Shown here one piece after another: positions 1 through 64,000 of a stretch of 64,000 nt of DNA. A model generated the notes under the pieces. That model was given only the letters and a program-made list of their open reading frames with translations, was not told the origin of the DNA and did not search any database. Where the stretch lies: positions 1-64,000 of the forward strand of contig JAGOAU010000005.1 in the NCBI GenBank assembly GCA_017983755.1, read 5' to 3'. Source of the stretch: Azonexus sp. (GTDB taxonomy: Bacteria; Pseudomonadota; Gammaproteobacteria; Burkholderiales; Rhodocyclaceae). Both the position numbers and the translations under genes were made by a program. The number at the start of each line of letters is the position of its first letter. Position 1 is the first letter of the stretch.

Positions 1-615
1 AGCTTTGTTCCCAAGGATGGCTCGGGCAAGCCGCCCGAAGGTGGCGGCAAAAATCCGACAGTGGACTTCAAAGGCGAAAAGCGGAGCAATGAGACGCACG
101 CCTCGACGACCGATGATCAGGCACGGCTCTTCAAGAAGAGTGCGGGCGACAAATCCCACCTGTGCTACATAGGGCACGCCCTGATGGAGAACCGTAACGG
201 CCTGGTGGTCGATGTCGAAACAACACAAGCCACTGGCAAAGCTGAACGCGAAGCGGCGCTGAAGATGGCGGCCCGGACGATCAAGGCAGGCGGCACGTTG
301 GGTGCGGACAAAGGCTATGACACCGCCGACTTCGTGCAATCGCTGCGCGAGATGAAAGTGACGCCGCATGTGGCGGCGAAGCAATCGGGTTCGGCGATCG
401 ATGGCCGCACGACTCGGCATGATGGCTATGCGATCAGCTTGAAGAAGCGCAAGTTGGTTGAAGAGATTTTTGGGTGGAGCAAGACAATTGGCGGTCTGCG
501 CAAAACCCGTTTTATTGGCTTGGCGAAAGTGAAGGCGCAAACCGTCTTTACCTTCGCTTGTTACAACCTGGCCCGGATGGCGACGCTGTTCGGCTGGCGA
601 TTGTCTGCGACATAG
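1..615 (+). mobile_element. IS5-family transposase, 3' part (cut by window edge)
   Basis: The reading frame is open from base 1, so the N-terminal part lies outside the window; about 204 residues remain. The visible part matches the C-terminal half of IS5-type DDE transposases: a GADKGYD motif carries the second catalytic Asp, and an EEIFGWSKTIGGLRKTRF stretch near the end carries the catalytic Glu with the conserved helix after it. The frame ends at a TAG at 613-615, and no frameshift is visible. A start at the GTG at 61 would remove the family's first Asp, so it is not a sensible start. No terminal inverted repeat could be identified because only one end is in view. Its product would catalyse cut-and-paste transposition of the element. 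Confidence 0.85.
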
Positions 616-671
616 GGCGAAATCCGCCTGCTGATCGCCGAAAGGCGGGAAGCAAACCCCAAAGAGACTAA

Positions 672-694
672 AAAACCGGCTGAAATCCGGTTTT
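672..694. terminator. Bidirectional hairpin between transposase and small membrane gene
   Basis: The 8-bp arms AAAACCGG and CCGGTTTT flank a 7-nt loop. A-rich and T-rich flanks on opposite sides make it terminator-like in both directions. It lies between the convergent transposase and the minus-strand gene at 792-1139. It could instead belong to the end of the insertion sequence. Confidence 0.5.
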
Positions 695-791
695 AAAGAC
701 CTACCAAGGAAATGTGGCAGAAATTTTCTCATCGTCAGCAATGAATAGCCGAAGGCGTCACGGAGTTTTTGGGCAACCTGCTAGATCAGGC

Positions 792-1139
792 TCAGTTCGG
801 CAGGCGGCCGCCCGGTGCGGATGGTTCGCCTTCACGAATGACTTCACCTTCGATGATGCGCCCCGCGAAGGGTTGCTGTCCGCCCGCGCCAGGCGGCTGC
901 TGACGCATTTGCTCGCGCAGCTCGCGACGCAGGGCGCGCGTCTTCCACCGGAACCAGGTGCCGGCCAGCACGGCGCCGACCGCGACGACGGCCAGGGCGA
1001 CCAGAGAGAACATGAAGCCGACGACCAGCAGGGCCGCACCGAGGAGGAAGGTGACGACCTTGGCCAGCGGGCCCGGCGGCTGGCCGCCGAGGCTGGCGTG
1101 AAACTGGCGGAATTTCAGTTGTTCTTCGCTGGCGTTCAT
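792..1139 (-). CDS. Small membrane protein of unknown function
   Basis: This 115-residue protein has a hydrophobic stretch at about residues 25-62, long enough for one or two membrane spans and rich in Leu, Val and Ala. A basic segment (WFRWKTRALRRELREQMRQQ) and a Gly/Pro-rich tail follow. No catalytic motif is visible and I do not recognise a family. It lies 102 bp downstream of the phosphomannomutase gene on the same strand, so it could be the last gene of that run. Its codon use resembles the neighbours. Confidence 0.7.
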   Translation of the reverse strand: MNASEEQLKFRQFHASLGGQPPGPLAKVVTFLLGAALLVVGFMFSLVALAVVAVGAVLAGTWFRWKTRALRRELREQMRQQPPGAGGQQPFAGRIIEGEVIREGEPSAPGGRLPN

Positions 1140-1241
1140 CGACTTTCCGGATGGGCGTCCAAATTGACGCCCATCTATTCTAGCGACGGTCGCGCCGACC
1201 GTTTGTGGCGCGACTGTCGTTGTTTTGTAACGTGCTCCGCT

Positions 1242-2618
1242 TCAGAACGGCAACTCGATGCCCGGCCAGACGGCCGTGATCGCCTGACGGAAACCGGCCT
1301 GGATGCGTTCCAGCGCGGCAGCATTGTCGGCCTCGAAGCGCAGCACGACGACCGGCGTCGTGTTCGACGGGCGGGCGAGGCCGAAACCGTCGGCGAACTC
1401 GACACGGACGCCGTCGATGGTGATGATCTCCTCTGCGCCAGCGAATTTGCCTTCGGCCTTGAGCTTGTCGATCAGCGCGAAGGGTTCGCCTTCGGCCATC
1501 TTGATATTGAGTTCCGGGGTCGACGGCGAATTCGGCAACGCCTTCAGCGGCGCATTGACGTCGGCCGAACGCGACAGGATTTCCAGCAGGCGGGCACCGG
1601 TGTACAGGCCGTCGTCGAAGCCGTACCAGCGTTCCTTGAAGAAGGTGTGGCCGGACATCTCGCCGGCCAGCGGGGCACCGGTTTCCTTGAGCTTGGCCTT
1701 GACCAACGCGTGGCCGGTATTCCACATTAGCGGCACACCGCCGTGTTTTTTGATCCACGGTGCCAGCAGGCGGGTGCACTTGACGTCGTAGATGATCTGC
1801 CCGCCCGGCACGCGCGATAGCACGTCGGCGGCGAACAGCATCAACTGGCGGTCCGGGTAGATGATCTCGCCATCCTTGGTCACCACGCCCAAGCGGTCGC
1901 CGTCGCCGTCGAAGGCGATGCCGATCTCAGCGTCGGTTTCCTTGAGCGCCTTGATGACGTCGGCCAGATTTTCCGGCTTGGACGGGTCGGGGTGATGGTT
2001 GGGGAAGTTGCCATCAACCTCGCAGTAGAGCGGGATGATCTCGCAGCCGAGACGCTTGAACAGTTCGGGTGCGACCGCGCCGGCGACGCCGTTGCCGCAG
2101 TCCATGATGATCTTCAGCGGCCGGGCGAGCTTGACGTCGGCGACGATCTTGTCGACATAGGCGGTCTTGACTTCGGCGCTGCGCTTCTCGCCCTGGCCGT
2201 GCTTGAGGTCGCCGGCTTCGATGCGTGCCTTCAGGTTCTGGATGGCGTCGAGCGCCAGCGTGGTGCCGCCGATGACCATCTTGAGGCCGTTGTAGTCGGG
2301 CGGATTGTGGCTGCCGGTGACCGAAACGCAGGAATTGCAGCCGAGTTCGTAGGCTGCGAAATAGGTGACCGGGGTCGGCACGCAGCCGACGTCGATGGCG
2401 TCGCAACCGGCGGCGCAGATGCCGTCCATCAGCGCGCCGGCCAGTTCGGGGCCGGAGAGACGGCCGTCGCGGCCGACGGCGATGGCTTTCTGGCCCTGCT
2501 CGACGGCCAGCGAGCCGAGGGCGTGGCCGACCTGGCGCACGACGTCGGCGGTCAGGGATTTGTCGACGATGCCACGGATATCGTAGGCCTTGAAAATTTC
2601 GGCGGGTAGTTTGGTCAT
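1242..2618 (-). CDS. manB: Phosphomannomutase/phosphoglucomutase
   Basis: The enzyme interconverts hexose 1- and 6-phosphates (mannose and/or glucose), supplying GDP-mannose or UDP-glucose for surface polysaccharides and LPS. At 458 residues it has the usual length of AlgC-type enzymes. The catalytic phosphoserine is Ser103 in TGSHNPPDYNG, the Mg-binding loop DGDGDRLG lies in domain 2, and the sugar-binding loop GEMSGHTFF lies in domain 3. The start follows the yheT-like stop by 9 bp, so the two are probably cotranscribed together with waaF upstream. The product is cytoplasmic. Mannose versus glucose preference cannot be told from sequence; algC would be an equally fair name. Confidence 0.92.
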   Translation of the reverse strand: MTKLPAEIFKAYDIRGIVDKSLTADVVRQVGHALGSLAVEQGQKAIAVGRDGRLSGPELAGALMDGICAAGCDAIDVGCVPTPVTYFAAYELGCNSCVSVTGSHNPPDYNGLKMVIGGTTLALDAIQNLKARIEAGDLKHGQGEKRSAEVKTAYVDKIVADVKLARPLKIIMDCGNGVAGAVAPELFKRLGCEIIPLYCEVDGNFPNHHPDPSKPENLADVIKALKETDAEIGIAFDGDGDRLGVVTKDGEIIYPDRQLMLFAADVLSRVPGGQIIYDVKCTRLLAPWIKKHGGVPLMWNTGHALVKAKLKETGAPLAGEMSGHTFFKERWYGFDDGLYTGARLLEILSRSADVNAPLKALPNSPSTPELNIKMAEGEPFALIDKLKAEGKFAGAEEIITIDGVRVEFADGFGLARPSNTTPVVVLRFEADNAAALERIQAGFRQAITAVWPGIELPF

Positions 2619-2627
2619 GATGTTTGC

Positions 2628-3584
2628 CTATGACGTTTCGTAAAGGAAGAAGTGTAAGAGCCTTTGCGGCAGCCAGTCCAGATTTCCCGGGAAACTCCCG
2701 CTGACGAAGCCGACATGGCCGCCCGTCGCAGGCTGTTCGAGGCGCACCTGCGGGCTGACGTCGGCGGCGCCGGGCAGGTAGGCGGCGGGCAAAAACGGGT
2801 CATTTTTGGGGTTGACCGCAACAGCTGGCACGGCGATCGATTTCAGCCACGGCTTGGCCGAGGCGCGCCGCCAGTAGTCGTCGGCACCGGCAAAACCATG
2901 CACCGGCGCGGTGACGGCGTCGTCGAACTGGTAAAGATTGACTGCTGCCAGCATGCGCGCCTCGTCGAACAATCCGGGAAACTGGCGCAAACGAGCAGTC
3001 GAGACAGCTTTCAGCGTTTTCAGGAAATACTGGGTGTAGACGCGGTTGAAGCCGTGCGCCAGATGGTGGCCGCAGGCGGCGAGGTCGAGCGGGGCGCAAA
3101 TGGCGGCAACGCCGGTAACCACTGCGCCAGCCGCGGCGCCGTGCTCGCCCGCCCATTTAAGCAGCGCGTTGCCGCCCAGCGACACACCGGCTGCATGCAG
3201 CGGGCGGCCGCCGTTGGTGCGGCACAGGTGGCGCAGGATCCAGTCGATTTCTTCCGAATCGCCCGAATGATAAGCGCGCGGGCGACGGTTCAACTCGCCC
3301 GAACAGCCGCGAAAGTGCGGTAGCGCCAGCCGCCACCCGGCTTTCCTGCAGGCGTGCGCGGTGTTCAGCGCGTAATGGCTGCGGGAACTGCCTTCAAGGC
3401 CATGAAACAGTACCAGCAGCGGCGCCTGCGGCGGACCGTCGACCCAGTCGATGTCAATGAAATCGCCGTCCGGGGTATCCAGCCGTTCGCGCCGCAATCT
3501 GAGCGGCGCCTGCCTGACGAGCTTCGGCCAGATGGTCTGGGCGTGGCCGCCGGGCAGCCAGGGCGGTGCCTGGTAGGGTTTCAA
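2628..3584 (-). CDS. YheT-family alpha/beta hydrolase
   Basis: A 318-residue alpha/beta-hydrolase of the YheT/EMB8-like family. The N-terminus PPWLPGGHAQTIWP is typical of the family. The oxyanion region is FHGLEGSSRSHYA and the nucleophile elbow is GVSLGGN, giving Ser as nucleophile; a late GGHVGFV supplies the catalytic His. The start is TTG at 3584, overlapping the TGA of the upstream SnoaL-like gene by four bases, which points to translational coupling. The physiological substrate of the family is unsettled; an esterase-type role is inferred. Confidence 0.88.
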   Translation of the reverse strand: MKPYQAPPWLPGGHAQTIWPKLVRQAPLRLRRERLDTPDGDFIDIDWVDGPPQAPLLVLFHGLEGSSRSHYALNTAHACRKAGWRLALPHFRGCSGELNRRPRAYHSGDSEEIDWILRHLCRTNGGRPLHAAGVSLGGNALLKWAGEHGAAAGAVVTGVAAICAPLDLAACGHHLAHGFNRVYTQYFLKTLKAVSTARLRQFPGLFDEARMLAAVNLYQFDDAVTAPVHGFAGADDYWRRASAKPWLKSIAVPAVAVNPKNDPFLPAAYLPGAADVSPQVRLEQPATGGHVGFVSGSFPGNLDWLPQRLLHFFLYETS

Positions 3585-4012
3585 TGCAGCGTGTGCGGCA
3601 CGGCCTCGGCCATCGCCTGGTGGCTGTCGTCGGCGGCCGAGGCGTGGCGGCTGACCAGGCGCCAGCCATGGGCGCCGCGGGCGTAGATGTGGGTTACGTG
3701 CAGCGGGCCGTGCGGGCTGGGGTCGTCGCCGACGAAAAGGATTTCAGTCAGGTGATGGATGGCCAGCACCGAACCCTGCCAGTGGGTAACCGATTCCGCC
3801 TGCACGCGAATTTTCGCGTTGGCAAAGATGCCACGCCAGCTTTCGCGGATCGGCACGATGCCGAGCAGGCGGACGCCGGTCGGATGCACGCACAGCGTTT
3901 CCTCGTCCTCGGCCCAGAGCTGGATCAGCAGGTCGGCGTCGCCCTTCTGTACGGCCTCGTAAAAGGCCTGTTCGACATCTTCGGGGGCAGCGAAATTAGC
4001 GGGTTTGCTCAT
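3581..4012 (-). CDS. SnoaL/NTF2-like fold protein
   Basis: This 143-residue cytoplasmic protein has the NTF2-like (SnoaL_3) pattern: an N-terminal helix (EDVEQAFYEAVQKGDADLLIQLWAEDE begins near residue 10), then alternating strands with WRGIFAN, HLTEILFVGD and WRLVSRHAS. The ATG at 4012 was chosen because the frame has no family similarity before it and because it overlaps the waaF stop by four bases (ATGA). Its own stop overlaps the yheT-like start in the same way. The ligand or reaction is unknown. The tight coupling implies expression with LPS core and sugar genes but does not establish a role there. Confidence 0.85.
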   Translation of the reverse strand: MSKPANFAAPEDVEQAFYEAVQKGDADLLIQLWAEDEETLCVHPTGVRLLGIVPIRESWRGIFANAKIRVQAESVTHWQGSVLAIHHLTEILFVGDDPSPHGPLHVTHIYARGAHGWRLVSRHASAADDSHQAMAEAVPHTLH

Positions 4013-5022
4013 GAATTGCTCCGTTTCAGGCAGGCGGCCAGCACCTGTTCCGGCGAGAGTTTGTTGAGGCAGTCGAGGTGGCCGAGCGGGCATTCGCGCT
4101 TGAAGCACGGGCTGCACTCGAGATTGAGGCTGAGAATGTCGGCCTGGTCCGAAAGCGGCGGCGTGAAGCCGGGCGACGAGGAACCGTAGAGCGCGACGAT
4201 CGGCCGGTCCAGCGCGGCGGCGACGTGCATCAGGCCGGAATCGTTGCAGACGACGAGGTCGGCCATGGCCAGCAGGTCGATCGCCTGTGCGAGCGAGGTG
4301 GCGCCGCACAGGTTGTCGCAGAGGCCGGGGGCGAGGGCGCAGATTTCGTCGGCGACCGCCCGATCCTTGGGCGAGCCGAAGAGGCCGATGCGATAGCCAC
4401 GTTCTGCCAGGCTGCGGGCAAGTGTTGCGAAGTGGGCGGCCGGCCAGCGCTTGGCCGGGCCGTATTCGGCGCCGGGGCAGAAGGCGACGAAGCGGGCCGG
4501 GCGGGTGCGGCCGAGCGCCGTCAGCGTGTTCTGCTGGTCGGTTGCGGTCGACCTGATTTTCGGGTGGGAAATGGGCTTCGGCAGCGGCGCGCCCGGGGCT
4601 TCGGCCAACTGGACGAAACGCTCGACCATCAGTGGCAGGGTGGTCTTGTCGAGATCGTGGCGGACGTTGATCAGGCCGTAGCGCGATTCACCGGTAAAGC
4701 CGACGCGTTGCGGGATGCCGGCCAGGAACGGGACCAGCGCCGACTTCAGCGAATTGGGCAGGACATGGACGGCATCGTAGCCGCGGTCCGCCAGCTGCCG
4801 CGCCAGGCGCCAGCGCGCCTTGAGCGACAACTGGCCATGGCCGAACGGGCTGTCGATCACCTCGGTGATTTCGTCCATGCGTTGCAGGACCGGAGCGACC
4901 CAGCTGGGCGCCAGGGCGTCAAGTTGCAAACCGGGGAATTTGGCATGCAACCGCGCGAACAGCGGTTGCGCCATGATGGTGTCGCCAATCCAGGAGGGGG
5001 CGACGATCAGCGCTTTCTTCAT
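4009..5022 (-). CDS. waaF: ADP-heptose:LPS heptosyltransferase II
   Basis: The enzyme adds the second heptose to the LPS inner core from ADP-heptose at the cytoplasmic face of the inner membrane (GT9 family). The N-terminus MKKALIVAPSWIGDTIMAQP is diagnostic of WaaF; the C-terminal half has FCPGAEYGPAKRWP and the nucleotide-sugar region VCNDSGLMHVAAALDRPIVALYG. It is 337 residues long, as usual. I start at the ATG at 5022; a TTG two codons earlier is possible. One exact copy of the 12-mer GTTGCGGTCGAC lies inside the gene (4541-4552). A zinc-finger gene lies 36 bp upstream. Confidence 0.93.
   Translation of the reverse strand: MKKALIVAPSWIGDTIMAQPLFARLHAKFPGLQLDALAPSWVAPVLQRMDEITEVIDSPFGHGQLSLKARWRLARQLADRGYDAVHVLPNSLKSALVPFLAGIPQRVGFTGESRYGLINVRHDLDKTTLPLMVERFVQLAEAPGAPLPKPISHPKIRSTATDQQNTLTALGRTRPARFVAFCPGAEYGPAKRWPAAHFATLARSLAERGYRIGLFGSPKDRAVADEICALAPGLCDNLCGATSLAQAIDLLAMADLVVCNDSGLMHVAAALDRPIVALYGSSSPGFTPPLSDQADILSLNLECSPCFKRECPLGHLDCLNKLSPEQVLAACLKRSNS
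4541..4552 (+). repeat. 12-mer repeat GTTGCGGTCGAC, exact copy
   Basis: One of seven exact copies of an over-represented word containing a SalI-type GTCGAC palindrome. This one lies inside waaF, opposite to its reading direction. Confidence 0.8.
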
Positions 5023-5058
5023 GCGCAAGTGGCGGGTTTTTGGCCCGCCACCCGAAGC

Positions 5059-5247
5059 TTAGTGATGGCCCTTGGGCGCTTCGCCCTTGAACACGTACTT
5101 GGCACTGCAGTACGGGCAGACGACTTCGCCGGTCTTCAGCACGTCGAGGAAGACGCGCGGGTGCTGCGACCACAGCGGCGCATTGGGCTGCGGGCAATGC
5201 AGCGGCAGGTCGTGGGCGGTGATTTCAACGGTCTTGTTGTCGGACAT
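5059..5247 (-). CDS. zf-CHCC zinc-finger domain protein
   Basis: This 62-residue protein is related to the zinc-binding domain of mitochondrial complex I subunit NDUFS6. The ligands are visible: a Cys/His pair early (LHCPQPNAPLWSQHPRVFLD), then VVCPYCSAKYVFKG. The ATG at 5247 is preceded by a good AGGGAGA ribosome site, which rules out longer upstream starts. It sits 19 bp after ilvE and 36 bp before waaF. The bacterial role is not established; association with complex I assembly or as a small zinc protein is inference from the family. Confidence 0.88.
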   Translation of the reverse strand: MSDNKTVEITAHDLPLHCPQPNAPLWSQHPRVFLDVLKTGEVVCPYCSAKYVFKGEAPKGHH

Positions 5248-5266
5248 CTCGTTCTCCCTGAGCTTC

Positions 5267-6187
5267 TTAAACGTAGGCCAGCCAGTCGGCGTGCGCTGCG
5301 GAACGTCCATAGACCACGTCGAAGTACTTTTCCTGCAGCGCCTTGGTGATCGGGCCGCGATGGCCGGGGCCGATCTGGCGGTTGTCGAGTTCGCGGATCG
5401 GCGTCACCTCGGCGGCGGTGCCGGTGAAGAAGGCTTCGTCGGCGCAATAGACCTCGTCGCGGGTGATGCGCTTCTCGATGACTTCAACCCCCAGTTCGCC
5501 GGCCAGTTGCATGACGGTGGCGCGGGTGATGCCTTCGAGGCAGGCGGTCAGGTCCGGCGTGTACAGCTTGCCGTTCCTGACGATGAACAGATTCTCGCCG
5601 GCGCCTTCGCAGGCATAGCCTTCCGGATCGAGCAGCAGGGCTTCGTCGTAGCCGTCGCCGGTGGCCTCGTTATTGGCGAGGATGGAGTTCATGTAGTTGC
5701 CCGAGGCCTTGGCGCGCACCATCGTGATATTCACGTGGTGGCGGGTGTAGGACGAGGTCTTGATGCGGATGCCGCGCTCCATGCCTTCCTCGCCGAGATA
5801 GGCGCCCCACGGCCAGGCGGCGATGATGACGTGCACCTTGGCGCCCTTGGGCGAGACGCCCATCTTTTCCGAGCCGTAGAAGGCCAGCGGGCGCAGGTAG
5901 CCGGATTCGAGGTTGTTGACGCGGATGACTTCCTTCTGGGCTTCGTTCAGTTCCTCGGCCGAGTAGGGCATCTGCATCTGGAAGATGTGGGCCGAACGGA
6001 ACAGGCGCTCGGTGTGCTCCTTGAGGCGGAAAATCGCCGTGCCCTGTTCGGTCTTGTAGGCGCGAACACCCTCGAATACGCCCATGCCGTAGTGCAGCGA
6101 GTGCGTGAGGACGTGGGTAGTCGCCTCGCGCCAGGGCACCAGTTTGCCGTCTTGCCAAATAAAGCCGTCGCGATCCGACATGGACAT
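5267..6187 (-). CDS. ilvE: Branched-chain amino acid aminotransferase
   Basis: A class IV PLP aminotransferase catalysing the last step of Val, Ile and Leu synthesis (2-oxo acid plus Glu) in the cytoplasm. At 306 residues it has the normal length. Class signatures include HYGMGVFEGVRAYKTE near residues 32-47, the PLP-lysine region RAKASGNYMNSILA near 155-168, and EGITRATVMQLAGELG. The ATG at 6187 has GGAGAA at a proper distance. It is first in the minus-strand run leading to waaF, and 88 bp separate it from the divergent nudix gene. Confidence 0.94.
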   Translation of the reverse strand: MSMSDRDGFIWQDGKLVPWREATTHVLTHSLHYGMGVFEGVRAYKTEQGTAIFRLKEHTERLFRSAHIFQMQMPYSAEELNEAQKEVIRVNNLESGYLRPLAFYGSEKMGVSPKGAKVHVIIAAWPWGAYLGEEGMERGIRIKTSSYTRHHVNITMVRAKASGNYMNSILANNEATGDGYDEALLLDPEGYACEGAGENLFIVRNGKLYTPDLTACLEGITRATVMQLAGELGVEVIEKRITRDEVYCADEAFFTGTAAEVTPIRELDNRQIGPGHRGPITKALQEKYFDVVYGRSAAHADWLAYV

Positions 6188-6275
6188 GTTCGATTCTCCG
6201 TGTTGCGCGTGTGAAAGCGCATAATTCTAGCCCAAATCAACGGGTAAAATAACGCTTTTGCCGTTCGAGTCCTGC

Positions 6276-6722
6276 ATGGTCTGGAAACCCAATGTCACCG
6301 TCGCCGCCGTCGTCCAGCGCGACGGCAAATTCCTGCTGGTCGAGGAGGAAACCGAGGCCGGACTGGCTTTCAACCAGCCGGCCGGCCATCTCGAAGCGGG
6401 AGAGTCCCTGGTCGATGCCGTGGTGCGCGAGGCGCTGGAGGAAACCGCCTACCACTTCAAGCCGACCCATCTGGTCGGTATCTACAACTGGCAGCATCCG
6501 ACGAAGGACGTCACCTACCTGCGCTTCGCTTTCGCCGGCGAACTGCGCGGCTGGGAGGCCGACCGCCGGCTGGATGAAGGCATCGTCGCCGCCCGCTGGC
6601 TGACGCTCGACGAGGTGAAGGCGACCCAGGCGCGCCACCGCAGCCCGCTGATCCTGCGCTGCATCGAGGATTTGGTTGCCGGCAAGCGCTATCCGCTCGA
6701 TTTGCTGGTGCATTACGACTGA
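6276..6722 (+). CDS. nudJ: NudJ-like nudix hydrolase
   Basis: This 148-residue nudix phosphohydrolase is close to E. coli NudJ, which acts on HMP-pyrophosphate and nucleoside di/triphosphates. The nudix box GHLEAGESLVDAVVREALEETA begins near residue 37 with all metal-binding Glu residues. The family N-terminus (KPNVTVAAVV) lies two residues after the ATG at 6276, so I prefer it to the TTG at 6258. The stop overlaps the next gene's start by one base. In many gamma- and betaproteobacteria nudJ precedes mnmA, as it nearly does here. Confidence 0.9.
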   Translation: MVWKPNVTVAAVVQRDGKFLLVEEETEAGLAFNQPAGHLEAGESLVDAVVREALEETAYHFKPTHLVGIYNWQHPTKDVTYLRFAFAGELRGWEADRRLDEGIVAARWLTLDEVKATQARHRSPLILRCIEDLVAGKRYPLDLLVHYD

Positions 6723-7297
6723 TGAGGCGGCTTTTTTTGTGCGCGCTGCTATGGGTATGGGCCGGGCTGGCGGCTGCCGATGCGAACGTGCGTGTCTGCT
6801 ATGGCTATGGATGCATTGCCGAGGCCGAGATTCACTTCAGCGAGGCGAAGTTGCGCGAAATCGGCCGCCAACTGGCGGTTGCGGTCGACGCTACCGAAGA
6901 GCGCAAATTGCTCGCCGTCGCCATCGGCGAGCTTTACGGCTGGGCCGGCCAGCAATCGGATATAAAGAACGATCGCGGCGGCAACTATGCCGATGGCCAT
7001 GCGCCGGGGAAAATGGATTGCATCGATCACTCGAAGTCGACGACGCGCCTGCTGACGCTGCTCGAAGCGCGCGGCTACTTGCGCTGGCACCGGGTGCTGG
7101 CGCCGGAAGTGCGGAACTGGGCGTTCGTTTTTCCGGCGCACTGGTCGGCGGCGATCGAGGAAAAAAAGGCCGATGGCGAGAAAAAGGATGGTGAGGCAGC
7201 GCGCTTCGTCGTCGATAGCTGGTTTGTCGATAATGGCCAGCCGGCGGTGATCCTGCCGCTGGCCGAATGGAAAGAGGGGGCGGGGCCCGATGTCTGA
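6722..7297 (+). CDS. Secreted protein of unknown function between nudJ and mnmA
   Basis: 191 residues with a clear Sec signal peptide ([21 protein letters not shown], cleavage near 20). The mature part has two early cysteines ([10 protein letters not shown]), a central [14 protein letters not shown] and a Trp-rich end with [20 protein letters not shown] do not recognise a characterised family. The start overlaps nudJ by one base and the end overlaps mnmA by eight, so it is translated from a tight three-gene operon. The Cys pattern suggests a disulfide-bonded periplasmic protein; that is inference. It contains an exact 12-mer GTTGCGGTCGAC at 6878-6889, read as Val-Ala-Val-Asp. Confidence 0.8.
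6878..6889 (+). repeat. 12-mer repeat, exact copy
   Basis: Inside the unknown secreted-protein gene, read in frame as Val-Ala-Val-Asp. Confidence 0.8.
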
Positions 7298-8387
7298 AAA
7301 AACGGTGGTCGTCGGTTTGTCCGGCGGTGTCGATTCGTCGGTGGCGGCCTTGCTGCTCAAGCGCCAGGGCTGGAGGGTGATCGGCCTGTTCATGAAGAAC
7401 TGGGAAGACGACGACACCGAGGAATACTGCTCGTCGCGCCAGGATCTGGTCGACGTGATGAGCGTTGCCGACAAGATCGGCATCGACGTCGAGGTGGTCA
7501 ATTTCGCCGCCGAATACCGCGAGCGGGTGTTCGCCGAATTCCTGCGCGAATACCGCGCCGGCCGGACGCCGAATCCGGACATCCTGTGCAACTCGGAAAT
7601 CAAGTTCAAGGCCTTTCTCGACCATGCCATGAAGCTCGGCGCCGACCGGATCGCCACCGGCCACTATGCCGGCGTGCGCGAATTCGACGGCAAATTCCAG
7701 CTCTTGAAGGCCGAGGATGGCACCAAGGACCAGAGTTATTTCCTTTGCCGGCTGAATCAGGCGCAGCTGTCGAAAACGCTGTTTCCGCTGGCCGACATCT
7801 ACAAGCGTGAAGTGCGCAAGATCGCCGAGGCCGAGGGCCTGCACGTCGCCGCCAAGAAGGATTCGACCGGCATCTGCTTCATCGGCGAACGGCCGTTCAA
7901 GGACTTCCTGGCGCGTTATCTGCCGCCGAAACAGGGCGAGATCCGCCGCCTCGACGACGGCAAACTGATGGGCGAGCACGACGGCCTGATGTTCCACACC
8001 GTGGGCCAGCGCAAGGGGCTGCACATCGGCGGCATCAAGGAAAAGAGTCAGCCCGGTGGCGGTGAGCATGACGCGTGGTTCGTCGCCGGCAAGGACATGG
8101 AGAAGAACGTCCTCTACGTCGTTCAGGGCCACGACCACCCGGCGCTGCTCAAGGATGCGCTGGTCGCCGAGCAGCTTTCCTGGGTGTCCGGCCGGGCGCC
8201 GCACACGCACTGGGTGTACACCGCCAAGCCGCGCTACCGGACGGCCGACCAGCCCTGCGAGGTCGAGCGCGTCGATGGCGAAACCTGCGAAATTCGCTTC
8301 GCCGAGCCGCAGTGGGCGCTGGCGCCGGGGCAGTCGGTGGTGCTTTACGAAAGCCGCGTCTGTCTGGGTGGCGGCGTGATCCGCTGA
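7290..8387 (+). CDS. mnmA: tRNA-uridine 2-sulfurtransferase
   Basis: MnmA installs the 2-thio group on U34 of tRNA-Lys, -Glu and -Gln using sulfur relayed from IscS/Tus proteins. The 365-residue frame begins with the ATP-pyrophosphatase loop [13 protein letters not shown] (residues 11-23). The catalytic cysteines are Cys100 in [10 protein letters not shown] and the later [15 protein letters not shown] Cys near 197. The C-terminal beta-barrel domain is complete. It overlaps the upstream secreted-protein gene by eight bases. Cytoplasmic. Confidence 0.96.
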
Positions 8388-8436
8388 CTGCCGCCCGCCC
8401 GATTTTCATCCTCCAATGGTTTCATAGGCTGCCAAC

Positions 8437-9294
8437 GTGTCCGATCGTCTCGCCGTTCTACCGCAATACCTGATCCCCAAGCAGGCCCTCACGATGCTGG
8501 CCGGCAAACTCGCCGGCGCCCGCGCCGGCTCCCTGACCACCAGCGTCATCCGCTGGTTCGTCCAGCGCTACGGGGTCAACATGGCCGAAGCGGCCAATCC
8601 CGATGTCGCCGCTTACCCGACGTTCAATGAGTTTTTCACGCGCCCGCTGCGTGACGGTGCGCGGCCGCTCGCGGCTGCCGATTTCATCTGCCCGGTCGAC
8701 GGCGCGATCAGCCAGTTCGGCGCCATCGAGCGTGACCATATCTTCCAGGCCAAGGGGCATAGCTACTCCACGACCGCGCTGGTCGGCGGCGATCGCGAAC
8801 TGGCGGCGCAGTTCGAGGACGGCGCTTTTGCGACGCTGTACCTCAGCCCGCGCGACTATCACCGCATCCACATGCCCTGCGACGGCCGCCTGATGCGCAT
8901 GATTTACGTGCCCGGCGCCCTGTTTTCGGTCAATCCGACCACGGCGCGCGGCGTGCCCGGCCTCTTCGCGCGCAACGAGCGGGTTGTCTGCGTCTTCGAT
9001 TCGCCGCATGGCCCCTTTGTGCTGACGCTGGTCGGCGCCACCATCGTCGGCAGCATGGCGACCGTCTGGCATGGCGTGGTCAATCCGCCGCGCCCCGGCC
9101 ACCTGCGCGAATGGCAGTACGCCGACCGGCAGATCGCTTTCAGGCAGGGGGACGAAATGGGCCGTTTCCTGCTCGGTTCGACGGTGGTGATGCTGTTTCC
9201 GAAAGGCGTCATGCAATTCAACCCCGACTGGGCGCCGACGCGGGCGATCCGTCTCGGCGAGGCGATGGCAGTGAAAGCGCCGGCGGCGCAATAG
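8437..9294 (+). CDS. psd: Phosphatidylserine decarboxylase proenzyme
   Basis: Psd converts phosphatidylserine to phosphatidylethanolamine at the inner membrane and self-cleaves to make its pyruvoyl cofactor. The cleavage motif LGST is seen near residue 248 (FLLGSTVVMLFP), and the family's DYHRIHMP and NERVVCVFD segments are present. The start is GTG, giving 285 residues, slightly short of the E. coli enzyme but complete at both ends. It lies 49 bp after mnmA. A strong hairpin follows. Confidence 0.95.
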   Translation: MSDRLAVLPQYLIPKQALTMLAGKLAGARAGSLTTSVIRWFVQRYGVNMAEAANPDVAAYPTFNEFFTRPLRDGARPLAAADFICPVDGAISQFGAIERDHIFQAKGHSYSTTALVGGDRELAAQFEDGAFATLYLSPRDYHRIHMPCDGRLMRMIYVPGALFSVNPTTARGVPGLFARNERVVCVFDSPHGPFVLTLVGATIVGSMATVWHGVVNPPRPGHLREWQYADRQIAFRQGDEMGRFLLGSTVVMLFPKGVMQFNPDWAPTRAIRLGEAMAVKAPAAQ

Positions 9295-9319
9295 CGCAGT
9301 TTTCGGTCACAGCAAACGA

Positions 9320-9343
9320 CAAGGGCGCCGCGTGGCGCCCTTT
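9320..9343. terminator. Bidirectional terminator between psd and gst
   Basis: GGGCGCC and GGCGCCC arms around a GCGT loop, extended by AA/TT pairs and followed by TTTGTCATTT. It lies between two convergent genes and can serve both. Confidence 0.75.
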
Positions 9344-9362
9344 GTCATTTCCGGGAAACAGA

Positions 9363-9971
9363 TCAGTCGTGCGGCACCGTGTCGGCGAACGACGGGCGCA
9401 GCATCAGCTTGGCGTAGAGTTTCGCGAGGTTCGGGTGGGTTTCCTGCCAGCCGACGTGCGGGAAGCGGAAGCACAGGTAGCCGAGTGCGGTGCCGACGGC
9501 GATGTCGGCCAGCGAGATATGGGTGCCCAGGCAATAGGGTTTTTCGCCCAGTTCCTCGGCCATGAATTCCAGGCTGCGGGCGATCTTGCCGTGCTGGCGG
9601 GCGATCCAGTCGAAACTCTGCTGGCTTTCCGGACGCTTGCCTTCGAGAAAGGCGGTGGCGGCGGCATCGCAGATGCCGTCGGCGAGCGCTTCCCAGCGCT
9701 TGACGTCGGTGCGTTCGCGGTTGGGAGCCGGGAATAGCTTGTTGTTTGGGGTCACGTTGTCGATGTGCTCGACGATGACCCGCGAATCGAACAGCGGCGT
9801 TTCGTCGTCCAGCACCAGTACCGGGATCTTGCCCAGCGGATTGACGTTCTGGACCTGGCTGTCGCCCAGCCACGGCGAGTCGATCGCGAATTCGTAATCG
9901 ATCTTCTTTTCAGCGAGCACGATGCGCACCTTGCGCACGAAAGGGCTGGTATGGGTGCCGATCAGCTTCAT
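9363..9971 (-). CDS. Glutathione S-transferase family protein
   Basis: A 202-residue GST-fold protein. The thioredoxin-like N-terminal domain begins MKLIGTHTSPFVRKVRIVLAE, has the cis-Pro region KIPVLVLDD and the glutathione-binding DSRVIVEHID. The helical C-terminal domain contains the capping motif HISLADIAVGTALGYL. The Thr/Ser at 8-9 is the likely catalytic position. The ATG at 9971 matches the family N-terminus. Substrate unknown; detoxification or a stringent-starvation-like role are both possible. Divergent from purB. Confidence 0.88.
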   Translation of the reverse strand: MKLIGTHTSPFVRKVRIVLAEKKIDYEFAIDSPWLGDSQVQNVNPLGKIPVLVLDDETPLFDSRVIVEHIDNVTPNNKLFPAPNRERTDVKRWEALADGICDAAATAFLEGKRPESQQSFDWIARQHGKIARSLEFMAEELGEKPYCLGTHISLADIAVGTALGYLCFRFPHVGWQETHPNLAKLYAKLMLRPSFADTVPHD

Positions 9972-10035
9972 CGCATGTTCTCTGGTTTGGGGAGAATGAT
10001 TATAGCCTGTGGCGAGGGGTTCGCCGGGCGGGTAA

Positions 10036-11433
<1,398 letters not shown>

Positions 11434-11436
11434 GCC

Positions 11437-11712
11437 ATGCAGTGCAGCAAGTGCGGGCAGGAAGTCCCGGCCGACGCCATCTACTGCCCGTATTGCACGG
11501 GGGATCGCCGGACCACCGATCGCGAAGTCATCCGCGGCGGCATCAAGTGGGGCCTGGTCGGGCTGCTGCTCGGCCTGTTGCCGGCGCTGCTGCTGCTTTA
11601 TATCTACGGCGCCGAGCGCGGCATCAAGGCGATCGCCTTCACGGTGCCGATCGGCACTTTCACGACCGGCCTGATCATCGGGCTGGTCAAAGCCAAACGG
11701 GAATGGAAATAA
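11437..11712 (+). CDS. Small zinc-ribbon membrane protein
   Basis: 91 residues. The N-terminus is a four-Cys zinc ribbon (CSKCGQEVPADAIYCPYC), followed by two hydrophobic segments at about residues 33-52 and 63-83, and a basic C-terminus. The gene begins three bases after the purB stop, and its stop overlaps the next start (TAATG). It resembles the many zinc-ribbon plus two-span proteins of unknown role. No specific function can be assigned. Confidence 0.75.
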   Translation: MQCSKCGQEVPADAIYCPYCTGDRRTTDREVIRGGIKWGLVGLLLGLLPALLLLYIYGAERGIKAIAFTVPIGTFTTGLIIGLVKAKREWK

Positions 11713-12029
11713 TGTCTTTTGCCGAAAACCTGAAAAAACTGCCGGGAATTTCCCACCTTGCTGCGATCAACCTGCTCGACAAGGCAGAAACCGTTGTCGC
11801 CACCATCGAGAACAAGCCGGGCAGCCAGGGCTCGCTGGCCGTCTACAACCACCTGGCGCAGACCTACGGTTCGATCAACCTTGAAGCTGCGAAGAAGGGC
11901 CTGGAGATTTTCGCCGAGCACACTGAAGACGCCCGCCTGAATCCCGGCAAACATCCCAATATCGACCGCCTAATAGCCATCGAGCAGGGTGGGGCGGCCT
12001 TGCGCGTCAAGCACCTCTTCGCCGTCTGA
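11712..12029 (+). CDS. DUF2322-like small protein
   Basis: 105 residues, soluble, no signal peptide or Cys. The pattern NLLDKAETVVATIENKPGSQGSLAVYNHLAQ and the C-terminal IEQGGAALRVKHL recall the DUF2322 family; that assignment is from memory and moderate. The start overlaps the stop of the zinc-ribbon gene. The haem protein gene downstream is separated by 113 bp that hold a TATAAT at 12060-12065, so this is probably the last gene of the purB operon. Confidence 0.7.
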   Translation: MSFAENLKKLPGISHLAAINLLDKAETVVATIENKPGSQGSLAVYNHLAQTYGSINLEAAKKGLEIFAEHTEDARLNPGKHPNIDRLIAIEQGGAALRVKHLFAV

Positions 12030-12142
12030 GTGCTTCGTCCAGTTGTCATATTAGAGAGTTATAATTGATTGGAAGTGAATGGCCGGGTTCCGGCGTTCAC
12101 ACTTCGTATCGCGGAATTCCTCAATAACGACGGAGAAATGCC

Positions 12143-12601
12143 ATGAAATCCAAACTTCTGCTTGCCGTGCTGGCCCTTGCGCTGACCGGTACCGCTACTG
12201 CCCAACTCAAGCCCGAGGAAGCGATCAAGTTCCGCCAGTCCGGCTATGCCTTCATGGCGTGGAACATGGGTCGCATCAAGGCCAACGTCGAAGGCGGCCA
12301 GTTCAACAAGGAAGAGGTGATCAAGGCCGCCAATGCCATCCAGGCCATCGCCAATTCCGGCATGGGTGCCCTGTACCTGCCGGGCACCGACAAGGGCACG
12401 GGCTGGGAAAAGACCCGCGTCAAGCCGGCCTTCTTCACCGATAAGGAAGGCGTCACCAAGGTCGCCATGGCGTTCAACAAGGAAGCCAACGAAATGGCCA
12501 AGGTCGCGGCGACCGGTGACGTGGCGGCGATCAGGGAGCAGGTCGGCAAGCTCGGTGGCACCTGCAAGGCCTGCCACGACGACTTCAAGATCAAGAACTG
12601 A
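12143..12601 (+). CDS. cycP: Cytochrome c' (class II cytochrome c)
   Basis: A periplasmic four-helix cytochrome that binds NO and is linked to protection from nitrosative stress in denitrifiers. Residues 1-20 form a signal peptide (cleavage after TATA). The haem site is at the extreme C-terminus (CKACHDDFKIKN), the class II hallmark. 152 residues is the usual precursor length. A b-type cytochrome gene follows after a terminator. The location is far from nir, so the link to denitrification is by family only. Confidence 0.92.
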   Translation: MKSKLLLAVLALALTGTATAQLKPEEAIKFRQSGYAFMAWNMGRIKANVEGGQFNKEEVIKAANAIQAIANSGMGALYLPGTDKGTGWEKTRVKPAFFTDKEGVTKVAMAFNKEANEMAKVAATGDVAAIREQVGKLGGTCKACHDDFKIKN

Positions 12602-12640
12602 TTTTTCGGGCGGGAATCGCCGCCGGACCTCGTTGTTCCG

Positions 12641-12666
12641 CAGGCGCCTTTCGGGGCGCCTGTTTT
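12641..12666 (+). terminator. Intrinsic terminator after cytochrome c'
   Basis: Perfect 8-bp arms CAGGCGCC and GGCGCCTG with a TTTCGG loop, then TTTT. It ends the cycP transcript 22 bp before the next start, so the cytochrome b gene needs readthrough or its own promoter. Confidence 0.85.
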
Positions 12667-12687
12667 CTGTACGAAATGGGAAGCGCC

Positions 12688-13377
12688 ATGAACGGTAAAC
12701 GGTTTCGCCTCTGGGATCTGCCGACCCGCCTTTTCCACTGGTTGCTGGTGCTGGCCATGATCGCCGCCGTCGTCAGCGGCCAACTCGGCGGCAACCTGAT
12801 CGACTGGCACGGGCGCATCGGGCTGTTCGTCGTCGGGCTGCTCGCTTTCCGCCTGGCCTGGGGCCTGCTCGGCTCGACCTATTCCCGCTTCCGCCAGTTC
12901 TTCCCGACGCCGGCCAGCCTCAAGGCCTACCTGCGGGGCGAATGGCGCGGGGAAGGCCACAATCCGCTGGCCGCGCTCTCGGTTTTTGGCCTGCTCGGAC
13001 TGTTGACCGTGCAAGTCGCGACCGGCCTCTTTGCCAATGACGACATCACCTTCACCGGCCCCTTGTTCGATCTCGTCGACAAGGGCCTGAGCAATCGCCT
13101 GACCGGGCTGCACCATCTGTTGTCCAACCTGCTGATCGCGCTGGCCGTCCTGCACGTCGCGGCCATCGCCTATTACGGCCATTTCAAGAAGCAGCCGTTG
13201 CTCAAGCCGATGATTACCGGCTGGAAGGAAGGTGAAGGCGAAGCCGCCCGCGGCGGCGGCATCATCGCCCTGTTCGTCGCCCTGGCGCTGGCCGCAGCGG
13301 TAGTTTACGTTGCCAGTGGTGCCTGGCTGCCAGCGCCGCCACCACCACCGCCGGCGGCGGAAACGCCGGACTGGTAA
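12688..13377 (+). CDS. Cytochrome b561-type membrane protein
   Basis: 229 residues in the Ni-Fe-hydrogenase/cytochrome b561 family. Membrane spans are visible near residues 18-36, 42-60, 95-113, 140-160 and 190-212; histidines at LPTRLFHWLL, DWHGRIG, LHHLLSN and LHVAAIAY are the probable haem b ligands. The C-terminus is a Pro-rich tail. I start at 12688, where GGGAAG lies nine bases upstream, rather than at the ATG at 12676. Such proteins often accompany a periplasmic cytochrome c, here cytochrome c', so electron transfer between quinones and CycP is a reasonable inference. Confidence 0.85.
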   Translation: MNGKRFRLWDLPTRLFHWLLVLAMIAAVVSGQLGGNLIDWHGRIGLFVVGLLAFRLAWGLLGSTYSRFRQFFPTPASLKAYLRGEWRGEGHNPLAALSVFGLLGLLTVQVATGLFANDDITFTGPLFDLVDKGLSNRLTGLHHLLSNLLIALAVLHVAAIAYYGHFKKQPLLKPMITGWKEGEGEAARGGGIIALFVALALAAAVVYVASGAWLPAPPPPPPAAETPDW

Positions 13378-13402
13378 GGCCTGTGGTTGCGGGGAAATAA
13401 AA

Positions 13403-13427
13403 AAGCCACCGATTTCGGTGGCTTTTT
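13403..13427. terminator. Bidirectional terminator between cytochrome b gene and secF
   Basis: Arms AAGCCACCG and CGGTGGCTT with an ATTT loop, preceded by an A-run and followed by a T-run. It serves the convergent cytochrome b and secF genes. An exact 12-mer copy starts four bases later. Confidence 0.9.
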
Positions 13428-13430
13428 GCT

Positions 13431-13442
13431 GTCGACCGCAAC
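13431..13442 (-). repeat. 12-mer repeat, exact copy
   Basis: Intergenic, four bases after the bidirectional terminator and seven bases before the secF stop codon. Confidence 0.8.
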
Positions 13443-13448
13443 CGGCGC

Positions 13449-14393
13449 TCAGACGACGGCGCCGTCCTCGTTGGCGCCTTCGATGACCTTCTTGGGCTTG
13501 ATGAACTGTTCGCGCGAGACGCCCAGCCACATGACCAGCGGGCTGGCGACCAGCACCGAGGAATAGATGCCGAAGAGGATGCCGATGGTGAGGGCCAGCG
13601 AGAAGTAGTAGAGCGTCTCGCCACCGAAGATCAGCATCGACAGCACCATCAGCTGGGTGCTGCCGTGGGTGATGATGGTCCGGCTGATCGTGCTGGTGAT
13701 GGCGTGGTCGAGCACCTGCGGCGTGCTCAGGCCGCGCACCTTCTTGAAGGTTTCGCGCACGCGGTCGAAGACGACGACCGACTCGTTGACCGAGTAGCCG
13801 AGCACGGCAAGCACCGCGGCCAGCACCGACAGCGAGAATTCCCACTGGAAGAAGGCGAAGAAGCCGAGAATGATGATGACGTCGTGCAGGTTGGCGATGA
13901 TCGCCGAGACCGAGAAGCGCCATTCGAAGCGGAAGGCGAGGTAGATGACGATGCCGATGACGACCAGCAGCAGGGCCATCGCGCCGTTCTCGGCGAGTTC
14001 CTTGCCGACCTGCGGGCCGACGAACTCGACGCGGCGCAACTGGGCGCCCGGCGCTTCGGCTTCCAGCGACTTCATCACCGCTTCGCCGAGTTGCGAGGTG
14101 TTCTGGTCGCCCTTGAGCGGCAGGCGGATCATCACGTCCTGCGACGAGCCGAAGTTCTGCACCGAGAAATCGCTGAAGCCGGCCTTGCCGAGCGCGCCGC
14201 GAATCTTCTCGAGATCGGCGGCCTGCTCGTAGTGGGTTTCGATCAGCGTGCCGCCGGTGAATTCGACCGACAGGTGCAGGCCCTTGGTGAACAGGAAGAG
14301 TACGGCGAGCAGGAAGGTGACGAACGAGATGATGTTGAACTTCAGCGCGTGGCGCATGAAGGGGATGTCTTTTTTGATGCGGAAGAATTCCAT
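13449..14393 (-). CDS. secF: Protein translocase subunit SecF
   Basis: SecF works with SecD to use the proton-motive force in the late steps of Sec export. The 314 residues have one N-terminal span, a periplasmic domain with the SecF signature SVEFTGGTLIE, and a five-span C-terminal RND-type region (GYSVNESVVVFDRVRE; HGSTQLMVL). Twelve bp separate it from secD upstream. The last gene of the queA-tgt-yajC-secD-secF operon. Confidence 0.96.
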   Translation of the reverse strand: MEFFRIKKDIPFMRHALKFNIISFVTFLLAVLFLFTKGLHLSVEFTGGTLIETHYEQAADLEKIRGALGKAGFSDFSVQNFGSSQDVMIRLPLKGDQNTSQLGEAVMKSLEAEAPGAQLRRVEFVGPQVGKELAENGAMALLLVVIGIVIYLAFRFEWRFSVSAIIANLHDVIIILGFFAFFQWEFSLSVLAAVLAVLGYSVNESVVVFDRVRETFKKVRGLSTPQVLDHAITSTISRTIITHGSTQLMVLSMLIFGGETLYYFSLALTIGILFGIYSSVLVASPLVMWLGVSREQFIKPKKVIEGANEDGAVV

Positions 14394-14405
14394 GACCGTT
14401 TTCCC

Positions 14406-16295
14406 TTATTTCTGGCCGTTGACCGCAGCAGAACCCGCGCTGTTGCCCGGTTTCCAGATCTGGCCGATGGCCACCTTGGTCAGCTTCTTCTGGCGGCCGT
14501 AGATCAGGTTCACCAGGGCACGCGAAACGACGACCGAGGAGAAGATCGAGGTCAGGATGCCGAGACAGTGCACCACGGCGAAGCCGCGGATCGGGCCGGA
14601 GCCGAAGATGAGCAGGGCGAGGCCGGCGATCAGGGTGGTAATGTTGGAGTCGAGAATGGTCCCGAAAGCGCGTTCGTAGCCTTCCGAAATCGCCGCCTGT
14701 GGCGGCATGCCGGCGCGCAGTTCTTCGCGTATCCGTTCATTGATCAGCACGTTGGCGTCGATCGCCATGCCCAGCGTCAGCGCGATGGCGGCGATGCCGG
14801 GCAGGGTCAGCGTCGCCTGCAGCAGCGACAGCAGGGCGATCAGGAACAGCAGGTTGGAGGCCAGCGCCAGCACCGAAACGACGCCGAAGATCTGGTAGTA
14901 GAGGATCATGAAGACGGCGATGGCGGCAAAGCCCCACATCGTCGAATGGAAGCCCTTCCTGATGTTGTCGGCGCCGAGCGAGGGGCCGATGGTGCGTTCC
15001 TCGACGATGTCCATCGGTGCCGCCAGCGAACCGGCGCGCAACAGCAGCGCGGTGTCGTTGGCTTCGCTGGTGGTCATGCGGCCGGAAATCTGCACGCGGC
15101 CGCCGCCGATTTCGGTGCGGATGACCGGGGCGGTGACGACTTCGCCCTTGCCCTTCTCGATCAGCAGGATGGCCATGCGCTTGCCGACGTTGTCGCGCGT
15201 GATGTCCTTGAAGATGCGGGCGCCGGCGGAGTCGAGCGTCAGGTGCACGGCCGGCTCCTGGGTCTGGTTGTCGAAACCGGGTTGGGCGTCGGTCAGGCGG
15301 TCGCCGGTCAGCACGACCTGCTTCTTGACCAGCAGCGGCTGGCCGCCGCGTTCGTTGTATACCTCGGTGCCGAACGGCGGATTGCCGGCCAGCGCCGCTT
15401 CCAGCGCGCCCGGCGAATCGTCGACCATGCGGATTTCCAGGGTCGCGGTACGGCCGAGGATGTCCTTGGCCTTTGCCGTGTCCTGGACGCCGGGCAACTG
15501 GACGACGATGCGGTCGGCGCCCTGCTGCTGGATGACCGGCTCGGCGACGCCGAGTTCGTTGATCCGGTTGTGCAGGGTGGTGATGTTCTGCTTGAGCGCG
15601 AATTCGCCGATCTTCTTCTGCGCTTCAGGCTTCAGCGTGGCGACCAGCCTGAGGTCGCTGCCTTCGCCCTGTTCAGTCAGGGTCAGGTCGGGCTGGCTGT
15701 CGGCGATGGCGTTCCTTGCCTTGTCGCGGGTTTCTGCGTCGCGGAACTTGACGACCAGGCGGTCGCCTTCGCGGCTGACGCCGGCGTGGCGCAGGTTCTT
15801 GTCGCGCAGCACGGTGCGCAGGTCGGCCGAGATCGAGTCGAGGCGCTTGGTCAGCGCACCCTTCATGTCTACCTGGAGCAGGAAGTGCACGCCACCGCGC
15901 AGGTCGAGGCCGAGATACATCGGCAGCGCGTGCAGCGCGGTCAACCAGCCCGGGGAGGCCGAAAGCAGGTTGAGGGCGACGACGTACTGCGGATCGGCCG
16001 GGTCCGGGTTGAAGGTCTTTTCCAGGATGTCCTTGGCCTTCAGCTGGGTGTCGGTCGTCGCGAAGCGGGTCTTGACGCCGTTGAAGTCGAGCTGGATGCC
16101 TTCATGGGTGATGGCGGCGGCCTTCAGGGCCTCCTCGACGCGGGCCAGGGTCTTCTGGTCGACCCGGAGCGTGGCCTTGGCGCTGGAAACCTGCACCGCC
16201 GGCGATTCGCCGAAGAAGTTGGGCAGGGTATAGACGAAGCCCAGCACCAGCGCGATGGCGACGGTGATGTACTTCCAGAGGGGATAGCGATTCAT
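14406..16295 (-). CDS. secD: Protein translocase subunit SecD
   Basis: The large RND-like SecDF subunit, 629 residues. It has one N-terminal membrane span, the P1 domain with LGLDLRGGVHFLLQVD, and five C-terminal spans including GMAIDANVLINERIREEL, which carries the conserved proton-path Asp. It follows yajC by 49 bp containing an intrinsic terminator, so its expression depends partly on readthrough. Confidence 0.96.
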   Translation of the reverse strand: MNRYPLWKYITVAIALVLGFVYTLPNFFGESPAVQVSSAKATLRVDQKTLARVEEALKAAAITHEGIQLDFNGVKTRFATTDTQLKAKDILEKTFNPDPADPQYVVALNLLSASPGWLTALHALPMYLGLDLRGGVHFLLQVDMKGALTKRLDSISADLRTVLRDKNLRHAGVSREGDRLVVKFRDAETRDKARNAIADSQPDLTLTEQGEGSDLRLVATLKPEAQKKIGEFALKQNITTLHNRINELGVAEPVIQQQGADRIVVQLPGVQDTAKAKDILGRTATLEIRMVDDSPGALEAALAGNPPFGTEVYNERGGQPLLVKKQVVLTGDRLTDAQPGFDNQTQEPAVHLTLDSAGARIFKDITRDNVGKRMAILLIEKGKGEVVTAPVIRTEIGGGRVQISGRMTTSEANDTALLLRAGSLAAPMDIVEERTIGPSLGADNIRKGFHSTMWGFAAIAVFMILYYQIFGVVSVLALASNLLFLIALLSLLQATLTLPGIAAIALTLGMAIDANVLINERIREELRAGMPPQAAISEGYERAFGTILDSNITTLIAGLALLIFGSGPIRGFAVVHCLGILTSIFSSVVVSRALVNLIYGRQKKLTKVAIGQIWKPGNSAGSAAVNGQK

Positions 16296-16310
16296 GGTGG
16301 CTCGAAAGCG

Positions 16311-16334
16311 AAAAAGGCGGCCAGCGGCCGCCTT
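16311..16334 (-). terminator. Intrinsic terminator between yajC and secD
   Basis: On the minus strand, GGCGGCC and GGCCGCC arms with a 3-nt loop are followed by TTTTT. It lies inside the operon, 10 bp after the yajC stop, and probably lowers secDF relative to yajC. Confidence 0.75.
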
Positions 16335-16344
16335 CTGGGGGTGA

Positions 16345-16671
16345 TTACAGCGACTTCAGCGTGCCCTTGGGCAGCACCAGGCCGATGGCCGGCTTCTGGA
16401 CGACAACTTCGGTGCCTTCGGCGATTTCCAGCGTCACGTAGTTTTCGCCGACCTTGATGATCTTGCCGACCAGGCCGCCGCCGGTGACGACTTCGTCGCC
16501 CTTGGCCAGTGCGGCGATCAGCGCCTTGTGCTCCTTCGCCTTCTTCATTTGTGGACGCACCATCAGGAACCACAGCACGGCGAACATCAGGATCATCGGC
16601 AGCAGCTGCATCAGGCCGCCGGTCGGGTCGGACGAAGCGGCGGCGGTCTGGGCGTGGGCAAGACTAATCAT
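16345..16671 (-). CDS. yajC: Preprotein translocase auxiliary subunit YajC
   Basis: 108 residues with a single membrane span near 24-42 (LPMILMFAVLWFLMVRPQMKK), followed by a small cytoplasmic beta domain (GDEVVTGGGLVGKI). YajC associates with SecDF and the Sec translocon. The length and arrangement are standard, and the position between tgt and secD is the widely conserved order. Confidence 0.95.
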   Translation of the reverse strand: MISLAHAQTAAASSDPTGGLMQLLPMILMFAVLWFLMVRPQMKKAKEHKALIAALAKGDEVVTGGGLVGKIIKVGENYVTLEIAEGTEVVVQKPAIGLVLPKGTLKSL

Positions 16672-16713
16672 TGGAAACTCCTGAAAGCGAATAAATCGAA
16701 ACGCGCAATTCTA

Positions 16714-18859
<2,146 letters not shown>

Positions 18860-18901
18860 GGAGTCAGCAGCGCGGCCCCTGCCCGATGGGTGCGCTGCCG
18901 C

Positions 18902-20002
18902 TCACTGAGCCGGGTTCCGCATCTTTTCGCCGAACATCTGCGCGACGGCGAGTTGGTGGCCGAGCAGTGCCTTTTCGAAGGATTCGGGCTGGATGCGGCA
19001 TTCGTATTCGGTCGTCGCCGAGAAGCCGCCGATGCCGCCAACGCCGCCTGCGCCGCCGAGGCGGGCGGCGATGCTGACGACGTTGAGCGCCACCAGCGCG
19101 ACGTTCTTGGCCGTGTCGACCGTCTTGGTGCCGTCGCTGGTGGTGTTGACCAGCTCGCCGATGTCGCCGGTTTCGGCGATTTCCTTGAGCGCTACCCGGG
19201 CCTTGTTGCCGTCCGGGGTGATGAAGGCATAGCGGGAAACGAAGTCCACGAAGCTGGCCGCCGCCCGCGTCGACACCTTGCCGCCGCTCCAGAAACTGGT
19301 GTCCGGCGTCAGTTGGCCGCCAAGTACCGTCAGCCGCACCTTGAGGATGCTGGCGTCCAGCTTCTTGGCGATCTTTTCCTCGACGTATTGCGCCTGGCCG
19401 GCCGAGAAACCGCCCGAGAAGCGGGTGCCGAAGGTCAGGAAGTCGTCCTTCTTGGGTTTGACGAAGGGGGGTGTGAAGGTGGGAATGAACTGGGTCTCGT
19501 CGCTCAGTTGCAGCGGCAATCCCTGGGCCGTGAAGAACAGGCCCTTGCCGGCCGCGGCATCCTGTTCGCTGGGAACCGGCGTGACGCCGTTGGCGGCGAG
19601 TTCGGCAAATTCGGGTAGTGCCTTCAGTTCTTCCACGGAAACGACTTCGATGCCCTGCGCCTTGAGCTGCTCGACCGTCTGCTGGTAGAACTTTTCGGTG
19701 ATCGCCTGAAACTGTTCGTTATTGTTGCCGACCAGCTTGATCGAGACGTCCGAATCGGCACCGATCATCGCTTCCAGCCCGCTCAGCGACTTCGTGTATT
19801 TCAGCTCGCTGACGAAATCGACCATGTAATTGGTGATGACGACACGCTTGATGGCAGACAGATATTCCGGATTGTCGACCTTGACGAACTTCTCGGCCTG
19901 CGCCTTTATGTCGCCGGCCGGATCAAGATCGGCCGCGCCTGCAGTACCCAGCGTCAGGCAGCAGGCAGCCGCCAGGAAAGCATTTTTGAAGGGTGCATTC
20001 AT
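18902..20002 (-). CDS. Secreted protein of unknown function
   Basis: 366 residues with a Sec signal peptide (cleavage near AGAADL, residue 23). The mature protein is mixed alpha/beta with few Cys. Features are a VVITNYMVDFVSE segment near residue 55, a central FTPPFVKPKKDDFLTFGTRFSGGFSAGQ region, and a Gly-rich hydrophobic stretch (ARLGGAGGVGGIGGFSA) near 320 before a single-Cys tail. I do not recognise the family. It lies 42 bp upstream of queA on the same strand, so the queA operon could begin here, though a separate promoter is possible. Confidence 0.75.
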   Translation of the reverse strand: MNAPFKNAFLAAACCLTLGTAGAADLDPAGDIKAQAEKFVKVDNPEYLSAIKRVVITNYMVDFVSELKYTKSLSGLEAMIGADSDVSIKLVGNNNEQFQAITEKFYQQTVEQLKAQGIEVVSVEELKALPEFAELAANGVTPVPSEQDAAAGKGLFFTAQGLPLQLSDETQFIPTFTPPFVKPKKDDFLTFGTRFSGGFSAGQAQYVEEKIAKKLDASILKVRLTVLGGQLTPDTSFWSGGKVSTRAAASFVDFVSRYAFITPDGNKARVALKEIAETGDIGELVNTTSDGTKTVDTAKNVALVALNVVSIAARLGGAGGVGGIGGFSATTEYECRIQPESFEKALLGHQLAVAQMFGEKMRNPAQ

Positions 20003-20099
20003 TTTGATTGTCTCGATGGAGTTTGGACAGCAGGGATTCTAGCAACCCTGAGCGCAGGATCGATGACATTCGATTGCAAATATCGTTGTCGAAATGAAT

Positions 20100-20123
20100 A
20101 AGGCTTTCCGCGAGGAAAGCCTT
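20100..20123 (-). terminator. Hairpin downstream of tRNA-Leu
   Basis: Perfect 10-bp arms AAGGCTTTCC and GGAAAGCCTT around GCGA lie 7 bp beyond the tRNA 3' end on the minus strand. The T-tract after it is weak. Confidence 0.7.
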
Positions 20124-20129
20124 AAATTT

Positions 20130-20214
20130 TGGTGCCCCGAGCCAGACTCGAACTGGCACACCTTTCGGCGGCGGATTTTGAATCCGCTGCGTCTACCGAT
20201 TCCGCCATCGGGGC
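20130..20214 (-). tRNA. tRNA-Leu (anticodon CAA)
   Basis: An 85-nt tRNA with encoded CCA. The acceptor stem pairs GCCCCGA with TCGGGGC. The anticodon arm is GCGGA-TTCAAAA-TCCGC, giving CAA. A long variable arm and the TTCGAGTC T-loop are present, as expected for a class II leucine tRNA. Confidence 0.97.
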
Positions 20215-20227
20215 GAATGGAGGCCGG

Positions 20228-20256
20228 ATTATCCCTGAATCACTTCTTCGGTTCAA
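20228..20256 (-). promoter_or_regulatory. Sigma-70 promoter of tRNA-Leu
   Basis: On the minus strand, TTGAAC and GATAAT are separated by exactly 17 bp, with the -10 hexamer 13 bp before the tRNA. The -35 element lies inside the 3' end of the upstream Rap1a-like gene. Confidence 0.7.
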
Positions 20257-20638
20257 GCGACTCGGCGCACGGGAAGGCTTTCGAGAGCGCGCCGGCGACC
20301 AGGGTGGCCGTACTGCCTTCCGGGTTCGGCGGTTGCCGTTCGAGGTGGGCGAGGACCGAGCGCACCAGACGGTAGGTGAGGTCGGGGCTTTTGGGTAGGC
20401 AGAAGGCGTTGAGCTTGACGCCGACCGATTCGGCGAGGAAGTCGCTGACCGCGTAGCCGTCGGCAAAGCCTTCGACGTAGGCGATGCAGCGGGCCGCCTT
20501 GGGCGAACCGTAGGGGTCGAGCCGGCTGCTCTTGGCGAAGGCATCTTCCGCCGCCTGGCAGTCGTCGCGCAGTTCCTTGCCGGTATAGGCGTGCGCCGAA
20601 AAGGCGAATAACGCGGCCAGAACCAGTAACCACTTCAT
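20240..20638 (-). CDS. Rap1a/Tai-like small secreted protein
   Basis: 132 residues with a signal peptide (cleavage after SAHA, residue 17). The mature part has a spaced Cys pattern (DDCQAAE, ARCIAYVEGFADGY, AFCLP, AFPCAE), which with the AYVEGFADGY core resembles the Rap1a immunity-protein family. That family includes both T6SS immunity proteins and many orphan periplasmic proteins; no effector gene lies nearby, so an orphan role is more likely. The ATG overlaps the nirE stop by four bases, so it is translated with nirE. Confidence 0.75.
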   Translation of the reverse strand: MKWLLVLAALFAFSAHAYTGKELRDDCQAAEDAFAKSSRLDPYGSPKAARCIAYVEGFADGYAVSDFLAESVGVKLNAFCLPKSPDLTYRLVRSVLAHLERQPPNPEGSTATLVAGALSKAFPCAESLEPKK

Positions 20639-21399
20639 GTTTGTTCGAACCAGCTGAGTCTGGCGTGCAGATTGACGACGCTGCCGACGACGATCAGCGC
20701 CGGTGGTTTGATGCCGGTTTCCTCGATGCGCTGGGGCAGGGTGCCGAGGGTGGCGAGCAGGGTCTGCTGGGTCGGCAGGGTGCCGTTGCGGACGACCGCT
20801 GCCGGGGTCAGCGACGGCAGGCCGTGGTTGATCATCTGGCGGCAGATTTCGCTGGCGGCGCCGATGCCCATGTAGAAGACGACGGTCTGGTTGGGCCGGG
20901 CGAGCGCTGGCCAATCGAGATTGACCGTACCGTCCTTGAGGTGGCCGGTGACGAAGGTGACGGCCTGGGCGTGGTCGCGATGGGTCAGTGGAAACCCGGA
21001 GTAGGCGGCGCAGCCGGCAGCGGCGGTGACGCCGGGAACGACTTCGAAGGGAATGCCTGAGGCGGCCAGCGTCTCCAGTTCCTCGCCGCCACGTCCGAAG
21101 ATGAAGGGGTCGCCGCCCTTCAGGCGCACCACAGACAGCTTTTCGCGGGCCAGCTCGACCAGCAGGTTGTTGATCGACTCCTGCGGCAGCGTGTGGTTCG
21201 AGGCCTCCTTGCCGGCATAGATGCGACGCGCGTCCGGGCGCGCCAGATCCATGATGCCGTCGCCGACGAGGTGGTCGAAGACCAGGACATCGGCCCGGGC
21301 GATCAGGCGGGCAGCCTTGACGGTGAGGAGGTCGGGGTCGCCGGGGCCGGCGCCGATCAGCCAGACCTTGCCGGCCGCGAGAGTGTTTTGCTTGTCCAT
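20635..21399 (-). CDS. nirE: Uroporphyrinogen-III C-methyltransferase
   Basis: SUMT methylates uroporphyrinogen III twice with SAM to precorrin-2, the entry to sirohaem and haem d1. 254 residues with both class signatures: LIGAGPGDPDLLTVKA at the N-terminus and VRLKGGDPFIFGRGGEE near residue 90. I use the ATG at 21399, which gives a normal N-terminus. The divergent position beside nirS supports the nirE role in haem d1 synthesis; cobA is an alternative name, and it lacks the CysG N-terminal domains. Confidence 0.9.
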   Translation of the reverse strand: MDKQNTLAAGKVWLIGAGPGDPDLLTVKAARLIARADVLVFDHLVGDGIMDLARPDARRIYAGKEASNHTLPQESINNLLVELAREKLSVVRLKGGDPFIFGRGGEELETLAASGIPFEVVPGVTAAAGCAAYSGFPLTHRDHAQAVTFVTGHLKDGTVNLDWPALARPNQTVVFYMGIGAASEICRQMINHGLPSLTPAAVVRNGTLPTQQTLLATLGTLPQRIEETGIKPPALIVVGSVVNLHARLSWFEQT

Positions 21400-21559
21400 G
21401 ATGCCCTTGTGTCTTTGGGCGCTCATCCTAATGCGGGAATTGGTGCCTGCCAATAGGGAGTTCTGACGGGCCGCAGACGGGTAGTCATAAAGAACGATGC
21501 CACTAGGTATAAATGACTACAGGCGATTGAATGTAAATGAATTCTTATGCACGAAAAGA

Positions 21560-21573
21560 TTGATTGGCATCAA
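21560..21573. promoter_or_regulatory. FNR/DNR box upstream of nirS
   Basis: TTGATTGGCATCAA is a perfect TTGAT-N4-ATCAA palindrome centred about 88 bp before the nirS start, in the 255-bp nirE-nirS divergent region. CRP/FNR-family regulators (FNR, or the NO sensor DNR/NnrR) control cd1 nitrite reductase genes through such sites. Which regulator acts here cannot be told. Confidence 0.88.
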
Positions 21574-21602
21574 GGATGGAGGACGGGGTCAGGTTCAACC
21601 TA

Positions 21603-21638
21603 GCGCCCATCGCGTTGGGGAAATGGCGCGCCTTTTTT
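21603..21638 (+). promoter_or_regulatory. Terminator-like hairpin in the nirS leader
   Basis: GCGCCCAT pairs with ATGGCGC (one bulged C) and six T follow at 21633-21638, only a few bases before the AGGAGAGGAAG ribosome site. It may be an attenuator or the end of an upstream transcript. Confidence 0.45.
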
Positions 21639-21645
21639 GTTCTAG

Positions 21646-23340
<1,695 letters not shown>

Positions 23341-23355
23341 TCGACGGGGTATTGT

Positions 23356-23369
23356 TTGATCTGCAGCAA
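23356..23369 (+). promoter_or_regulatory. Possible second FNR-like half-conserved box
   Basis: TTGATCTGCAGCAA differs from TTGAT-N4-ATCAA at one base. It lies 16 bp after the nirS stop and about 95 bp before the next gene, so it could drive the distal operon. Confidence 0.35.
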
Positions 23370-23370
23370 G

Positions 23371-23396
23371 GCTACGGGGGCGCAAGCCCCCGTAGC
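23371..23396 (+). terminator. Strong hairpin between nirS and the next cytochrome gene
   Basis: Perfect 11-bp arms (GCTACGGGGGC and its complement) close a GCAA tetraloop. No T-tract follows, so it is more likely an RNA processing or 3'-stabilising structure that favours nirS mRNA than a full terminator. Confidence 0.6.
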
Positions 23397-23464
23397 ATAT
23401 GGAACACCGGCAGCAGAATGACGCGTGTTTCCGTCGCAACGAAATTTTTGTGGAGATGACCACG

Positions 23465-24307
23465 ATGAAGAAGAATGCTGTTTCCCTGGCCCTGACGGGC
23501 GCCCTCATTGCCCTCGCTTCGCAGACGGCCATGGCCGCCCCGGACTGGAGCAAGGTGCCGAAAGCCGATATTTATGTTTTCCACCCCGGTGTGACCCCGA
23601 TCGAGTGGGTTTCCGGCAAGGGCGAGCACAGCGGCGCCAGCGGTCTCAAGAAGGGCGAAGCCTGTGCCGGCTGCCACGTCGAGGACGGCAAGCTGAGCCT
23701 CGATCTCAAGCGCCTGGCGAGCAAGGAACTGGAACCCAAAGGCGCGCCGAAGACCATGAGCTATCCGGTCAATGTGCAGGCGGCCTACGATGCCAACAAC
23801 CTCTACGTGCGCCTGACCTTCAAGGCGCCGGGCGGCGGCGCCGACCATTCCGACAAGGACAACGAGGTCAAGGCCACCGTCATGTTCCCCAACGACAAGG
23901 TGACCATCGGCGATCAGGTCGGCTGCTGGGCGGCCTGCCACAAGGATGCCCGCACCATGCCGGGGGCTGACGACAAGAAGACCAAGTACGCGACACCGGG
24001 CGCCATGGACCTGATGCAGTGGAAGAGCGGCGGTGGCGGCAAGGCGGTCGACGGTACGGTGACCGACAAGCGCAACATGGAAGGCGGCAAGGCCGGTGTC
24101 ACGGCCGAAGGCGCCAAGGCTGGAGATACGTATACCGTGACCTTCACGCGCAAGCTGGCTGGTGGTGTCAATCTGGCGCCGGGCAAGGCTGTGCCGTTCG
24201 GCATCGCGATCCATGCCGATAACTCCAGCGGTCGTTTCCATCACGTCTCCTTCGGCCACAAGCTGGGCCTGGGTGCCGATGGCGACGTCAAGGCCGCCAA
24301 GCAGTAA
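23465..24307 (+). CDS. Ethylbenzene-dehydrogenase-like haem-binding cytochrome
   Basis: 280 residues with a signal peptide (cleavage after TAMA, near residue 23). The mature protein resembles the cytochrome c-552/DMSO-reductase gamma-type haem-binding fold (PF09459-like). A standard haem c site CAGCH lies near residue 55, and a second candidate site, CWAACH, has three residues between the cysteines. The start at 23465 is preferred because GGAG lies nine bases upstream; an ATG at 23456 is in frame. Its position directly after nirS suggests an electron-transfer or accessory role in nitrite reduction, by context only. Confidence 0.8.
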   Translation: MKKNAVSLALTGALIALASQTAMAAPDWSKVPKADIYVFHPGVTPIEWVSGKGEHSGASGLKKGEACAGCHVEDGKLSLDLKRLASKELEPKGAPKTMSYPVNVQAAYDANNLYVRLTFKAPGGGADHSDKDNEVKATVMFPNDKVTIGDQVGCWAACHKDARTMPGADDKKTKYATPGAMDLMQWKSGGGGKAVDGTVTDKRNMEGGKAGVTAEGAKAGDTYTVTFTRKLAGGVNLAPGKAVPFGIAIHADNSSGRFHHVSFGHKLGLGADGDVKAAKQ

Positions 24308-24332
24308 GCGCGATGGCTGTCCGGAGTTCGTG

Positions 24333-24665
24333 ATGTTCGCCGGATGGAAAATTCTGAAGTGGGCGCCGGCTGTGCTGGCGCTCGTTTCCTTTGTGGCCGG
24401 TGCCGCCGAGACGGTCACCGTCGACATCCAGGGTTACAAGTATGTCCCGGCCGAAGTGACGGTACGCGTTGGCGACACCGTGAAGTGGACCAATCGCGAG
24501 AAGCGCACCAGCCACTCGGTGCTGTTCCCGGCCGAGAACGGCCTCGAGTCCGAACGCCTGTTCCCGGATGAAAGCTGGGAAAGGCGCTTCACGAAGCCCG
24601 GGCGCTACGACTACACTTGCACTCCGCATCCCGAAATGAAAGGTGTCGTGATTGTTGGCGAGTAG
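24333..24665 (+). CDS. Periplasmic cupredoxin
   Basis: 110 residues, signal peptide to about residue 25, then a plastocyanin/pseudoazurin-like domain. The type 1 copper ligands are visible as His61 (TSHSVLF), Cys96, His99 and Met102 (CTPHPEM). It is a small blue-copper electron carrier and a plausible donor to NirS, taking the place that cytochrome c551 (nirM) has in Pseudomonas. The end overlaps the nirC start by 14 bp. Confidence 0.88.
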   Translation: MFAGWKILKWAPAVLALVSFVAGAAETVTVDIQGYKYVPAEVTVRVGDTVKWTNREKRTSHSVLFPAENGLESERLFPDESWERRFTKPGRYDYTCTPHPEMKGVVIVGE

Positions 24666-24969
24666 GCTGGTTTTTGCCCTTTTCTGGGTGTCGACCGCAA
24701 CCATGGCCGCCGAGCCCGATGCGCTCCGGCAAAAGGAACTGGTGCGGCTGGTTCGCCAGGATTGCGGCTCGTGCCACGGCATGACCCTGCAGGGCGGCCT
24801 CGGGCCGGCGCTGCTGCCGGCCAACCTGCACGACAAGCCGGCCGAAAGCCTGGTGGCGACGATCTATTACGGGCGCCCCGGTACGCCGATGCCGCCGTGG
24901 AAGCAGTTCATGTCAGAAGCCGAGGCCGGCTGGATCGTGCAAAAATTGATGAGCGGATTCCCGCAGTGA
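24652..24969 (+). CDS. nirC: NirC-type monohaem cytochrome c
   Basis: 105 residues with a signal peptide ending near AAE21. The single haem site is CGSCH (Cys38, Cys41, His42), and the distal Met lies in YYGRPGTPMPPWKQFM. NirC is an electron carrier connected with NirS and haem d1 maturation. The frame starts at a TTG (24652 or 24655) inside the cupredoxin gene; no ATG fits the signal peptide. An exact copy of the 12-mer lies in the signal sequence at 24690-24701. Confidence 0.88.
   Translation: MLASRLVFALFWVSTATMAAEPDALRQKELVRLVRQDCGSCHGMTLQGGLGPALLPANLHDKPAESLVATIYYGRPGTPMPPWKQFMSEAEAGWIVQKLMSGFPQ
24690..24701 (-). repeat. 12-mer repeat, exact copy
   Basis: Inside the nirC signal-peptide region, where the coding strand reads Ser-Thr-Ala-Thr. 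Confidence 0.8.
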
Positions 24970-24976
24970 GGATGCG

Positions 24977-26140
24977 ATGCGCCTAGTCCTGAGTCTTTTC
25001 CTGGCCCTGCTGGTGGCCGCGTGCGCCGGCCCGCAGGTGCGCGGCACCGGCGACCTCGGCCTGGTCATCGAACGCGCCAGCGGCCACGTGACGCTGGTCG
25101 ATACCACGACGCGCCTGCCCTACGCGCGGATCGGCGGGCTCGGCGATCTCTCGCACGCCTCCGCCGTCTATTCGCGCGACGGCCGCTACGCCTTCGTCTT
25201 CGGCCGCGACGGCGGGCTGACCAAGATCGACATGCTCGAAGCGAAGGTGGTCAAGCGCGTCATCCAGTCGGGCAACGCCATCGGCGGCTCGATCTCGCAG
25301 GATGGCCGCATCGTCGTCGCCCAGAACTACACGCCGGGCGGCATCAAGGCTTTCGATGCCGCGACGCTCGAACTGCTCTCCGAAGTGCCGGCCGAATACG
25401 CGCCGGGCAAGTTCTCCAAGGTTGTCGGCCTCGCCGATACCGCCGGCAACAAGTTCGCCTACGCGCTGTTCGAGGGCGGCGAAATCCGGGTCACGGACTT
25501 TTCCAATCCGCGCCAGCCGACGACGCAGCGCTTCCCGGCCGGCAGCCAGCCCTACGACGGCCTCGTGACGCCCGACGGCCGCTACTTCCTCGCCGGCCTG
25601 TTCGGCGAAGACGGGGTCGCCATGCTCGATCTTTGGCAAACGGAGAAGGGCGCGCGCAAGATTCTCGAAAAATACGGGCGCGGCGAGGAGAAACTCCCGG
25701 TCTTCAAGATGCCGCACCTGCGTGGCTGGTCGGTGGCGCAGGGCAAGGCCTACCTGCCGGCGATCGGCCGCCACGAGGTGCTGGTGGTCGATGTCGCGAC
25801 CTGGAAGGAAGTCGGCCGCATCCCGGTGCGCGGCCAGCCGGTCTTCGTCATGGCGCGCCCGGACGGGCGCCAGGTTTGGGTCAATTTCGCCTTCCCCGAC
25901 AATGGCAAGATGGACGTCATCGACACTTTGGCCGGCAAGGTCGTGCATGCCTTCGAGCCGGGCAAGGGCATCCTGCACATGGAATTTACGCCGCGCGGTG
26001 AAAACGTCTGGCTCTCGGCACGCGACGACAACAAGGTGCTGATCTACGACACCACGACTTTCGCCCGGGTCGGCGAGATCGCTGCCGACAACCCGTCCGG
26101 CATCTTCTTCACTACCCGCGCGGCGCGCATCGGCTTCTGA
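24977..26140 (+). CDS. nirF: Haem d1 biosynthesis protein NirF
   Basis: A periplasmic NirS-propeller homologue that acts late in haem d1 synthesis. 387 residues. A lipobox LLVAAC with Cys16 predicts a lipoprotein. Beta-propeller repeats run through the protein (YSRDGRYAFVFGRDGGL; VTPDGRYFLAGLFGEDGVA). It lacks a cytochrome c domain, as NirF should. It begins seven bp after nirC, and nirDL follows after two bases. Confidence 0.95.
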   Translation: MRLVLSLFLALLVAACAGPQVRGTGDLGLVIERASGHVTLVDTTTRLPYARIGGLGDLSHASAVYSRDGRYAFVFGRDGGLTKIDMLEAKVVKRVIQSGNAIGGSISQDGRIVVAQNYTPGGIKAFDAATLELLSEVPAEYAPGKFSKVVGLADTAGNKFAYALFEGGEIRVTDFSNPRQPTTQRFPAGSQPYDGLVTPDGRYFLAGLFGEDGVAMLDLWQTEKGARKILEKYGRGEEKLPVFKMPHLRGWSVAQGKAYLPAIGRHEVLVVDVATWKEVGRIPVRGQPVFVMARPDGRQVWVNFAFPDNGKMDVIDTLAGKVVHAFEPGKGILHMEFTPRGENVWLSARDDNKVLIYDTTTFARVGEIAADNPSGIFFTTRAARIGF

Positions 26141-26142
26141 CG

Positions 26143-27111
26143 ATGGACGACGCCCTCGAGTTCCGCCTGCTCAACGAGTTCCAGCGCGATTTCCCGCTCT
26201 GTCCGGCGCCTTTCGCCGAATTGGCGGCGCGCCTCGGGGTCGGCGAGAAGGCGGTGCTGAGCGGTCTCGAAAAGCTGCGCCGCGAGGGCAAGATCTCGCG
26301 CGTCGGCGCCGTCTTCGCGCCCAAGCGCATCGGCGCCTCGACGCTGGCGGCGATGGCGGTGCCGCCGGAGAAGCTGGGCGCGGTAGCGGTTGCGGTCAAC
26401 CGCTTCCCCGAGGTCAATCACAATTACGAGCGCGAGCATCGCTACAACCTGTGGTTCGTCGTCACGGCCGGCAGCGAGGGGCGCCTGCAGGCGACGCTGG
26501 GGGCGATCGAGAAGGCGGCCGGCTACCCGCTGCTGGCCTTGCCGCTGCTTGAGGAATTCCACATCGACCTTGGCTTCCCGCTGCAGGGCGCCGCCCGCAA
26601 GACGGCTGCCGTCGCCCGTGCGGTGCATCCGGTCGCGCCGATCGGCGAAGCCGAGCGCCGGCTGGTGTCGGTGCTGCAGGAGGGGCTGCCGCTGTTCATC
26701 CGCCCCTTCGCGCTGATCGCCGAGCGCATCGGCGCTTCGGAAAACGAGGTGCTCGCCCGCATCGGCAACTGGCTGGAAGACGGCGCGATCAAGCGTTTCG
26801 GCGTCGTCGTCCGCCACCACGAACTCGGCTACACCGCCAACGCCATGCTGGTGCACGACATTCCCGACGCGCGTGTCGGCGAACTCGGCCGCGCGCTGGC
26901 CGAGGAGCCGGCGGTGACCCTCTGCTACCGCCGCCCGCGCCGCCTGCCGGACTGGCCGTACAACCTGTTCTGCATGATCCACGGCCGCGAACGGACAGAT
27001 GTCGAAGCTATCATCGCCGATTTGCGTCAACGCCACGGATTGAACGACTGCGCGCACGATGTGCTGTTTTCGCTGACCCGCTTCAAGCAGAACGGCGCGC
27101 GCTATGCCTGA
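26143..27111 (+). CDS. nirDL: Fused NirD-NirL sirohaem decarboxylase subunit
   Basis: 322 residues containing two AsnC/Lrp-like units. The NirD-type half (about 1-150) has HNYEREHRYNLWFVV; the NirL-type half (about 165-322) has CYRRPRRLPDWPYNLF. With NirG and NirH these decarboxylate the acetate side chains of sirohaem to didecarboxysirohaem. They are separate genes in Pseudomonas and fused in several other denitrifiers, as here. The end overlaps nirG by eight bases. Confidence 0.94.
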   Translation: MDDALEFRLLNEFQRDFPLCPAPFAELAARLGVGEKAVLSGLEKLRREGKISRVGAVFAPKRIGASTLAAMAVPPEKLGAVAVAVNRFPEVNHNYEREHRYNLWFVVTAGSEGRLQATLGAIEKAAGYPLLALPLLEEFHIDLGFPLQGAARKTAAVARAVHPVAPIGEAERRLVSVLQEGLPLFIRPFALIAERIGASENEVLARIGNWLEDGAIKRFGVVVRHHELGYTANAMLVHDIPDARVGELGRALAEEPAVTLCYRRPRRLPDWPYNLFCMIHGRERTDVEAIIADLRQRHGLNDCAHDVLFSLTRFKQNGARYA

Positions 27112-27562
27112 GATCGATGCGGTCGACCGGCAAATAATCGACAAATTGCAGGGCGACTTCCCGCTCTGCGAACGTCCCTATGCTGCTGCCGCCGAACGCC
27201 TGGGCATCGCCGAGGACGAGTTGCTGGCCCGCCTGCAACGCCTGCTCGACCACAAGGTGCTGACCCGCTTCGGTCCGATGGTGCAGGTCGAGCGCATGGG
27301 CGGCGCCTTCGTGCTGGCTGCGCTTGCTGTCCCGGAGGCGCGCTACGACGAGGTCGCGGCGCTGGTCAACGCGCTGCCGCAGGTCGCCCACAATTACCGG
27401 CGCGAGCATGCGCTGAACATGTGGTTCGTGCTGGCGACCGAGACGCCGGCCGGCATTGCCGAGGCGGTCGCCCGTATCGAGCGCGATACGGGTTTGCCGG
27501 TCTTCGCCTTCCCCAAGGAACGGGAGTATTTCGTCGAAATGAAGCTGGCGGCGCGCACATGA
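27104..27562 (+). CDS. nirG: Sirohaem decarboxylase subunit NirG
   Basis: 152 residues, one AsnC/Lrp-like unit most like the NirD half of the preceding fusion (HNYRREHALNMWFVL). It partners an NirH/NirL-type protein to decarboxylate sirohaem in the cytoplasm. It overlaps nirDL by eight bases and nirH by four. The substrate-binding His is within the HNYRREH motif. Confidence 0.93.
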   Translation: MPEIDAVDRQIIDKLQGDFPLCERPYAAAAERLGIAEDELLARLQRLLDHKVLTRFGPMVQVERMGGAFVLAALAVPEARYDEVAALVNALPQVAHNYRREHALNMWFVLATETPAGIAEAVARIERDTGLPVFAFPKEREYFVEMKLAART

Positions 27563-28044
27563 AGGATTCGCTGCGACTCGACGCCATCGACCGCGCGCTG
27601 ATCGTCGCCACGCAGGGCGGCCTGCCGCTGGTCGCCCGGCCCTACGAGGCGATCGGCGAACAGGTCGGCATCGCCGGGGGCGAGGTGACGCGCCGCCTGC
27701 AGGCGCTGCTCGAAGCCGGCATCATCCGCCGCATCGGCGCCGTACCCAACCATTACGCCATCGGCTGGACGGCCAACGGCATGACGGTGTGGGACGTCGC
27801 CGACGAGCGGATCGACGAGCTCGGTGCCCGAATTGGCGCCCTCGACTTCGTCACCCACTGCTACCGCCGGCCGCGTGCCTTGCCGGACTGGCCGTACAAC
27901 CTCTTTGCCATGGTGCACGGCAGTTCGCGCGAAGAAGTGCACGAGAAGGCAGGGCGGATCGCCGAACTGCTGGGCGCCGACTGCCGCGGCAGCGACATTC
28001 TTTTTTCCTCGCGCATCCTGAAAAAAGCCGGTCTGCGTATCTGA
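27559..28044 (+). CDS. nirH: Sirohaem decarboxylase subunit NirH
   Basis: 161 residues, an AsnC/Lrp-like unit of the NirL/NirH type with CYRRPRALPDWPYNLF near residue 100. The ATG at 27559 overlaps the nirG stop (ATGA). It is the last gene of the nirS-nirH operon; nirJ and nirN are not next but 16 kb away. The 296 bp after it form a separate regulatory region. Confidence 0.93.
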   Translation: MKDSLRLDAIDRALIVATQGGLPLVARPYEAIGEQVGIAGGEVTRRLQALLEAGIIRRIGAVPNHYAIGWTANGMTVWDVADERIDELGARIGALDFVTHCYRRPRALPDWPYNLFAMVHGSSREEVHEKAGRIAELLGADCRGSDILFSSRILKKAGLRI

Positions 28045-28073
28045 CTGCGCAAGCTGCCGAAATTTCAGGTGGC

Positions 28074-28088
28074 CTGCCAAAATGGCAG
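28074..28088. promoter_or_regulatory. Upstream palindrome 1 (candidate activator site)
   Basis: CTGCCAAAATGGCAG is a palindrome with 6-bp arms. It differs at one central base from the copy at 28141-28155, 67 bp away. Centres lie about 176 and 109 bp before the inferred sigma-54 start, as expected for enhancer sites. Confidence 0.65.
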
Positions 28089-28140
28089 AGGTGTTGATTC
28101 AGTAAAATCAACGACTTGGCTGAGATCGTTTGACTTGTGG

Positions 28141-28155
28141 CTGCCAAACTGGCAG
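28141..28155. promoter_or_regulatory. Upstream palindrome 2 (candidate activator site)
   Basis: CTGCCAAACTGGCAG has the same arms as palindrome 1. The sigma-54 response regulator encoded at 35096-36427 is the natural candidate to bind both. Confidence 0.65.
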
Positions 28156-28193
28156 GGCGCTAAATTTCTCCGAACTTCGAGAAGGCTTTAATT

Positions 28194-28211
28194 GCCATTG
28201 AAATCAATGGC
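28194..28211. repeat. Perfect 18-bp palindrome near the sigma-54 promoter
   Basis: GCCATTGA and TCAATGGC arms around AA, centred about 55 bp before the inferred start. The sequence differs from the two upstream palindromes, so a second factor may bind, or it may bend DNA between enhancer and promoter. Confidence 0.45.
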
Positions 28212-28230
28212 TTGAGAAAATCATCGATGC

Positions 28231-28246
28231 TGGCACGGACGATGCA
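28231..28246 (+). promoter_or_regulatory. Sigma-54 promoter of the molybdoenzyme operon
   Basis: TGGCACG-N4-ATGCA matches TGGCACG-N4-TTGCA at all but one base, with the invariant GG and GC exactly ten bases apart (28232-28233 and 28244-28245). Transcription would begin near 28257, giving an 84-nt leader. Confidence 0.78.
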
Positions 28247-28340
28247 CATGAGATAGTGCCCGGGCAGAGGGTCCGGGTCGTCTTCGCCCAAGATGCGAAG
28301 GCGGTGAATTCATTACAATCCATCATATGTGAGGTATTAC

Positions 28341-28652
28341 ATGAAGAAGATCGCTACCGTTGTTGCCATCGCCGCCGCTTTTGCTGCCAACGTTTATGCT
28401 GCCGACCAGAAAGGCATGTCGGGGATGGGCGGCATGTCCGGCATGGAAGGCCAGAAGGGCATGTCCGGCATGCAGGGCATGGAAGGTCAGAAGGGTATGT
28501 CCGGCATGCAGGGCATGGAAGGTCAGAAGGGTATGTCGGGCATGGGTGGCATGTCCGGCATGGAAGGCAAGAAGTCCAAGTCCTCCAAACAGGAAGGCAT
28601 GTCCGGCATGGGTGGCATGTCCGGCATGGGCGGCATGGAAGGCAAGAAGTAA
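28341..28652 (+). CDS. Methionine-rich secreted repeat protein
   Basis: 103 residues. Signal peptide MKKIATVVAIAAAFAANVYA, then about 83 residues built from GMSGM, GGM and GMEGQK units with 19 Met, many Gly and Lys, and no Cys, His or Trp. The ATG at 28341 has GAGG six bases upstream. It is first behind the sigma-54 promoter. Met-only proteins of this kind can hold Cu(I) or act as sacrificial oxidant scavengers repaired by methionine sulfoxide reductase, as described for the MrpX peptide of Azospira; either role here is inference. No Msr gene is adjacent. Confidence 0.85.
   Translation: MKKIATVVAIAAAFAANVYAADQKGMSGMGGMSGMEGQKGMSGMQGMEGQKGMSGMQGMEGQKGMSGMGGMSGMEGKKSKSSKQEGMSGMGGMSGMGGMEGKK
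28452..28523 (+). repeat. Two tandem 36-bp units in the Met-rich gene
   Basis: Two 36-bp units (28452-28487 and 28488-28523) differ at one base and each encode QKGMSGMQGMEG. Diverged units flank them, indicating growth of the gene by tandem duplication. Confidence 0.85.
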
Positions 28653-28718
28653 TATCTGCCTTGGTACGAATGAGGCGGGATTGCCTGCCTCATTCCTGAA
28701 TTCGAAACTGGCGGAAAA

Positions 28719-29018
28719 ATGAAAAATCTGAACCTGTTGCTCGGGTTGCTGGTAGTCGCCGGGGGAGCCGTCGCGCAGACGCAGGGCTTAATCGCCGGCC
28801 TGACGCCTGACCGAAGGCCCGAGGGAGCGCCGGTCATCACGCAGTTCGAGCAGACGCCAGCCTGGTGGGAAGCGGCGCTGCATGGCATTTCGCCACCGCA
28901 AAACGGCGTCGGCTTCCTGAAATACCAGGGAGCCTGGTATACCCCGTTCATCCTTCCCAACAGCACGGGGCGCTACGATATTCGCGGCTTCCATGCCGTC
29001 AAGGGACGCAAGGAATAA
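28719..29018 (+). CDS. Small secreted protein of the molybdoenzyme operon
   Basis: 99 residues with a signal peptide (cleaved after GAVA, near residue 18). The mature part is Trp/Pro-rich (TPAWWEAALHGISPPQNGVG; YQGAWYTPFILPN) and has no Cys, so it is not a cytochrome. I do not recognise it. It lies 66 bp after the Met-rich gene and 2 bp before the pentahaem cytochrome, so it is expressed with them and probably works in the periplasm with the complex. Confidence 0.78.
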   Translation: MKNLNLLLGLLVVAGGAVAQTQGLIAGLTPDRRPEGAPVITQFEQTPAWWEAALHGISPPQNGVGFLKYQGAWYTPFILPNSTGRYDIRGFHAVKGRKE

Positions 29019-29020
29019 TC

Positions 29021-29893
29021 ATGGAGAACCCGAAAGTCGGGATCGCGATTCTTGCCCTGGTGCTCGGGGCTTCGCTGGTCGGCGGCCTGGCGGGCTGGCA
29101 GATCCGTCAGCAGAACGCCGCCCAGGGGGCGGCCGCGACGCGGGATGCGGCCAGTGTGTCCGGGGGCAGCAAGGACATCCTGCGGGCGACCTACGACCCC
29201 ATTCATTTCCGGCCGGCCATCGAAAGCGCACGCGACGAACAATGCCTGGCCTGCCATCGCGAGGTGCTCGACGACAAGGTGCGCCCGACATCGCCGGCGG
29301 GCATCGGGGCTGCGGACAGCAAGGCCTGGTATCAGCGGCTCACCACCTATGCCGGTGACCAGGATACCTTCCACCGGCGCCATCTCGCGACGCCGATGGC
29401 CAGGGAACTGATGAATCTCTCCTGCAACACCTGCCATCAGGGGAGCGATCCGCGGGACGAAGCGCCGGGAACCTCGGCTACCGGGACGCCGCAGAGCGAC
29501 GCCGGCTTTACCCTGCGCAAGACCGTCAATCCGGAAACCGCCTGCCTGAAATGTCACGGCCAGATGAATTCGGCGGTCATGGGCTTGCCGTCGCCGTGGC
29601 ACGAGTCGAAGGAAATGTTCGGCAATTCCTGCCTGACCTGCCATGCCGCCATCCGGACCACGCGGCACCAGGTGACCTACCTCAAGGCGGAGGCCATCGA
29701 GGCGGCCGGCCAGAAGAATGCCGACGTCTGCTACGGCTGCCATGGCGGCCGGGCCTGGTATCGCATCGAATATCCCTATCCGCGGCATCCGTGGGAGGGC
29801 ATGTCGCCCGAGGTGCCGGACTGGGCGAAAGGCCGTCCGGTAGAGAGCGAGGCTCGTTTCGTCCTGCCGGCCGGCGGACAGAACCGGAAATAA
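29021..29893 (+). CDS. Membrane-anchored pentahaem cytochrome c
   Basis: 290 residues. One N-terminal membrane anchor (about 7-28, VGIAILALVLGASLVGGLAG) is followed by a periplasmic domain with five CXXCH sites: CLACH, CNTCH, CLKCH, CLTCH and CYGCH. Extra His residues (TFHRRH, SPWHES, TTRHQV) can supply distal ligands. AAGGA precedes the ATG. The operon has no DmsC/NrfD-type quinol-oxidising subunit, so this protein is the likely electron link between quinols or periplasmic carriers and the molybdoenzyme. It is not a typical tetrahaem NapC/NirT protein. Confidence 0.88.
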   Translation: MENPKVGIAILALVLGASLVGGLAGWQIRQQNAAQGAAATRDAASVSGGSKDILRATYDPIHFRPAIESARDEQCLACHREVLDDKVRPTSPAGIGAADSKAWYQRLTTYAGDQDTFHRRHLATPMARELMNLSCNTCHQGSDPRDEAPGTSATGTPQSDAGFTLRKTVNPETACLKCHGQMNSAVMGLPSPWHESKEMFGNSCLTCHAAIRTTRHQVTYLKAEAIEAAGQKNADVCYGCHGGRAWYRIEYPYPRHPWEGMSPEVPDWAKGRPVESEARFVLPAGGQNRK

Positions 29894-29902
29894 GGACGCA
29901 GC

Positions 29903-32473
29903 ATGGACACGAAACGCAACTGGCTGGATGTTCTCAATCCGCGACGCCGCAACTTCCTGAAGACCGTTGGCGCCGGCGCCGCCGTCGCGACAACCGGTGG
30001 TCTGGTCGAGATCGGTCTCGGCGAGCAGCAGGCGGAGGCCTTTCCCTATGAGCCCTATCCGCGCGACGACGACCTGACGACGGTGGTGACCTCCTGCGAC
30101 CACAACTGCGGTTCGCGTCACATGCTGGTCGCCCACAAGAAGGGGGATGTCATCGTTCGCCTGTCGACCGACAACGGCAGCTATCAGGAAGGCGGCAAGG
30201 TCGGTCTCGACACCGAGGCCGTGCCGCAGTTGCGCGCCTGCCTGCGCGGCCGTTCCTACCGTTCGCGCCTCTATTCGCCGGAGCGTCTGCTTTATCCCAT
30301 GATGCGGGTCGGCGAGCGCGGCGAGGGCAAGTTCAAGCGCGTATCGTGGGACGAAGCGCTCGAGCATGTCGCAAGGAAGATGGTCGAGATCAAGCAGAAA
30401 TACGGCCCGACGGCGATTCTCGACCAGGCCTACGCCGGCACATCCTACGGCGTACTGCACAAGTCGGACCAGATCGAAGGCCTGCTCGCCCGCTTCCTCG
30501 GCATGTTCGGCTGCCGCACCAATTCATGGTCGGTGCCCAGCTATCAGGGGACGACCTTCAGCTCGCGCATGACCTTCGGCACCATCACCGACGGCAACGA
30601 GGACGACGCCTTCGCGCACAGCAAGCTGATCATCATGTGGGGCTGGAACCCGGCCTACACCTTCCACGGCGGCAACACCTTCTACTACATGCGGCTGGCC
30701 AAGCAGCGCGGCTGCAAGTTCGTCGTCGTCGACCCGCAATACACCGATTCGGCGGCCAGTTACGACGCCTGGTGGATTCCGATCAAGCCCAATACCGATG
30801 CCGCGATGCTGGCCGGGATGGCACACCACATCTTCGCCAACAACCTGCAAGACCAGAAGTTCATCGACAAGTTCTGCCAGGGCATGGATGCCGGCACGAC
30901 GCCCGAGCAGTTCAAGGACCGCGAGAACTTCAAGGACTACATCCTCGGCAAGTACGATGGCGTGCCCAAGACGCCGGAGTGGGCCGAGAAGATTTGCGGG
31001 GTTGCTGCGGTCGACATCAAAAAACTGGCCGAAATGTACGCCACGACCAAGCCGGCGGCGCTCAAGGCGAGCTGGGCGCCGGGTCGCGCCAGCTATGGCG
31101 AGCAGTACAACCGCATGGCGGCGGCGCTGCAGGCGATGACCGGCAACATCGGCATTCTCGGCGGCTGTGCCGAAGGCGTCGGCAAGGGCTGGCACGCCGA
31201 GGCGGTGGCCTACCCCTACGACGAGTACGCCAACGTCTGGTACGCCTCGATCAAGTCCGACCGCTGGGCGCATTGCGTGCTCAACTACCCGAACCTGAAG
31301 CGCGAGGAACTCGGGCTATGGCCGCGCAACGACGAGCTGGACGGCAAGATTCCCAACATCAAGGCGATCTTCTGGCACGGCTCCGACTGGTTCAACCAGT
31401 TGACCAACGTGAACAAGGAAATCCAGGCGATCCGGAAGCTGGAACTGGTGGTCTGCATGGACTCGACCATCACGCCTTCGGCGCTGTGGGCCGACGTGCT
31501 GTTCCCGATCGCCACCCACTTCGAACGCCACGATGTGGCGCTGCCTTGGTACAAGGGGCATTACTATATCCATCGCCCGAAGGTGATCGAGCCGCTGGGC
31601 GAGTCGAAAACCGATTTCCAGGTGTTCACCGAACTGGCCTACCGCATCGAGAAGCTTGACCCGTCGGTCAAGGATTTCGGCAAGCGTTACAACCCGCGCG
31701 CCGAACGCGCTTACTTCGAGAAGAACGACGCTACCGACGAGGCCTACCTGGTGGCGTGGTGGAAGCGCGTCCAGGAACATCAGGGTGTCAGGATGTCCTG
31801 GGAGGATTTCAAGAAGCACGGCGTCTACAAATTCAGCTTCGACCGGCCGCACGTCGCGTTCGAGGAGCAGATCAAGCGCGGCGTGCCGTTCGAAACGCCG
31901 TCGGGCAAGATCGAAATCCTGTCGACGACGCTGGCCAACGTGAAGGACTGGACGCGGACGCAGTACGGCTACGAAATCCCCTACATCCCGAAATGGATCG
32001 AGCCCTTCGAGTCGCTCAACCACGAGAAGGCGAAGAAGCTGCCCTTCCACATGATCACGCCGCACCCGCGCTGGCGGACGCACTCGATCTTCCACAACAT
32101 TCCCTGGCTGCGCGAGACCTATCAGCAGGAGGTGACGATCAATGCGACGGATGCGGCGAAACTGGGCATCAGCACCGGCGACATCGTCGAAATCTGGAAC
32201 GAGCGCGGCAAGGTGGTCGTCCCGGCCTACGTTACCGAGCGCTGCATGCCGAACGTCGTGGTGCTGTTCGAAGGGGCGTGGATGGATCTGGCCAAGGACG
32301 GGACGGACCGCGCCGGCAATCCGGATTTCCTGACCCTCGACCAGCCCAGTCCGGCCGGTGCCTTTGCCTACAACACCATCCTGGTCGACATGAAGAAGAC
32401 GGCGCTGGATCATCGTCCGGGCTGGGACGTGCAGGCCACCTCGCGTTCGGCCATCTTCCGTCGGGACAAGTGA
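29903..32473 (+). CDS. Tat-exported DmsA-like molybdopterin oxidoreductase
   Basis: 856 residues, the catalytic subunit of a complex iron-sulfur molybdoenzyme. The Tat motif RRRNFLK begins at residue 14. The FS0 cluster region reads Cys65-x3-Cys69-x3-His73 and later Cys113 in CLRGRS; DmsA has Cys at the third position, so one ligand is changed to His. A Ser in VPSYQ near residue 212 is the candidate Mo ligand. The C-terminal cofactor domain (HPRWRTHSIFHN) is complete. Closest by eye to DMSO reductase DmsA; substrate unknown. An FeS subunit follows after eight bases; no DmsD chaperone is in view. Confidence 0.88.
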   Translation: MDTKRNWLDVLNPRRRNFLKTVGAGAAVATTGGLVEIGLGEQQAEAFPYEPYPRDDDLTTVVTSCDHNCGSRHMLVAHKKGDVIVRLSTDNGSYQEGGKVGLDTEAVPQLRACLRGRSYRSRLYSPERLLYPMMRVGERGEGKFKRVSWDEALEHVARKMVEIKQKYGPTAILDQAYAGTSYGVLHKSDQIEGLLARFLGMFGCRTNSWSVPSYQGTTFSSRMTFGTITDGNEDDAFAHSKLIIMWGWNPAYTFHGGNTFYYMRLAKQRGCKFVVVDPQYTDSAASYDAWWIPIKPNTDAAMLAGMAHHIFANNLQDQKFIDKFCQGMDAGTTPEQFKDRENFKDYILGKYDGVPKTPEWAEKICGVAAVDIKKLAEMYATTKPAALKASWAPGRASYGEQYNRMAAALQAMTGNIGILGGCAEGVGKGWHAEAVAYPYDEYANVWYASIKSDRWAHCVLNYPNLKREELGLWPRNDELDGKIPNIKAIFWHGSDWFNQLTNVNKEIQAIRKLELVVCMDSTITPSALWADVLFPIATHFERHDVALPWYKGHYYIHRPKVIEPLGESKTDFQVFTELAYRIEKLDPSVKDFGKRYNPRAERAYFEKNDATDEAYLVAWWKRVQEHQGVRMSWEDFKKHGVYKFSFDRPHVAFEEQIKRGVPFETPSGKIEILSTTLANVKDWTRTQYGYEIPYIPKWIEPFESLNHEKAKKLPFHMITPHPRWRTHSIFHNIPWLRETYQQEVTINATDAAKLGISTGDIVEIWNERGKVVVPAYVTERCMPNVVVLFEGAWMDLAKDGTDRAGNPDFLTLDQPSPAGAFAYNTILVDMKKTALDHRPGWDVQATSRSAIFRRDK

Positions 32474-32480
32474 GACGAGC

Positions 32481-33152
32481 ATGGTCAAGAAAGTCGACAA
32501 ACAGGAACTCGAACAGGCGATCCGGCGCAAGGTGGCGCAGACCTACGAGCCGGTGAAACCGGCGGTCCAGCTTGGGTTCGTGCACAACAACGTCGATTGC
32601 ATCGGTTGCCGCGCCTGCGAGATCGCCTGCAAGGACAAGAACGGCCTGCCGCCCGGACCGCGTTTCCGGCGCGTCATGTACATCGAGGGGGGCGCCTATC
32701 CCGAGGTGTTCGCCTACAAGGTGAACATGAGTTGCAACCATTGCGCCGAACCGGCCTGCCTCCCGACCTGCCCGACCGGCGCGATCTGGAAGCGGGCCGA
32801 CAACGGCGTCGTCGACATCGACTCGACGCTCTGCATCGGCTGCCGCAAGTGCGAGGCCGCCTGCCCCTATGGCGCGCCGCAGTGGGATCCACAGGCGCAG
32901 GTGATCAAGAAATGCAACATGTGCATCGACGAACTGGAGTCCGGTCGCAAGCCCTATTGCGTCATGGCCTGCATGATGCGTGTGCTCGACATCGGGCCGG
33001 TGGAGGAGATCTGGGCGGGAACGCTCAAGACCACGGCCGTCGGTCCGCATGAAAAGACGGTCCGGCAGGTCAGGAACATGGCCGATCCGCAGCTCACCAA
33101 ACCCTCGATCGGTTTCGTTCCCCACAGCAAGGGACGCGTTGATGGAAAATAA
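32481..33152 (+). CDS. DmsB-like four-cluster ferredoxin subunit
   Basis: 223 residues with four Cys groups for [4Fe-4S] clusters: CIGCRACEIACK near 34-45, CNHCAEPACLPTCP, CIGCRKCEAACPYG, and CNMCIDELESGRKPYCVMAC. It would pass electrons from the pentahaem cytochrome to the Mo subunit and be co-exported with it, as in DmsAB and NrfC-like partners. It lacks its own signal peptide, consistent with that. It ends 44 bp before a strong terminator. Confidence 0.92.
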   Translation: MVKKVDKQELEQAIRRKVAQTYEPVKPAVQLGFVHNNVDCIGCRACEIACKDKNGLPPGPRFRRVMYIEGGAYPEVFAYKVNMSCNHCAEPACLPTCPTGAIWKRADNGVVDIDSTLCIGCRKCEAACPYGAPQWDPQAQVIKKCNMCIDELESGRKPYCVMACMMRVLDIGPVEEIWAGTLKTTAVGPHEKTVRQVRNMADPQLTKPSIGFVPHSKGRVDGK

Positions 33153-33195
33153 AAACCCTCGTTGATGGATCGCTGCGGGTTGTCGTGCAGATTGT

Positions 33196-33225
33196 GCCGA
33201 CCGGACCACCGGTCGGCCTTTTTTT
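33196..33225 (+). terminator. Intrinsic terminator between structural and regulatory genes
   Basis: Perfect 9-bp arms GCCGACCGG and CCGGTCGGC with an ACCA loop and seven T. It ends the structural transcript; the kinase and regulator genes downstream depend on readthrough or a local promoter. Confidence 0.92.
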
Positions 33226-33241
33226 GATAGGGTTCCGGGAT

Positions 33242-35095
33242 ATGACGGCCAACAGGCAAACCCGTTCGCTGCCTCTGGGGCAACGCATGCTGCGCCAGGT
33301 GCTGCTGGTCGCCGGCGGCGCCTCGTTGCTGTTCGGGCTGCTGTTTCTCGGGCTTTACCGGGACCAGCTGACGCGCGAAAAGGTGGCCGCCTCGGAGCAG
33401 ATCAATCACCTGCTGCGCGCGGCGCTCGAAAACGCCATGCTGAAGCGCGACGTGCCGGGGCTGCGCGACATCATCACCCGCTTGGGCAGCTTGCCTGCCA
33501 TCAGCGACGTCATGGTTCTCGAACCCGGGGGCGAAGTGCGCTTCGCTTCGCGTGCCGAGAATCTGGGGCGTCGTTTTCCGGAACTGGTGGCGGCAACGCC
33601 CGGGAATCGCTTCATCGACGGGGTGGCCGGCGGGGAAGTGCTGCGTTCGGTCACGCCGGTGCCCAATCAGCCGCAATGCGTGGCCTGTCACGGTCAACTC
33701 GAAAAACACCCGATAAATGGCGTGCTGGTGGTGGACGTCCGCGCCGACACCCTGCGCCGCGAAGCGTGGCGCAGCGCCGCTCTGTTTGCCCTGGCCGGGG
33801 CGGTGGTGCTGGCCCTGACCTTGCTGACTGTGTGGAGGTTGCTCCGGCAACGGGTCTTGCTGCCCCTGGCCGAACTCGACCGCGCCGCCTGCGCCCTGAG
33901 CGCAGGCGACCTCGCCCTGCGTGCAAGAGCGAGCGGCGACGATGAGCCGGGACGGCTGGCCGGCAGTTTCAACCGCATGGCCGACAGCCTGGTCGAGCAG
34001 ATCGGTCTCGCCGAAGGGCAGCAACGCTACCTGCAGGAACTGCTCGACGGATTGCCGGACGGCGTACGGGTCATCCGGCAGTCGGACATGCGCATCGTCG
34101 CGGTCAACCAGGCGTATTGCCGCCAAGTCGAGGCGAGCGAGCACGAGGTGCTCGGGCAGCCCTGCCATCTTTCCAGCCATGGGCGGGACAAGCCGTGTCC
34201 GGCGACCCTAGTGGTCTGCCCGGCACAGGAGCTGAAGGCGCCCGGACAGGCGCTGAAGTGCCGTCACCGGCACCGGACGGCCAGCGGCCGGGGGTTCCCG
34301 GTGGAAGTTCATGCGGTGTTGATCGAGCGCAACAACGGTGCAGCGCCGGAGCGCCTGATCGTCGAGTCGACCAGCGATCTCTCGGACGTCGCGCGCCTCT
34401 CGCAGGAGCAGCGTCTGTCGGAACTGGGCCTGCTCGCTGCCGGCATCGCCCACGAAATCCACAATCCGCTCGGCTCCATCCGGCTGGCCGTCGACGGCCT
34501 GCTGCGCAGCCTGCGCCACAACAGCGCCGATCCCGCCCGGCTGGCCAGCTATCTGGAGATGGTCAATGCCGAGATCGATCGCTGTACCGGCGTCACCCAG
34601 CGCCTGCTACTGCTGTCCCGCCTGCCGCAGCAGCAGGCGCAGATCGTGCCGCTCAACCCGGCGGTCGGCGATACCCTGCAACTCGTCGAGTACGATTCGC
34701 GCAGCCACGGCATCGTTCAACATGTCCGGCTCGAACCCGCAGAGCCGCGTATCATGGGTGACGAGAGCGACCTGCGCATGCTGATCCTGAATCTCGTCCA
34801 GAATGCCCACCATGCCATGCCCGCCGGCGGCGAGCTGCATGTCACGACGGCTATCGAAGGTGACAAGGCGGTGCTTGTCATACGCGATAGCGGCAAGGGA
34901 ATTTCCGCCGACAATATCGAGCGCATTTTCGATCCCTTCTTCAGTCACCGCGCCGACGGCGAGGGCGGGACAGGGCTTGGCCTGACCATCTGCAAGAGTA
35001 TCGTCGAGCGCTATGGCGGCCGGATCGAGGTCAGCAGCGTGCTCGATCAAGGTACGGTTTTCCGGGTTCTGTTTCCGCTGGCAGGCAGTCAATAA
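33242..35095 (+). CDS. Sensor histidine kinase with periplasmic c-type haem motif
   Basis: 617 residues. Membrane spans lie near 18-39 and 178-200; between them the periplasmic domain contains a haem attachment motif CVACH (Cys146, Cys149, His150). Then come a HAMP region, a Cys-rich PAS domain (about 262-380, Cys at 293, 308, 319, 326, 340), the phospho-acceptor His404 in GIAHEIHNPLGS, and the ATPase domain (LVQNAHHAMPAGG, DSGKGIS, GGTGLGLTICKSIVERYGG). It is a candidate redox or gas sensor for the operon upstream and is immediately followed by its response regulator. Confidence 0.92.
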   Translation: MTANRQTRSLPLGQRMLRQVLLVAGGASLLFGLLFLGLYRDQLTREKVAASEQINHLLRAALENAMLKRDVPGLRDIITRLGSLPAISDVMVLEPGGEVRFASRAENLGRRFPELVAATPGNRFIDGVAGGEVLRSVTPVPNQPQCVACHGQLEKHPINGVLVVDVRADTLRREAWRSAALFALAGAVVLALTLLTVWRLLRQRVLLPLAELDRAACALSAGDLALRARASGDDEPGRLAGSFNRMADSLVEQIGLAEGQQRYLQELLDGLPDGVRVIRQSDMRIVAVNQAYCRQVEASEHEVLGQPCHLSSHGRDKPCPATLVVCPAQELKAPGQALKCRHRHRTASGRGFPVEVHAVLIERNNGAAPERLIVESTSDLSDVARLSQEQRLSELGLLAAGIAHEIHNPLGSIRLAVDGLLRSLRHNSADPARLASYLEMVNAEIDRCTGVTQRLLLLSRLPQQQAQIVPLNPAVGDTLQLVEYDSRSHGIVQHVRLEPAEPRIMGDESDLRMLILNLVQNAHHAMPAGGELHVTTAIEGDKAVLVIRDSGKGISADNIERIFDPFFSHRADGEGGTGLGLTICKSIVERYGGRIEVSSVLDQGTVFRVLFPLAGSQ

Positions 35096-36427
35096 ATGAA
35101 AAAACTGGTTCTGATCGTCGATGATGACCGCGTCTTCAATCGGCTGCTGGTCGAGCAGGTCGCCGAGATGGGGCTGGACGCCGTCGGCGCACACAGCTGG
35201 AAAGAGGCGGCGCAGATTCTTCAGGACAGCGAGCCGGACCTGATCTTCCTCGACCTGAGATTGCCGGATGCCGACACGCCGCAACTGGTCGCCAGCCTAT
35301 CCGGTCAGTTCCCGATCGTGGTACTGACCGGCTACGGCTCCATCCGCAACGCGGTCAGCCTGATCCAGGCCGGCGCCGTCGAATACCTGACCAAGCCGGT
35401 CGGGCTGGACGAGCTGGAAATCACCATCCGCCGCGAACTGGACAACGCCGAGCTGAGGCGCCGCAATGCCTTTTACCGCCGCCAGCTTGCCTCCCGCCGT
35501 CCCGGCCCGCTGATCGGCAACGCGCCGGCCATGCAGGAGGTCATGCGGCTGATCGAGGCGGTGGCGCCGACCGATGCGACGGTCATGATCCAGGGCGAAT
35601 CCGGAAGCGGCAAGGAAATGGTTGCCCAGGCGATCCACGAGAGCAGCCAGCGCCGTGGCCGCGAGATGGTCACGGTCGACGGCGGAACCTTGCAGGAAAC
35701 GCTGTTCGAATCCGAGCTCTTCGGCCATGAACGGGGCGCCTTTACCGGGGCGGAGCGCCAGAAGAAAGGCCTGATCGAAGAGGCAGAAGGCAGCACGCTC
35801 TTCCTCGACGAGATCGGGGAAACCAGCCAGGCGAACCAGGCCAAGCTGCTGCGGGTGCTCGAAACGGCCACCTTCCGTCGCCTGGGCGGCACGCGCACGC
35901 TCAAGGCCGACGTGCGCTTCATCGTCGCCAGCAATCGCGATCTGGCGGCGATGGGACAGGATGGCAGTTTTCGCAGCGACCTCTATTTCCGTCTGGCCAG
36001 TTTCATCATCCGCGTGCCGCCGTTGCGCGAGCGGCGCGAGGACATTCCGCTGCTTGCCGAGCATTTCCTGCAACGCTTCGCGCGCGGCGTCGAACGCGAA
36101 CTGGCCCCGGAGGCCCTGCGGTTGCTGATGGCCTACGACTGGCCTGGGAACGTGCGCGAATTGCGCAACCTGATCGAACGCGCGGTCATCCTGACCGGCG
36201 GCGACCGCCGCATCCGCGCCGAGCATTTCGGCCCCATCGTCGGACGAACGAGCGATGCGGTGATTCTCGCCTTCGAGAATGAACCGAGTCTGGCCGACAT
36301 CGAGCGCGACTACCTGCGCCGCACCCTGTTGCGCCACGGCGGCAGCCGTACCAGGGCGGCGGCCGTGCTCGGCATCAGCGAGCGCAGCATTTACCGCCTG
36401 ATCAAGCAATACGAGCTGGGCGAGTGA
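35096..36427 (+). CDS. Sigma-54-dependent response regulator (NtrC family)
   Basis: 443 residues in three domains. The receiver has Asp9-11 and phospho-acceptor Asp53 (FLDLRLPD) with the LTKP lysine. The AAA+ domain has the Walker A GESGSGKE, the sigma-54 contact loop GAFTGA and TLFLDEIGE. A Fis-type helix-turn-helix (RAAAVLGISERSIYRLIKQYE) ends the protein. It begins directly after the kinase stop. It is the likely activator of the sigma-54 promoter at 28231, binding the palindromes at 28074 and 28141. Confidence 0.95.
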   Translation: MKKLVLIVDDDRVFNRLLVEQVAEMGLDAVGAHSWKEAAQILQDSEPDLIFLDLRLPDADTPQLVASLSGQFPIVVLTGYGSIRNAVSLIQAGAVEYLTKPVGLDELEITIRRELDNAELRRRNAFYRRQLASRRPGPLIGNAPAMQEVMRLIEAVAPTDATVMIQGESGSGKEMVAQAIHESSQRRGREMVTVDGGTLQETLFESELFGHERGAFTGAERQKKGLIEEAEGSTLFLDEIGETSQANQAKLLRVLETATFRRLGGTRTLKADVRFIVASNRDLAAMGQDGSFRSDLYFRLASFIIRVPPLRERREDIPLLAEHFLQRFARGVERELAPEALRLLMAYDWPGNVRELRNLIERAVILTGGDRRIRAEHFGPIVGRTSDAVILAFENEPSLADIERDYLRRTLLRHGGSRTRAAAVLGISERSIYRLIKQYELGE

Positions 36428-36431
36428 AAGC

Positions 36432-36451
36432 GGGGCCGCCCAGGCGGCCCC
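36432..36451. terminator. Hairpin between convergent regulator and cphA genes
   Basis: GGGGCCGC and GCGGCCCC arms close a 4-nt loop, 4 bp after the regulator stop and 7 bp before the cphA stop on the other strand. No T-tract. Confidence 0.5.
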
Positions 36452-36458
36452 TTGAGCC

Positions 36459-39029
36459 TCAGGCCTCGGCGATGCGCCGTGCGATATGGGCGAGCGCTTC
36501 TTCGACCTGGTCGATCAGGATCAGGCACAGGTCACCCGGCTGCAGGCGGCCCAGCGCCGTATCGATGGCGATGAACTCGCCGTCGATGGCATCGATGTGG
36601 CGGGCGCGGCCGGCATTGGCCAGGCCTTCGCGGAGCAGGGCGATGACCTCGCCGTCCTCGCGCCCGCGCTGGCAGGCGTCCTGGTAGAGGATGACGTCGT
36701 CGAAGGCTTCGCCGAGGATTTCCGTCTGCTGGCGGATATCGTCGTCGCGCCGGTCGCCGGCGCCGCTGATGACCACCGAGCGGCGCCTGGCCGGCATGTT
36801 CTCGATGCCGGCGACCAGCGCCTGGATGGCGTCCGGGTTGTGGCCGTAGTCGGCGATCAGCGTCGCGCCCTTGTAGTCGAAGACATTGAAGCGGCCGGGG
36901 GCGGTGGCTGCATCGCTGACGAAATTGGCCAGCGCGCGCTCGATGACTTCCCAGGAATAGCCCAGCGCCCAGCCGGTGGCCGTGGCGGCCATGGCATTTT
37001 CGACCTGGAAGCCGATGGTGCCGTTGCGCGTGAGCGGGACGTTGGCCAGCGGGATGCGGTACTTCTTGCGCCCTTCGCCGCAGACGATGGCGTCGCGCTC
37101 GACATAAACGACCCGCCGGCCCTGCGCCCGGTGCGTGGCGAGCACCGGGTTCATGCGGTTCTGGGAAAAGAAGATGATGTTGCCCTGGCAGTGATGGGCC
37201 ATGGCCGCGACCACCGGGTCGGCGGCGTTGAGGACGGCGGTGCCGGTCGGCGCCACGTTCTCGACGATGACGCGTTTGACCACCGCCAACTCGTCGACCG
37301 TGGTGATGAAATTGAGGCCGAGGTGGTCGCCGAGGCCGATGTTGGTGATGACGGCCACGTCGCACATGTCGAAGCCGAGGCCTTCGCGCAGCACGCCGCC
37401 GCGCGCGGTCTCGAAGACGGCGGCGTCGACGTCGGGGTGCAGCAGCACGTTGCGCGCGCTGCGCGGGCCGGAGCAGTCGCCGTCATCGATGCGGCGGCCC
37501 TGGATATAGACGCCGTCGGTGCTGGTCATGCCGACGCGCAGGCCGTTGCTTTCGAAAATACGGCCGATCAGGCGGCTGGTGGTTGTCTTGCCGTTGGTAC
37601 CGGCGATGGCGACGACCGGAATGCGGGCATTGTCGCCATCCGGGAACATCATGCCGACGATGGCCTCGCCGACCGCCCGGCCCTTGCCGAAGGACGGGTC
37701 GAGGTGCATGCGCAGGCCGGGGGCGGCGTTGACTTCGACGATGCCGCCGCCTTGCTCTTCGAGCGGCTTGAGCATGGTGTCGCAGACGACGTCGATGCCG
37801 GCGATGTCGAGGCCGACCGTCTGGGCCGCGGCAACGGCGGCGGCGGCCAACTCGGGATGGACGTCGTCGGTGACGTCGGTGGCGGTGCCGCCGGTCGACA
37901 GGTTGGCGTTGTTGCGCAAGACGACGCGTACGCCGCGCGGCGGCACGGAATCGGCGTCGTAACCCTGCTGGGCCAGGCGCGCCAGCGCGATTTCGTCGAA
38001 ACGGATCTTGGTCAGCGAGGTGGCGTGGCCGTCGGAGCGGCGCGGATCGCTGTTGACGATGTCGACCAACTGGCGGACGGTATTCTTGCCGTCGCCGATG
38101 ACCAGCGGCGGGTCGCGGCGGGCGGCGGCGATCAGCTTGTCGCCGATGACCAGCAAGCGCCAGTCGTGGCCGGGCAGGAATTTCTCGACCATGATGTCGT
38201 CGCGGAATTCGATGGCGACGCGGTAGGCCTGGCGCACCTGTTCTTCGGTCGTCAGGTTGACCGAAATGCCCTTGCCCTGGTTGCCGTCCTGAGGCTTGAC
38301 GACGACCGGCAGGCCGACTTCCTGGGCGGCGACCCAGGCATCGTCCTCGTCCTCGACCGGGCGGCCGTAGGGCACGGCGACGCCGGCGGCGTGCAGCAGC
38401 TTCTTGGTCAGCTCCTTGTCCTGCGCGATTGATTCGGCGATGGCGCTGGTATGGCTGGTTTCGGCAGCCTGGATACGCTTCTGCCTGCTGCCCCAGCCGA
38501 ACTGGACGAGGCTGCCCTGGGTCAGACGGCGATACGGAATGCCGCGGGCGACGGCGGCCGAGACGATGGCGCCGGTCGAGGGACCGAGGCGGATGTCCTC
38601 GTCGAGATCGCGCAGTTCCTTCAGCGTGCCGTCGAGGTCGAACGGCTTGTCATTGAGCGCCGCCAGGCAGAGCTGTTCGGCACGCTCGAAGGCGAGGCGG
38701 CCGACGTCCTCTTCGGTGTATTCGACGACGACTTGATAGACGCCGGTATCGACCGTCTGCGCTGTGCGGCTGAAGGTGACTGGGCAGCCGGCCTGGGCCT
38801 GCAGGCCGAGCGCGGCGAACTCCAGCGCGTGGGCCATCGAGACGGTGTCGAGGTGGTCGGCGGGGATCAGGTCGCCCAGTTCCGGGAAGCGCTCACGCAG
38901 GCGGGCTTCAAAACCGGGCAGGTTGGCGATGGCGACTTCGGCACCTTCGCAGGTGACGATGGCCTGGATGGCGGTGTGCCGGCTCCACAGGTTGGGGCCG
39001 CGCAGGGCACGAATGCGGGAAACGTCCAT
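36459..39029 (-). CDS. cphA: Cyanophycin synthetase
   Basis: CphA makes multi-L-arginyl-poly-L-aspartate without a template, adding Asp then Arg at the cost of ATP. 856 residues, the standard CphA1 length. An N-terminal domain is followed by the ATP-grasp domain (VVKPQDGNQGKGISV; GIVEVNAAPGLRMH) and a Mur-ligase domain with an intact P-loop GTNGKTTTSRL. The ATG at 39029 has AAGGA upstream and the family N-terminus. A second synthetase gene lies 16 bp upstream. Stores nitrogen in cytoplasmic granules. Confidence 0.95.
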   Translation of the reverse strand: MDVSRIRALRGPNLWSRHTAIQAIVTCEGAEVAIANLPGFEARLRERFPELGDLIPADHLDTVSMAHALEFAALGLQAQAGCPVTFSRTAQTVDTGVYQVVVEYTEEDVGRLAFERAEQLCLAALNDKPFDLDGTLKELRDLDEDIRLGPSTGAIVSAAVARGIPYRRLTQGSLVQFGWGSRQKRIQAAETSHTSAIAESIAQDKELTKKLLHAAGVAVPYGRPVEDEDDAWVAAQEVGLPVVVKPQDGNQGKGISVNLTTEEQVRQAYRVAIEFRDDIMVEKFLPGHDWRLLVIGDKLIAAARRDPPLVIGDGKNTVRQLVDIVNSDPRRSDGHATSLTKIRFDEIALARLAQQGYDADSVPPRGVRVVLRNNANLSTGGTATDVTDDVHPELAAAAVAAAQTVGLDIAGIDVVCDTMLKPLEEQGGGIVEVNAAPGLRMHLDPSFGKGRAVGEAIVGMMFPDGDNARIPVVAIAGTNGKTTTSRLIGRIFESNGLRVGMTSTDGVYIQGRRIDDGDCSGPRSARNVLLHPDVDAAVFETARGGVLREGLGFDMCDVAVITNIGLGDHLGLNFITTVDELAVVKRVIVENVAPTGTAVLNAADPVVAAMAHHCQGNIIFFSQNRMNPVLATHRAQGRRVVYVERDAIVCGEGRKKYRIPLANVPLTRNGTIGFQVENAMAATATGWALGYSWEVIERALANFVSDAATAPGRFNVFDYKGATLIADYGHNPDAIQALVAGIENMPARRRSVVISGAGDRRDDDIRQQTEILGEAFDDVILYQDACQRGREDGEVIALLREGLANAGRARHIDAIDGEFIAIDTALGRLQPGDLCLILIDQVEEALAHIARRIAEA

Positions 39030-39045
39030 GACGCTGGATTCCTTG

Positions 39046-41301
39046 TTATTTCCGGACGGCGGCCGGTTTCCTGGCCGGTTGCGCCTGCTTGGCGCGCTGC
39101 GATAGCACGGTGGCCGGGTCGGGGAGGGCGAGACCGAAGGTCTTGACCCCGGTGGCCAGAACGTCCTGGCTGAGACCGAGCGCCCAGCCGGCGGCGACGC
39201 CGGCCAGCACATTGGCGATCTTCTTCGGCGACTTGGCCTTGCCGATATAGGGCGCGTCGATCAGGCGGCAGAGGCGAATCTCGTCGCTACCGTTGCGCAG
39301 CACGATGCGGTTGTCGACGACGGTGACCCCGCGCTTGCCGGCCGCCAGGTGGGCTGTCAACACCGGGTTGGCAGCGTCGCAGGCGAAGAAGATCACCTCG
39401 CCGTCGCAAAGTTCGGCGAAGTCGGCGACCAGTTCGTCCTCGGCATTCAGCACGGCATGGCCGCCGGGCAGCACGACGTCGACCTGCGAGCGATAGATCG
39501 AGCGATGCGTCGTGTAGTACTCGCTGCCGGTCGGCTGGACATCCCAGCGTTCGAGATTCTCGTCTTCCGGAACGATGTTGGTGACGATGCCTACGGCGCA
39601 GCGATCGTAGGGCAGGCCCTGGCCGAGGATCACCTCGGCGCCGTTCTCGATCACCGCTGCCTCGACGGCGCGGTTGAGCAGCAGGCGGCGGCCGCCCTCC
39701 CAGTTGGCGGCATCGGATTTCTGCACCTGGCGGCGGCCGAGGAAGATGCCGTCGCTGCAGGCGAGCCCGACATACTGGGCGGAAAGGTAGAGCAGGCGGG
39801 CGACCAGCTTGGCCACGGCATTCCGGCCGTGGGTGCCGCTGACACCGACGAGCGGCACGCGGCCGGACTGGCCTGCGGCGAACAGGTTGTCGACGATGGC
39901 CTGGCCGACCGGACGTGGCTTGCCGATGCCGGGCTTGATGTGCATCAGCAGGCTGGGGCCGGCGTTGACTTCGACGATGGCGCCGCCCTGCGAGGCCAAT
40001 GGCTGCGAAATATCCTGGCAGACGAGGTCGACGCCGGCGATGTCGAGGCCGACGACGCGGGCGGCGAGGGCGGCCTGTTCGGCGGTTTCGGGATGCACTT
40101 CGTCGGTACAGTCGAAGGCGTGGTTGGCGTTGCGCTGGATCAGCACTTCGCGGCCGGCCACCGGTACGCTGTCGCCGGTCAGGCCCTGGCGTTCGAGTTC
40201 GATGCGGGCGGCGGTGTCGATCCTGATGATCGACAGCGGGTGCAGTTCGGTGGTGCCGCGGCGCGGGTCGGTATTGACCTGGCTGTCGATCAGTTCCTGG
40301 ACGGTCGACTTGCCGTCGCCGGTGATGGTGATCAGGTCGCTGCGGTTGGCTGCGACCAGCTTGCCGCCGACGACCAGCAGGCGGTGTTCGATGCCCGGAA
40401 TGGAGCGCTCGACCAGCACGCCGGAGCCTTCGTCGACGGCGATGGCGTAGGCCTTGGCGACTTCCTCGCGGGTGGTCAGGTCGATGAAGACGCCGCGCCC
40501 GTGGTTGCCGTCGGTCGGCTTGACGCAGACCGGGACGCCGATGTCCTCGGCGGCATCCCAGGCGTCGTCGGCGTCGTCGACCTCGCGGCCCTCGGGTACC
40601 GGTACGCCGACCGAGGAGATCAGTTCCTTGGTCAGGTCCTTGTCGCGCGAGATGGTTTCGGCGATGGCGCTGGTCTGGTCGGTTTCGGCAGTCCAGATGC
40701 GGCGCATCGCGGCGCCGTAGCCGAGCTGGACCAGGTTGCCGTCTTCCAGGAGGCGGATGGCCGGAATCTTCCGGTCGTCGGCAGCATTGACGATGGCAGC
40801 GGTGGAGGGGCCGAGGTACTTGCGGTCGACCTTGCGGCGCAGGGTGTCGATGACATCGGCGACGTCGAAGGCATGATTTTCGATGGCGGCGAGCAACAGG
40901 TCGCGACCGAGTTCCAGGGCCATGCGCGTGACTTCTTCGTGCCAGTTGCTGACCACGAGCTTGTAGACGCCGCGCGTGGTGGTTTGCCGCGTGCGTCCGA
41001 AGCCGTCGGGCAGCCCCGCCTGGGTCATCAGTTCGAGAACCACGTGTTCGAGGATGTGCCCAGCCCAGGTTCCTTCCTGCAGGCGGCGCAGGAAGCCGCC
41101 GTGCTCGTCGTAGCTGCAGCGGTGGTCGACAAGCGCGGGCAGCCAGGCCGTCAGGCGCTCGTACAGCCCGGGAATCTTGTCGGAGGGCAGATCCTCCAGT
41201 TCACCGATGTCGATCCAAATTTCGAGAACCGGCGGGTAGGTCCAGATGCTCGGGCCACGCAGGCTGATGATGTCCCGAAAGATGATGTCTTTTTTCTTCA
41301 T
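39046..41301 (-). CDS. Second cyanophycin synthetase-like protein (CphA')
   Basis: 751 residues, about 100 shorter than CphA. The N-terminal and ATP-grasp domains are conserved (CVKPTDGNHGRGVFI; GAIVEVNAGPSLLMH). In the Mur-ligase domain the P-loop GTNGKTTT has become GTHGRNAV, so the ATP-dependent arginine-adding site is probably inactive, and the C-terminal domain is shortened to a Pro/Lys tail. Paired cphA/cphA' genes occur in other betaproteobacteria. It may initiate chains, extend from dipeptides, or modulate CphA; this is inference. Confidence 0.9.
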   Translation of the reverse strand: MKKKDIIFRDIISLRGPSIWTYPPVLEIWIDIGELEDLPSDKIPGLYERLTAWLPALVDHRCSYDEHGGFLRRLQEGTWAGHILEHVVLELMTQAGLPDGFGRTRQTTTRGVYKLVVSNWHEEVTRMALELGRDLLLAAIENHAFDVADVIDTLRRKVDRKYLGPSTAAIVNAADDRKIPAIRLLEDGNLVQLGYGAAMRRIWTAETDQTSAIAETISRDKDLTKELISSVGVPVPEGREVDDADDAWDAAEDIGVPVCVKPTDGNHGRGVFIDLTTREEVAKAYAIAVDEGSGVLVERSIPGIEHRLLVVGGKLVAANRSDLITITGDGKSTVQELIDSQVNTDPRRGTTELHPLSIIRIDTAARIELERQGLTGDSVPVAGREVLIQRNANHAFDCTDEVHPETAEQAALAARVVGLDIAGVDLVCQDISQPLASQGGAIVEVNAGPSLLMHIKPGIGKPRPVGQAIVDNLFAAGQSGRVPLVGVSGTHGRNAVAKLVARLLYLSAQYVGLACSDGIFLGRRQVQKSDAANWEGGRRLLLNRAVEAAVIENGAEVILGQGLPYDRCAVGIVTNIVPEDENLERWDVQPTGSEYYTTHRSIYRSQVDVVLPGGHAVLNAEDELVADFAELCDGEVIFFACDAANPVLTAHLAAGKRGVTVVDNRIVLRNGSDEIRLCRLIDAPYIGKAKSPKKIANVLAGVAAGWALGLSQDVLATGVKTFGLALPDPATVLSQRAKQAQPARKPAAVRK

Positions 41302-41382
41302 GCTTGATCGCCCAGCTCCGTCTCGCTGTAAGAATTGATTATGGGGCAGCTGATAATTATTAACGCTTTCCGGTGTGCGTGG

Positions 41383-41396
41383 CTGACCCGCGTCAA
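41383..41396. promoter_or_regulatory. Weak FNR-like palindrome upstream of cphA'
   Basis: CTGAC-CCGC-GTCAA differs at one base from the TTGAC-N4-GTCAA form found upstream of nirJ. It lies 82 bp before the cphA' start. The role is uncertain. Confidence 0.3.
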
Positions 41397-41423
41397 AAAA
41401 ATGTCACGCTTCGGTACGCGCCG

Positions 41424-41900
41424 TTACAGGAAGCGGTCGAGTAGCTTGCGGCTGTGGCGGTCGAGGGTGCCGATGTCGCGGATCAGGAACTGGATGCCGT
41501 GGGTATCGGCGATCAGCAGCCGGGTCCGCGACAGGCGACGGATGTCTTCCTCGCCCTTGAGCACCAGCGCCGCATCGCCGCGGTTGGTGGCGACCTGCCA
41601 GGTGCTCGGGCAGGCGAAGCTGGAGACATCGACGATCCGCTCGATTTCCGGCACGAATTCGCGGCTGGCAAGTTCTTCCTCGATCAGCTGGCCGATGGCC
41701 GGCGGCAGGTCGGCCAGGCGCTCGGCCCAGCCGACCTCGTGGCCTTCACTGTTGACCAGGGCGATGCCTTCGTCGGGTGCGGCGATCGGGAAGGCGCGCA
41801 CCGGCACGACGCCCTGGTGGGTATCGCCATTTTGGGCGGTCAGGACGAGTTGACCGTAGGCGTCGCGGTGCAGCTGGAAATTGGCTTTCGACATGCTCAT
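41424..41900 (-). CDS. DUF1854 protein linked to cyanophycin genes
   Basis: 158 residues, no signal peptide. The DUF1854 pattern is visible: GVVPVRAFPIAAPDEGIALV in the N-terminal half and the C-terminal IADTHGIQFLIRDIGTLDRHS. Proteins of this family sit beside cphA and an ABC exporter in betaproteobacteria. It begins two bases after the ABC gene stop, so they are cotranscribed. Function unknown. Confidence 0.85.
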   Translation of the reverse strand: MSMSKANFQLHRDAYGQLVLTAQNGDTHQGVVPVRAFPIAAPDEGIALVNSEGHEVGWAERLADLPPAIGQLIEEELASREFVPEIERIVDVSSFACPSTWQVATNRGDAALVLKGEEDIRRLSRTRLLIADTHGIQFLIRDIGTLDRHSRKLLDRFL

Positions 41901-41902
41901 CC

Positions 41903-44197
41903 TCAGGCGGTCAGGGTTTTCGGAACGACGGGCACGGCCGGTTCCGGTGCTTCGGTATCGACGTTGCGCGCCTGCGCCTGGTAGAGCTTGTAGTAGTGGC
42001 CTTCGGCCGCCATCAGTTCGTCGTGGTTGCCGAGTTCGACCAGGCGGCCGCGGTCCATGACGACCAGCCGGTCGGCCTTGCGTAGCGTGGACAGGCGGTG
42101 GGCGATGGCGATGGTGGTGCGGCCGCGCACCAGGTTGTCGAGCGCCTTCTGGATTTCCTTCTCGGTTTCGGTATCGACCGACGAGGTCGCTTCGTCGAGG
42201 ATCAGGATCTTCGGATCGATCAGCAGGGCGCGGGCGATCGAGATGCGCTGGCGCTCGCCGCCGGAGAGCCCCTGGCCGCGTTCGCCGACCAGCGAGTCGT
42301 AGCCGTGCGGCAGGCGCAGGATGAACTCGTGGGCGTGGGCGGCGCGGGCCGCGGCGATGATCTCGGCGCGCGTCGCATCCGGTTTACCGTAGGCGATGTT
42401 CTCGGCGATGGTGCCGAAGAACAGGAAGGGCTCCTGCAGCACGAGGCCGATGTGCTGGCGGAATTCGGCGACCGGCACCGAACGGACGTCGACACCGTCG
42501 ATGAAGACGGCGCCTTCGGTGACATCGTAGAAGCGGCAGATCAGGTTGACCAGCGTCGACTTGCCGGAACCCGAATGGCCGACCAGGCCGATCATTTCGC
42601 CAGGCCGGATCACCAGGTCGACGTCGCGCGTCACGGCGCGGGTGCCATAGCGGAAGCTGGCCTTCTTCAACTCGATCTCGCCGGTGACCTTGGTCAGGTG
42701 AACCGGATTGACCGGCTCCGGCACGCTGGAGACGTGGTCGAGGATGTCGAAGATGCGCTTGGTGCTCGAGGCGGCGCGCTGGACGGCCGAGACGATGCGG
42801 CTCATCGAGTCGAGGCGGGTGTAGAAGCGGCCGATGTAGGCGAGGAAGGCGGTGAGGACGCCGACGGTGATCTCGTTTTTCGAGATCTGCCAGATGCCGA
42901 AGGCCCAGACGACGAGCAGGCCGATTTCGGTGAGCAGCGTGACGGTCGGCGAGAACAGCGACCAGGTCTTGTTCAGCTTGTCGTTCATCGCCAGGTTGTG
43001 CTCGTTGGCGGCGCGGAAGCGGTCGCCCTCGCGCTTCTCCTGGGCGAAGGCCTTGACGACGCGGATGCCGGGGATGGTGTCGGCCAGCACGTTGGTCACC
43101 TCGGCCCAGACGCGGTCGATCTTCTCGAAGCCGGTGCGCAGCTTTTCGCGCACGTAATGGATCATCCAGCCGATGACCGGCAGCGGCAGCAGGGTGACCA
43201 GCGCCAGCCACGGGTTGATCGAGAACAGGATGACCGCGGTCATCGCGATCATCAGCACGTCGGTCGCGAAATTGAGCAGGTCGAGCGACAGGAAGACGTT
43301 GATGCGGTCGGTCTCGCTGCCGATGCGCGCCATCAGGTCGCCGGTGCGCTTGCCGCCGAAGTATTCGAGCGACAGGCCGAGCAGGTGTTCGTAGGTCGTC
43401 GTCCGCAGATCGCGGCCCATGCGTTCCGAGACCAGCGCCAGGATGTAGGTGCGGATCCAGCCGAGCACCCAGGCCAGGCCGGCGGCACCGAGCAGGCCGC
43501 CGAGATAGAGGGAGACCAGCGACCAGTCGATCGGCTTGCCGTTCTGGAACGGGATCAGCACGTTGTCCATCAGCGGCATGGTCAGGTAGGGCGGCACCAG
43601 CTGCGCGGCGGTCGACGCCAGGGTCAGCAGGAAGCCGCTGAGCAGCTGCCAGCGGTAGGGACGGGCGAAGCGCCAGAGGCGGAACAGGGTCCATGTCGAA
43701 GGCGCCGCCGTTTCTTCGCGGGTGCAGATCGGGCACTCGTCTTCGCCCGGCGGGATCGGCGCCTTGCATTTCGGGCAAATATCATCGGTCGACCGCAACA
43801 CCGGCTGGCCGCTGACGATACTGTTGCGATGCAGGTCGAATTCGCTGATTACGCGCAAGGCGGCGAGATTGCGGCTCAGCGTGTAACGCCAGTTGGCCAA
43901 GCGGCCATTTTCGTCGGCCAGTTCCAGCGCGCCGACGCCGGCGTGGTCGTGGTGGTTCAATACCAGGCCTGCGCGCAACGGCCATTCCTGCCATTTTCCA
44001 GCGCCGGGCGCGCGGGCGAGGAGGCGGCGGTCGGTGACGAGAACCAGGCCGGCGGCGAACTGCAGGCGGGCGTCGAGGTCTATTTCCAGCCAGGCCTGGG
44101 TCTTCTCGCCGGCGGCCAGTTGCGGCTCGAGTTCGGCGGCCCAGCGGCCGGGCAGCGCCAGCTCGGCACTGGCGTTAATTTGTGGATTGGGGGTCAT
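41903..44197 (-). CDS. ABC exporter associated with cyanophycin genes
   Basis: 764 residues in one chain. An N-terminal soluble domain of about 170 residues ends in a zinc-ribbon-like CPKCKAPIPPGEDECPIC, followed by a six-span exporter domain and an ATPase domain with Walker A GHSGSGKSTL, signature LSGGERQR and Walker B ILILDEATSSVD. The soluble extension with Cys motif is unusual for MsbA-like exporters and marks the cyanophycin-associated type. The start is uncertain: ATG at 44197 or 44215; neither has a clear ribosome site. The substrate is unknown. Confidence 0.88.
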   Translation of the reverse strand: MTPNPQINASAELALPGRWAAELEPQLAAGEKTQAWLEIDLDARLQFAAGLVLVTDRRLLARAPGAGKWQEWPLRAGLVLNHHDHAGVGALELADENGRLANWRYTLSRNLAALRVISEFDLHRNSIVSGQPVLRSTDDICPKCKAPIPPGEDECPICTREETAAPSTWTLFRLWRFARPYRWQLLSGFLLTLASTAAQLVPPYLTMPLMDNVLIPFQNGKPIDWSLVSLYLGGLLGAAGLAWVLGWIRTYILALVSERMGRDLRTTTYEHLLGLSLEYFGGKRTGDLMARIGSETDRINVFLSLDLLNFATDVLMIAMTAVILFSINPWLALVTLLPLPVIGWMIHYVREKLRTGFEKIDRVWAEVTNVLADTIPGIRVVKAFAQEKREGDRFRAANEHNLAMNDKLNKTWSLFSPTVTLLTEIGLLVVWAFGIWQISKNEITVGVLTAFLAYIGRFYTRLDSMSRIVSAVQRAASSTKRIFDILDHVSSVPEPVNPVHLTKVTGEIELKKASFRYGTRAVTRDVDLVIRPGEMIGLVGHSGSGKSTLVNLICRFYDVTEGAVFIDGVDVRSVPVAEFRQHIGLVLQEPFLFFGTIAENIAYGKPDATRAEIIAAARAAHAHEFILRLPHGYDSLVGERGQGLSGGERQRISIARALLIDPKILILDEATSSVDTETEKEIQKALDNLVRGRTTIAIAHRLSTLRKADRLVVMDRGRLVELGNHDELMAAEGHYYKLYQAQARNVDTEAPEPAVPVVPKTLTA
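43788..43799 (-). repeat. 12-mer repeat, exact copy
   Basis: Inside the ABC exporter gene, in the N-terminal soluble domain just before the Cys motif. Confidence 0.8.
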
Positions 44198-44254
44198 CGG
44201 GGGAGTATACCGCATGGCTTTCAAAGCCCGCCTAACGCGCCATTTTTCCGGCGG

Positions 44255-44268
44255 TTGACTCACGTCAA
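44255..44268. promoter_or_regulatory. FNR/DNR-like box upstream of nirJ
   Basis: TTGAC-TCAC-GTCAA is a perfect palindrome of the CRP/FNR type, centred about 62 bp before the nirJ start and about 64 bp before the divergent ABC exporter start. NO-responsive regulators of this family bind such variants of TTGAT-N4-ATCAA. Confidence 0.72.
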
Positions 44269-44323
44269 GGTGTGTCCGGCAGGCCTGCCGTTCAATACGC
44301 CGACGCCTCGAACAAGGAATTCC

Positions 44324-45463
44324 ATGTTTCGCATCTCCCAATACATGCAGGAAATCGCCGCCCCGACGCCGCTCGGCCCCAAGCGCAATCCGCCCGGCCC
44401 GGTGGTCATCTGGAACCTGATCCGGCGCTGCAACCTGACCTGCAAGCATTGTTACTCGATCTCCGCCGATACCAACTTCCCCGGCGAGCTGACCACCGAG
44501 CAGGTCTACACGGTGATGGACGACCTCAGGGGCTTCAAGGTGCCGGTGCTGATCCTCTCCGGCGGCGAGCCGCTACTGCGACCGGATATCTACGACATCG
44601 CCAAACGGGCCAAGGCCCAGGGCTTCTACGTCGGGCTGTCGTCGAACGGCACGTTGATCGACGAAAACAACATCGACAAGATCGCCGAGTGCGATTTCAA
44701 CTATGTCGGCGTCTCGCTCGACGGCATCCGCGAAACGCACGACAAGTTCCGCCGCATGGACGGCGCCTTCGAGGCGTCGCTGAAAGGCATCCGGCTCTGT
44801 CGTGACCTCGGCCTGAAGATCGGTGTCCGTTTCACGATGACGCAGGACAACGCCCACGACCTGCCCGGCCTGCTCAAGCTGGTCGAGGACGAAGGCGTCG
44901 ACCGTTTCTATTTCTCGCACCTCAACTACGCCGGGCGCGGCAACAAGAACCGCAAGGACGATGCGCAATACCAGCTGACCCGGCAGGCGATGGACCTGCT
45001 GTTCGACACCTGCTGGGAGTACAACCAGCGAGGACTGGAGAAGGAATTCACCACCGGCAACAACGATGCCGACGGCGTCTATTTCCTGCAATGGGTCCGC
45101 CGCCGCTTTCCCGAACAGGCGGCGCATGTCGAGGCCAAGTTGCGGCAGTGGGGTGGCAACTCCTCGGGAGTCAATGTCGCCAATATCGACAACCTCGGCA
45201 ACGTGCACCCGGATACCATGTGGTGGCACCACAACCTGGGGAATGTGAAAGACCGGCCCTTCTCGCAGATCTGGCCGGATACCTCGGATGCGCTGATGGC
45301 GGGTCTCAAGCAGCACCCGCGGGCGGTCAAGGGGCGCTGCGGCGAATGTGCCTATTTGCAGATCTGCAACGGCAATACCCGCGTCCGGGCGCAACAGATG
45401 ACCGGCGACGCCTGGGCCGAAGACCCGGGCTGCTATCTCACCGACGAGGAAATCGGGCTATGA
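44324..45463 (+). CDS. nirJ: Haem d1 synthase NirJ (radical SAM)
   Basis: A cytoplasmic radical-SAM enzyme that replaces the propionate side chains on the haem d1 precursor. 379 residues. The SAM cluster motif CNLTCKHC (Cys36, Cys40, Cys43) is near the N-terminus, with LSGGEPLLRPD as the SAM-binding GGE motif, and C-terminal auxiliary cysteines in GRCGECAYLQIC. AAGGA precedes the ATG. It overlaps nirN by four bases. Confidence 0.96.
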   Translation: MFRISQYMQEIAAPTPLGPKRNPPGPVVIWNLIRRCNLTCKHCYSISADTNFPGELTTEQVYTVMDDLRGFKVPVLILSGGEPLLRPDIYDIAKRAKAQGFYVGLSSNGTLIDENNIDKIAECDFNYVGVSLDGIRETHDKFRRMDGAFEASLKGIRLCRDLGLKIGVRFTMTQDNAHDLPGLLKLVEDEGVDRFYFSHLNYAGRGNKNRKDDAQYQLTRQAMDLLFDTCWEYNQRGLEKEFTTGNNDADGVYFLQWVRRRFPEQAAHVEAKLRQWGGNSSGVNVANIDNLGNVHPDTMWWHHNLGNVKDRPFSQIWPDTSDALMAGLKQHPRAVKGRCGECAYLQICNGNTRVRAQQMTGDAWAEDPGCYLTDEEIGL

Positions 45464-47046
45464 GCTGGCGAATCCTGATCCCGGCCGGCTTTGCCGCCTA
45501 CTTCCTGTTCGGCATGGCGCAGCTGGCCGAGGCGGCCGACGAATTTGCCAAAACCGCCGCCAACTACAATCAGCATTGCGCCGCCTGCCACGGCGCTGAC
45601 CGCCTGGGCGGTATCGGCCCGGCGCTGATTCCGGAAAACCTGGCCCGCCTGCGCAAGCCGGAGGCGGAGAAGGTCATCCGCGAAGGCAGGCCGGCAACGC
45701 AGATGCTGGGTTTCGGTCAACAGCTGAACAGCGATGAAATCAAGGCGCTGGTCGAACATGCCTACACCCCGATCAAGCCGATGCCGGTCTGGGGCGAAAA
45801 GGAAATCACCGCCTCGCGCATCGTCAATCACGCGCCGGGCAGTCTGCCGGACAAGCCGCAATTCAGCGCCAATCCGCTCAACCTGTTCGTCGTCGTCGAG
45901 AGCGGCGATCATCACGTTTCCATCCTCGATGGCGACAAACTGGAGCCGATCCACCGCTTCCAGTCGCGCTTCGCACTGCACGGCGGGCCGAAATTCACGC
46001 CGGACGGGCGCTACGTCTTCTTCGCCTCGCGCGACGGCTGGGTCACCAAGTTCGACTTGTGGAACCTCAAGGTCGTCGCCGAGGTGCGCGCCGGCATCAA
46101 CACCCGCAACGCGGCGGTGTCGGGCGACGGCAAGTGGGTGGCGGTGGCCAACTACCTGCCGCACAGCCTGGTCATCCTCGACGCCGACCTCAACCTGAAG
46201 AAAATCCTGCCGGTGAGCGACAAGGACGGCAAGACGACGTCGCGCGTTTCTGCCGTCTATGACGCATCGCCACGCCAGAGCTTCGTCGCCGCGCTGAAGG
46301 ACGTAAAGGAGGTCTGGGAAGTTTCATACAACCCGAAGGCCGACGACATTCCGGCCGGCATGATCCACGACTTCAAGTACAAGGAGGGCAGCTTCGTTAG
46401 CGGTTTCCTCAATCCGCAGCGCAGCCAGCTCGACGATTACCTCGACGACTTCTACTTTACGCAGGGTTACGACGAGGTGATGGGTGCCTCGCGCAACGAT
46501 GCCAAGTCGGCGGTCAGCGGCCAGGTGGTCAATCTCGACGCGCGCAAGAAGATCGCCGACCTCGAGCTGCCGGGCATGCCGCACCTCGGTTCCGGCATCA
46601 GCTGGAAATGGCAGGGCAAGACGGTGATGGCGACGCCCAACCTCAACGAGGGCGTCATCAGCATCATCGACATGCAGACCTGGAAGACGATCAAGCAGAT
46701 CAAGACGCGCGGCCCCGGCTTCTTCATGCGCAGCCACGAGAACAGCCGCTACGCGTGGACCGATTCGATGATGAGCAAGGAGTTCAAGGACACCATGCAG
46801 ATCATCGACAAGGACAAGCTGGAAATCGTCGCCGAACTGAAACCCGAGCCGGGCAAGACCTTCGCCCATGTCGAGTTCACGAAAGACGGCAAATACGTGC
46901 TGGCCAGCCTGTGGGAAATGGACGGCGCGCTGATCATCTACGACGCTGCCACGCTGAAGGAGGTGAAGCGCCTGCCGATGAAGAAGCCGGTCGGCAAGTA
47001 CAACGTGTGGAACAAGATCAGCAAGTCGGAAGGCACCAGCCACTGA
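45460..47046 (+). CDS. nirN: Dihydro-haem d1 dehydrogenase NirN
   Basis: NirN is a periplasmic NirS paralogue that completes haem d1 by oxidising dihydro-haem d1 and can pass it to NirS. 528 residues, signal peptide to about residue 26, haem c site CAACH (Cys40, Cys43, His44), then a d1-type propeller (FTPDGRYVFFASRDGWVTKFDLW). It lacks NirS's length at the N-terminus. It overlaps the nirJ stop (ATGA), and an NirS-NirJ-NirN set is thereby complete in this window. Confidence 0.93.
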   Translation: MSWRILIPAGFAAYFLFGMAQLAEAADEFAKTAANYNQHCAACHGADRLGGIGPALIPENLARLRKPEAEKVIREGRPATQMLGFGQQLNSDEIKALVEHAYTPIKPMPVWGEKEITASRIVNHAPGSLPDKPQFSANPLNLFVVVESGDHHVSILDGDKLEPIHRFQSRFALHGGPKFTPDGRYVFFASRDGWVTKFDLWNLKVVAEVRAGINTRNAAVSGDGKWVAVANYLPHSLVILDADLNLKKILPVSDKDGKTTSRVSAVYDASPRQSFVAALKDVKEVWEVSYNPKADDIPAGMIHDFKYKEGSFVSGFLNPQRSQLDDYLDDFYFTQGYDEVMGASRNDAKSAVSGQVVNLDARKKIADLELPGMPHLGSGISWKWQGKTVMATPNLNEGVISIIDMQTWKTIKQIKTRGPGFFMRSHENSRYAWTDSMMSKEFKDTMQIIDKDKLEIVAELKPEPGKTFAHVEFTKDGKYVLASLWEMDGALIIYDAATLKEVKRLPMKKPVGKYNVWNKISKSEGTSH

Positions 47047-47116
47047 GGGGTGGCCAGGTTTGATTTATGGGTGAAATTGCCGGTCGACCGCAGCAGGTGC
47101 GCTCGGGCGTCGGCGA

Positions 47117-47839
47117 TCACCCTTGGCTAGCTGCCGACACGGCGTACGGCCGCTGGCGAATGACCTGGTGCGTGCCTTCCTGCCCGACGGGCATGGCGAA
47201 TCCGAACAGATCCGGCTGGGCGCAGAGTTCGAGATCGGCGGCCGAAAGATTCGGCCAGGTGCCGGCTGCAAAGCGCCGCCCGAAATCGGATTCCCGCACC
47301 CGTTGGGCAAATTGCGCCGGGGCGGCCTGGTCGCCGCACAGCAGGGATTCGATGTAATCGGCACAGGCGATGTCTTCATCGCCATCGCGATCCACCCATT
47401 CGCCGGTGATGACAAAGCACACTTCCTGCGCGCCGGCCGCGCGAATCGCCGCAGCCGTCGCCCGGGCACACACCAGGCTGGCCGCGTAGAGTTGCCGCGC
47501 CTGGCGGAAACGTTGCAGGCCGCGCACGCCGGCCGCCGTGCTCATCACCACCGCCTTGCCGGCCAGATCGGCCTGCAGCAGTAGGGCCGGGGAATTGCCG
47601 AAATCGAATCCGGGCGCCGGGTCGCCGCCGACCACGGCCCCGACCGACACCGCCGCCGGCATCCGGCCGCGCAGCGCCATGGCGGTGCTGATGCCGGCTA
47701 TCGGGTAAATCGCCCGCGCCCCGCTGGCCAGCGCCACCGCCGCCGTCGTGAACGAGCGCAGCACGTCGATGACGACGACGGTATCCCTGGTGTCCGGCCG
47801 GCTTTGCAGACGATTCAGGAAGATGCGGGAAAACTTCAT
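47117..47839 (-). CDS. ComB-family 2-phosphosulfolactate phosphatase-like protein
   Basis: 240 residues with the ComB family core: VVVIDVLRSFTTAAVALASGA at the N-terminus, a Gly-rich VGAVVGGDPAPGFDFGNSP and a central VMSTAAGVRGL. In methanogens ComB acts in coenzyme M synthesis; most bacteria with this gene do not make coenzyme M, so the substrate here is unknown. The ATG at 47839 gives the family N-terminus. It is convergent with nirN. Confidence 0.85.
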   Translation of the reverse strand: MKFSRIFLNRLQSRPDTRDTVVVIDVLRSFTTAAVALASGARAIYPIAGISTAMALRGRMPAAVSVGAVVGGDPAPGFDFGNSPALLLQADLAGKAVVMSTAAGVRGLQRFRQARQLYAASLVCARATAAAIRAAGAQEVCFVITGEWVDRDGDEDIACADYIESLLCGDQAAPAQFAQRVRESDFGRRFAAGTWPNLSAADLELCAQPDLFGFAMPVGQEGTHQVIRQRPYAVSAASQG

Positions 47840-47871
47840 GGCGCATGCCGCCGGTGGGCTGTTCTCGGGGA

Positions 47872-48078
47872 CTACCTGCCGAGGTGTTGCAGGACGGTAT
47901 GCAGGCGTTCCGCCGCATACGCCGCTTCCGGATCGTTCTCGGTCAGTTTCAGGATGTCCGCCCAATTGATGTAGCGATCGAGGCGAACGAGGGCCTTGGT
48001 ACTGACCGAGTCGAGGTCGATACCGAGGACGACCTTGTCACCGCTGGCGTCGATCTTGTACTCAAATGATCCTTGCAT
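47872..48078 (-). CDS. Small protein of unknown function
   Basis: 68 residues, acidic, no signal peptide, no Cys. The sequence has a beta-like start (GSFEYKIDASGDKVVLGIDL) and a helical end (DPEAAYAAERLHTVLQHLG). GGAGAGA precedes the ATG at 48078. It lies 32 bp upstream of the comB-like gene on the same strand. I do not recognise a family. Codon use is like the neighbours, which supports a real gene. Confidence 0.65.
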   Translation of the reverse strand: MQGSFEYKIDASGDKVVLGIDLDSVSTKALVRLDRYINWADILKLTENDPEAAYAAERLHTVLQHLGR

Positions 48079-48288
48079 GTTTCTCTCTCCAGGTTGTCGG
48101 GCGTTCGCTCGCCGCAGGGGGTTGGGCAGGCAGCGCAACGGACATGCCGCGCCGCGCCCGCCAAGGATAGCAAGGCGCCGCGGTGCCGGGTTTGCGGTAA
48201 CGCAAATCTCTCTGCTGCGGTCGACCGCGAAAATCGGTCAAAATTGCCATGTGCGTTTTCTCCCCGGCCGGCCTGCGGCCCTTGCCCG

Positions 48289-48984
48289 ATGACTGCCTTG
48301 TTTCCTTCTTCCCGCCAGTTGCTGCTGTGCCTTGCCGCCGATTGGCAGGCGACGCAGGGGCGCCTGCAGCGTTTTGAACGTATGCCGGACGGCGGCTGGT
48401 TGGCAGTTGGTTCGGTGGTGTCGGTGACCTTGGGCCGGGCCGGGCTGGCCTGGGGGCGCGGGCTGCATGCGGCGCAGCCGGGCCGGACCAAGCGGGAGGG
48501 CGACGGACGGGCACCGGCAGGCGCCTTCCCCATTACTGCGGTGTTCGGTGACGGTGCGGCGGATAGCCCCGCGGCGTTGGCCGGCAAGATGCCTTACCTG
48601 AGCGCGACGCGCGATCTGAAATGTGTCGATGATCCCGCCTCGGCGTATTACAACTGCATCATCGATCGCTCGGCGGTCGCCGCGGTGGATTGGGCGTCGA
48701 GCGAGGACATGCTGCGCGCCGATGCGCGCTACGCGGTAGGGGCGGTGGTGGCGCACAACGCGGCGCCGCCGGTGGCGGGGTGGGGGTCGTGCATCTTCCT
48801 GCATGTCTGGCAGGCGCCGGGTATGCCGACGGCGGGATGTACGGCGATGGCGCTGGCCGACATGAGCGAGATCGCCGGCTGGCTGGATGGTGCAGCGGCG
48901 CCGGTGCTGGTGCAGTTGCCGCAGGCCGAGTACGAGTGGTTGCGCGTGGCCTGGGGGCTGCCACTGCTTGCTGTTGATGCCTGA
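48289..48984 (+). CDS. L,D-transpeptidase-like (YkuD-type) protein
   Basis: 231 residues. The C-terminal half carries a YkuD-like active site: an HNAAPP loop and then HVWQAPGMPTAGCTAM, with Cys as probable nucleophile after a His. A Lys-Arg-Glu-Gly region (PGRTKREGDGRAPAGAFPI) matches the family's strand before the site. There is no convincing signal peptide, although family members act on peptidoglycan in the periplasm; a short hydrophobic SSRQLLLCLAAD near the start is the only candidate. Confidence 0.78.
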   Translation: MTALFPSSRQLLLCLAADWQATQGRLQRFERMPDGGWLAVGSVVSVTLGRAGLAWGRGLHAAQPGRTKREGDGRAPAGAFPITAVFGDGAADSPAALAGKMPYLSATRDLKCVDDPASAYYNCIIDRSAVAAVDWASSEDMLRADARYAVGAVVAHNAAPPVAGWGSCIFLHVWQAPGMPTAGCTAMALADMSEIAGWLDGAAAPVLVQLPQAEYEWLRVAWGLPLLAVDA

Positions 48985-49067
48985 AGCGCATGGCATGGCT
49001 CGTCGGTGACAGCCGGCGGCGCGCGGGCTAGACTGACGGGCCTGTCAACTTCCCCGCCGCGCCGCCT

Positions 49068-50312
49068 GTGCTCAATCGAATCTGGGTCGCCTTCATCCTC
49101 GTCGGCTTTGTCGCGGCGGTGGCGCAGTTGCTGCAGGGCGACCTCGACATCTTCGCGCGGGTGCTGAACGGGCTGTTCGATACCGCCAAGACCGGCTTCG
49201 ACATTTCACTCGGCCTGGTCGGCGTCATGAGCCTGTGGCTGGGGGTGATGAAGATCGGCGAGCGCGGCGGGCTGATCGAACTGTTCAGCCGTGTCGTCGC
49301 GCCCTTCTTCCGCCGCGTCTTCCCTGACATCCCGCCCGGCCATCCGGCCAGCGGCAGCATCGTCATGAACGTCAGCGCCAACATGCTCGGCCTCGACAAC
49401 GCGGCGACGCCGCTCGGCCTGAAGGCGATGCGCGAACTGCAGGAAATCAACCCGCACAAGGACACCGCCAGCAACCCGATGATCATGTTCCTGGTGCTCA
49501 ACACGGCCGGCATCACGCTGATCCCGACCTCGGTGATCGCCATCCGCCAGAGCATCGCCCTGAAGCAGGGTCTGGTCGGCTTCAACGCTGCCGACATCTT
49601 TTTGCCGACCCTGCTCGGTACCTTCGTTTCGTTCTGCGCCGGGCTGGTCGCGGTTGCGCTCTGGCAGCGCATCAACCTGCTCTGCAAGCCGGTGCTGGCC
49701 TTCTTCGCCGGTTTCGCGGCGCTGATGGCGGGGCTTTACCTGTGGCTGGCCGGGATGCCGCCGGACCAGATGGCACAGATGATCGGCCTGTTAGGCAGCG
49801 GCATCATCGTCTCGATCATCGTCCTCTTCGTCGGCGTCGCCGCATGGCGCGGCATCGACGTGTACGAGAGCTTCGTCGAGGGCGCCAAGGAAGGCTTCGG
49901 CGTCGCCGTGCAGATCATTCCCTACCTGATCGCCATGCTGGTGGCGATCTCGGTCTTTCGCACCACGGGCTGCATGGATTACGTCATCGGCGCCATCCGC
50001 AGTGTTGTCTTGGCGCTCGGGATGAACGACGACTTCGTGCCAGCGCTGCCGGTCGGGCTGATGAAGACGCTCTCCGGCAGCGGCGCGCGCGGGCTGATGG
50101 TGGATGTGATGACGACCTACGGTGTCGATTCCTTCCAGGGCAAGCTGGCGGCGATTATCCAGGGTTCGACCGAAACGACTTTCTACGTGCTGGCCGTCTA
50201 TTTCGGCAGCGTCGGCATCACCCGAACCCGCTACGCCGTGGCCGGGGGGCTGATCGCCGACGCCGTCGGGCTGGTCGGAGCGATCCTGATCGGCTACGCG
50301 TTCTATCACTGA
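49068..50312 (+). CDS. SpmA-SpmB-like nucleoside-recognition membrane protein
   Basis: 414 residues with two Gate (nucleoside-recognition) domains. The first half resembles SpmA (MSLWLGVMKIGERGGL; MNVSANMLGLDNAATPLGLKAM) and the second SpmB (IPYLIAMLVAISVFRTTG; GSTETTFYVLAVYFG). About eight membrane spans are expected. In Bacillus these are separate spore-maturation genes; fused versions occur in many non-sporulating Gram-negatives, where the role is unknown. The start is GTG at 49068. A 12-mer variant lies three bases after the stop. Confidence 0.88.
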   Translation: MLNRIWVAFILVGFVAAVAQLLQGDLDIFARVLNGLFDTAKTGFDISLGLVGVMSLWLGVMKIGERGGLIELFSRVVAPFFRRVFPDIPPGHPASGSIVMNVSANMLGLDNAATPLGLKAMRELQEINPHKDTASNPMIMFLVLNTAGITLIPTSVIAIRQSIALKQGLVGFNAADIFLPTLLGTFVSFCAGLVAVALWQRINLLCKPVLAFFAGFAALMAGLYLWLAGMPPDQMAQMIGLLGSGIIVSIIVLFVGVAAWRGIDVYESFVEGAKEGFGVAVQIIPYLIAMLVAISVFRTTGCMDYVIGAIRSVVLALGMNDDFVPALPVGLMKTLSGSGARGLMVDVMTTYGVDSFQGKLAAIIQGSTETTFYVLAVYFGSVGITRTRYAVAGGLIADAVGLVGAILIGYAFYH

Positions 50313-50396
50313 CTGGCTGCGGTCGACGCCCGAACCTGGCTGAAAATCCGAGCGTTTTGGCATGATGAGGGGCGAAACTACGCTGGTGCTATTCCC

Positions 50397-52502
50397 CTAT
50401 TCCCGGACATCTTCTGGATCGTCGCTCGTTTGATGGGGCGGGCTGGTTAGGCTGCAGCAGCCCTTGGGGAAATCCCGCAGCGCCGGCATTACCGAGTCTA
50501 CGTCACAGGCATTGCCTTGGCGTGCCCCGGAGGTGAAGCTCGCGTAGGCCTTGAGTTCCTCGGGTGTCAGATGGCCGGCGAGCGGGGCGATCTGACTGAA
50601 GCGGACGTTGTGCCGCAGCAGATGGAGGATAAAGGTATGGCGCAGGGCTTCCGGCGTCACCGCAGTCGGCTCCTCCAGTCCGGCGTCGAGCGCGGCGTAG
50701 GTGACGCGCGTGGCGACTTCGGTGGCTGCAACCGACTCGCCTTGGGTCATGCAGAAGAGCGGCCACTGCGGATCGGCGGGCGTCGTGGCCGCGAGCTTCT
50801 CCACCAGCCAGCGGGGTAGCGCCAGTTCGCGTGTCGAAGTGCTGCGGACGGCCAATTGCCCGCGACCGGGATCGAAATCGCCGACCGTCAGTGCGCGTAG
50901 CTCATCAACCGTCAGGCCGAGCAACATCAAGGCGCAGAGGGCGAGGCCTCGATCGTCGGCAGCTGTGAGCAGGGCGCCGACTTCCTCTTGCGTTAGCTCG
51001 CGGGGCAGCGCCTGCTGCGAGGTGAGCTGCGGCATCGGGTGATGGCCGGCGTCGATGGTGCCGTTTCCAGGTAGCGCTGCTGTGTGGGCGGGAAGGGCCG
51101 GGCCGATCCACGGTTGCGGCACGACGACGGTGGTGGTGGAGGGTGGCGCCAATGTCCGGGTGAATAGCTCGACGAACCAAATCGCCAGCAGTCCGAGGAG
51201 GAAGGAAATGCCGAGATTGATCAGCGCGTCGCGCACGTAATTCGGGCGCCACGCGCTTTGCGGGACGGCGGCGGCCTCGATCAGCTTGATGCTGGGCATG
51301 CGCGTGTTCTGCGTAGCCTCAAGCCTAGACAGGCGCTCGGTGGCGTTGCGCCGCGCGCCCTCGATACGCACCAGATCCTCTTCCAGCGCCTTGGCTTCCT
51401 GAAAGTTGCCGGAGAAAACCTGCGCTTCGCGACGCTGGCTGGCGATCTGCCCGCGCAAGCGATCAGCCGCGGCGCGGGCACTGGTGGCTTCCTCCTCGGC
51501 GGTGGCCAGTGCCGCTTGCTGGCTCGACAGGCGGGTGGAGACTAACTGGTTCTCAAGTTCGGCGAGCCGTGCGCGTAGTGCCTTGGCGTTGGGGTCCATG
51601 GCCATGAACTGGGGGGTGTAGGTCCGTTCCATGTCGCGCAGTTGCTCGCGGGTGACCGAGATGCGCGCCTCGATTGCCGCCAGCGTCGGATTATCCTTGG
51701 CCAGTACCGGACTGCGCCCGGATGCGGCCGACTCGCGCAGGGTACGCAGTTTCGCTTCGGCCTTGGCGGTTTCCTCGTTGGCCTTGGTCAGTGATTCGGA
51801 AAGCCCCTTCATTCGCGCCAGCGCCTCGTTCTCGGCGCGTTCGGAGGAAACGACGCCACTTTGCTCGCGGAAGGCGGTGAGCTGCGCCCGTTTGGAGGCG
51901 ATGGTCTGGTTGAGGCGTTCGATCTCGTCTCGCAGGTTGATGCTGGCTTCCTGGGAGGCGCTGTCGTGGACTGTCATCGATCGCTCGTGGTAGGTCTCGA
52001 TCAGTGTGTTGACAATGCGTGCTATCAACTGCGGCGAGCCGCCGACGGCTGCCAGTTCGACGACGTCGGTACCCGGGATCAGGTTGGCGCCGATGGCGTT
52101 TTGCATCGCAACGACCGGATCGGTTTCGGCGAAGGCATTGGTGCTCCATTCCTTTTGCAGGCGGCGATGGACTTCCTCGAGAATGGGGCGGCTGGTAACT
52201 ACTTGTGCTTGGGCCAGGAGTTCCAGTTGCTGCGGAGGCGGCAGTTCTGCACTGCTGGTTCCGGTTAGCGAAGTCACCGTTTGCGGCGCGATGACGCCCG
52301 AAATGATCTTGAGCTTGGCACTGGCCCGGTATTCCGGCGGCCGCGTCAGATTCCAGATCAGCCCCGGCACCAGGGTGAGCAGGAACACGGCGATGAACAC
52401 GGCCAGCCGCCGGCGGTTACTGCGCTGCACTGCAGCCGTTGCGTCGATGAGGCCAGTGGGTTCGAGGTCGATCTCCGTGCGCAATCTTGGAATCCTGAAC
52501 AT
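50397..52502 (-). CDS. Wzz/GumC-type protein fused to a tyrosine-recombinase-like domain
   Basis: 701 residues. Residues 1-450 form a polysaccharide co-polymerase: spans at about 33-50 and 426-446 flank a periplasmic region with long coiled coils (about 190-400) and the Pro-rich PQSAWRPN before the second span. After a Pro/Thr linker, residues 502-655 look like a phage-integrase catalytic domain: LTQEEVGALL, LMLLGLTVDELRALTVGDFD, ALRHTFILHLL, and GHLTPEELKAYAS with Tyr653. The first catalytic Arg (Thr531 here) and the His of the HxxR box (Glu618) are missing. No other polysaccharide genes adjoin. No frameshift separates the parts. Confidence 0.82.
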   Translation of the reverse strand: MFRIPRLRTEIDLEPTGLIDATAAVQRSNRRRLAVFIAVFLLTLVPGLIWNLTRPPEYRASAKLKIISGVIAPQTVTSLTGTSSAELPPPQQLELLAQAQVVTSRPILEEVHRRLQKEWSTNAFAETDPVVAMQNAIGANLIPGTDVVELAAVGGSPQLIARIVNTLIETYHERSMTVHDSASQEASINLRDEIERLNQTIASKRAQLTAFREQSGVVSSERAENEALARMKGLSESLTKANEETAKAEAKLRTLRESAASGRSPVLAKDNPTLAAIEARISVTREQLRDMERTYTPQFMAMDPNAKALRARLAELENQLVSTRLSSQQAALATAEEEATSARAAADRLRGQIASQRREAQVFSGNFQEAKALEEDLVRIEGARRNATERLSRLEATQNTRMPSIKLIEAAAVPQSAWRPNYVRDALINLGISFLLGLLAIWFVELFTRTLAPPSTTTVVVPQPWIGPALPAHTAALPGNGTIDAGHHPMPQLTSQQALPRELTQEEVGALLTAADDRGLALCALMLLGLTVDELRALTVGDFDPGRGQLAVRSTSTRELALPRWLVEKLAATTPADPQWPLFCMTQGESVAATEVATRVTYAALDAGLEEPTAVTPEALRHTFILHLLRHNVRFSQIAPLAGHLTPEELKAYASFTSGARQGNACDVDSVMPALRDFPKGCCSLTSPPHQTSDDPEDVRE

Positions 52503-52671
52503 TCGGTGCCGCCTTTCGCTTTGATGTCCTGACCCGTAACACGCGGCTGGCTTTTTCCACTCGCTCAAGCCAGCCACTTTAGGCCAAAAGAATAACTCAT
52601 TCGGCAGTTTGTTGCGGTTGACGCCAAAAAATGGGCCAAAATTGCCACTTGGCAAATCTGTATCGTTTCCC

Positions 52672-53247
52672 GTGTCTACCCTCGTATTTTTCAACAAGCC
52701 TTACGGTGTCCTCAGCCAGTTCACGCCGGAGGGCAAGTGGCGGGCGCTCGACGAATTCATTCCGGTCAAGGATGTCTATGTCGCCGGCCGGCTCGATGCC
52801 GACAGTGAAGGGCTGCTGATCCTGACCGACGACGGCCGGCTGCAGGCGAGGGTCGCCGACCCGAAGCACAAGCTGGAAAAGACCTACTGGGCGCAGGTCG
52901 AGGGCATTCCCGACGAGGCGGCGCTCGACCGGCTGCGCGCCGGCATTGCGCTGTCTGATTTCACGGCACAGCCGGCCAGGGTCAGGCGGATCGACGAGCC
53001 GGCCGGCCTCTGGTCGCGCGACCCGCCGATACGCTACCGCGCGGCGATCCCGACTGCGTGGCTGGAAATCCGCATTGCGGAAGGCAAGAACCGCCAGGTC
53101 AGGCGCATGACGGCGGCCATCGGTTATCCTACGTTGCGGCTGATACGTGCCGCCATCGGGGCGACGACGCTGGACGGTCTGGCGCCCGGGCAATGGCGGC
53201 AGATCGACGGCAGTTACCAGGATTTGCAAGGAAGATTCAATGAATAG
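52672..53247 (+). CDS. rluE: 23S rRNA pseudouridine synthase RluE
   Basis: RluE makes pseudouridine 2457 in 23S rRNA. 191 residues from the GTG at 52672, which gives the family N-terminus STLVFFNKPYGVLSQFT; a TTG at 52609 is in frame but less likely. The catalytic Asp lies in AGRLDADSEGLLILT, and the C-terminal EGKNRQVRRMTAAIGYPTLRL is characteristic. The end overlaps the DUF192 gene by eight bases. Confidence 0.93.
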   Translation: MSTLVFFNKPYGVLSQFTPEGKWRALDEFIPVKDVYVAGRLDADSEGLLILTDDGRLQARVADPKHKLEKTYWAQVEGIPDEAALDRLRAGIALSDFTAQPARVRRIDEPAGLWSRDPPIRYRAAIPTAWLEIRIAEGKNRQVRRMTAAIGYPTLRLIRAAIGATTLDGLAPGQWRQIDGSYQDLQGRFNE

Positions 53248-53683
53248 AACACTCGTCGGCGCCTTGATCGGCCTGACCATAAGCGCCGCCACATGGGCGC
53301 AGAACGCCATGCCGGTCATGGAGCTGAGCGCCGGATTCCACCGCATCGAGGCGGAAGTGGCCGCCAACGACCAGAATCGCCAGGTCGGCCTGATGAACCG
53401 CACGGCGATGCCGCCGCAGCGCGGCATGCTCTTCATCTTCCCGCAGGAGCGGACCCACTGCATGTGGATGCGCAACACGCTGATTCCGCTCTCGGTGGCC
53501 TTCATCGACGCCGACGGTTACATCATCAACATCGAGAACATGCAGCCGCAGACCGAGGACAACCATTGCGCCAAGGTGCCCGCGCGTTACGCGCTGGAAA
53601 TGAATCTCGGCTGGTTCGCCCAGCGCGGGATCAAGCCGGGGGTAAAACTGCAGGGCATCGACAAGGCGCCGCGGCCACAGTAA
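53240..53683 (+). CDS. DUF192 secreted protein
   Basis: 147 residues with a signal peptide (cleaved after TWAQ, near residue 21). The DUF192 domain follows: VGLMNRTAMPPQRGMLFIFP, then HCMWMRNTLIPLSVAFID and ALEMNLGWFAQRGIKPG. The family is widespread and structurally known but without an agreed function. It overlaps rluE by eight bases and ubiC by one, forming a three-gene operon. Confidence 0.9.
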   Translation: MNRTLVGALIGLTISAATWAQNAMPVMELSAGFHRIEAEVAANDQNRQVGLMNRTAMPPQRGMLFIFPQERTHCMWMRNTLIPLSVAFIDADGYIINIENMQPQTEDNHCAKVPARYALEMNLGWFAQRGIKPGVKLQGIDKAPRPQ

Positions 53684-54201
53684 TGAAGCGCAGCCATTGG
53701 CGGGCCTGCCTTCCCGGCAGCCTGCGAAATCCTCTGTTGCGTTCGTGGCTGAGCGAGCCGGGCTCGCTGACCGCCCGCTGTCAGCGCGCCTGTGTGCGCT
53801 TTCGTGTGCGCCTGTTGCGCTACGGCAAGGGGCAGCCGTTGGCCGACGAGGCCGCCGGCAGCGCGCCGGCCTGGGTGCGCGAAGTCGTTCTCGAATGCGA
53901 CGGCCGCCCGGTCATTTTTGCCCATACCACGCTGTCGACCGCAACCAGAGGCCGTCTGTCGCGCTGGATGAGCGGCCTCGGCGACCGTTCGCTCGGCTCG
54001 CTGCTCTTCGCCTACCCCGGCTTCCGGCGCGAGCGGATCGAGTATCTGCGCCTTGACCGGCGGCATCCGCTGTACCAGCGGGCCGCGGCCGTCGCGGAAG
54101 TGGGTGAGCACTTGTGGGCGCGGCGCTCGCTGCATCGACTCGCAGCCCAGCGCGTGCTGGTGACCGAGGTGTTCCTGCCGGCGATCACCCGCCTGGGGTG
54201 A
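53683..54201 (+). CDS. ubiC: Chorismate lyase UbiC
   Basis: Converts chorismate to 4-hydroxybenzoate and pyruvate, the first step of ubiquinone synthesis. 172 residues. Landmarks are LRNPLLRSWLSEPGSLTARCQ, VREVVLECDGRPVIFAHT with the active-site region, and the C-terminal VLVTEVFLPA. The start overlaps the DUF192 stop (TAATG). An exact 12-mer GTCGACCGCAAC lies at 53934-53945. Confidence 0.9.
   Translation: MKRSHWRACLPGSLRNPLLRSWLSEPGSLTARCQRACVRFRVRLLRYGKGQPLADEAAGSAPAWVREVVLECDGRPVIFAHTTLSTATRGRLSRWMSGLGDRSLGSLLFAYPGFRRERIEYLRLDRRHPLYQRAAAVAEVGEHLWARRSLHRLAAQRVLVTEVFLPAITRLG
53934..53945 (-). repeat. 12-mer repeat, exact copy
   Basis: Inside ubiC, where the coding strand reads Ser-Thr-Ala-Thr. 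Confidence 0.8.
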
Positions 54202-54222
54202 AATGCCGGCCGCCGGCGGATC

Positions 54223-55023
54223 CTACTCGGCGGTGGCCTTGTAACCGAGGCGCTGCGACAGCTTGTCGGCGGCGGCGAGCATGGCCTTGGCCACCGGGCT
54301 GTCCCATTCAACGTTGAATTCGCCAACCGCCCCGAGCGAGGTGATGGCCGCGACCATCCGCCCGGAATGGTCGAACACCGGCGCGCTGAAGCCGTTGATG
54401 CCCGGCGTCAGGCTGCCGGTCGCACGCGAAATGCCATGCTCGCGTATCTCGGTCAGGGTCTTTTCCAGCTGGCGGCGGATGGTGGTGACGGCGGTCTTGG
54501 TGGCTTCCGCGGCTTCGCGCAACTCATCGTCGAGCATCGGCTTGAGAAACGGGGAACGGAAGAAGGCCGCGAAGGCGCGTCCGGTCGCCGACTTGCGCAG
54601 CGAGAGAACCGTGCCGGCGCGCAGGGTGATGGTGATCGGCGCACCGGCATCGACGATGCGCACGATCGTCGCGCCGCGGTTGCCCCAGACGGCCAGCGCC
54701 ACCGTTTCCTGAATCTCCTCGCAGAGATTGTCCAGGATCGGGCCGGCGAGGCGCACCGGGTCGAGGCGCCCGAGGCCCGACAGGCCGAGATCCAGCGCGT
54801 AGCTGCCCAAATCGTATCGCCCGCTGGCGCTGTCCTGCTCGATCAGCCCGATGCGCATGAAGCTGACCATGTAGCGGTGCGCCTTGGCCGCCGGCATGCC
54901 GGCACCCTTGGCGATGTCGCGCAGCATCATCGGGCGATTGGCGGCGGCCAGCACGCGCAAAAGGCGAAACCCCACTTCTATCGACTGAATTCCCTGCCGT
55001 TCGTCGGCGACTTTGGTGACCAT
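54223..55023 (-). CDS. IclR-family transcriptional regulator
   Basis: 266 residues. A winged helix-turn-helix at about 12-75 (GFRLLRVLAAANRPMMLRDIAKGAGMPAAKAHRYM) precedes the IclR effector-binding domain (TVALAVWGNRGATIVR; GRAFAAFF; GFSAPVFDHSGRMVAAIT). The ATG at 55023 gives a normal N-terminus. It is divergent from the ParA-like gene, with 100 bp between. The effector is not predictable; no catabolic operon is adjacent. Confidence 0.9.
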   Translation of the reverse strand: MVTKVADERQGIQSIEVGFRLLRVLAAANRPMMLRDIAKGAGMPAAKAHRYMVSFMRIGLIEQDSASGRYDLGSYALDLGLSGLGRLDPVRLAGPILDNLCEEIQETVALAVWGNRGATIVRIVDAGAPITITLRAGTVLSLRKSATGRAFAAFFRSPFLKPMLDDELREAAEATKTAVTTIRRQLEKTLTEIREHGISRATGSLTPGINGFSAPVFDHSGRMVAAITSLGAVGEFNVEWDSPVAKAMLAAADKLSQRLGYKATAE

Positions 55024-55123
55024 GAAATGCTCGCGCGTTAAAAAGCCTGATTTTATGTGTATATCCCGGTCCTGCAACGACGAATATAATCTCGGCACCA
55101 AGAAAACGAGGGGACATACAACT

Positions 55124-55741
55124 ATGCGCGCAGTGCTGGTGGCAAATCCGAAGGGCGGGGCGGGAAAGACGACCTTGTCGACCAATCTTGCCGGATATTT
55201 CGCGAATCAGGGGAAACAGGTCACGCTCTGCGATCTCGACCGCCAGCAATCCTCACTGCGCTGGATGGCGTTCCGCGACCCCGAAATGGCACCGGTCACC
55301 GGCTACTTCGCCGGCAACCAGATCGTCCTGAGCCTGCCGCAGGAAGCCGACTGGGCGGTGCTCGATGCGCCGGCCGGGCTGCAGGGCTACAAGCTCTCGG
55401 ACTACCTGCGCACCGTCGACAAGGTGCTGGTGCCGCTGGTGCCGTCGGTTTTCGACATGGCGGCGACCGAGGACTTCCTCAATTCGATTCGCAACGAGAT
55501 GCGCGGCCGGCGCGGGAGCTTGGGCATCGTCGCCATGCGCGTGGACCCGCGAACCAAGGCCGCCGGGATGCTTGAGGAATACCTGAAGCACTTCGACATC
55601 CCCATCGTCGCCTACCTGCGCACCACGCAGAACTACGTCAATGTCGCCGCCGCCGGCCTCACCATCTTCGATCCGCCACGTGCCCGGCACAAGCGCGACA
55701 TCGAGCAGTGGGAAGGCATGCTGGAGTGGCTGGCCAGTTAA
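55124..55741 (+). CDS. ParA/MinD-type ATPase
   Basis: 205 residues with the deviant Walker A NPKGGAGKTTLSTNLA at the N-terminus, a CDLDRQQSS switch region, and Walker B-like VLDAPAGL. It is chromosomal-type but has no parB beside it, so it may position another cargo rather than segregate DNA. A TATAAT lies at 55085-55090, 34 bp before the ATG, with no clear -35 element. Confidence 0.88.
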   Translation: MRAVLVANPKGGAGKTTLSTNLAGYFANQGKQVTLCDLDRQQSSLRWMAFRDPEMAPVTGYFAGNQIVLSLPQEADWAVLDAPAGLQGYKLSDYLRTVDKVLVPLVPSVFDMAATEDFLNSIRNEMRGRRGSLGIVAMRVDPRTKAAGMLEEYLKHFDIPIVAYLRTTQNYVNVAAAGLTIFDPPRARHKRDIEQWEGMLEWLAS

Positions 55742-55765
55742 TTGACCGCTTTGTCGGAATAAGCG

Positions 55766-55794
55766 TTGACAGGGTAAGGCGGGGCGTGGATAAT
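55766..55794 (+). promoter_or_regulatory. Sigma-70 promoter of tRNA-fMet
   Basis: TTGACA and GATAAT are separated by exactly 17 bp, and the tRNA starts 17 bp after the -10 hexamer. This is a near-consensus stable-RNA promoter. Confidence 0.88.
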
Positions 55795-55810
55795 TCGGCC
55801 CTCTGACGGA

Positions 55811-55887
<77 letters not shown>

Positions 55888-55899
55888 GGAAATGCAACG

Positions 55900-55934
55900 A
55901 AGGATCAACAGCTTAGCGGCGTTGGTCCTTTTTT
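55900..55934 (+). terminator. Intrinsic terminator of tRNA-fMet
   Basis: AAGGATCAAC pairs with GTTGGTCCTT (one G-U pair) around an 11-nt loop, and a T-run follows directly. Confidence 0.8.
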
Positions 55935-56012
55935 GTTTTGGGTCCTGGATTCTGCCGCGACAACTGTCCCGCTGCGCACCGGCGGCGATGTCGCAAATGA
56001 CCGGAGTCGCCC

Positions 56013-56028
56013 TGTCGCAAACGCGACA
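56013..56028. promoter_or_regulatory. NifA upstream activator site
   Basis: TGT-N10-ACA (TGTCGCAAACGCGACA), itself a perfect inverted repeat in its outer bases. It is centred about 85 bp before the inferred start of the SIR2-like operon, the usual NifA distance. Confidence 0.7.
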
Positions 56029-56078
56029 ATGACCGAATGCTCAGGCGCGAAAGCCTTGCCGGCGGGCGCTTTGATGGC

Positions 56079-56094
56079 GGGCGTGGAATTTGCT
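56079..56094 (+). promoter_or_regulatory. Sigma-54 promoter of the SIR2-like operon
   Basis: GGGCGTG-N4-TTGCT matches TGGCACG-N4-TTGC except at three bases, with the GG and GC exactly ten bases apart. Transcription would start near 56105, 25 bp before the first ATG. Confidence 0.65.
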
Positions 56095-56129
56095 GTGAAG
56101 GGGGCTGACCCCATTTCAGAGCAAACGAC

Positions 56130-56966
56130 ATGACTCCAGAACTGCGCGAAAAACTGCTGGCCGGCCTCAAGGACGGCAGCATCGTTCCCTATCTCGGTCC
56201 CGGCGTGCTGGCCGACGTGAAGAATGCCGCCACCGGCGCGCCGATTCCCGCCGACAGCGATTCGCTGATCTACGCCATGAACGACGGCAAGCCGATGGCG
56301 CCCAAGCTGATGTACGAATTCCCGCGCGCGGCGATGAACGTCGAACTGAAGCGCGGGCGGACAACGGTGACCAAGTTCCTGACCCGCGTCTACGGCGATA
56401 CCCAGTGGACCCGTGGCGCCCTGCACGACTGGCTCAAGGGCATTTCGCCGCACTACGTCATCGACATCAATCGTGATACTCAGTTGCAGGACTCCTACGC
56501 CGACATCCCGCACAACCTGATCGTCGGCATCGCCCGCATCGGCGGCACCGATTTCCGCTACAAGATCTATTTCTGGGATGGCCAGGCCTACCGGAAGAGC
56601 GAAGTGATCAACCCTGCCCTTCCCATTCTGTTCAAGCCGATGGGCACACCCCGGCCGGAAGCCGTCTATATCGCCTCCGACGCTGATTACGTCGATTTCA
56701 TCACGGAGTTGATGGGCGGCTTCTCGATTCCGCCCGAGGTCAAGGAACTGCGCAAGGGGAAGCAGTACCTCCTGATGGGCATGCGGCTCAATCGCGATAC
56801 CGAACGCATGGTCATGGCCGACATGATCTATGCCGCGGCCGAACCGGCCGGCTGGGTGTTCATCGCCGAGCCGACCGAAAAGGAAAAGCGTTTCTGCAGG
56901 AAGGTCGGTCTGGAAATCATCCAGGCCGACGTTTTTGAATTCATCGGCGCCGCGGTGACGGCCTGA
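56130..56966 (+). CDS. SIR2-like protein of the nif region
   Basis: 278 residues, soluble. The N-terminus LKDGSIVPYLGPGVLADV resembles the nucleotide-binding start of SIR2-like domains, and the central PHYVIDINRDTQLQDSYADIP and C-terminal fold fit that family; I do not see the zinc-binding Cys of classical sirtuins. It leads an operon with a NifA-type site and sigma-54 promoter, so it is expressed under nitrogen fixation. SIR2-like domains in other settings hydrolyse or bind NAD; whether this one does is unknown. Confidence 0.78.
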   Translation: MTPELREKLLAGLKDGSIVPYLGPGVLADVKNAATGAPIPADSDSLIYAMNDGKPMAPKLMYEFPRAAMNVELKRGRTTVTKFLTRVYGDTQWTRGALHDWLKGISPHYVIDINRDTQLQDSYADIPHNLIVGIARIGGTDFRYKIYFWDGQAYRKSEVINPALPILFKPMGTPRPEAVYIASDADYVDFITELMGGFSIPPEVKELRKGKQYLLMGMRLNRDTERMVMADMIYAAAEPAGWVFIAEPTEKEKRFCRKVGLEIIQADVFEFIGAAVTA

Positions 56967-56993
56967 ATCATTTCATAAACAGGGAGAAGTACC

Positions 56994-57551
56994 ATGCTGC
57001 TGGATCGTTACGAACCGTTGTTTTTCAACTCCAATTTCCGCGAAGCCGCCAGCGACGCGGGCTGGCAAGCCTATCGGGGCGAACTGGTCGTGATCGAGGG
57101 CGAAGTGGCCGATGACCAGGGGCGCCGCAAACCGCCGGTCGCGCTGTTCAAGCAGGCTGCGGTGCTGGCGCAGGGCGACGAACTGAAATTGATCTCCGGC
57201 TCGCTGGAAGAGCTACAGCATTGGCCGGCCCTGATGGAAAAGTTCGGCGGGGATATTAACCCGGGTACCGTTGCGGTGATGTTCACCGTCAATATTCCCA
57301 AGCCCTTCGTCTCGCTCGTCAATGGTGCCACCGTGGCCTTCATCCCGCTGACCGAAGGCTTGTGCTGGAATGAACTGATCGATCTGGCGGCACTCGAAAA
57401 GGGCGATTTCAAGGGGCAGAGCGCGGCCGACAAGGTGGTCACCGTTTTCAATGCGTTCAAGGGGTACAAGTACAAATATCCGGAAATGAGCGTCGAAGAC
57501 GCCCTGAAGACGACCAACAACGCCAAGCGCGAAACTCACGGGGCGGTCTGA
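56994..57551 (+). CDS. Unknown protein in the NifA-type operon
   Basis: 185 residues, soluble, no signal peptide. GGGAGAA precedes the ATG. I see no known motif: the middle is beta-rich (VMFTVNIPKPFVSLVNGATVAFIPL) and there is a single Cys (GLCWNEL). It lies between the SIR2-like gene (27 bp gap) and the haemerythrin gene (one-base overlap), so the three are probably produced together. Its partner may be the SIR2-like protein. Confidence 0.75.
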   Translation: MLLDRYEPLFFNSNFREAASDAGWQAYRGELVVIEGEVADDQGRRKPPVALFKQAAVLAQGDELKLISGSLEELQHWPALMEKFGGDINPGTVAVMFTVNIPKPFVSLVNGATVAFIPLTEGLCWNELIDLAALEKGDFKGQSAADKVVTVFNAFKGYKYKYPEMSVEDALKTTNNAKRETHGAV

Positions 57552-57928
57552 TGGCCTGGGACGAGTCCCGGCATGCCTTGGGGGTGGCGGACATGGACGC
57601 CACTCATCGGGAATTCGTCGAGCTTGCGTATGCCCTGATCGTCGCATCAGACGAGGACTTTCCGGCGCTTTTCGCGCGCCTGCACGAACATACCCGGGCG
57701 CACTTCGAGCATGAGGGCAGGCTGATGAAAAGCTGCCGCTTCCCGGCCATCGGCGAGCACAACAGTGAGCACCTGCGGGTACTGGGCGAACTGGCCCACT
57801 TCGCGCGTGGTGTCGCCGCCGGCCGGCTCGGCATGGCGAGGAACTACGTCAGGAACCTGCCGGGCTGGTTCGACACCCATCTGGCGACGATGGATGCCGC
57901 GCTGGCCGGGTGCCTGAAGCGCGCTTGA
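57551..57928 (+). CDS. Bacteriohaemerythrin
   Basis: 125 residues, a four-helix diiron O2-binding protein. The ligand set is complete: His19, His51 and Glu55 (HFEHE), His70 and His74 (HNSEH), and the C-terminal His-x4-Asp in FDTHLATMD. In a nif-expressed operon it could buffer or deliver oxygen near nitrogenase, as proposed for haemerythrins of methanotrophs and other aerobes; that use is inference. It overlaps the upstream stop by one base. Confidence 0.92.
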   Translation: MAWDESRHALGVADMDATHREFVELAYALIVASDEDFPALFARLHEHTRAHFEHEGRLMKSCRFPAIGEHNSEHLRVLGELAHFARGVAAGRLGMARNYVRNLPGWFDTHLATMDAALAGCLKRA

Positions 57929-57931
57929 GCG

Positions 57932-58315
57932 ATGGCGCAGGCCGGACCGCCCAGGTTTTTCGTTTGTGCCGCTGCGGCACTGGCGGACGGCCAGCATCGC
58001 AAGCTCAAACTGCTGTTCGAGGGGCGCGAGGACGAGTGCCTGATCCTGCGCTTCGAGGGCCGGGTCTACGCCTACATCAACCGCTGCGTTCATATGCCGC
58101 GCCGCCTCGACTGCGAGTTGAACCGGGTTTTCGACGCGACCGGCCGTTATCTACGCTGCTCGATGCACGGCATCGTCTATACGCCGCAGACGGGCGCCTC
58201 TGTCAGCACCATGGGCGAAGGCGACCGGCTGCGCGCGGTCGAGTCCTATGAGGAAAACGGCGAAGTCGGCATTGCCGACTTCCGGGTGACGGCCGTTGAG
58301 GTGGAACCAGCCTAG
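57932..58315 (+). CDS. Rieske [2Fe-2S] protein
   Basis: 127 residues, a stand-alone Rieske ferredoxin domain. Cluster ligands are in CVHMPRR (Cys-x-His) and CSMHGIVYTP (Cys-x2-His). No signal peptide, so cytoplasmic. It follows the haemerythrin gene by three bases and may supply electrons to it or to nif functions. Its stop shares the bases CTAG with the stop of convergent draG. Confidence 0.9.
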   Translation: MAQAGPPRFFVCAAAALADGQHRKLKLLFEGREDECLILRFEGRVYAYINRCVHMPRRLDCELNRVFDATGRYLRCSMHGIVYTPQTGASVSTMGEGDRLRAVESYEENGEVGIADFRVTAVEVEPA

Positions 58316-59265
58316 CCCCTGGCCAACTGCAGCAGGGCTTCGGCCTGGCGCTCGCAGACTTGGCGCGTCGGCGGGTCAAGGGCGCGCAGCCAGCGCCGGG
58401 GAATGGCCTCGCCGCCGTAGCGGGCGCCGGCCAGCATGCCGGCGATGGCGCCGGTGGTGTCGGCATCGCCGCCGCGGTTGACGACGTCGACCAGGCAGTC
58501 CTCGAAGGAAGCAGTGGCGAAGAAAGCCTGGAACACCGCCTGCATGGTTTCGACGACATAGCCGCTCGGGTTGTCGCGGCGCTTGCGGTCGTAGGTGAAC
58601 GCCGGGTGGCAGCGCACCAGTTCGCCGGCCCGCTCGCGTTCCACCGTTGCTGCATCGCGGCCGGCGAGAAAGTCATGAACCATGAACACCAGGGTTTCGC
58701 AGGCGGCGTCGGAAAGTTCGTTGTGATGCGTGACGTGGGCCTGGGCGCGGCTGGCAAAAATGGCCATTTCCGGCGGTCGACCGTAACAGGCCAGGGCCAC
58801 CGGCAAAATGCGCATGGCGGCGCCGTTGCCGGCGTCGTGTTCGGAGGCAGGGGCTTCCGGATTGCCGGTCTTGCGGAACTGGATCAGGTTGCGCCGGACG
58901 GTGTTGCCGATGTCGACCGGCTTGGCGCGCATCCAGGCGTCGAAGGCGGCCGCCGCGGCGCTGGCCTCGACGCCGCCGCAGGCGAGGATGGATGCGCCGA
59001 GGGCCAGCGACATCGTCGTGTCGTCGGTGACCTGCCCGGCCTTCAGGCGCAGCCAGCCGCCGCCGGTGATGTCGCGGTGCACGCCGTGCTGGTGGCGGAT
59101 TTCCTTGGGCGTCTGGAACTCGACGGTGGCGCCGAGCGCATCGCCGATGGCGAGTCCGAGATAGGCGGCGATGCCGCGGCCGACGTGCGGCGTCTCCCAG
59201 GGGGGCGGCGTCACCCGCCGGCGGACCGGGGCGTTGCGGGCGATCAGTTCTCCGGTCCAAAACAT
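58312..59265 (-). CDS. draG: ADP-ribosyl-(dinitrogen reductase) hydrolase DraG
   Basis: DraG removes ADP-ribose from nitrogenase iron protein and restores activity. 317 residues. The dimanganese site residues lie in GLAIGDALGATVEFQTP, QVTDDTTMSLALG and NRGGDADTTGAIAGM. The ATG at 59265 has AAGGA at about nine bases and overlaps nifQ by 22 bp. draT, the usual partner, is not in the window, so regulation would need a draT elsewhere. Confidence 0.93.
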   Translation of the reverse strand: MFWTGELIARNAPVRRRVTPPPWETPHVGRGIAAYLGLAIGDALGATVEFQTPKEIRHQHGVHRDITGGGWLRLKAGQVTDDTTMSLALGASILACGGVEASAAAAAFDAWMRAKPVDIGNTVRRNLIQFRKTGNPEAPASEHDAGNGAAMRILPVALACYGRPPEMAIFASRAQAHVTHHNELSDAACETLVFMVHDFLAGRDAATVERERAGELVRCHPAFTYDRKRRDNPSGYVVETMQAVFQAFFATASFEDCLVDVVNRGGDADTTGAIAGMLAGARYGGEAIPRRWLRALDPPTRQVCERQAEALLQLARG

Positions 59266-59816
59266 TTCGCGTAATCCTTGCATTCGCCGCAGGAGGGGGC
59301 AGGGCAGACGTAGATGCCTTCGCGCGAGCAGAACTGGCGGTAGAGGAATTTCTTCCACTTCATGTCGCCGGTGTTGGCCCGGGCGAGTTCGGGGAAGTTT
59401 ACCCACATCAGCCGGCTCAGTTCGTCACGATTGGCCAGACCGAGATCCTGCCACAGATGGTCGCGGCCGGCACAGGCGGTGGCGACGATGTCGGCGATCC
59501 ACAGTTCGGAATCGCGCTCGCCGGCGCGGTGATCGAGCAGCAGCTTCCGCAGGTCTTCCCATTCCGGGATCGCCTCGCCCTGCTCGTCCTGCGCAGTGTT
59601 TGCGAAGAACGGAAAGTAGTCGGCGAGAAGTTCCTCGTAGGCGGCCTTGCCGAGGCCGAGGTGGGACGGCAGGCAACTGCTGGCGGCCGCCTGGCCGGCG
59701 ATCATGCTGGCCAGCAGCGAACGGTTCGGGTCGCCGGCGAAGCCTGCCGCCGCCGGCGTCGCCAGCAGTTCGGCGAGCACCAGTGTGCGACAGGGCAGGC
59801 GATCCGGACCGTTCAT
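59244..59816 (-). CDS. nifQ: Molybdenum-handling protein NifQ
   Basis: NifQ delivers molybdenum as a Mo-Fe-S unit for FeMo-cofactor assembly. 190 residues with the C-terminal cysteine motif CPAPSCGECKDYAKC and the preceding family sequence NTGDMKWKKFLYRQFC. The cytoplasmic protein ends 22 bp into draG. A ferredoxin gene lies ten bp upstream in the same operon. Confidence 0.94.
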   Translation of the reverse strand: MNGPDRLPCRTLVLAELLATPAAAGFAGDPNRSLLASMIAGQAAASSCLPSHLGLGKAAYEELLADYFPFFANTAQDEQGEAIPEWEDLRKLLLDHRAGERDSELWIADIVATACAGRDHLWQDLGLANRDELSRLMWVNFPELARANTGDMKWKKFLYRQFCSREGIYVCPAPSCGECKDYAKCFGPEN

Positions 59817-59826
59817 GGCCCGCTCG

Positions 59827-60189
59827 CTACTTGCTCGGGTACTCGACGAGGATGTCCTCGTCGCGGACGATCATCTGGCAGGCGAGGCGCCACTGGGTCG
59901 GCGGAATGTCGTCGACGTACATCTGCTCGATCTGCGCCTTGGTGATGTGGCCGAGTTCGGTCAGTGCGGCGACTTCGCGGACGTTGAGCGGGCCGCCCAT
60001 GGGCCGGCGCTTGCCGTCGACCGACGAGACCTTGACCAGACAGGTGCCGCAGTTGCCTTCCTGGCAGCCGAAGTCGATCGGGATATGGTGTTCCTTGGCC
60101 AGCGCGAGGATGGTCTGGGTGTGGCTGCCGGCGACGGCATAGACCGTCTTGTCCTTGTGCATGGGGCTGCTGAATGTGATGAGGGCCAT
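59827..60189 (-). CDS. [2Fe-2S] ferredoxin (nif cluster), longer form
   Basis: 120 residues, a plant-type ferredoxin fold with ligands in CQEGNCGTC and a final Cys in RLACQM. A roughly 25-residue insertion (TKAQIEQMYVDDIPP region) before the last Cys distinguishes it from the neighbour. It is likely an electron donor to nitrogenase or to cofactor assembly. The ATG at 60189 lies 88 bp after the next ferredoxin gene. Confidence 0.9.
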   Translation of the reverse strand: MALITFSSPMHKDKTVYAVAGSHTQTILALAKEHHIPIDFGCQEGNCGTCLVKVSSVDGKRRPMGGPLNVREVAALTELGHITKAQIEQMYVDDIPPTQWRLACQMIVRDEDILVEYPSK

Positions 60190-60277
60190 TTTCGGGTTCT
60201 CCAGATGAGCGGGTTGATTTGGATTTCTCTGTTTTTCGGGTTGGGCGATTGCTTTTAATCTTGTTCGGTGGCGGCGC

Positions 60278-60565
60278 TCAGGCCGGCTTGACGACGATCT
60301 CGCCGCCGATGATCTGCGCCTGGCAGGCCAGACGGTGGCCACGCGGTGCCATGTTGTCCTTGAGCACCTGGTCTTCGAGAATGCTCGGCGGGGCGAGGTG
60401 TTCGCCGCCAGAGACGATCTTGGTCAGGCAGGTGCAGCACTCACCTTCGCGGCAGCCGTAGGTGATGCCGGCGCCGACTTTTTCCGAGACCTCGATGAGG
60501 CGGGTGCCGGCCGGCACGGTGACCGAGACGCCGATATCCTGAAAGGTGACTTTGGCTTTTGGCAT
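60278..60565 (-). CDS. [2Fe-2S] ferredoxin (nif cluster), shorter form
   Basis: 95 residues, adrenodoxin/plant-type fold. Ligands are in CREGECCTC and a final Cys in RLACQAQI. An extra Cys sits between the second and third ligands. It is related to but clearly different from the ferredoxin encoded next to it. It lies 17 bp after the flavodiiron gene, in the nifB operon. Confidence 0.9.
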   Translation of the reverse strand: MPKAKVTFQDIGVSVTVPAGTRLIEVSEKVGAGITYGCREGECCTCLTKIVSGGEHLAPPSILEDQVLKDNMAPRGHRLACQAQIIGGEIVVKPA

Positions 60566-60582
60566 TGTTTTCCCCCTGGTTG

Positions 60583-61854
60583 TTAGACGAGTGCTGCCAT
60601 GTCGATTTCGCGGTGTTCAACCCGGCCGGTCAGGTGACGGGCCAGTTGTTCGCCGAGATCGCGGCAGGCTTCGAGTTCGCCGGCATCCGGCACCAGCTTG
60701 ATACGCAGTCCTTCGACCGGGACCCGCATCTTGAGACCGCGCAGGCGGTCCTCGATCAGGCGCACGGCCTCGCCGCTCCAGCCATACGAGCCGAAAGCGG
60801 CACCGAGCTTGCCCTTGACGTTGACCGTGGTGAGCGAGGACAGCACGTCCCAGATCGGCTTGACGGCGTCGGCATTGATGGTCGGGCTGCCGAAGGCGAG
60901 GCCATCGGCTTCTTCGATGAGGTCGGTGAAGATGCCCGACTCGCCGCCTTCAAGGTCGTACAGCGAGACGCGCACGCCGCCAATGGCTTCGGCGCCGGCG
61001 GCAAGCGATTCGGCCATGCGCCGGGTGTTGCCGTAGGCCGAGATGTAGAAGACGACCAGCGTCTTTTCGCTGCGCGCCTCGTTAAACAGGCGCGGCGTGG
61101 CCAGTTCGCGATAACGATGCACGTAGTCGCGCGGCGCGTGGCGCAGGATGGGGCCGTGCGCCGGGGCGATCAGGTTGATATCCAGCGGCTCGATCAGCGC
61201 GATGGCATCGAGCACATACTCGCGGAACGGCCGCATGATGTGCGCGTAGTAATACTCGAACGAGAAGCGGAAATCGCCGACCGTGTCGTTAAACAGTCGG
61301 TTGTCGCAGAAATGGCAGCCGAAGATGTCGCCGGTGAACAGCAGACCGTCCTCGACCAGATAGGTGCATTGCGTGTCCGGCCAGTGCAGGTAGGGCGTGT
61401 GCAGGAAGCGAAGAGTCCGGCCGCCGAGATCGACCTCGTCGTCGGTGGTCACCGGAATGTACTCGGGGGGCTTTTCGCCGGTCGGCTTGAGCAACGCCTT
61501 GAGCATCATCTGGGCGCGGCTCGACAGATAGACCCTGGCCTGCGGGGCGCGCTTGAGCAGTTCGGGCAGGGCGCCGCTGTGGTCCGGCTCGAGGTGGTTG
61601 AGGACGATGGTGGTGATTTCGTCGTAGGGGGCGACCATTTCAAGTCGACGGAAAAAATCGTCGGCGAAGTTTTCCTTCACCGTGTCGATGATCGCCACGC
61701 CGTTCGCGCCGCGCACCACATACGAGTTGTAGCTGGTGCCGTTGGCAGTTTTCAGGATGATGTCGAAATTCCGCAGATGCGGGTCGAGGGCGCCCACCCA
61801 GTGGACGCCCGGCGCAATTTCTACGGCACTGTCAGTGATGGCCGCAGCGACCAT
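60583..61854 (-). CDS. Flavodiiron protein (FprA-type) of the nif cluster
   Basis: 423 residues. The metallo-beta-lactamase domain has diiron ligands in HLEPDHSG, with further His in FTGDIFGCH and APAHGP, and the C-terminal flavodoxin domain has YISAYGNTRRMAESL and SPTINADAVKPIWD. Flavodiiron proteins reduce O2 to water or NO to N2O. Next to nif genes an oxygen-scavenging or nitrogenase electron role is inferred. I start at 61854; an ATG at 61875 is also in frame. Confidence 0.9.
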   Translation of the reverse strand: MVAAAITDSAVEIAPGVHWVGALDPHLRNFDIILKTANGTSYNSYVVRGANGVAIIDTVKENFADDFFRRLEMVAPYDEITTIVLNHLEPDHSGALPELLKRAPQARVYLSSRAQMMLKALLKPTGEKPPEYIPVTTDDEVDLGGRTLRFLHTPYLHWPDTQCTYLVEDGLLFTGDIFGCHFCDNRLFNDTVGDFRFSFEYYYAHIMRPFREYVLDAIALIEPLDINLIAPAHGPILRHAPRDYVHRYRELATPRLFNEARSEKTLVVFYISAYGNTRRMAESLAAGAEAIGGVRVSLYDLEGGESGIFTDLIEEADGLAFGSPTINADAVKPIWDVLSSLTTVNVKGKLGAAFGSYGWSGEAVRLIEDRLRGLKMRVPVEGLRIKLVPDAGELEACRDLGEQLARHLTGRVEHREIDMAALV

Positions 61855-62311
61855 GGCTGCTTTCCTCTTCCTCATGATCGTGGGCGTGGCTGCCGCAGCT
61901 GCCGTGCCCGGCCGGGCCATGCACGCAGGCCTCGATGTCGCCTTCCGGCAGCTCGACGTTTTTCAGCCCGATCCAGGCGTCGACCGTAGCGATGTCGAAT
62001 CCGACCTGGCGCTCGTCGCCGACTTCCATCAGCGGCCGGCGAATCAGCAGCGGATTGGCGAGCAGCAACTGCAGGGCGTGCTCGAAGCCGATATTCTCCG
62101 GCACGATCTCGCCCGACTTGACGGCCGGCGCGCTCGGGTTGAACCACTGGCCGATCGGCAGCTTGCCGAGAAATGCAAGCAGCCGGTCGGCCGTCCATGC
62201 CTCGGTCTTGAGACTTTTGGCCTGGACGGTATGGCCGGCGGCGGCGAGCAGGGTCTTCTGGCGCAGATTGCCCTTGCAGCCGGGTTTTTCGTAGAAGGTG
62301 ACGACGGCCAC
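61832..62311 (-). CDS. nifO: NifO, ArsC-like nitrogenase-associated protein
   Basis: 159 residues. An ArsC/Spx-like thioredoxin fold begins MAVVTFYEKPGCKGNLRQK, with one Cys where arsenate reductase has its active site, and RRPLMEVGDERQVGFD near 92. The C-terminal 25 residues are His/Glu-rich (HAHDHEEEESSHGRCGHH), a possible metal-binding tail. In Azotobacter nifO influences nitrate effects on nif expression and molybdenum allocation. It overlaps both neighbours or abuts them. Confidence 0.88.
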   Translation of the reverse strand: MAVVTFYEKPGCKGNLRQKTLLAAAGHTVQAKSLKTEAWTADRLLAFLGKLPIGQWFNPSAPAVKSGEIVPENIGFEHALQLLLANPLLIRRPLMEVGDERQVGFDIATVDAWIGLKNVELPEGDIEACVHGPAGHGSCGSHAHDHEEEESSHGRCGHH

Positions 62312-62589
62312 TATGCTGCCTCGCGCCAGAGACCGAATTCCTTCAGCTTCTCGATCGGGATGCCGGTCAGCGAGCCGGGCGGGTTCAGGAACTCGCCCAG
62401 TTCATTGACGATGGCCATTTCGATCGGGCAGATCGCGGCGCATTGGGGCACGCCGTGATCGCCCAGGCATTCGGTGCATTTGCCGTCGTCGATCAGGAAA
62501 TGCGGCGTGTCCTGGTAGATGGCGTCGTTCGGGCAGACATCGACGCAGGCCCAGCAATTGACGCAGGATTGAGTGATTTGCAGGGCCAT
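62311..62589 (-). CDS. fdxN: 2[4Fe-4S] ferredoxin FdxN-type
   Basis: 92 residues with two cluster motifs: CVNCWACVDVCPNDAIY near the N-terminus and CTECLGDHGVPQCAAICP with the widened spacing typical of nif-linked ferredoxins. It lies directly after nifB and supports FeMo-cofactor synthesis by NifB. It abuts nifO (shared base at 62311). Confidence 0.93.
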   Translation of the reverse strand: MALQITQSCVNCWACVDVCPNDAIYQDTPHFLIDDGKCTECLGDHGVPQCAAICPIEMAIVNELGEFLNPPGSLTGIPIEKLKEFGLWREAA

Positions 62590-64000
62590 TTACGCCACCT
62601 TCAGGCTTTCTGCGGCAGGAAGCAGCTTCCCGGTCGCCGCGATTTCCTTGTAGACCGCCCAGACTGCGTCCTCGATCGGCTCCATCGCGTGTTCGCCGTT
62701 CGGCGCGATGCCGGCGGCTTCCAGCTTGCCCCAGGGTTCGTAGCCGACCTTGGAACAGAGCACGACCTCGCAGCCGGACAGGGTGCGGATGTTGCGATCG
62801 AGCAGCGATTCGGTTGCGCCTTCGTCGACCACATCGCCATCGCCGCAGGAATCCATGCCGCCGCAGTACAGCTCGGTCTTGCGGTGGCTAATGAAGCGGA
62901 CACCTTCCGGCGAGGCTTCGTAGATCAGGAATTCCTTGGCATGCCCGAAGTGTTCGGCGACAACGCCGTTCTTGCCGGCCACCGCCATCAGCACCGGCCG
63001 CGAGCCTTCGGGAATGCCCTCGAACTTCGGCTTGACGATGCCACGCTTGGCATCGAGCTTCTCGATGATCTCGTCGTGCACCACCTTGCGCCGGACCATC
63101 GCCGCTTCGTAATCGACGTCCATGACGTCGATCTTGTCGAGCGTGAACTCGTCGCCGCGGTCCTCGCCCAGGAGGCCGACCGCATCGGCACGGCACTGGC
63201 GGCAGTGGCGCATCATCGCCATGTCGCCGGCACAGGCGTCCTGCAGTTCCTGCAGCTGTTCCGGCGTCGGTTCCGGCTGCTCCATGATGCCGTAATAGGT
63301 ACCGTGTTCCGGTTCGGCGATCAGCGGCATCACGTTGTGCAGGAAGGCGCCCTTGGCCTTGACGATCTTCGAGACTTCCTTGAGATGCTCGTCATTGACG
63401 CCGGGGATCAGCACCGAATTGACCTTCACCAGGATGCCGCGGTCGGTCAGCATCTGCAGGCCCTTCTGTTGCTGCTCGATGAGGATGCGTGCACCTTCGA
63501 CACCGGTGATGCGCTTGTTCTCCCAGTAGATCCACGGGTAGATCTTGGCCCCGACTTCCGGATCGACGCAGTTGATGGTGATCGTCACGTGGTCGATGTT
63601 GTGCTGGGCGATACGGTCGACGTACTGCGGCAGGTTGAGGCCGTTGGTCGACACGCACAGCTTGATGTCCGGGGCGCGCTCGGACAGCTGTTCGAAGGTT
63701 TCAAAGGTGCGGCCCGGGTTGGCCAGGGGGTCTCCGGGTCCGGCAATGCCGAGTACCGTCATCTGCGGGATTTCGGCGGCGACGGCGAGTACCTTCTTGA
63801 TCGCCTGGTCGGGCGTCAGCAGCTCGGAGACGACGCCCGGCCGGGATTCGTTGGAGCAGTCGTACTTGCGGTTGCAGTAGTTGCACTGGATGTTGCAGGC
63901 CGGGGCGACGGCCACATGCATGCGGGCGAAGTAGTGGTGCGCTTCTTCCGAATAGCAGGGGTGGTCCTGCACCTTGGCGCGGATGTGGTCGGGCAGATGG
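62590..64000 (-). CDS. nifB: Nitrogenase cofactor synthesis protein NifB (N-terminus outside window)
   Basis: NifB is the radical-SAM enzyme that makes NifB-co, the precursor of nitrogenase cofactors. The frame is open to the window edge, with HLPDHIRAKVQDHPCYSEEAHHYFARMHV visible at the N-terminal side in part. The SAM motif CNIQCNYC and GIAGPGDPLANP are present. The C-terminal NafY/NifX-like domain (VAGKNGVVAEHFGHAKEFLIYE) is fused, as in proteobacterial NifB. It is the first visible gene of the minus-strand nif operon; its promoter lies outside. Confidence 0.96.
   Translation of the reverse strand, partial: HLPDHIRAKVQDHPCYSEEAHHYFARMHVAVAPACNIQCNYCNRKYDCSNESRPGVVSELLTPDQAIKKVLAVAAEIPQMTVLGIAGPGDPLANPGRTFETFEQLSERAPDIKLCVSTNGLNLPQYVDRIAQHNIDHVTITINCVDPEVGAKIYPWIYWENKRITGVEGARILIEQQQKGLQMLTDRGILVKVNSVLIPGVNDEHLKEVSKIVKAKGAFLHNVMPLIAEPEHGTYYGIMEQPEPTPEQLQELQDACAGDMAMMRHCRQCRADAVGLLGEDRGDEFTLDKIDVMDVDYEAAMVRRKVVHDEIIEKLDAKRGIVKPKFEGIPEGSRPVLMAVAGKNGVVAEHFGHAKEFLIYEASPEGVRFISHRKTELYCGGMDSCGDGDVVDEGATESLLDRNIRTLSGCEVVLCSKVGYEPWGKLEAAGIAPNGEHAMEPIEDAVWAVYKEIAATGKLLPAAESLKVA

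Follow-up and report, generated by a model that had tools for sequence, protein, structure and literature searches.

Several described systems lie close to the locus studied here. In perchlorate reducers, the periplasmic Met-rich peptide MrpX and the molybdoenzyme YedY (MsrP)-YedZ are described as carrying out methionine cycling, with an MsrP of the sulfite-oxidase family, control by SigF/NrsF, and hypochlorite as the oxidant (PMC4623255). Within the DMSO-reductase family, DorA reduces protein-bound methionine sulfoxide (PMC7402097), and TorA pairs with the pentahaem TorC (PMC11727998). The locus analysed here resembles MrpX-MsrP in coding a Met-rich secreted peptide (secretion judged by eye) together with a molybdoenzyme, as found in 60 of 82 loci, whereas its enzyme is a PF00384 DMSO-reductase-family AB enzyme accompanied by a multihaem cytochrome and sigma-54 two-component control.

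In the window, that is, the whole 64,000-nt stretch of Azonexus sp. DNA analysed, ORF calls and profile searches placed seven co-directional ORFs (Table 1), with intergenic gaps of 66, 2, 9, 7, 89, and 0 bases from gene 1 to gene 7, and the seven presumably form one transcription unit. A sequence-only reading had proposed these genes, their order, and a sigma-54 site, all of which proved real in the ORF and domain scans and the promoter comparison, and it was also right about DmsC, as neither the ORF list nor the domain scan contained a DmsC/NrfD gene among the seven window genes. A TorD-like chaperone gene, present in 63 of the 69 loci with room for it, is absent from the window locus and encoded elsewhere in the same genome, which also encodes MsrP on another contig.

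Table 1. Features of the locus, with positions in the window.
Feature	Position	Strand	Basis
Palindrome CTGCCAAAATGGCAG, putative activator site 1	28074..28088	+	paired palindromes in relatives
Palindrome CTGCCAAACTGGCAG, putative activator site 2	28141..28155	+	paired palindromes in relatives
Sigma-54 -24/-12 promoter element TGGCACGGACGATGC	28231..28245	+	one mismatch to consensus
(Gly-Met-X)n repeat protein, 103 aa, secreted (by eye)	28341..28652	+	Pfam Collagen, composition
P2, small secreted protein	28719..29018	+	no significant hit for its family in Pfam, NCBIfam or PDB
Pentahaem c-type cytochrome, N-terminal hydrophobic segment	29021..29893	+	five CXXCH
Catalytic subunit A, PF00384 type, Tat signal, DmsA-like	29903..32473	+	Mo-ligand Ser213; FS0-like motif C65-C69-H73-C113
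Iron-sulfur subunit B, DmsB-like	32481..33152	+	profile match; in 78/80 loci
Sensor histidine kinase: periplasmic c-haem Cache-like domain (CVACH), HAMP, PAS, HisKA, HATPase_c	33242..35095	+	domain scan
Sigma-54-dependent response regulator (Response_reg, Sigma54_activat, HTH_8)	35096..36427	+	domain scan

The module shares with DmsABC/YnfEFGH (DMSO/selenate reductases, TIGR02166/TIGR02951) the A plus B architecture, the Tat signal, the Ser ligand, and a TorD/DmsD-type chaperone, and A is 36% identical to E. coli DmsA. It differs in having a pentahaem cytochrome, P2, and a Met-rich protein in place of DmsC, and in its profile scores, which were 612.5 bits for A against the DmsA/YnfE model TIGR02166 (curated cut-off 777.7; the model matches 35/35 A orthologues) and 193 bits for B against TIGR02951 (cut-off 214.1). 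The third FS0 position is His in all 82 A proteins, in contrast to the Cys of E. coli DmsA, YnfE, and YnfF. In a 31-row tree with few references, A formed a clade separate from DmsA/YnfE and Tor/Dor/Bis (support 100/100, stem 1.0); its orthologues are approximately 70-95% identical, and the next protein seen is 41% identical. The Mo-ligand Ser213, kept in 82/82 A proteins, occupies the same alignment position as the Ser in E. coli DmsA and in DorA, and the Tyr of the DorA SYGW motif has an aligned Tyr in A, while the Trp is replaced by Gly. DorA, TorA, TorZ-MtsZ, and BisC, which act on S- and N-oxides, likewise use a Ser ligand but lack the FS0 and the B subunit, whereas the module has an FS0-like motif and B, and A is 29-31% identical to them. 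By these sequence comparisons, A is to be counted among the Ser-ligated S/N-oxide reductases, as a discrete clade outside DmsA/YnfE and Tor/Dor/Bis. The proposal of a periplasmic, self-regulated molybdoenzyme set is upheld, and by tree and motifs the set is distinct from Dms, Ynf, Tor, Dor, and Bis. Among the references A fell in no characterised clade, and the broader claim that no named system fits holds for those systems, with Pcr, Clr, Ser, Arr, and Idr (ClrA, PcrA, SerA, ArrA, and IdrA) lying outside the tree; a chlorate, perchlorate, or iodate role was considered and set aside, likewise with these five enzymes outside the tree. The alignment of A comprised 35 of the 82 A proteins. An AlphaFold2 model of A (35 sequences) had a mean pLDDT of 53.6 and was set aside as a basis for judging active-site access or cluster geometry.

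Among cytochrome orthologues of at least 230 aa, 77/80 carry five CXXCH motifs and 3/80 carry four. A profile of 36 of the 80 sequences (L122 left out for a stop) had UndA as its sole PDB match, a weak one (E 0.0029), and the 19.1 bits against NapC/NirT, below the cut-off of 24.1, set the protein apart from the TorA/TorC arrangement. Many orthologues begin, as judged by eye, with a cleavable-looking signal or a lipobox, and a NapC/TorC-type quinol dehydrogenase role was rejected in view of these variants and the weak NapC/NirT match. At L072, one scanned locus, a separate FeS and NrfD pair adjoins. With these variants and this separate pair, the suggestion that the pentahaem cytochrome is a membrane stand-in for DmsC is not supported in the form given; a membrane-anchored look seems confined to part of the family and is probably not a conserved anchor.

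Related stretches numbered 312 in genome_contigs, and the best 80 of these 312 were examined. The accessory genes, whose conservation elsewhere the sequence-only reading had proposed to seek, were indeed found conserved with A in other genomes, and one copy lies on a conjugative plasmid. The gene set is thus a conserved module in many bacteria, denitrifiers included. A literature search, whose coverage left out most subscription papers, gave no published description of the gene set in the titles and abstract starts among the matches listed.

The gene whose presence follows the enzyme most closely codes for the repeat protein, which matched Pfam Collagen with 32.7 bits (cut-off 27.2) and contains 20 Met, 19 of them within the 84 residues of the mature part (stop sign counted). 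When the class-level signature was defined as at least four matches to a strict repeat pattern anywhere in a genome, its DNA was found in 15/15 A carriers other than the genome of the window itself vs 2/353 non-carriers (Fisher 8e-25; 369 class genomes). It sits on A's contig in nine of the 15 carriers and solely on other contigs in five, the places in one genome not being listed; in both non-carrier exceptions a repeat gene lies at a contig end next to the kinase and regulator, and in one also next to P2. Across 47 loci, the repeat gene and the kinase/regulator pair tend to be present or absent jointly, with counts of 29/5/1/12 (Fisher 1.3e-6, uncorrected for kinship). By genome comparison, none of the enzyme's partners is as specific to it as the Met-rich protein, a point that the earlier reading had passed over. 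Where at least 3 kb of upstream sequence was available, the repeat protein was present in 41/58 loci and P2 in 48/58, while the cytochrome and A were kept without the repeat protein in 17/58; the enzyme must therefore serve some purpose in the absence of the repeat protein.

P2 showed no significant match in Pfam, NCBIfam, or PDB. Ten columns are invariant in an alignment of 47 of its 53 members (L058, L082, L113, L119, and L124 were dropped as truncated, too long, or interrupted by a stop in frame, and L197 was also omitted). In one case, P2 carries a fused Met-rich tail. Its AlphaFold2 model (mean pLDDT 71.2) has little secondary structure, consistent with an extended protein, and no fold is claimed.

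A single sigma-54 site is unremarkable in itself, as the window holds 20 matches with at most two mismatches vs 31.8 expected. Within 350 bases upstream, however, sites with at most one mismatch were found in 21/53 loci vs 0.1 expected from base shuffles, and with at most two mismatches in 35/53 vs 1.1, so the promoter assignment is strongly supported by cross-locus comparison. The repeat-protein gene is the first or second gene 3' of the promoter. Both palindromes read CTGCCA-N3-TGGCAG, at 28074 and 28141, and in close relatives all five upstream regions inspected hold similar pairs, some imperfect; they are likely activator-binding sites.

The kinase, starting at ATG 33242 or possibly at GTG 33185, contains one CXXCH, which is kept in 39/39 kinases of at least 36% identity. 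Its sensor resembles the c-haem Cache sensors (GSU0935, GSU0582, DUF3365/Tll0287) in placing a CXXCH in a probable periplasmic Cache-like domain, and up to E 0.1 the only PDB matches were the chemotaxis c-haem sensors 3b42 (E 0.0015) and 3b47 (E 0.0096). Among the 28 of 39 kinases used for the sensor profile, PF21563 matched 17, sCache_3_2 14, and Tll0287 eight at E<=0.01, whereas the window sensor scored below all curated Pfam cut-offs. One signalling-type c-haem Cache domain is described as binding NO tightly and forming no stable O2 complex (PMC12889525). For the idea that the haem kinase senses an oxidant, NO appears to be the better candidate signal. The window operon adjoins nirS and other nir genes, and nir genes also adjoin 6/81 other loci. 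The cd1 family (E<=1e-100) was found in 8/14 carriers vs 58/324 others (p 0.0016), a count from 339 drawn genomes with G499 excluded and the carriers G181, G260, G272, G312, G375, and G454, absent from the match rows, assumed negative; within the family, nirS was found in 20/25 carriers vs 75/125 others, a weak link (p 0.07).

With belief and doubt about evenly balanced, we read the module as an NO-responsive periplasmic methionine-sulfoxide cycling system, and we infer every chemical step, NO as the signal, and the role of P2 as follows. NO or a related reactive species would reach the kinase c-haem, and the regulator would bind the two palindromes and fire the sigma-54 promoter. The exported repeat protein would have its exposed methionines oxidised by reactive species, sparing useful proteins, and the A-B enzyme, once the TorD-like chaperone had matured it and Tat had exported it, would reduce the methionine sulfoxides with respiratory-chain electrons passed on by the pentahaem cytochrome. 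P2 would probably bring A, the cytochrome, and the repeat protein together. We counted in favour of methionine cycling A's Ser ligand, the signature link, the kinase/regulator co-occurrence, the P2-Met-rich fusion, the haem sensor, the nir adjacency, the cd1 enrichment, and the DorA chemistry; counted against it were the 17/58 loci lacking the repeat protein, a less telling loose pattern, the MsrP in the genome, the weak family nirS link, and the sub-cut-off sensor matches. Methionine cycling predicts that the oxidised Gly-Met-X protein is an A-B substrate. In its full form, which we advance more tentatively, a secreted collagen-like protein would be a reversible periplasmic oxidant sink served by a respiratory reductase of its own. 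The DMSO-reductase-family clade with its Cys3-His FS0, the pentahaem protein, and the P2 adaptor would all be new, and the system would be NO-switched in denitrifiers and present across Alpha-, Beta-, and Gammaproteobacteria, partly plasmid-spread. If true, denitrification would be linked to a dedicated periplasmic methionine-repair respiration, a widespread DMSO-reductase-family clade, unnamed among the literature matches listed, would gain a function, and a natural protein would be built almost solely for oxidation and re-reduction.

The main rival, which we consider somewhat unlikely, is a respiratory or detoxifying reductase of a small molecule (an S-/N-oxide or oxyanion), with the Met-rich protein as an accessory shielding the enzyme or periplasm and not as the substrate. 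Enzyme and cytochrome occur without both the repeat protein and the kinase/regulator in 12 of the 47 loci judged, the NrfD module adjoining the L072 copy makes the electron supply look respiratory, and relatives of the DmsA and DorA types use DMSO and further oxides as substrates for reduction (PMC10100899); yet the close class-level tie of the repeat protein to the enzyme, and the place of its gene directly behind the promoter or one gene further, would be left unexplained. The L072 quinone module, like the nearest characterised relatives being reductases, also speaks against an oxidase that takes electrons from a reduced compound and donates them to cytochrome c. This is highly improbable in our judgement, even though the plasmid copy joins a monohaem cytochrome c to the pentahaem protein in one fusion, a small cytochrome c is also encoded at some loci, and the His in FS0 might raise the cluster potential. 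MxxM spacing is a Cu(I)/Ag(I) motif, and the repeat frames of most loci have few Cys and His, so that the Met-rich protein might instead bind a soft metal ion (Cu+, Ag+, Hg2+) in a set handling metal stress or metal redox. The recurrent neighbour clusters examined, mostly by eye, held neither metal transporters nor Cu regulators or Cu enzymes, and we regard this reading as improbable to nearly the same degree as the oxidase.

A looser repeat pattern with at least eight matches was found in 21/25 carriers vs 3/125 others among 150 family genomes (table read by eye). At least two of the 21, G029 and G121, have no repeat gene at the locus and thus owe their matches to other genes. G012 is likewise an A carrier without a repeat gene at the locus examined, and the strict-pattern places read in these three genomes were rejected as repeat genes, a short unrelated lipoprotein being found instead (L185-L187). 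G131, which has the most matches among family genomes lacking A (10 strict), was rejected as well, its matches falling in a frame that is masked in part and lies between two genes of unrelated kind. The tail of GroEL holds GGM repeats, which probably explains the one to three baseline loose-pattern matches in most family genomes.

By searching genome_contigs (84,980 species) with tblastn at E ≤ 1e-3, a threshold that does not imply orthology of every match, a relative was found encoded in each of 312 stretches, and the best 80 were kept for comparison. In the window, seven genes on a single strand encode a secreted Met-rich protein, a second, small secreted protein (P2), a pentahaem cytochrome, the DmsA-like catalytic subunit (A), a DmsB-like iron-sulfur subunit (B), a kinase carrying a single c-haem motif, and a sigma-54 regulator. 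This seven-gene set is a conserved module: the accessory genes are kept with A elsewhere, the pentahaem gene being matched in 80, B in 78 and P2 in 51 of the best 80 stretches, many on cut contigs. The window's gene order also recurs on pEJ01, a conjugative plasmid of Rhodobacter xanthinilyticus. Among the 82 loci formed by these 80, the plasmid and the window, 39 hold a kinase with an identity of 36% or more. P2 was found in 48/58 loci with at least 3 kb upstream and a TorD-like chaperone (PF02613) in 63 of the 69 with room to see one; a ferredoxin-like gene and a small cytochrome c gene are recurrent extras.

Scoring only the best candidates per genome at an E limit of 1e-100 or 1e-130, we found A in 25 of 150 genomes of the family (own genome counted; one a contig-end fragment), in 15 of 368 other genomes of the class and in four of 397 further genomes of the phylum, where a fifth match (41% identity) falls outside the group. 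The group looks discrete, since identity to A drops from about 70% straight to 41% or less. Its mean column identity is 82% (35 members), high given the host spread. In a 31-row maximum-likelihood tree with a small reference set, 14 members formed one clade (support 100/100), to which neither E. coli DmsA, YnfE and YnfF nor TorA, TorZ, BisC and DorA belong. The Mo-ligand Ser is conserved in all 82 A proteins, and the third position of the iron-sulfur motif FS0 (C65-C69-H73-C113 in the window) is His in 82/82 but Cys in aligned DmsA-type references; we infer that this His may be an iron ligand. The predicted structure of A was set aside for its poor quality. A's next nearest homologues (41% and 34%) lie in genomes G640 (L052/L194) and G105 (L031/L193); one has no visible Tat signal, one falls within the DmsA clade, and one in-frame TGA is listed in each.

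The Met-rich protein is a G-X-Y repeat, in which X is Met in 2104 of at least 2459 triplets (summed over the twelve commonest X residues, in runs of at least four triplets). Pfam assigns the window protein to Collagen, but proline does not rank among the residues common at X or Y, and a collagen triple helix is therefore not proposed. The repeat gene was present in 41/58 loci with at least 3 kb upstream, and in 60 of 82 it lies upstream of the cytochrome gene, with P2 between them or ahead of it. Across the class, the DNA signature of the repeat (four matches or more, counted per genome, not per locus) was found in 15/15 non-own carriers of A versus 2/353 other genomes, and is nearly private to carriers. 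Among the places listed, which cover 14 of the 15 carriers (G312 left out), the signature lies on A's own contig in nine and solely on other contigs in five (G272, G280, G326, G449 and G499); repeats of this kind are points where assemblies break. In the two signature-positive non-carriers, G422 and G387, a contig-end repeat gene stands beside the kinase and regulator, in G422 adjoined also by P2, and A was not seen around it. A looser family-level pattern, a weaker test, gave at least eight matches in 21/25 carriers versus 3/125 other genomes; the 21 include G029 and G121, although their loci lack the repeat gene.

Several variants were also seen. P2 of G181 has a Met-rich tail fused on. Carriers G029, G121 and G012 encode a short lipoprotein with a GMxGM patch (L185, L186, L187), two of the three having no repeat gene at the locus (L065, L071). 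G326 and G181 hold more Met-repeat proteins on contigs other than A's (L264, L265, L266, L269), some with Ala-rich coiled-coil-like tails, and in alphaproteobacterial ORFs (L108, L113, L114, L197) the Gly-Met repeats are broken by short Cys-x-x-Trp/Tyr-like inserts.

Because the enzyme's link to the Gly-Met-X protein is near-private, the most economical reading of these sequences is that the enzyme would cycle methionine sulfoxide in that protein. The Ser-ligated class of A includes methionine-sulfoxide reducers, among them DorA, which acts even within proteins (PMC7402097). The pairing of a Met-rich protein with a molybdoenzyme likewise resembles MrpX and YedY, described as an antioxidant pair (PMC4623255). 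Against sulfoxide cycling, the enzyme is kept without the repeat protein in 17/58 loci, and the window's own genome also encodes MsrP.

The 350 bases ahead of the first gene hold a sigma-54 site with no more than one mismatch at 21 of 53 loci (0.1 expected) and with no more than two at 35 (1.1 expected). Even with two mismatches allowed, no such site was found at the seven loci of this test that lack both the repeat gene and the kinase/regulator pair (L060, L062, L065, L068, L069, L070, L083). Among 47 judgeable loci, 29 had both the repeat gene and the regulators, 12 neither, five the repeat gene alone and one the regulators alone; their joint loss is not a single event, since parsimony needs at least seven changes for the repeat gene and nine for the regulators. 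CXXCH is kept in 39/39 kinases, and the sensor profile (28 domains) matched only 3b42, which we take to be GSU0935, and 3b47 in the PDB at E ≤ 0.1. A study of c-haem Cache domains lists GSU0582 (3B47) and GSU0935 among them and reports NO-sensor properties in one signalling-type member (PMC12889525).

The cytochrome had been read as membrane-anchored; the window copy does start with a hydrophobic segment, but many orthologues have, as judged by eye, a lipobox or cleavable-looking signal. Since these N-termini vary, the next genes at L072 encode an FeS protein, NrfD (PF03916, 116.9 bits) and a further multihaem protein, and the pEJ01 copy has a monohaem cytochrome c as fusion partner, the cytochrome would serve as a shuttle, not as a fixed quinol oxidase. 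L074 and L086 share the extra FeS gene of L072.

The operon has nir genes as direct neighbours in the window and, as a link to denitrification, at 6/81 other loci; these six all lie within one part of the tree, and five come from records named Azonexaceae or Dechloromonas. Counting the cd1 family only, and without correction for kinship, matches were found in 8/14 carriers versus 58/324 others in the class (E ≤ 1e-100, p 0.0016) and in 20/25 versus 75/125 in the family (E ≤ 1e-20, p 0.07). The window operon lacks a TorD gene. An orphan copy on contig C23 of the same genome is flanked by sulfurtransferase-like and QueG-like genes (named by reading of sequences), the site at which L056 holds the whole operon; gene order therefore suggests that the operon probably moved to the nir genes, leaving the chaperone behind.

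Locations of genes around the operon and at related loci
Feature	Location	Strand	Remarks
nirS	window, 22129-23322		upstream of operon; PF02239
nirF and nirD/L/G/H-type genes	window		upstream of operon; named by reading of sequences
Two large adjacent genes, presumably cyanophycin synthetase-like	window, 36459-41301	minus	
Orphan TorD-like chaperone gene	L274 (G000:C23:112000-128337), 8238-8975	minus	70% identical to the copy at locus L054
EF-hand-like secreted protein (by eye)	L263 (G387:C22), 7560-7916	minus	GMSGM repeat tail
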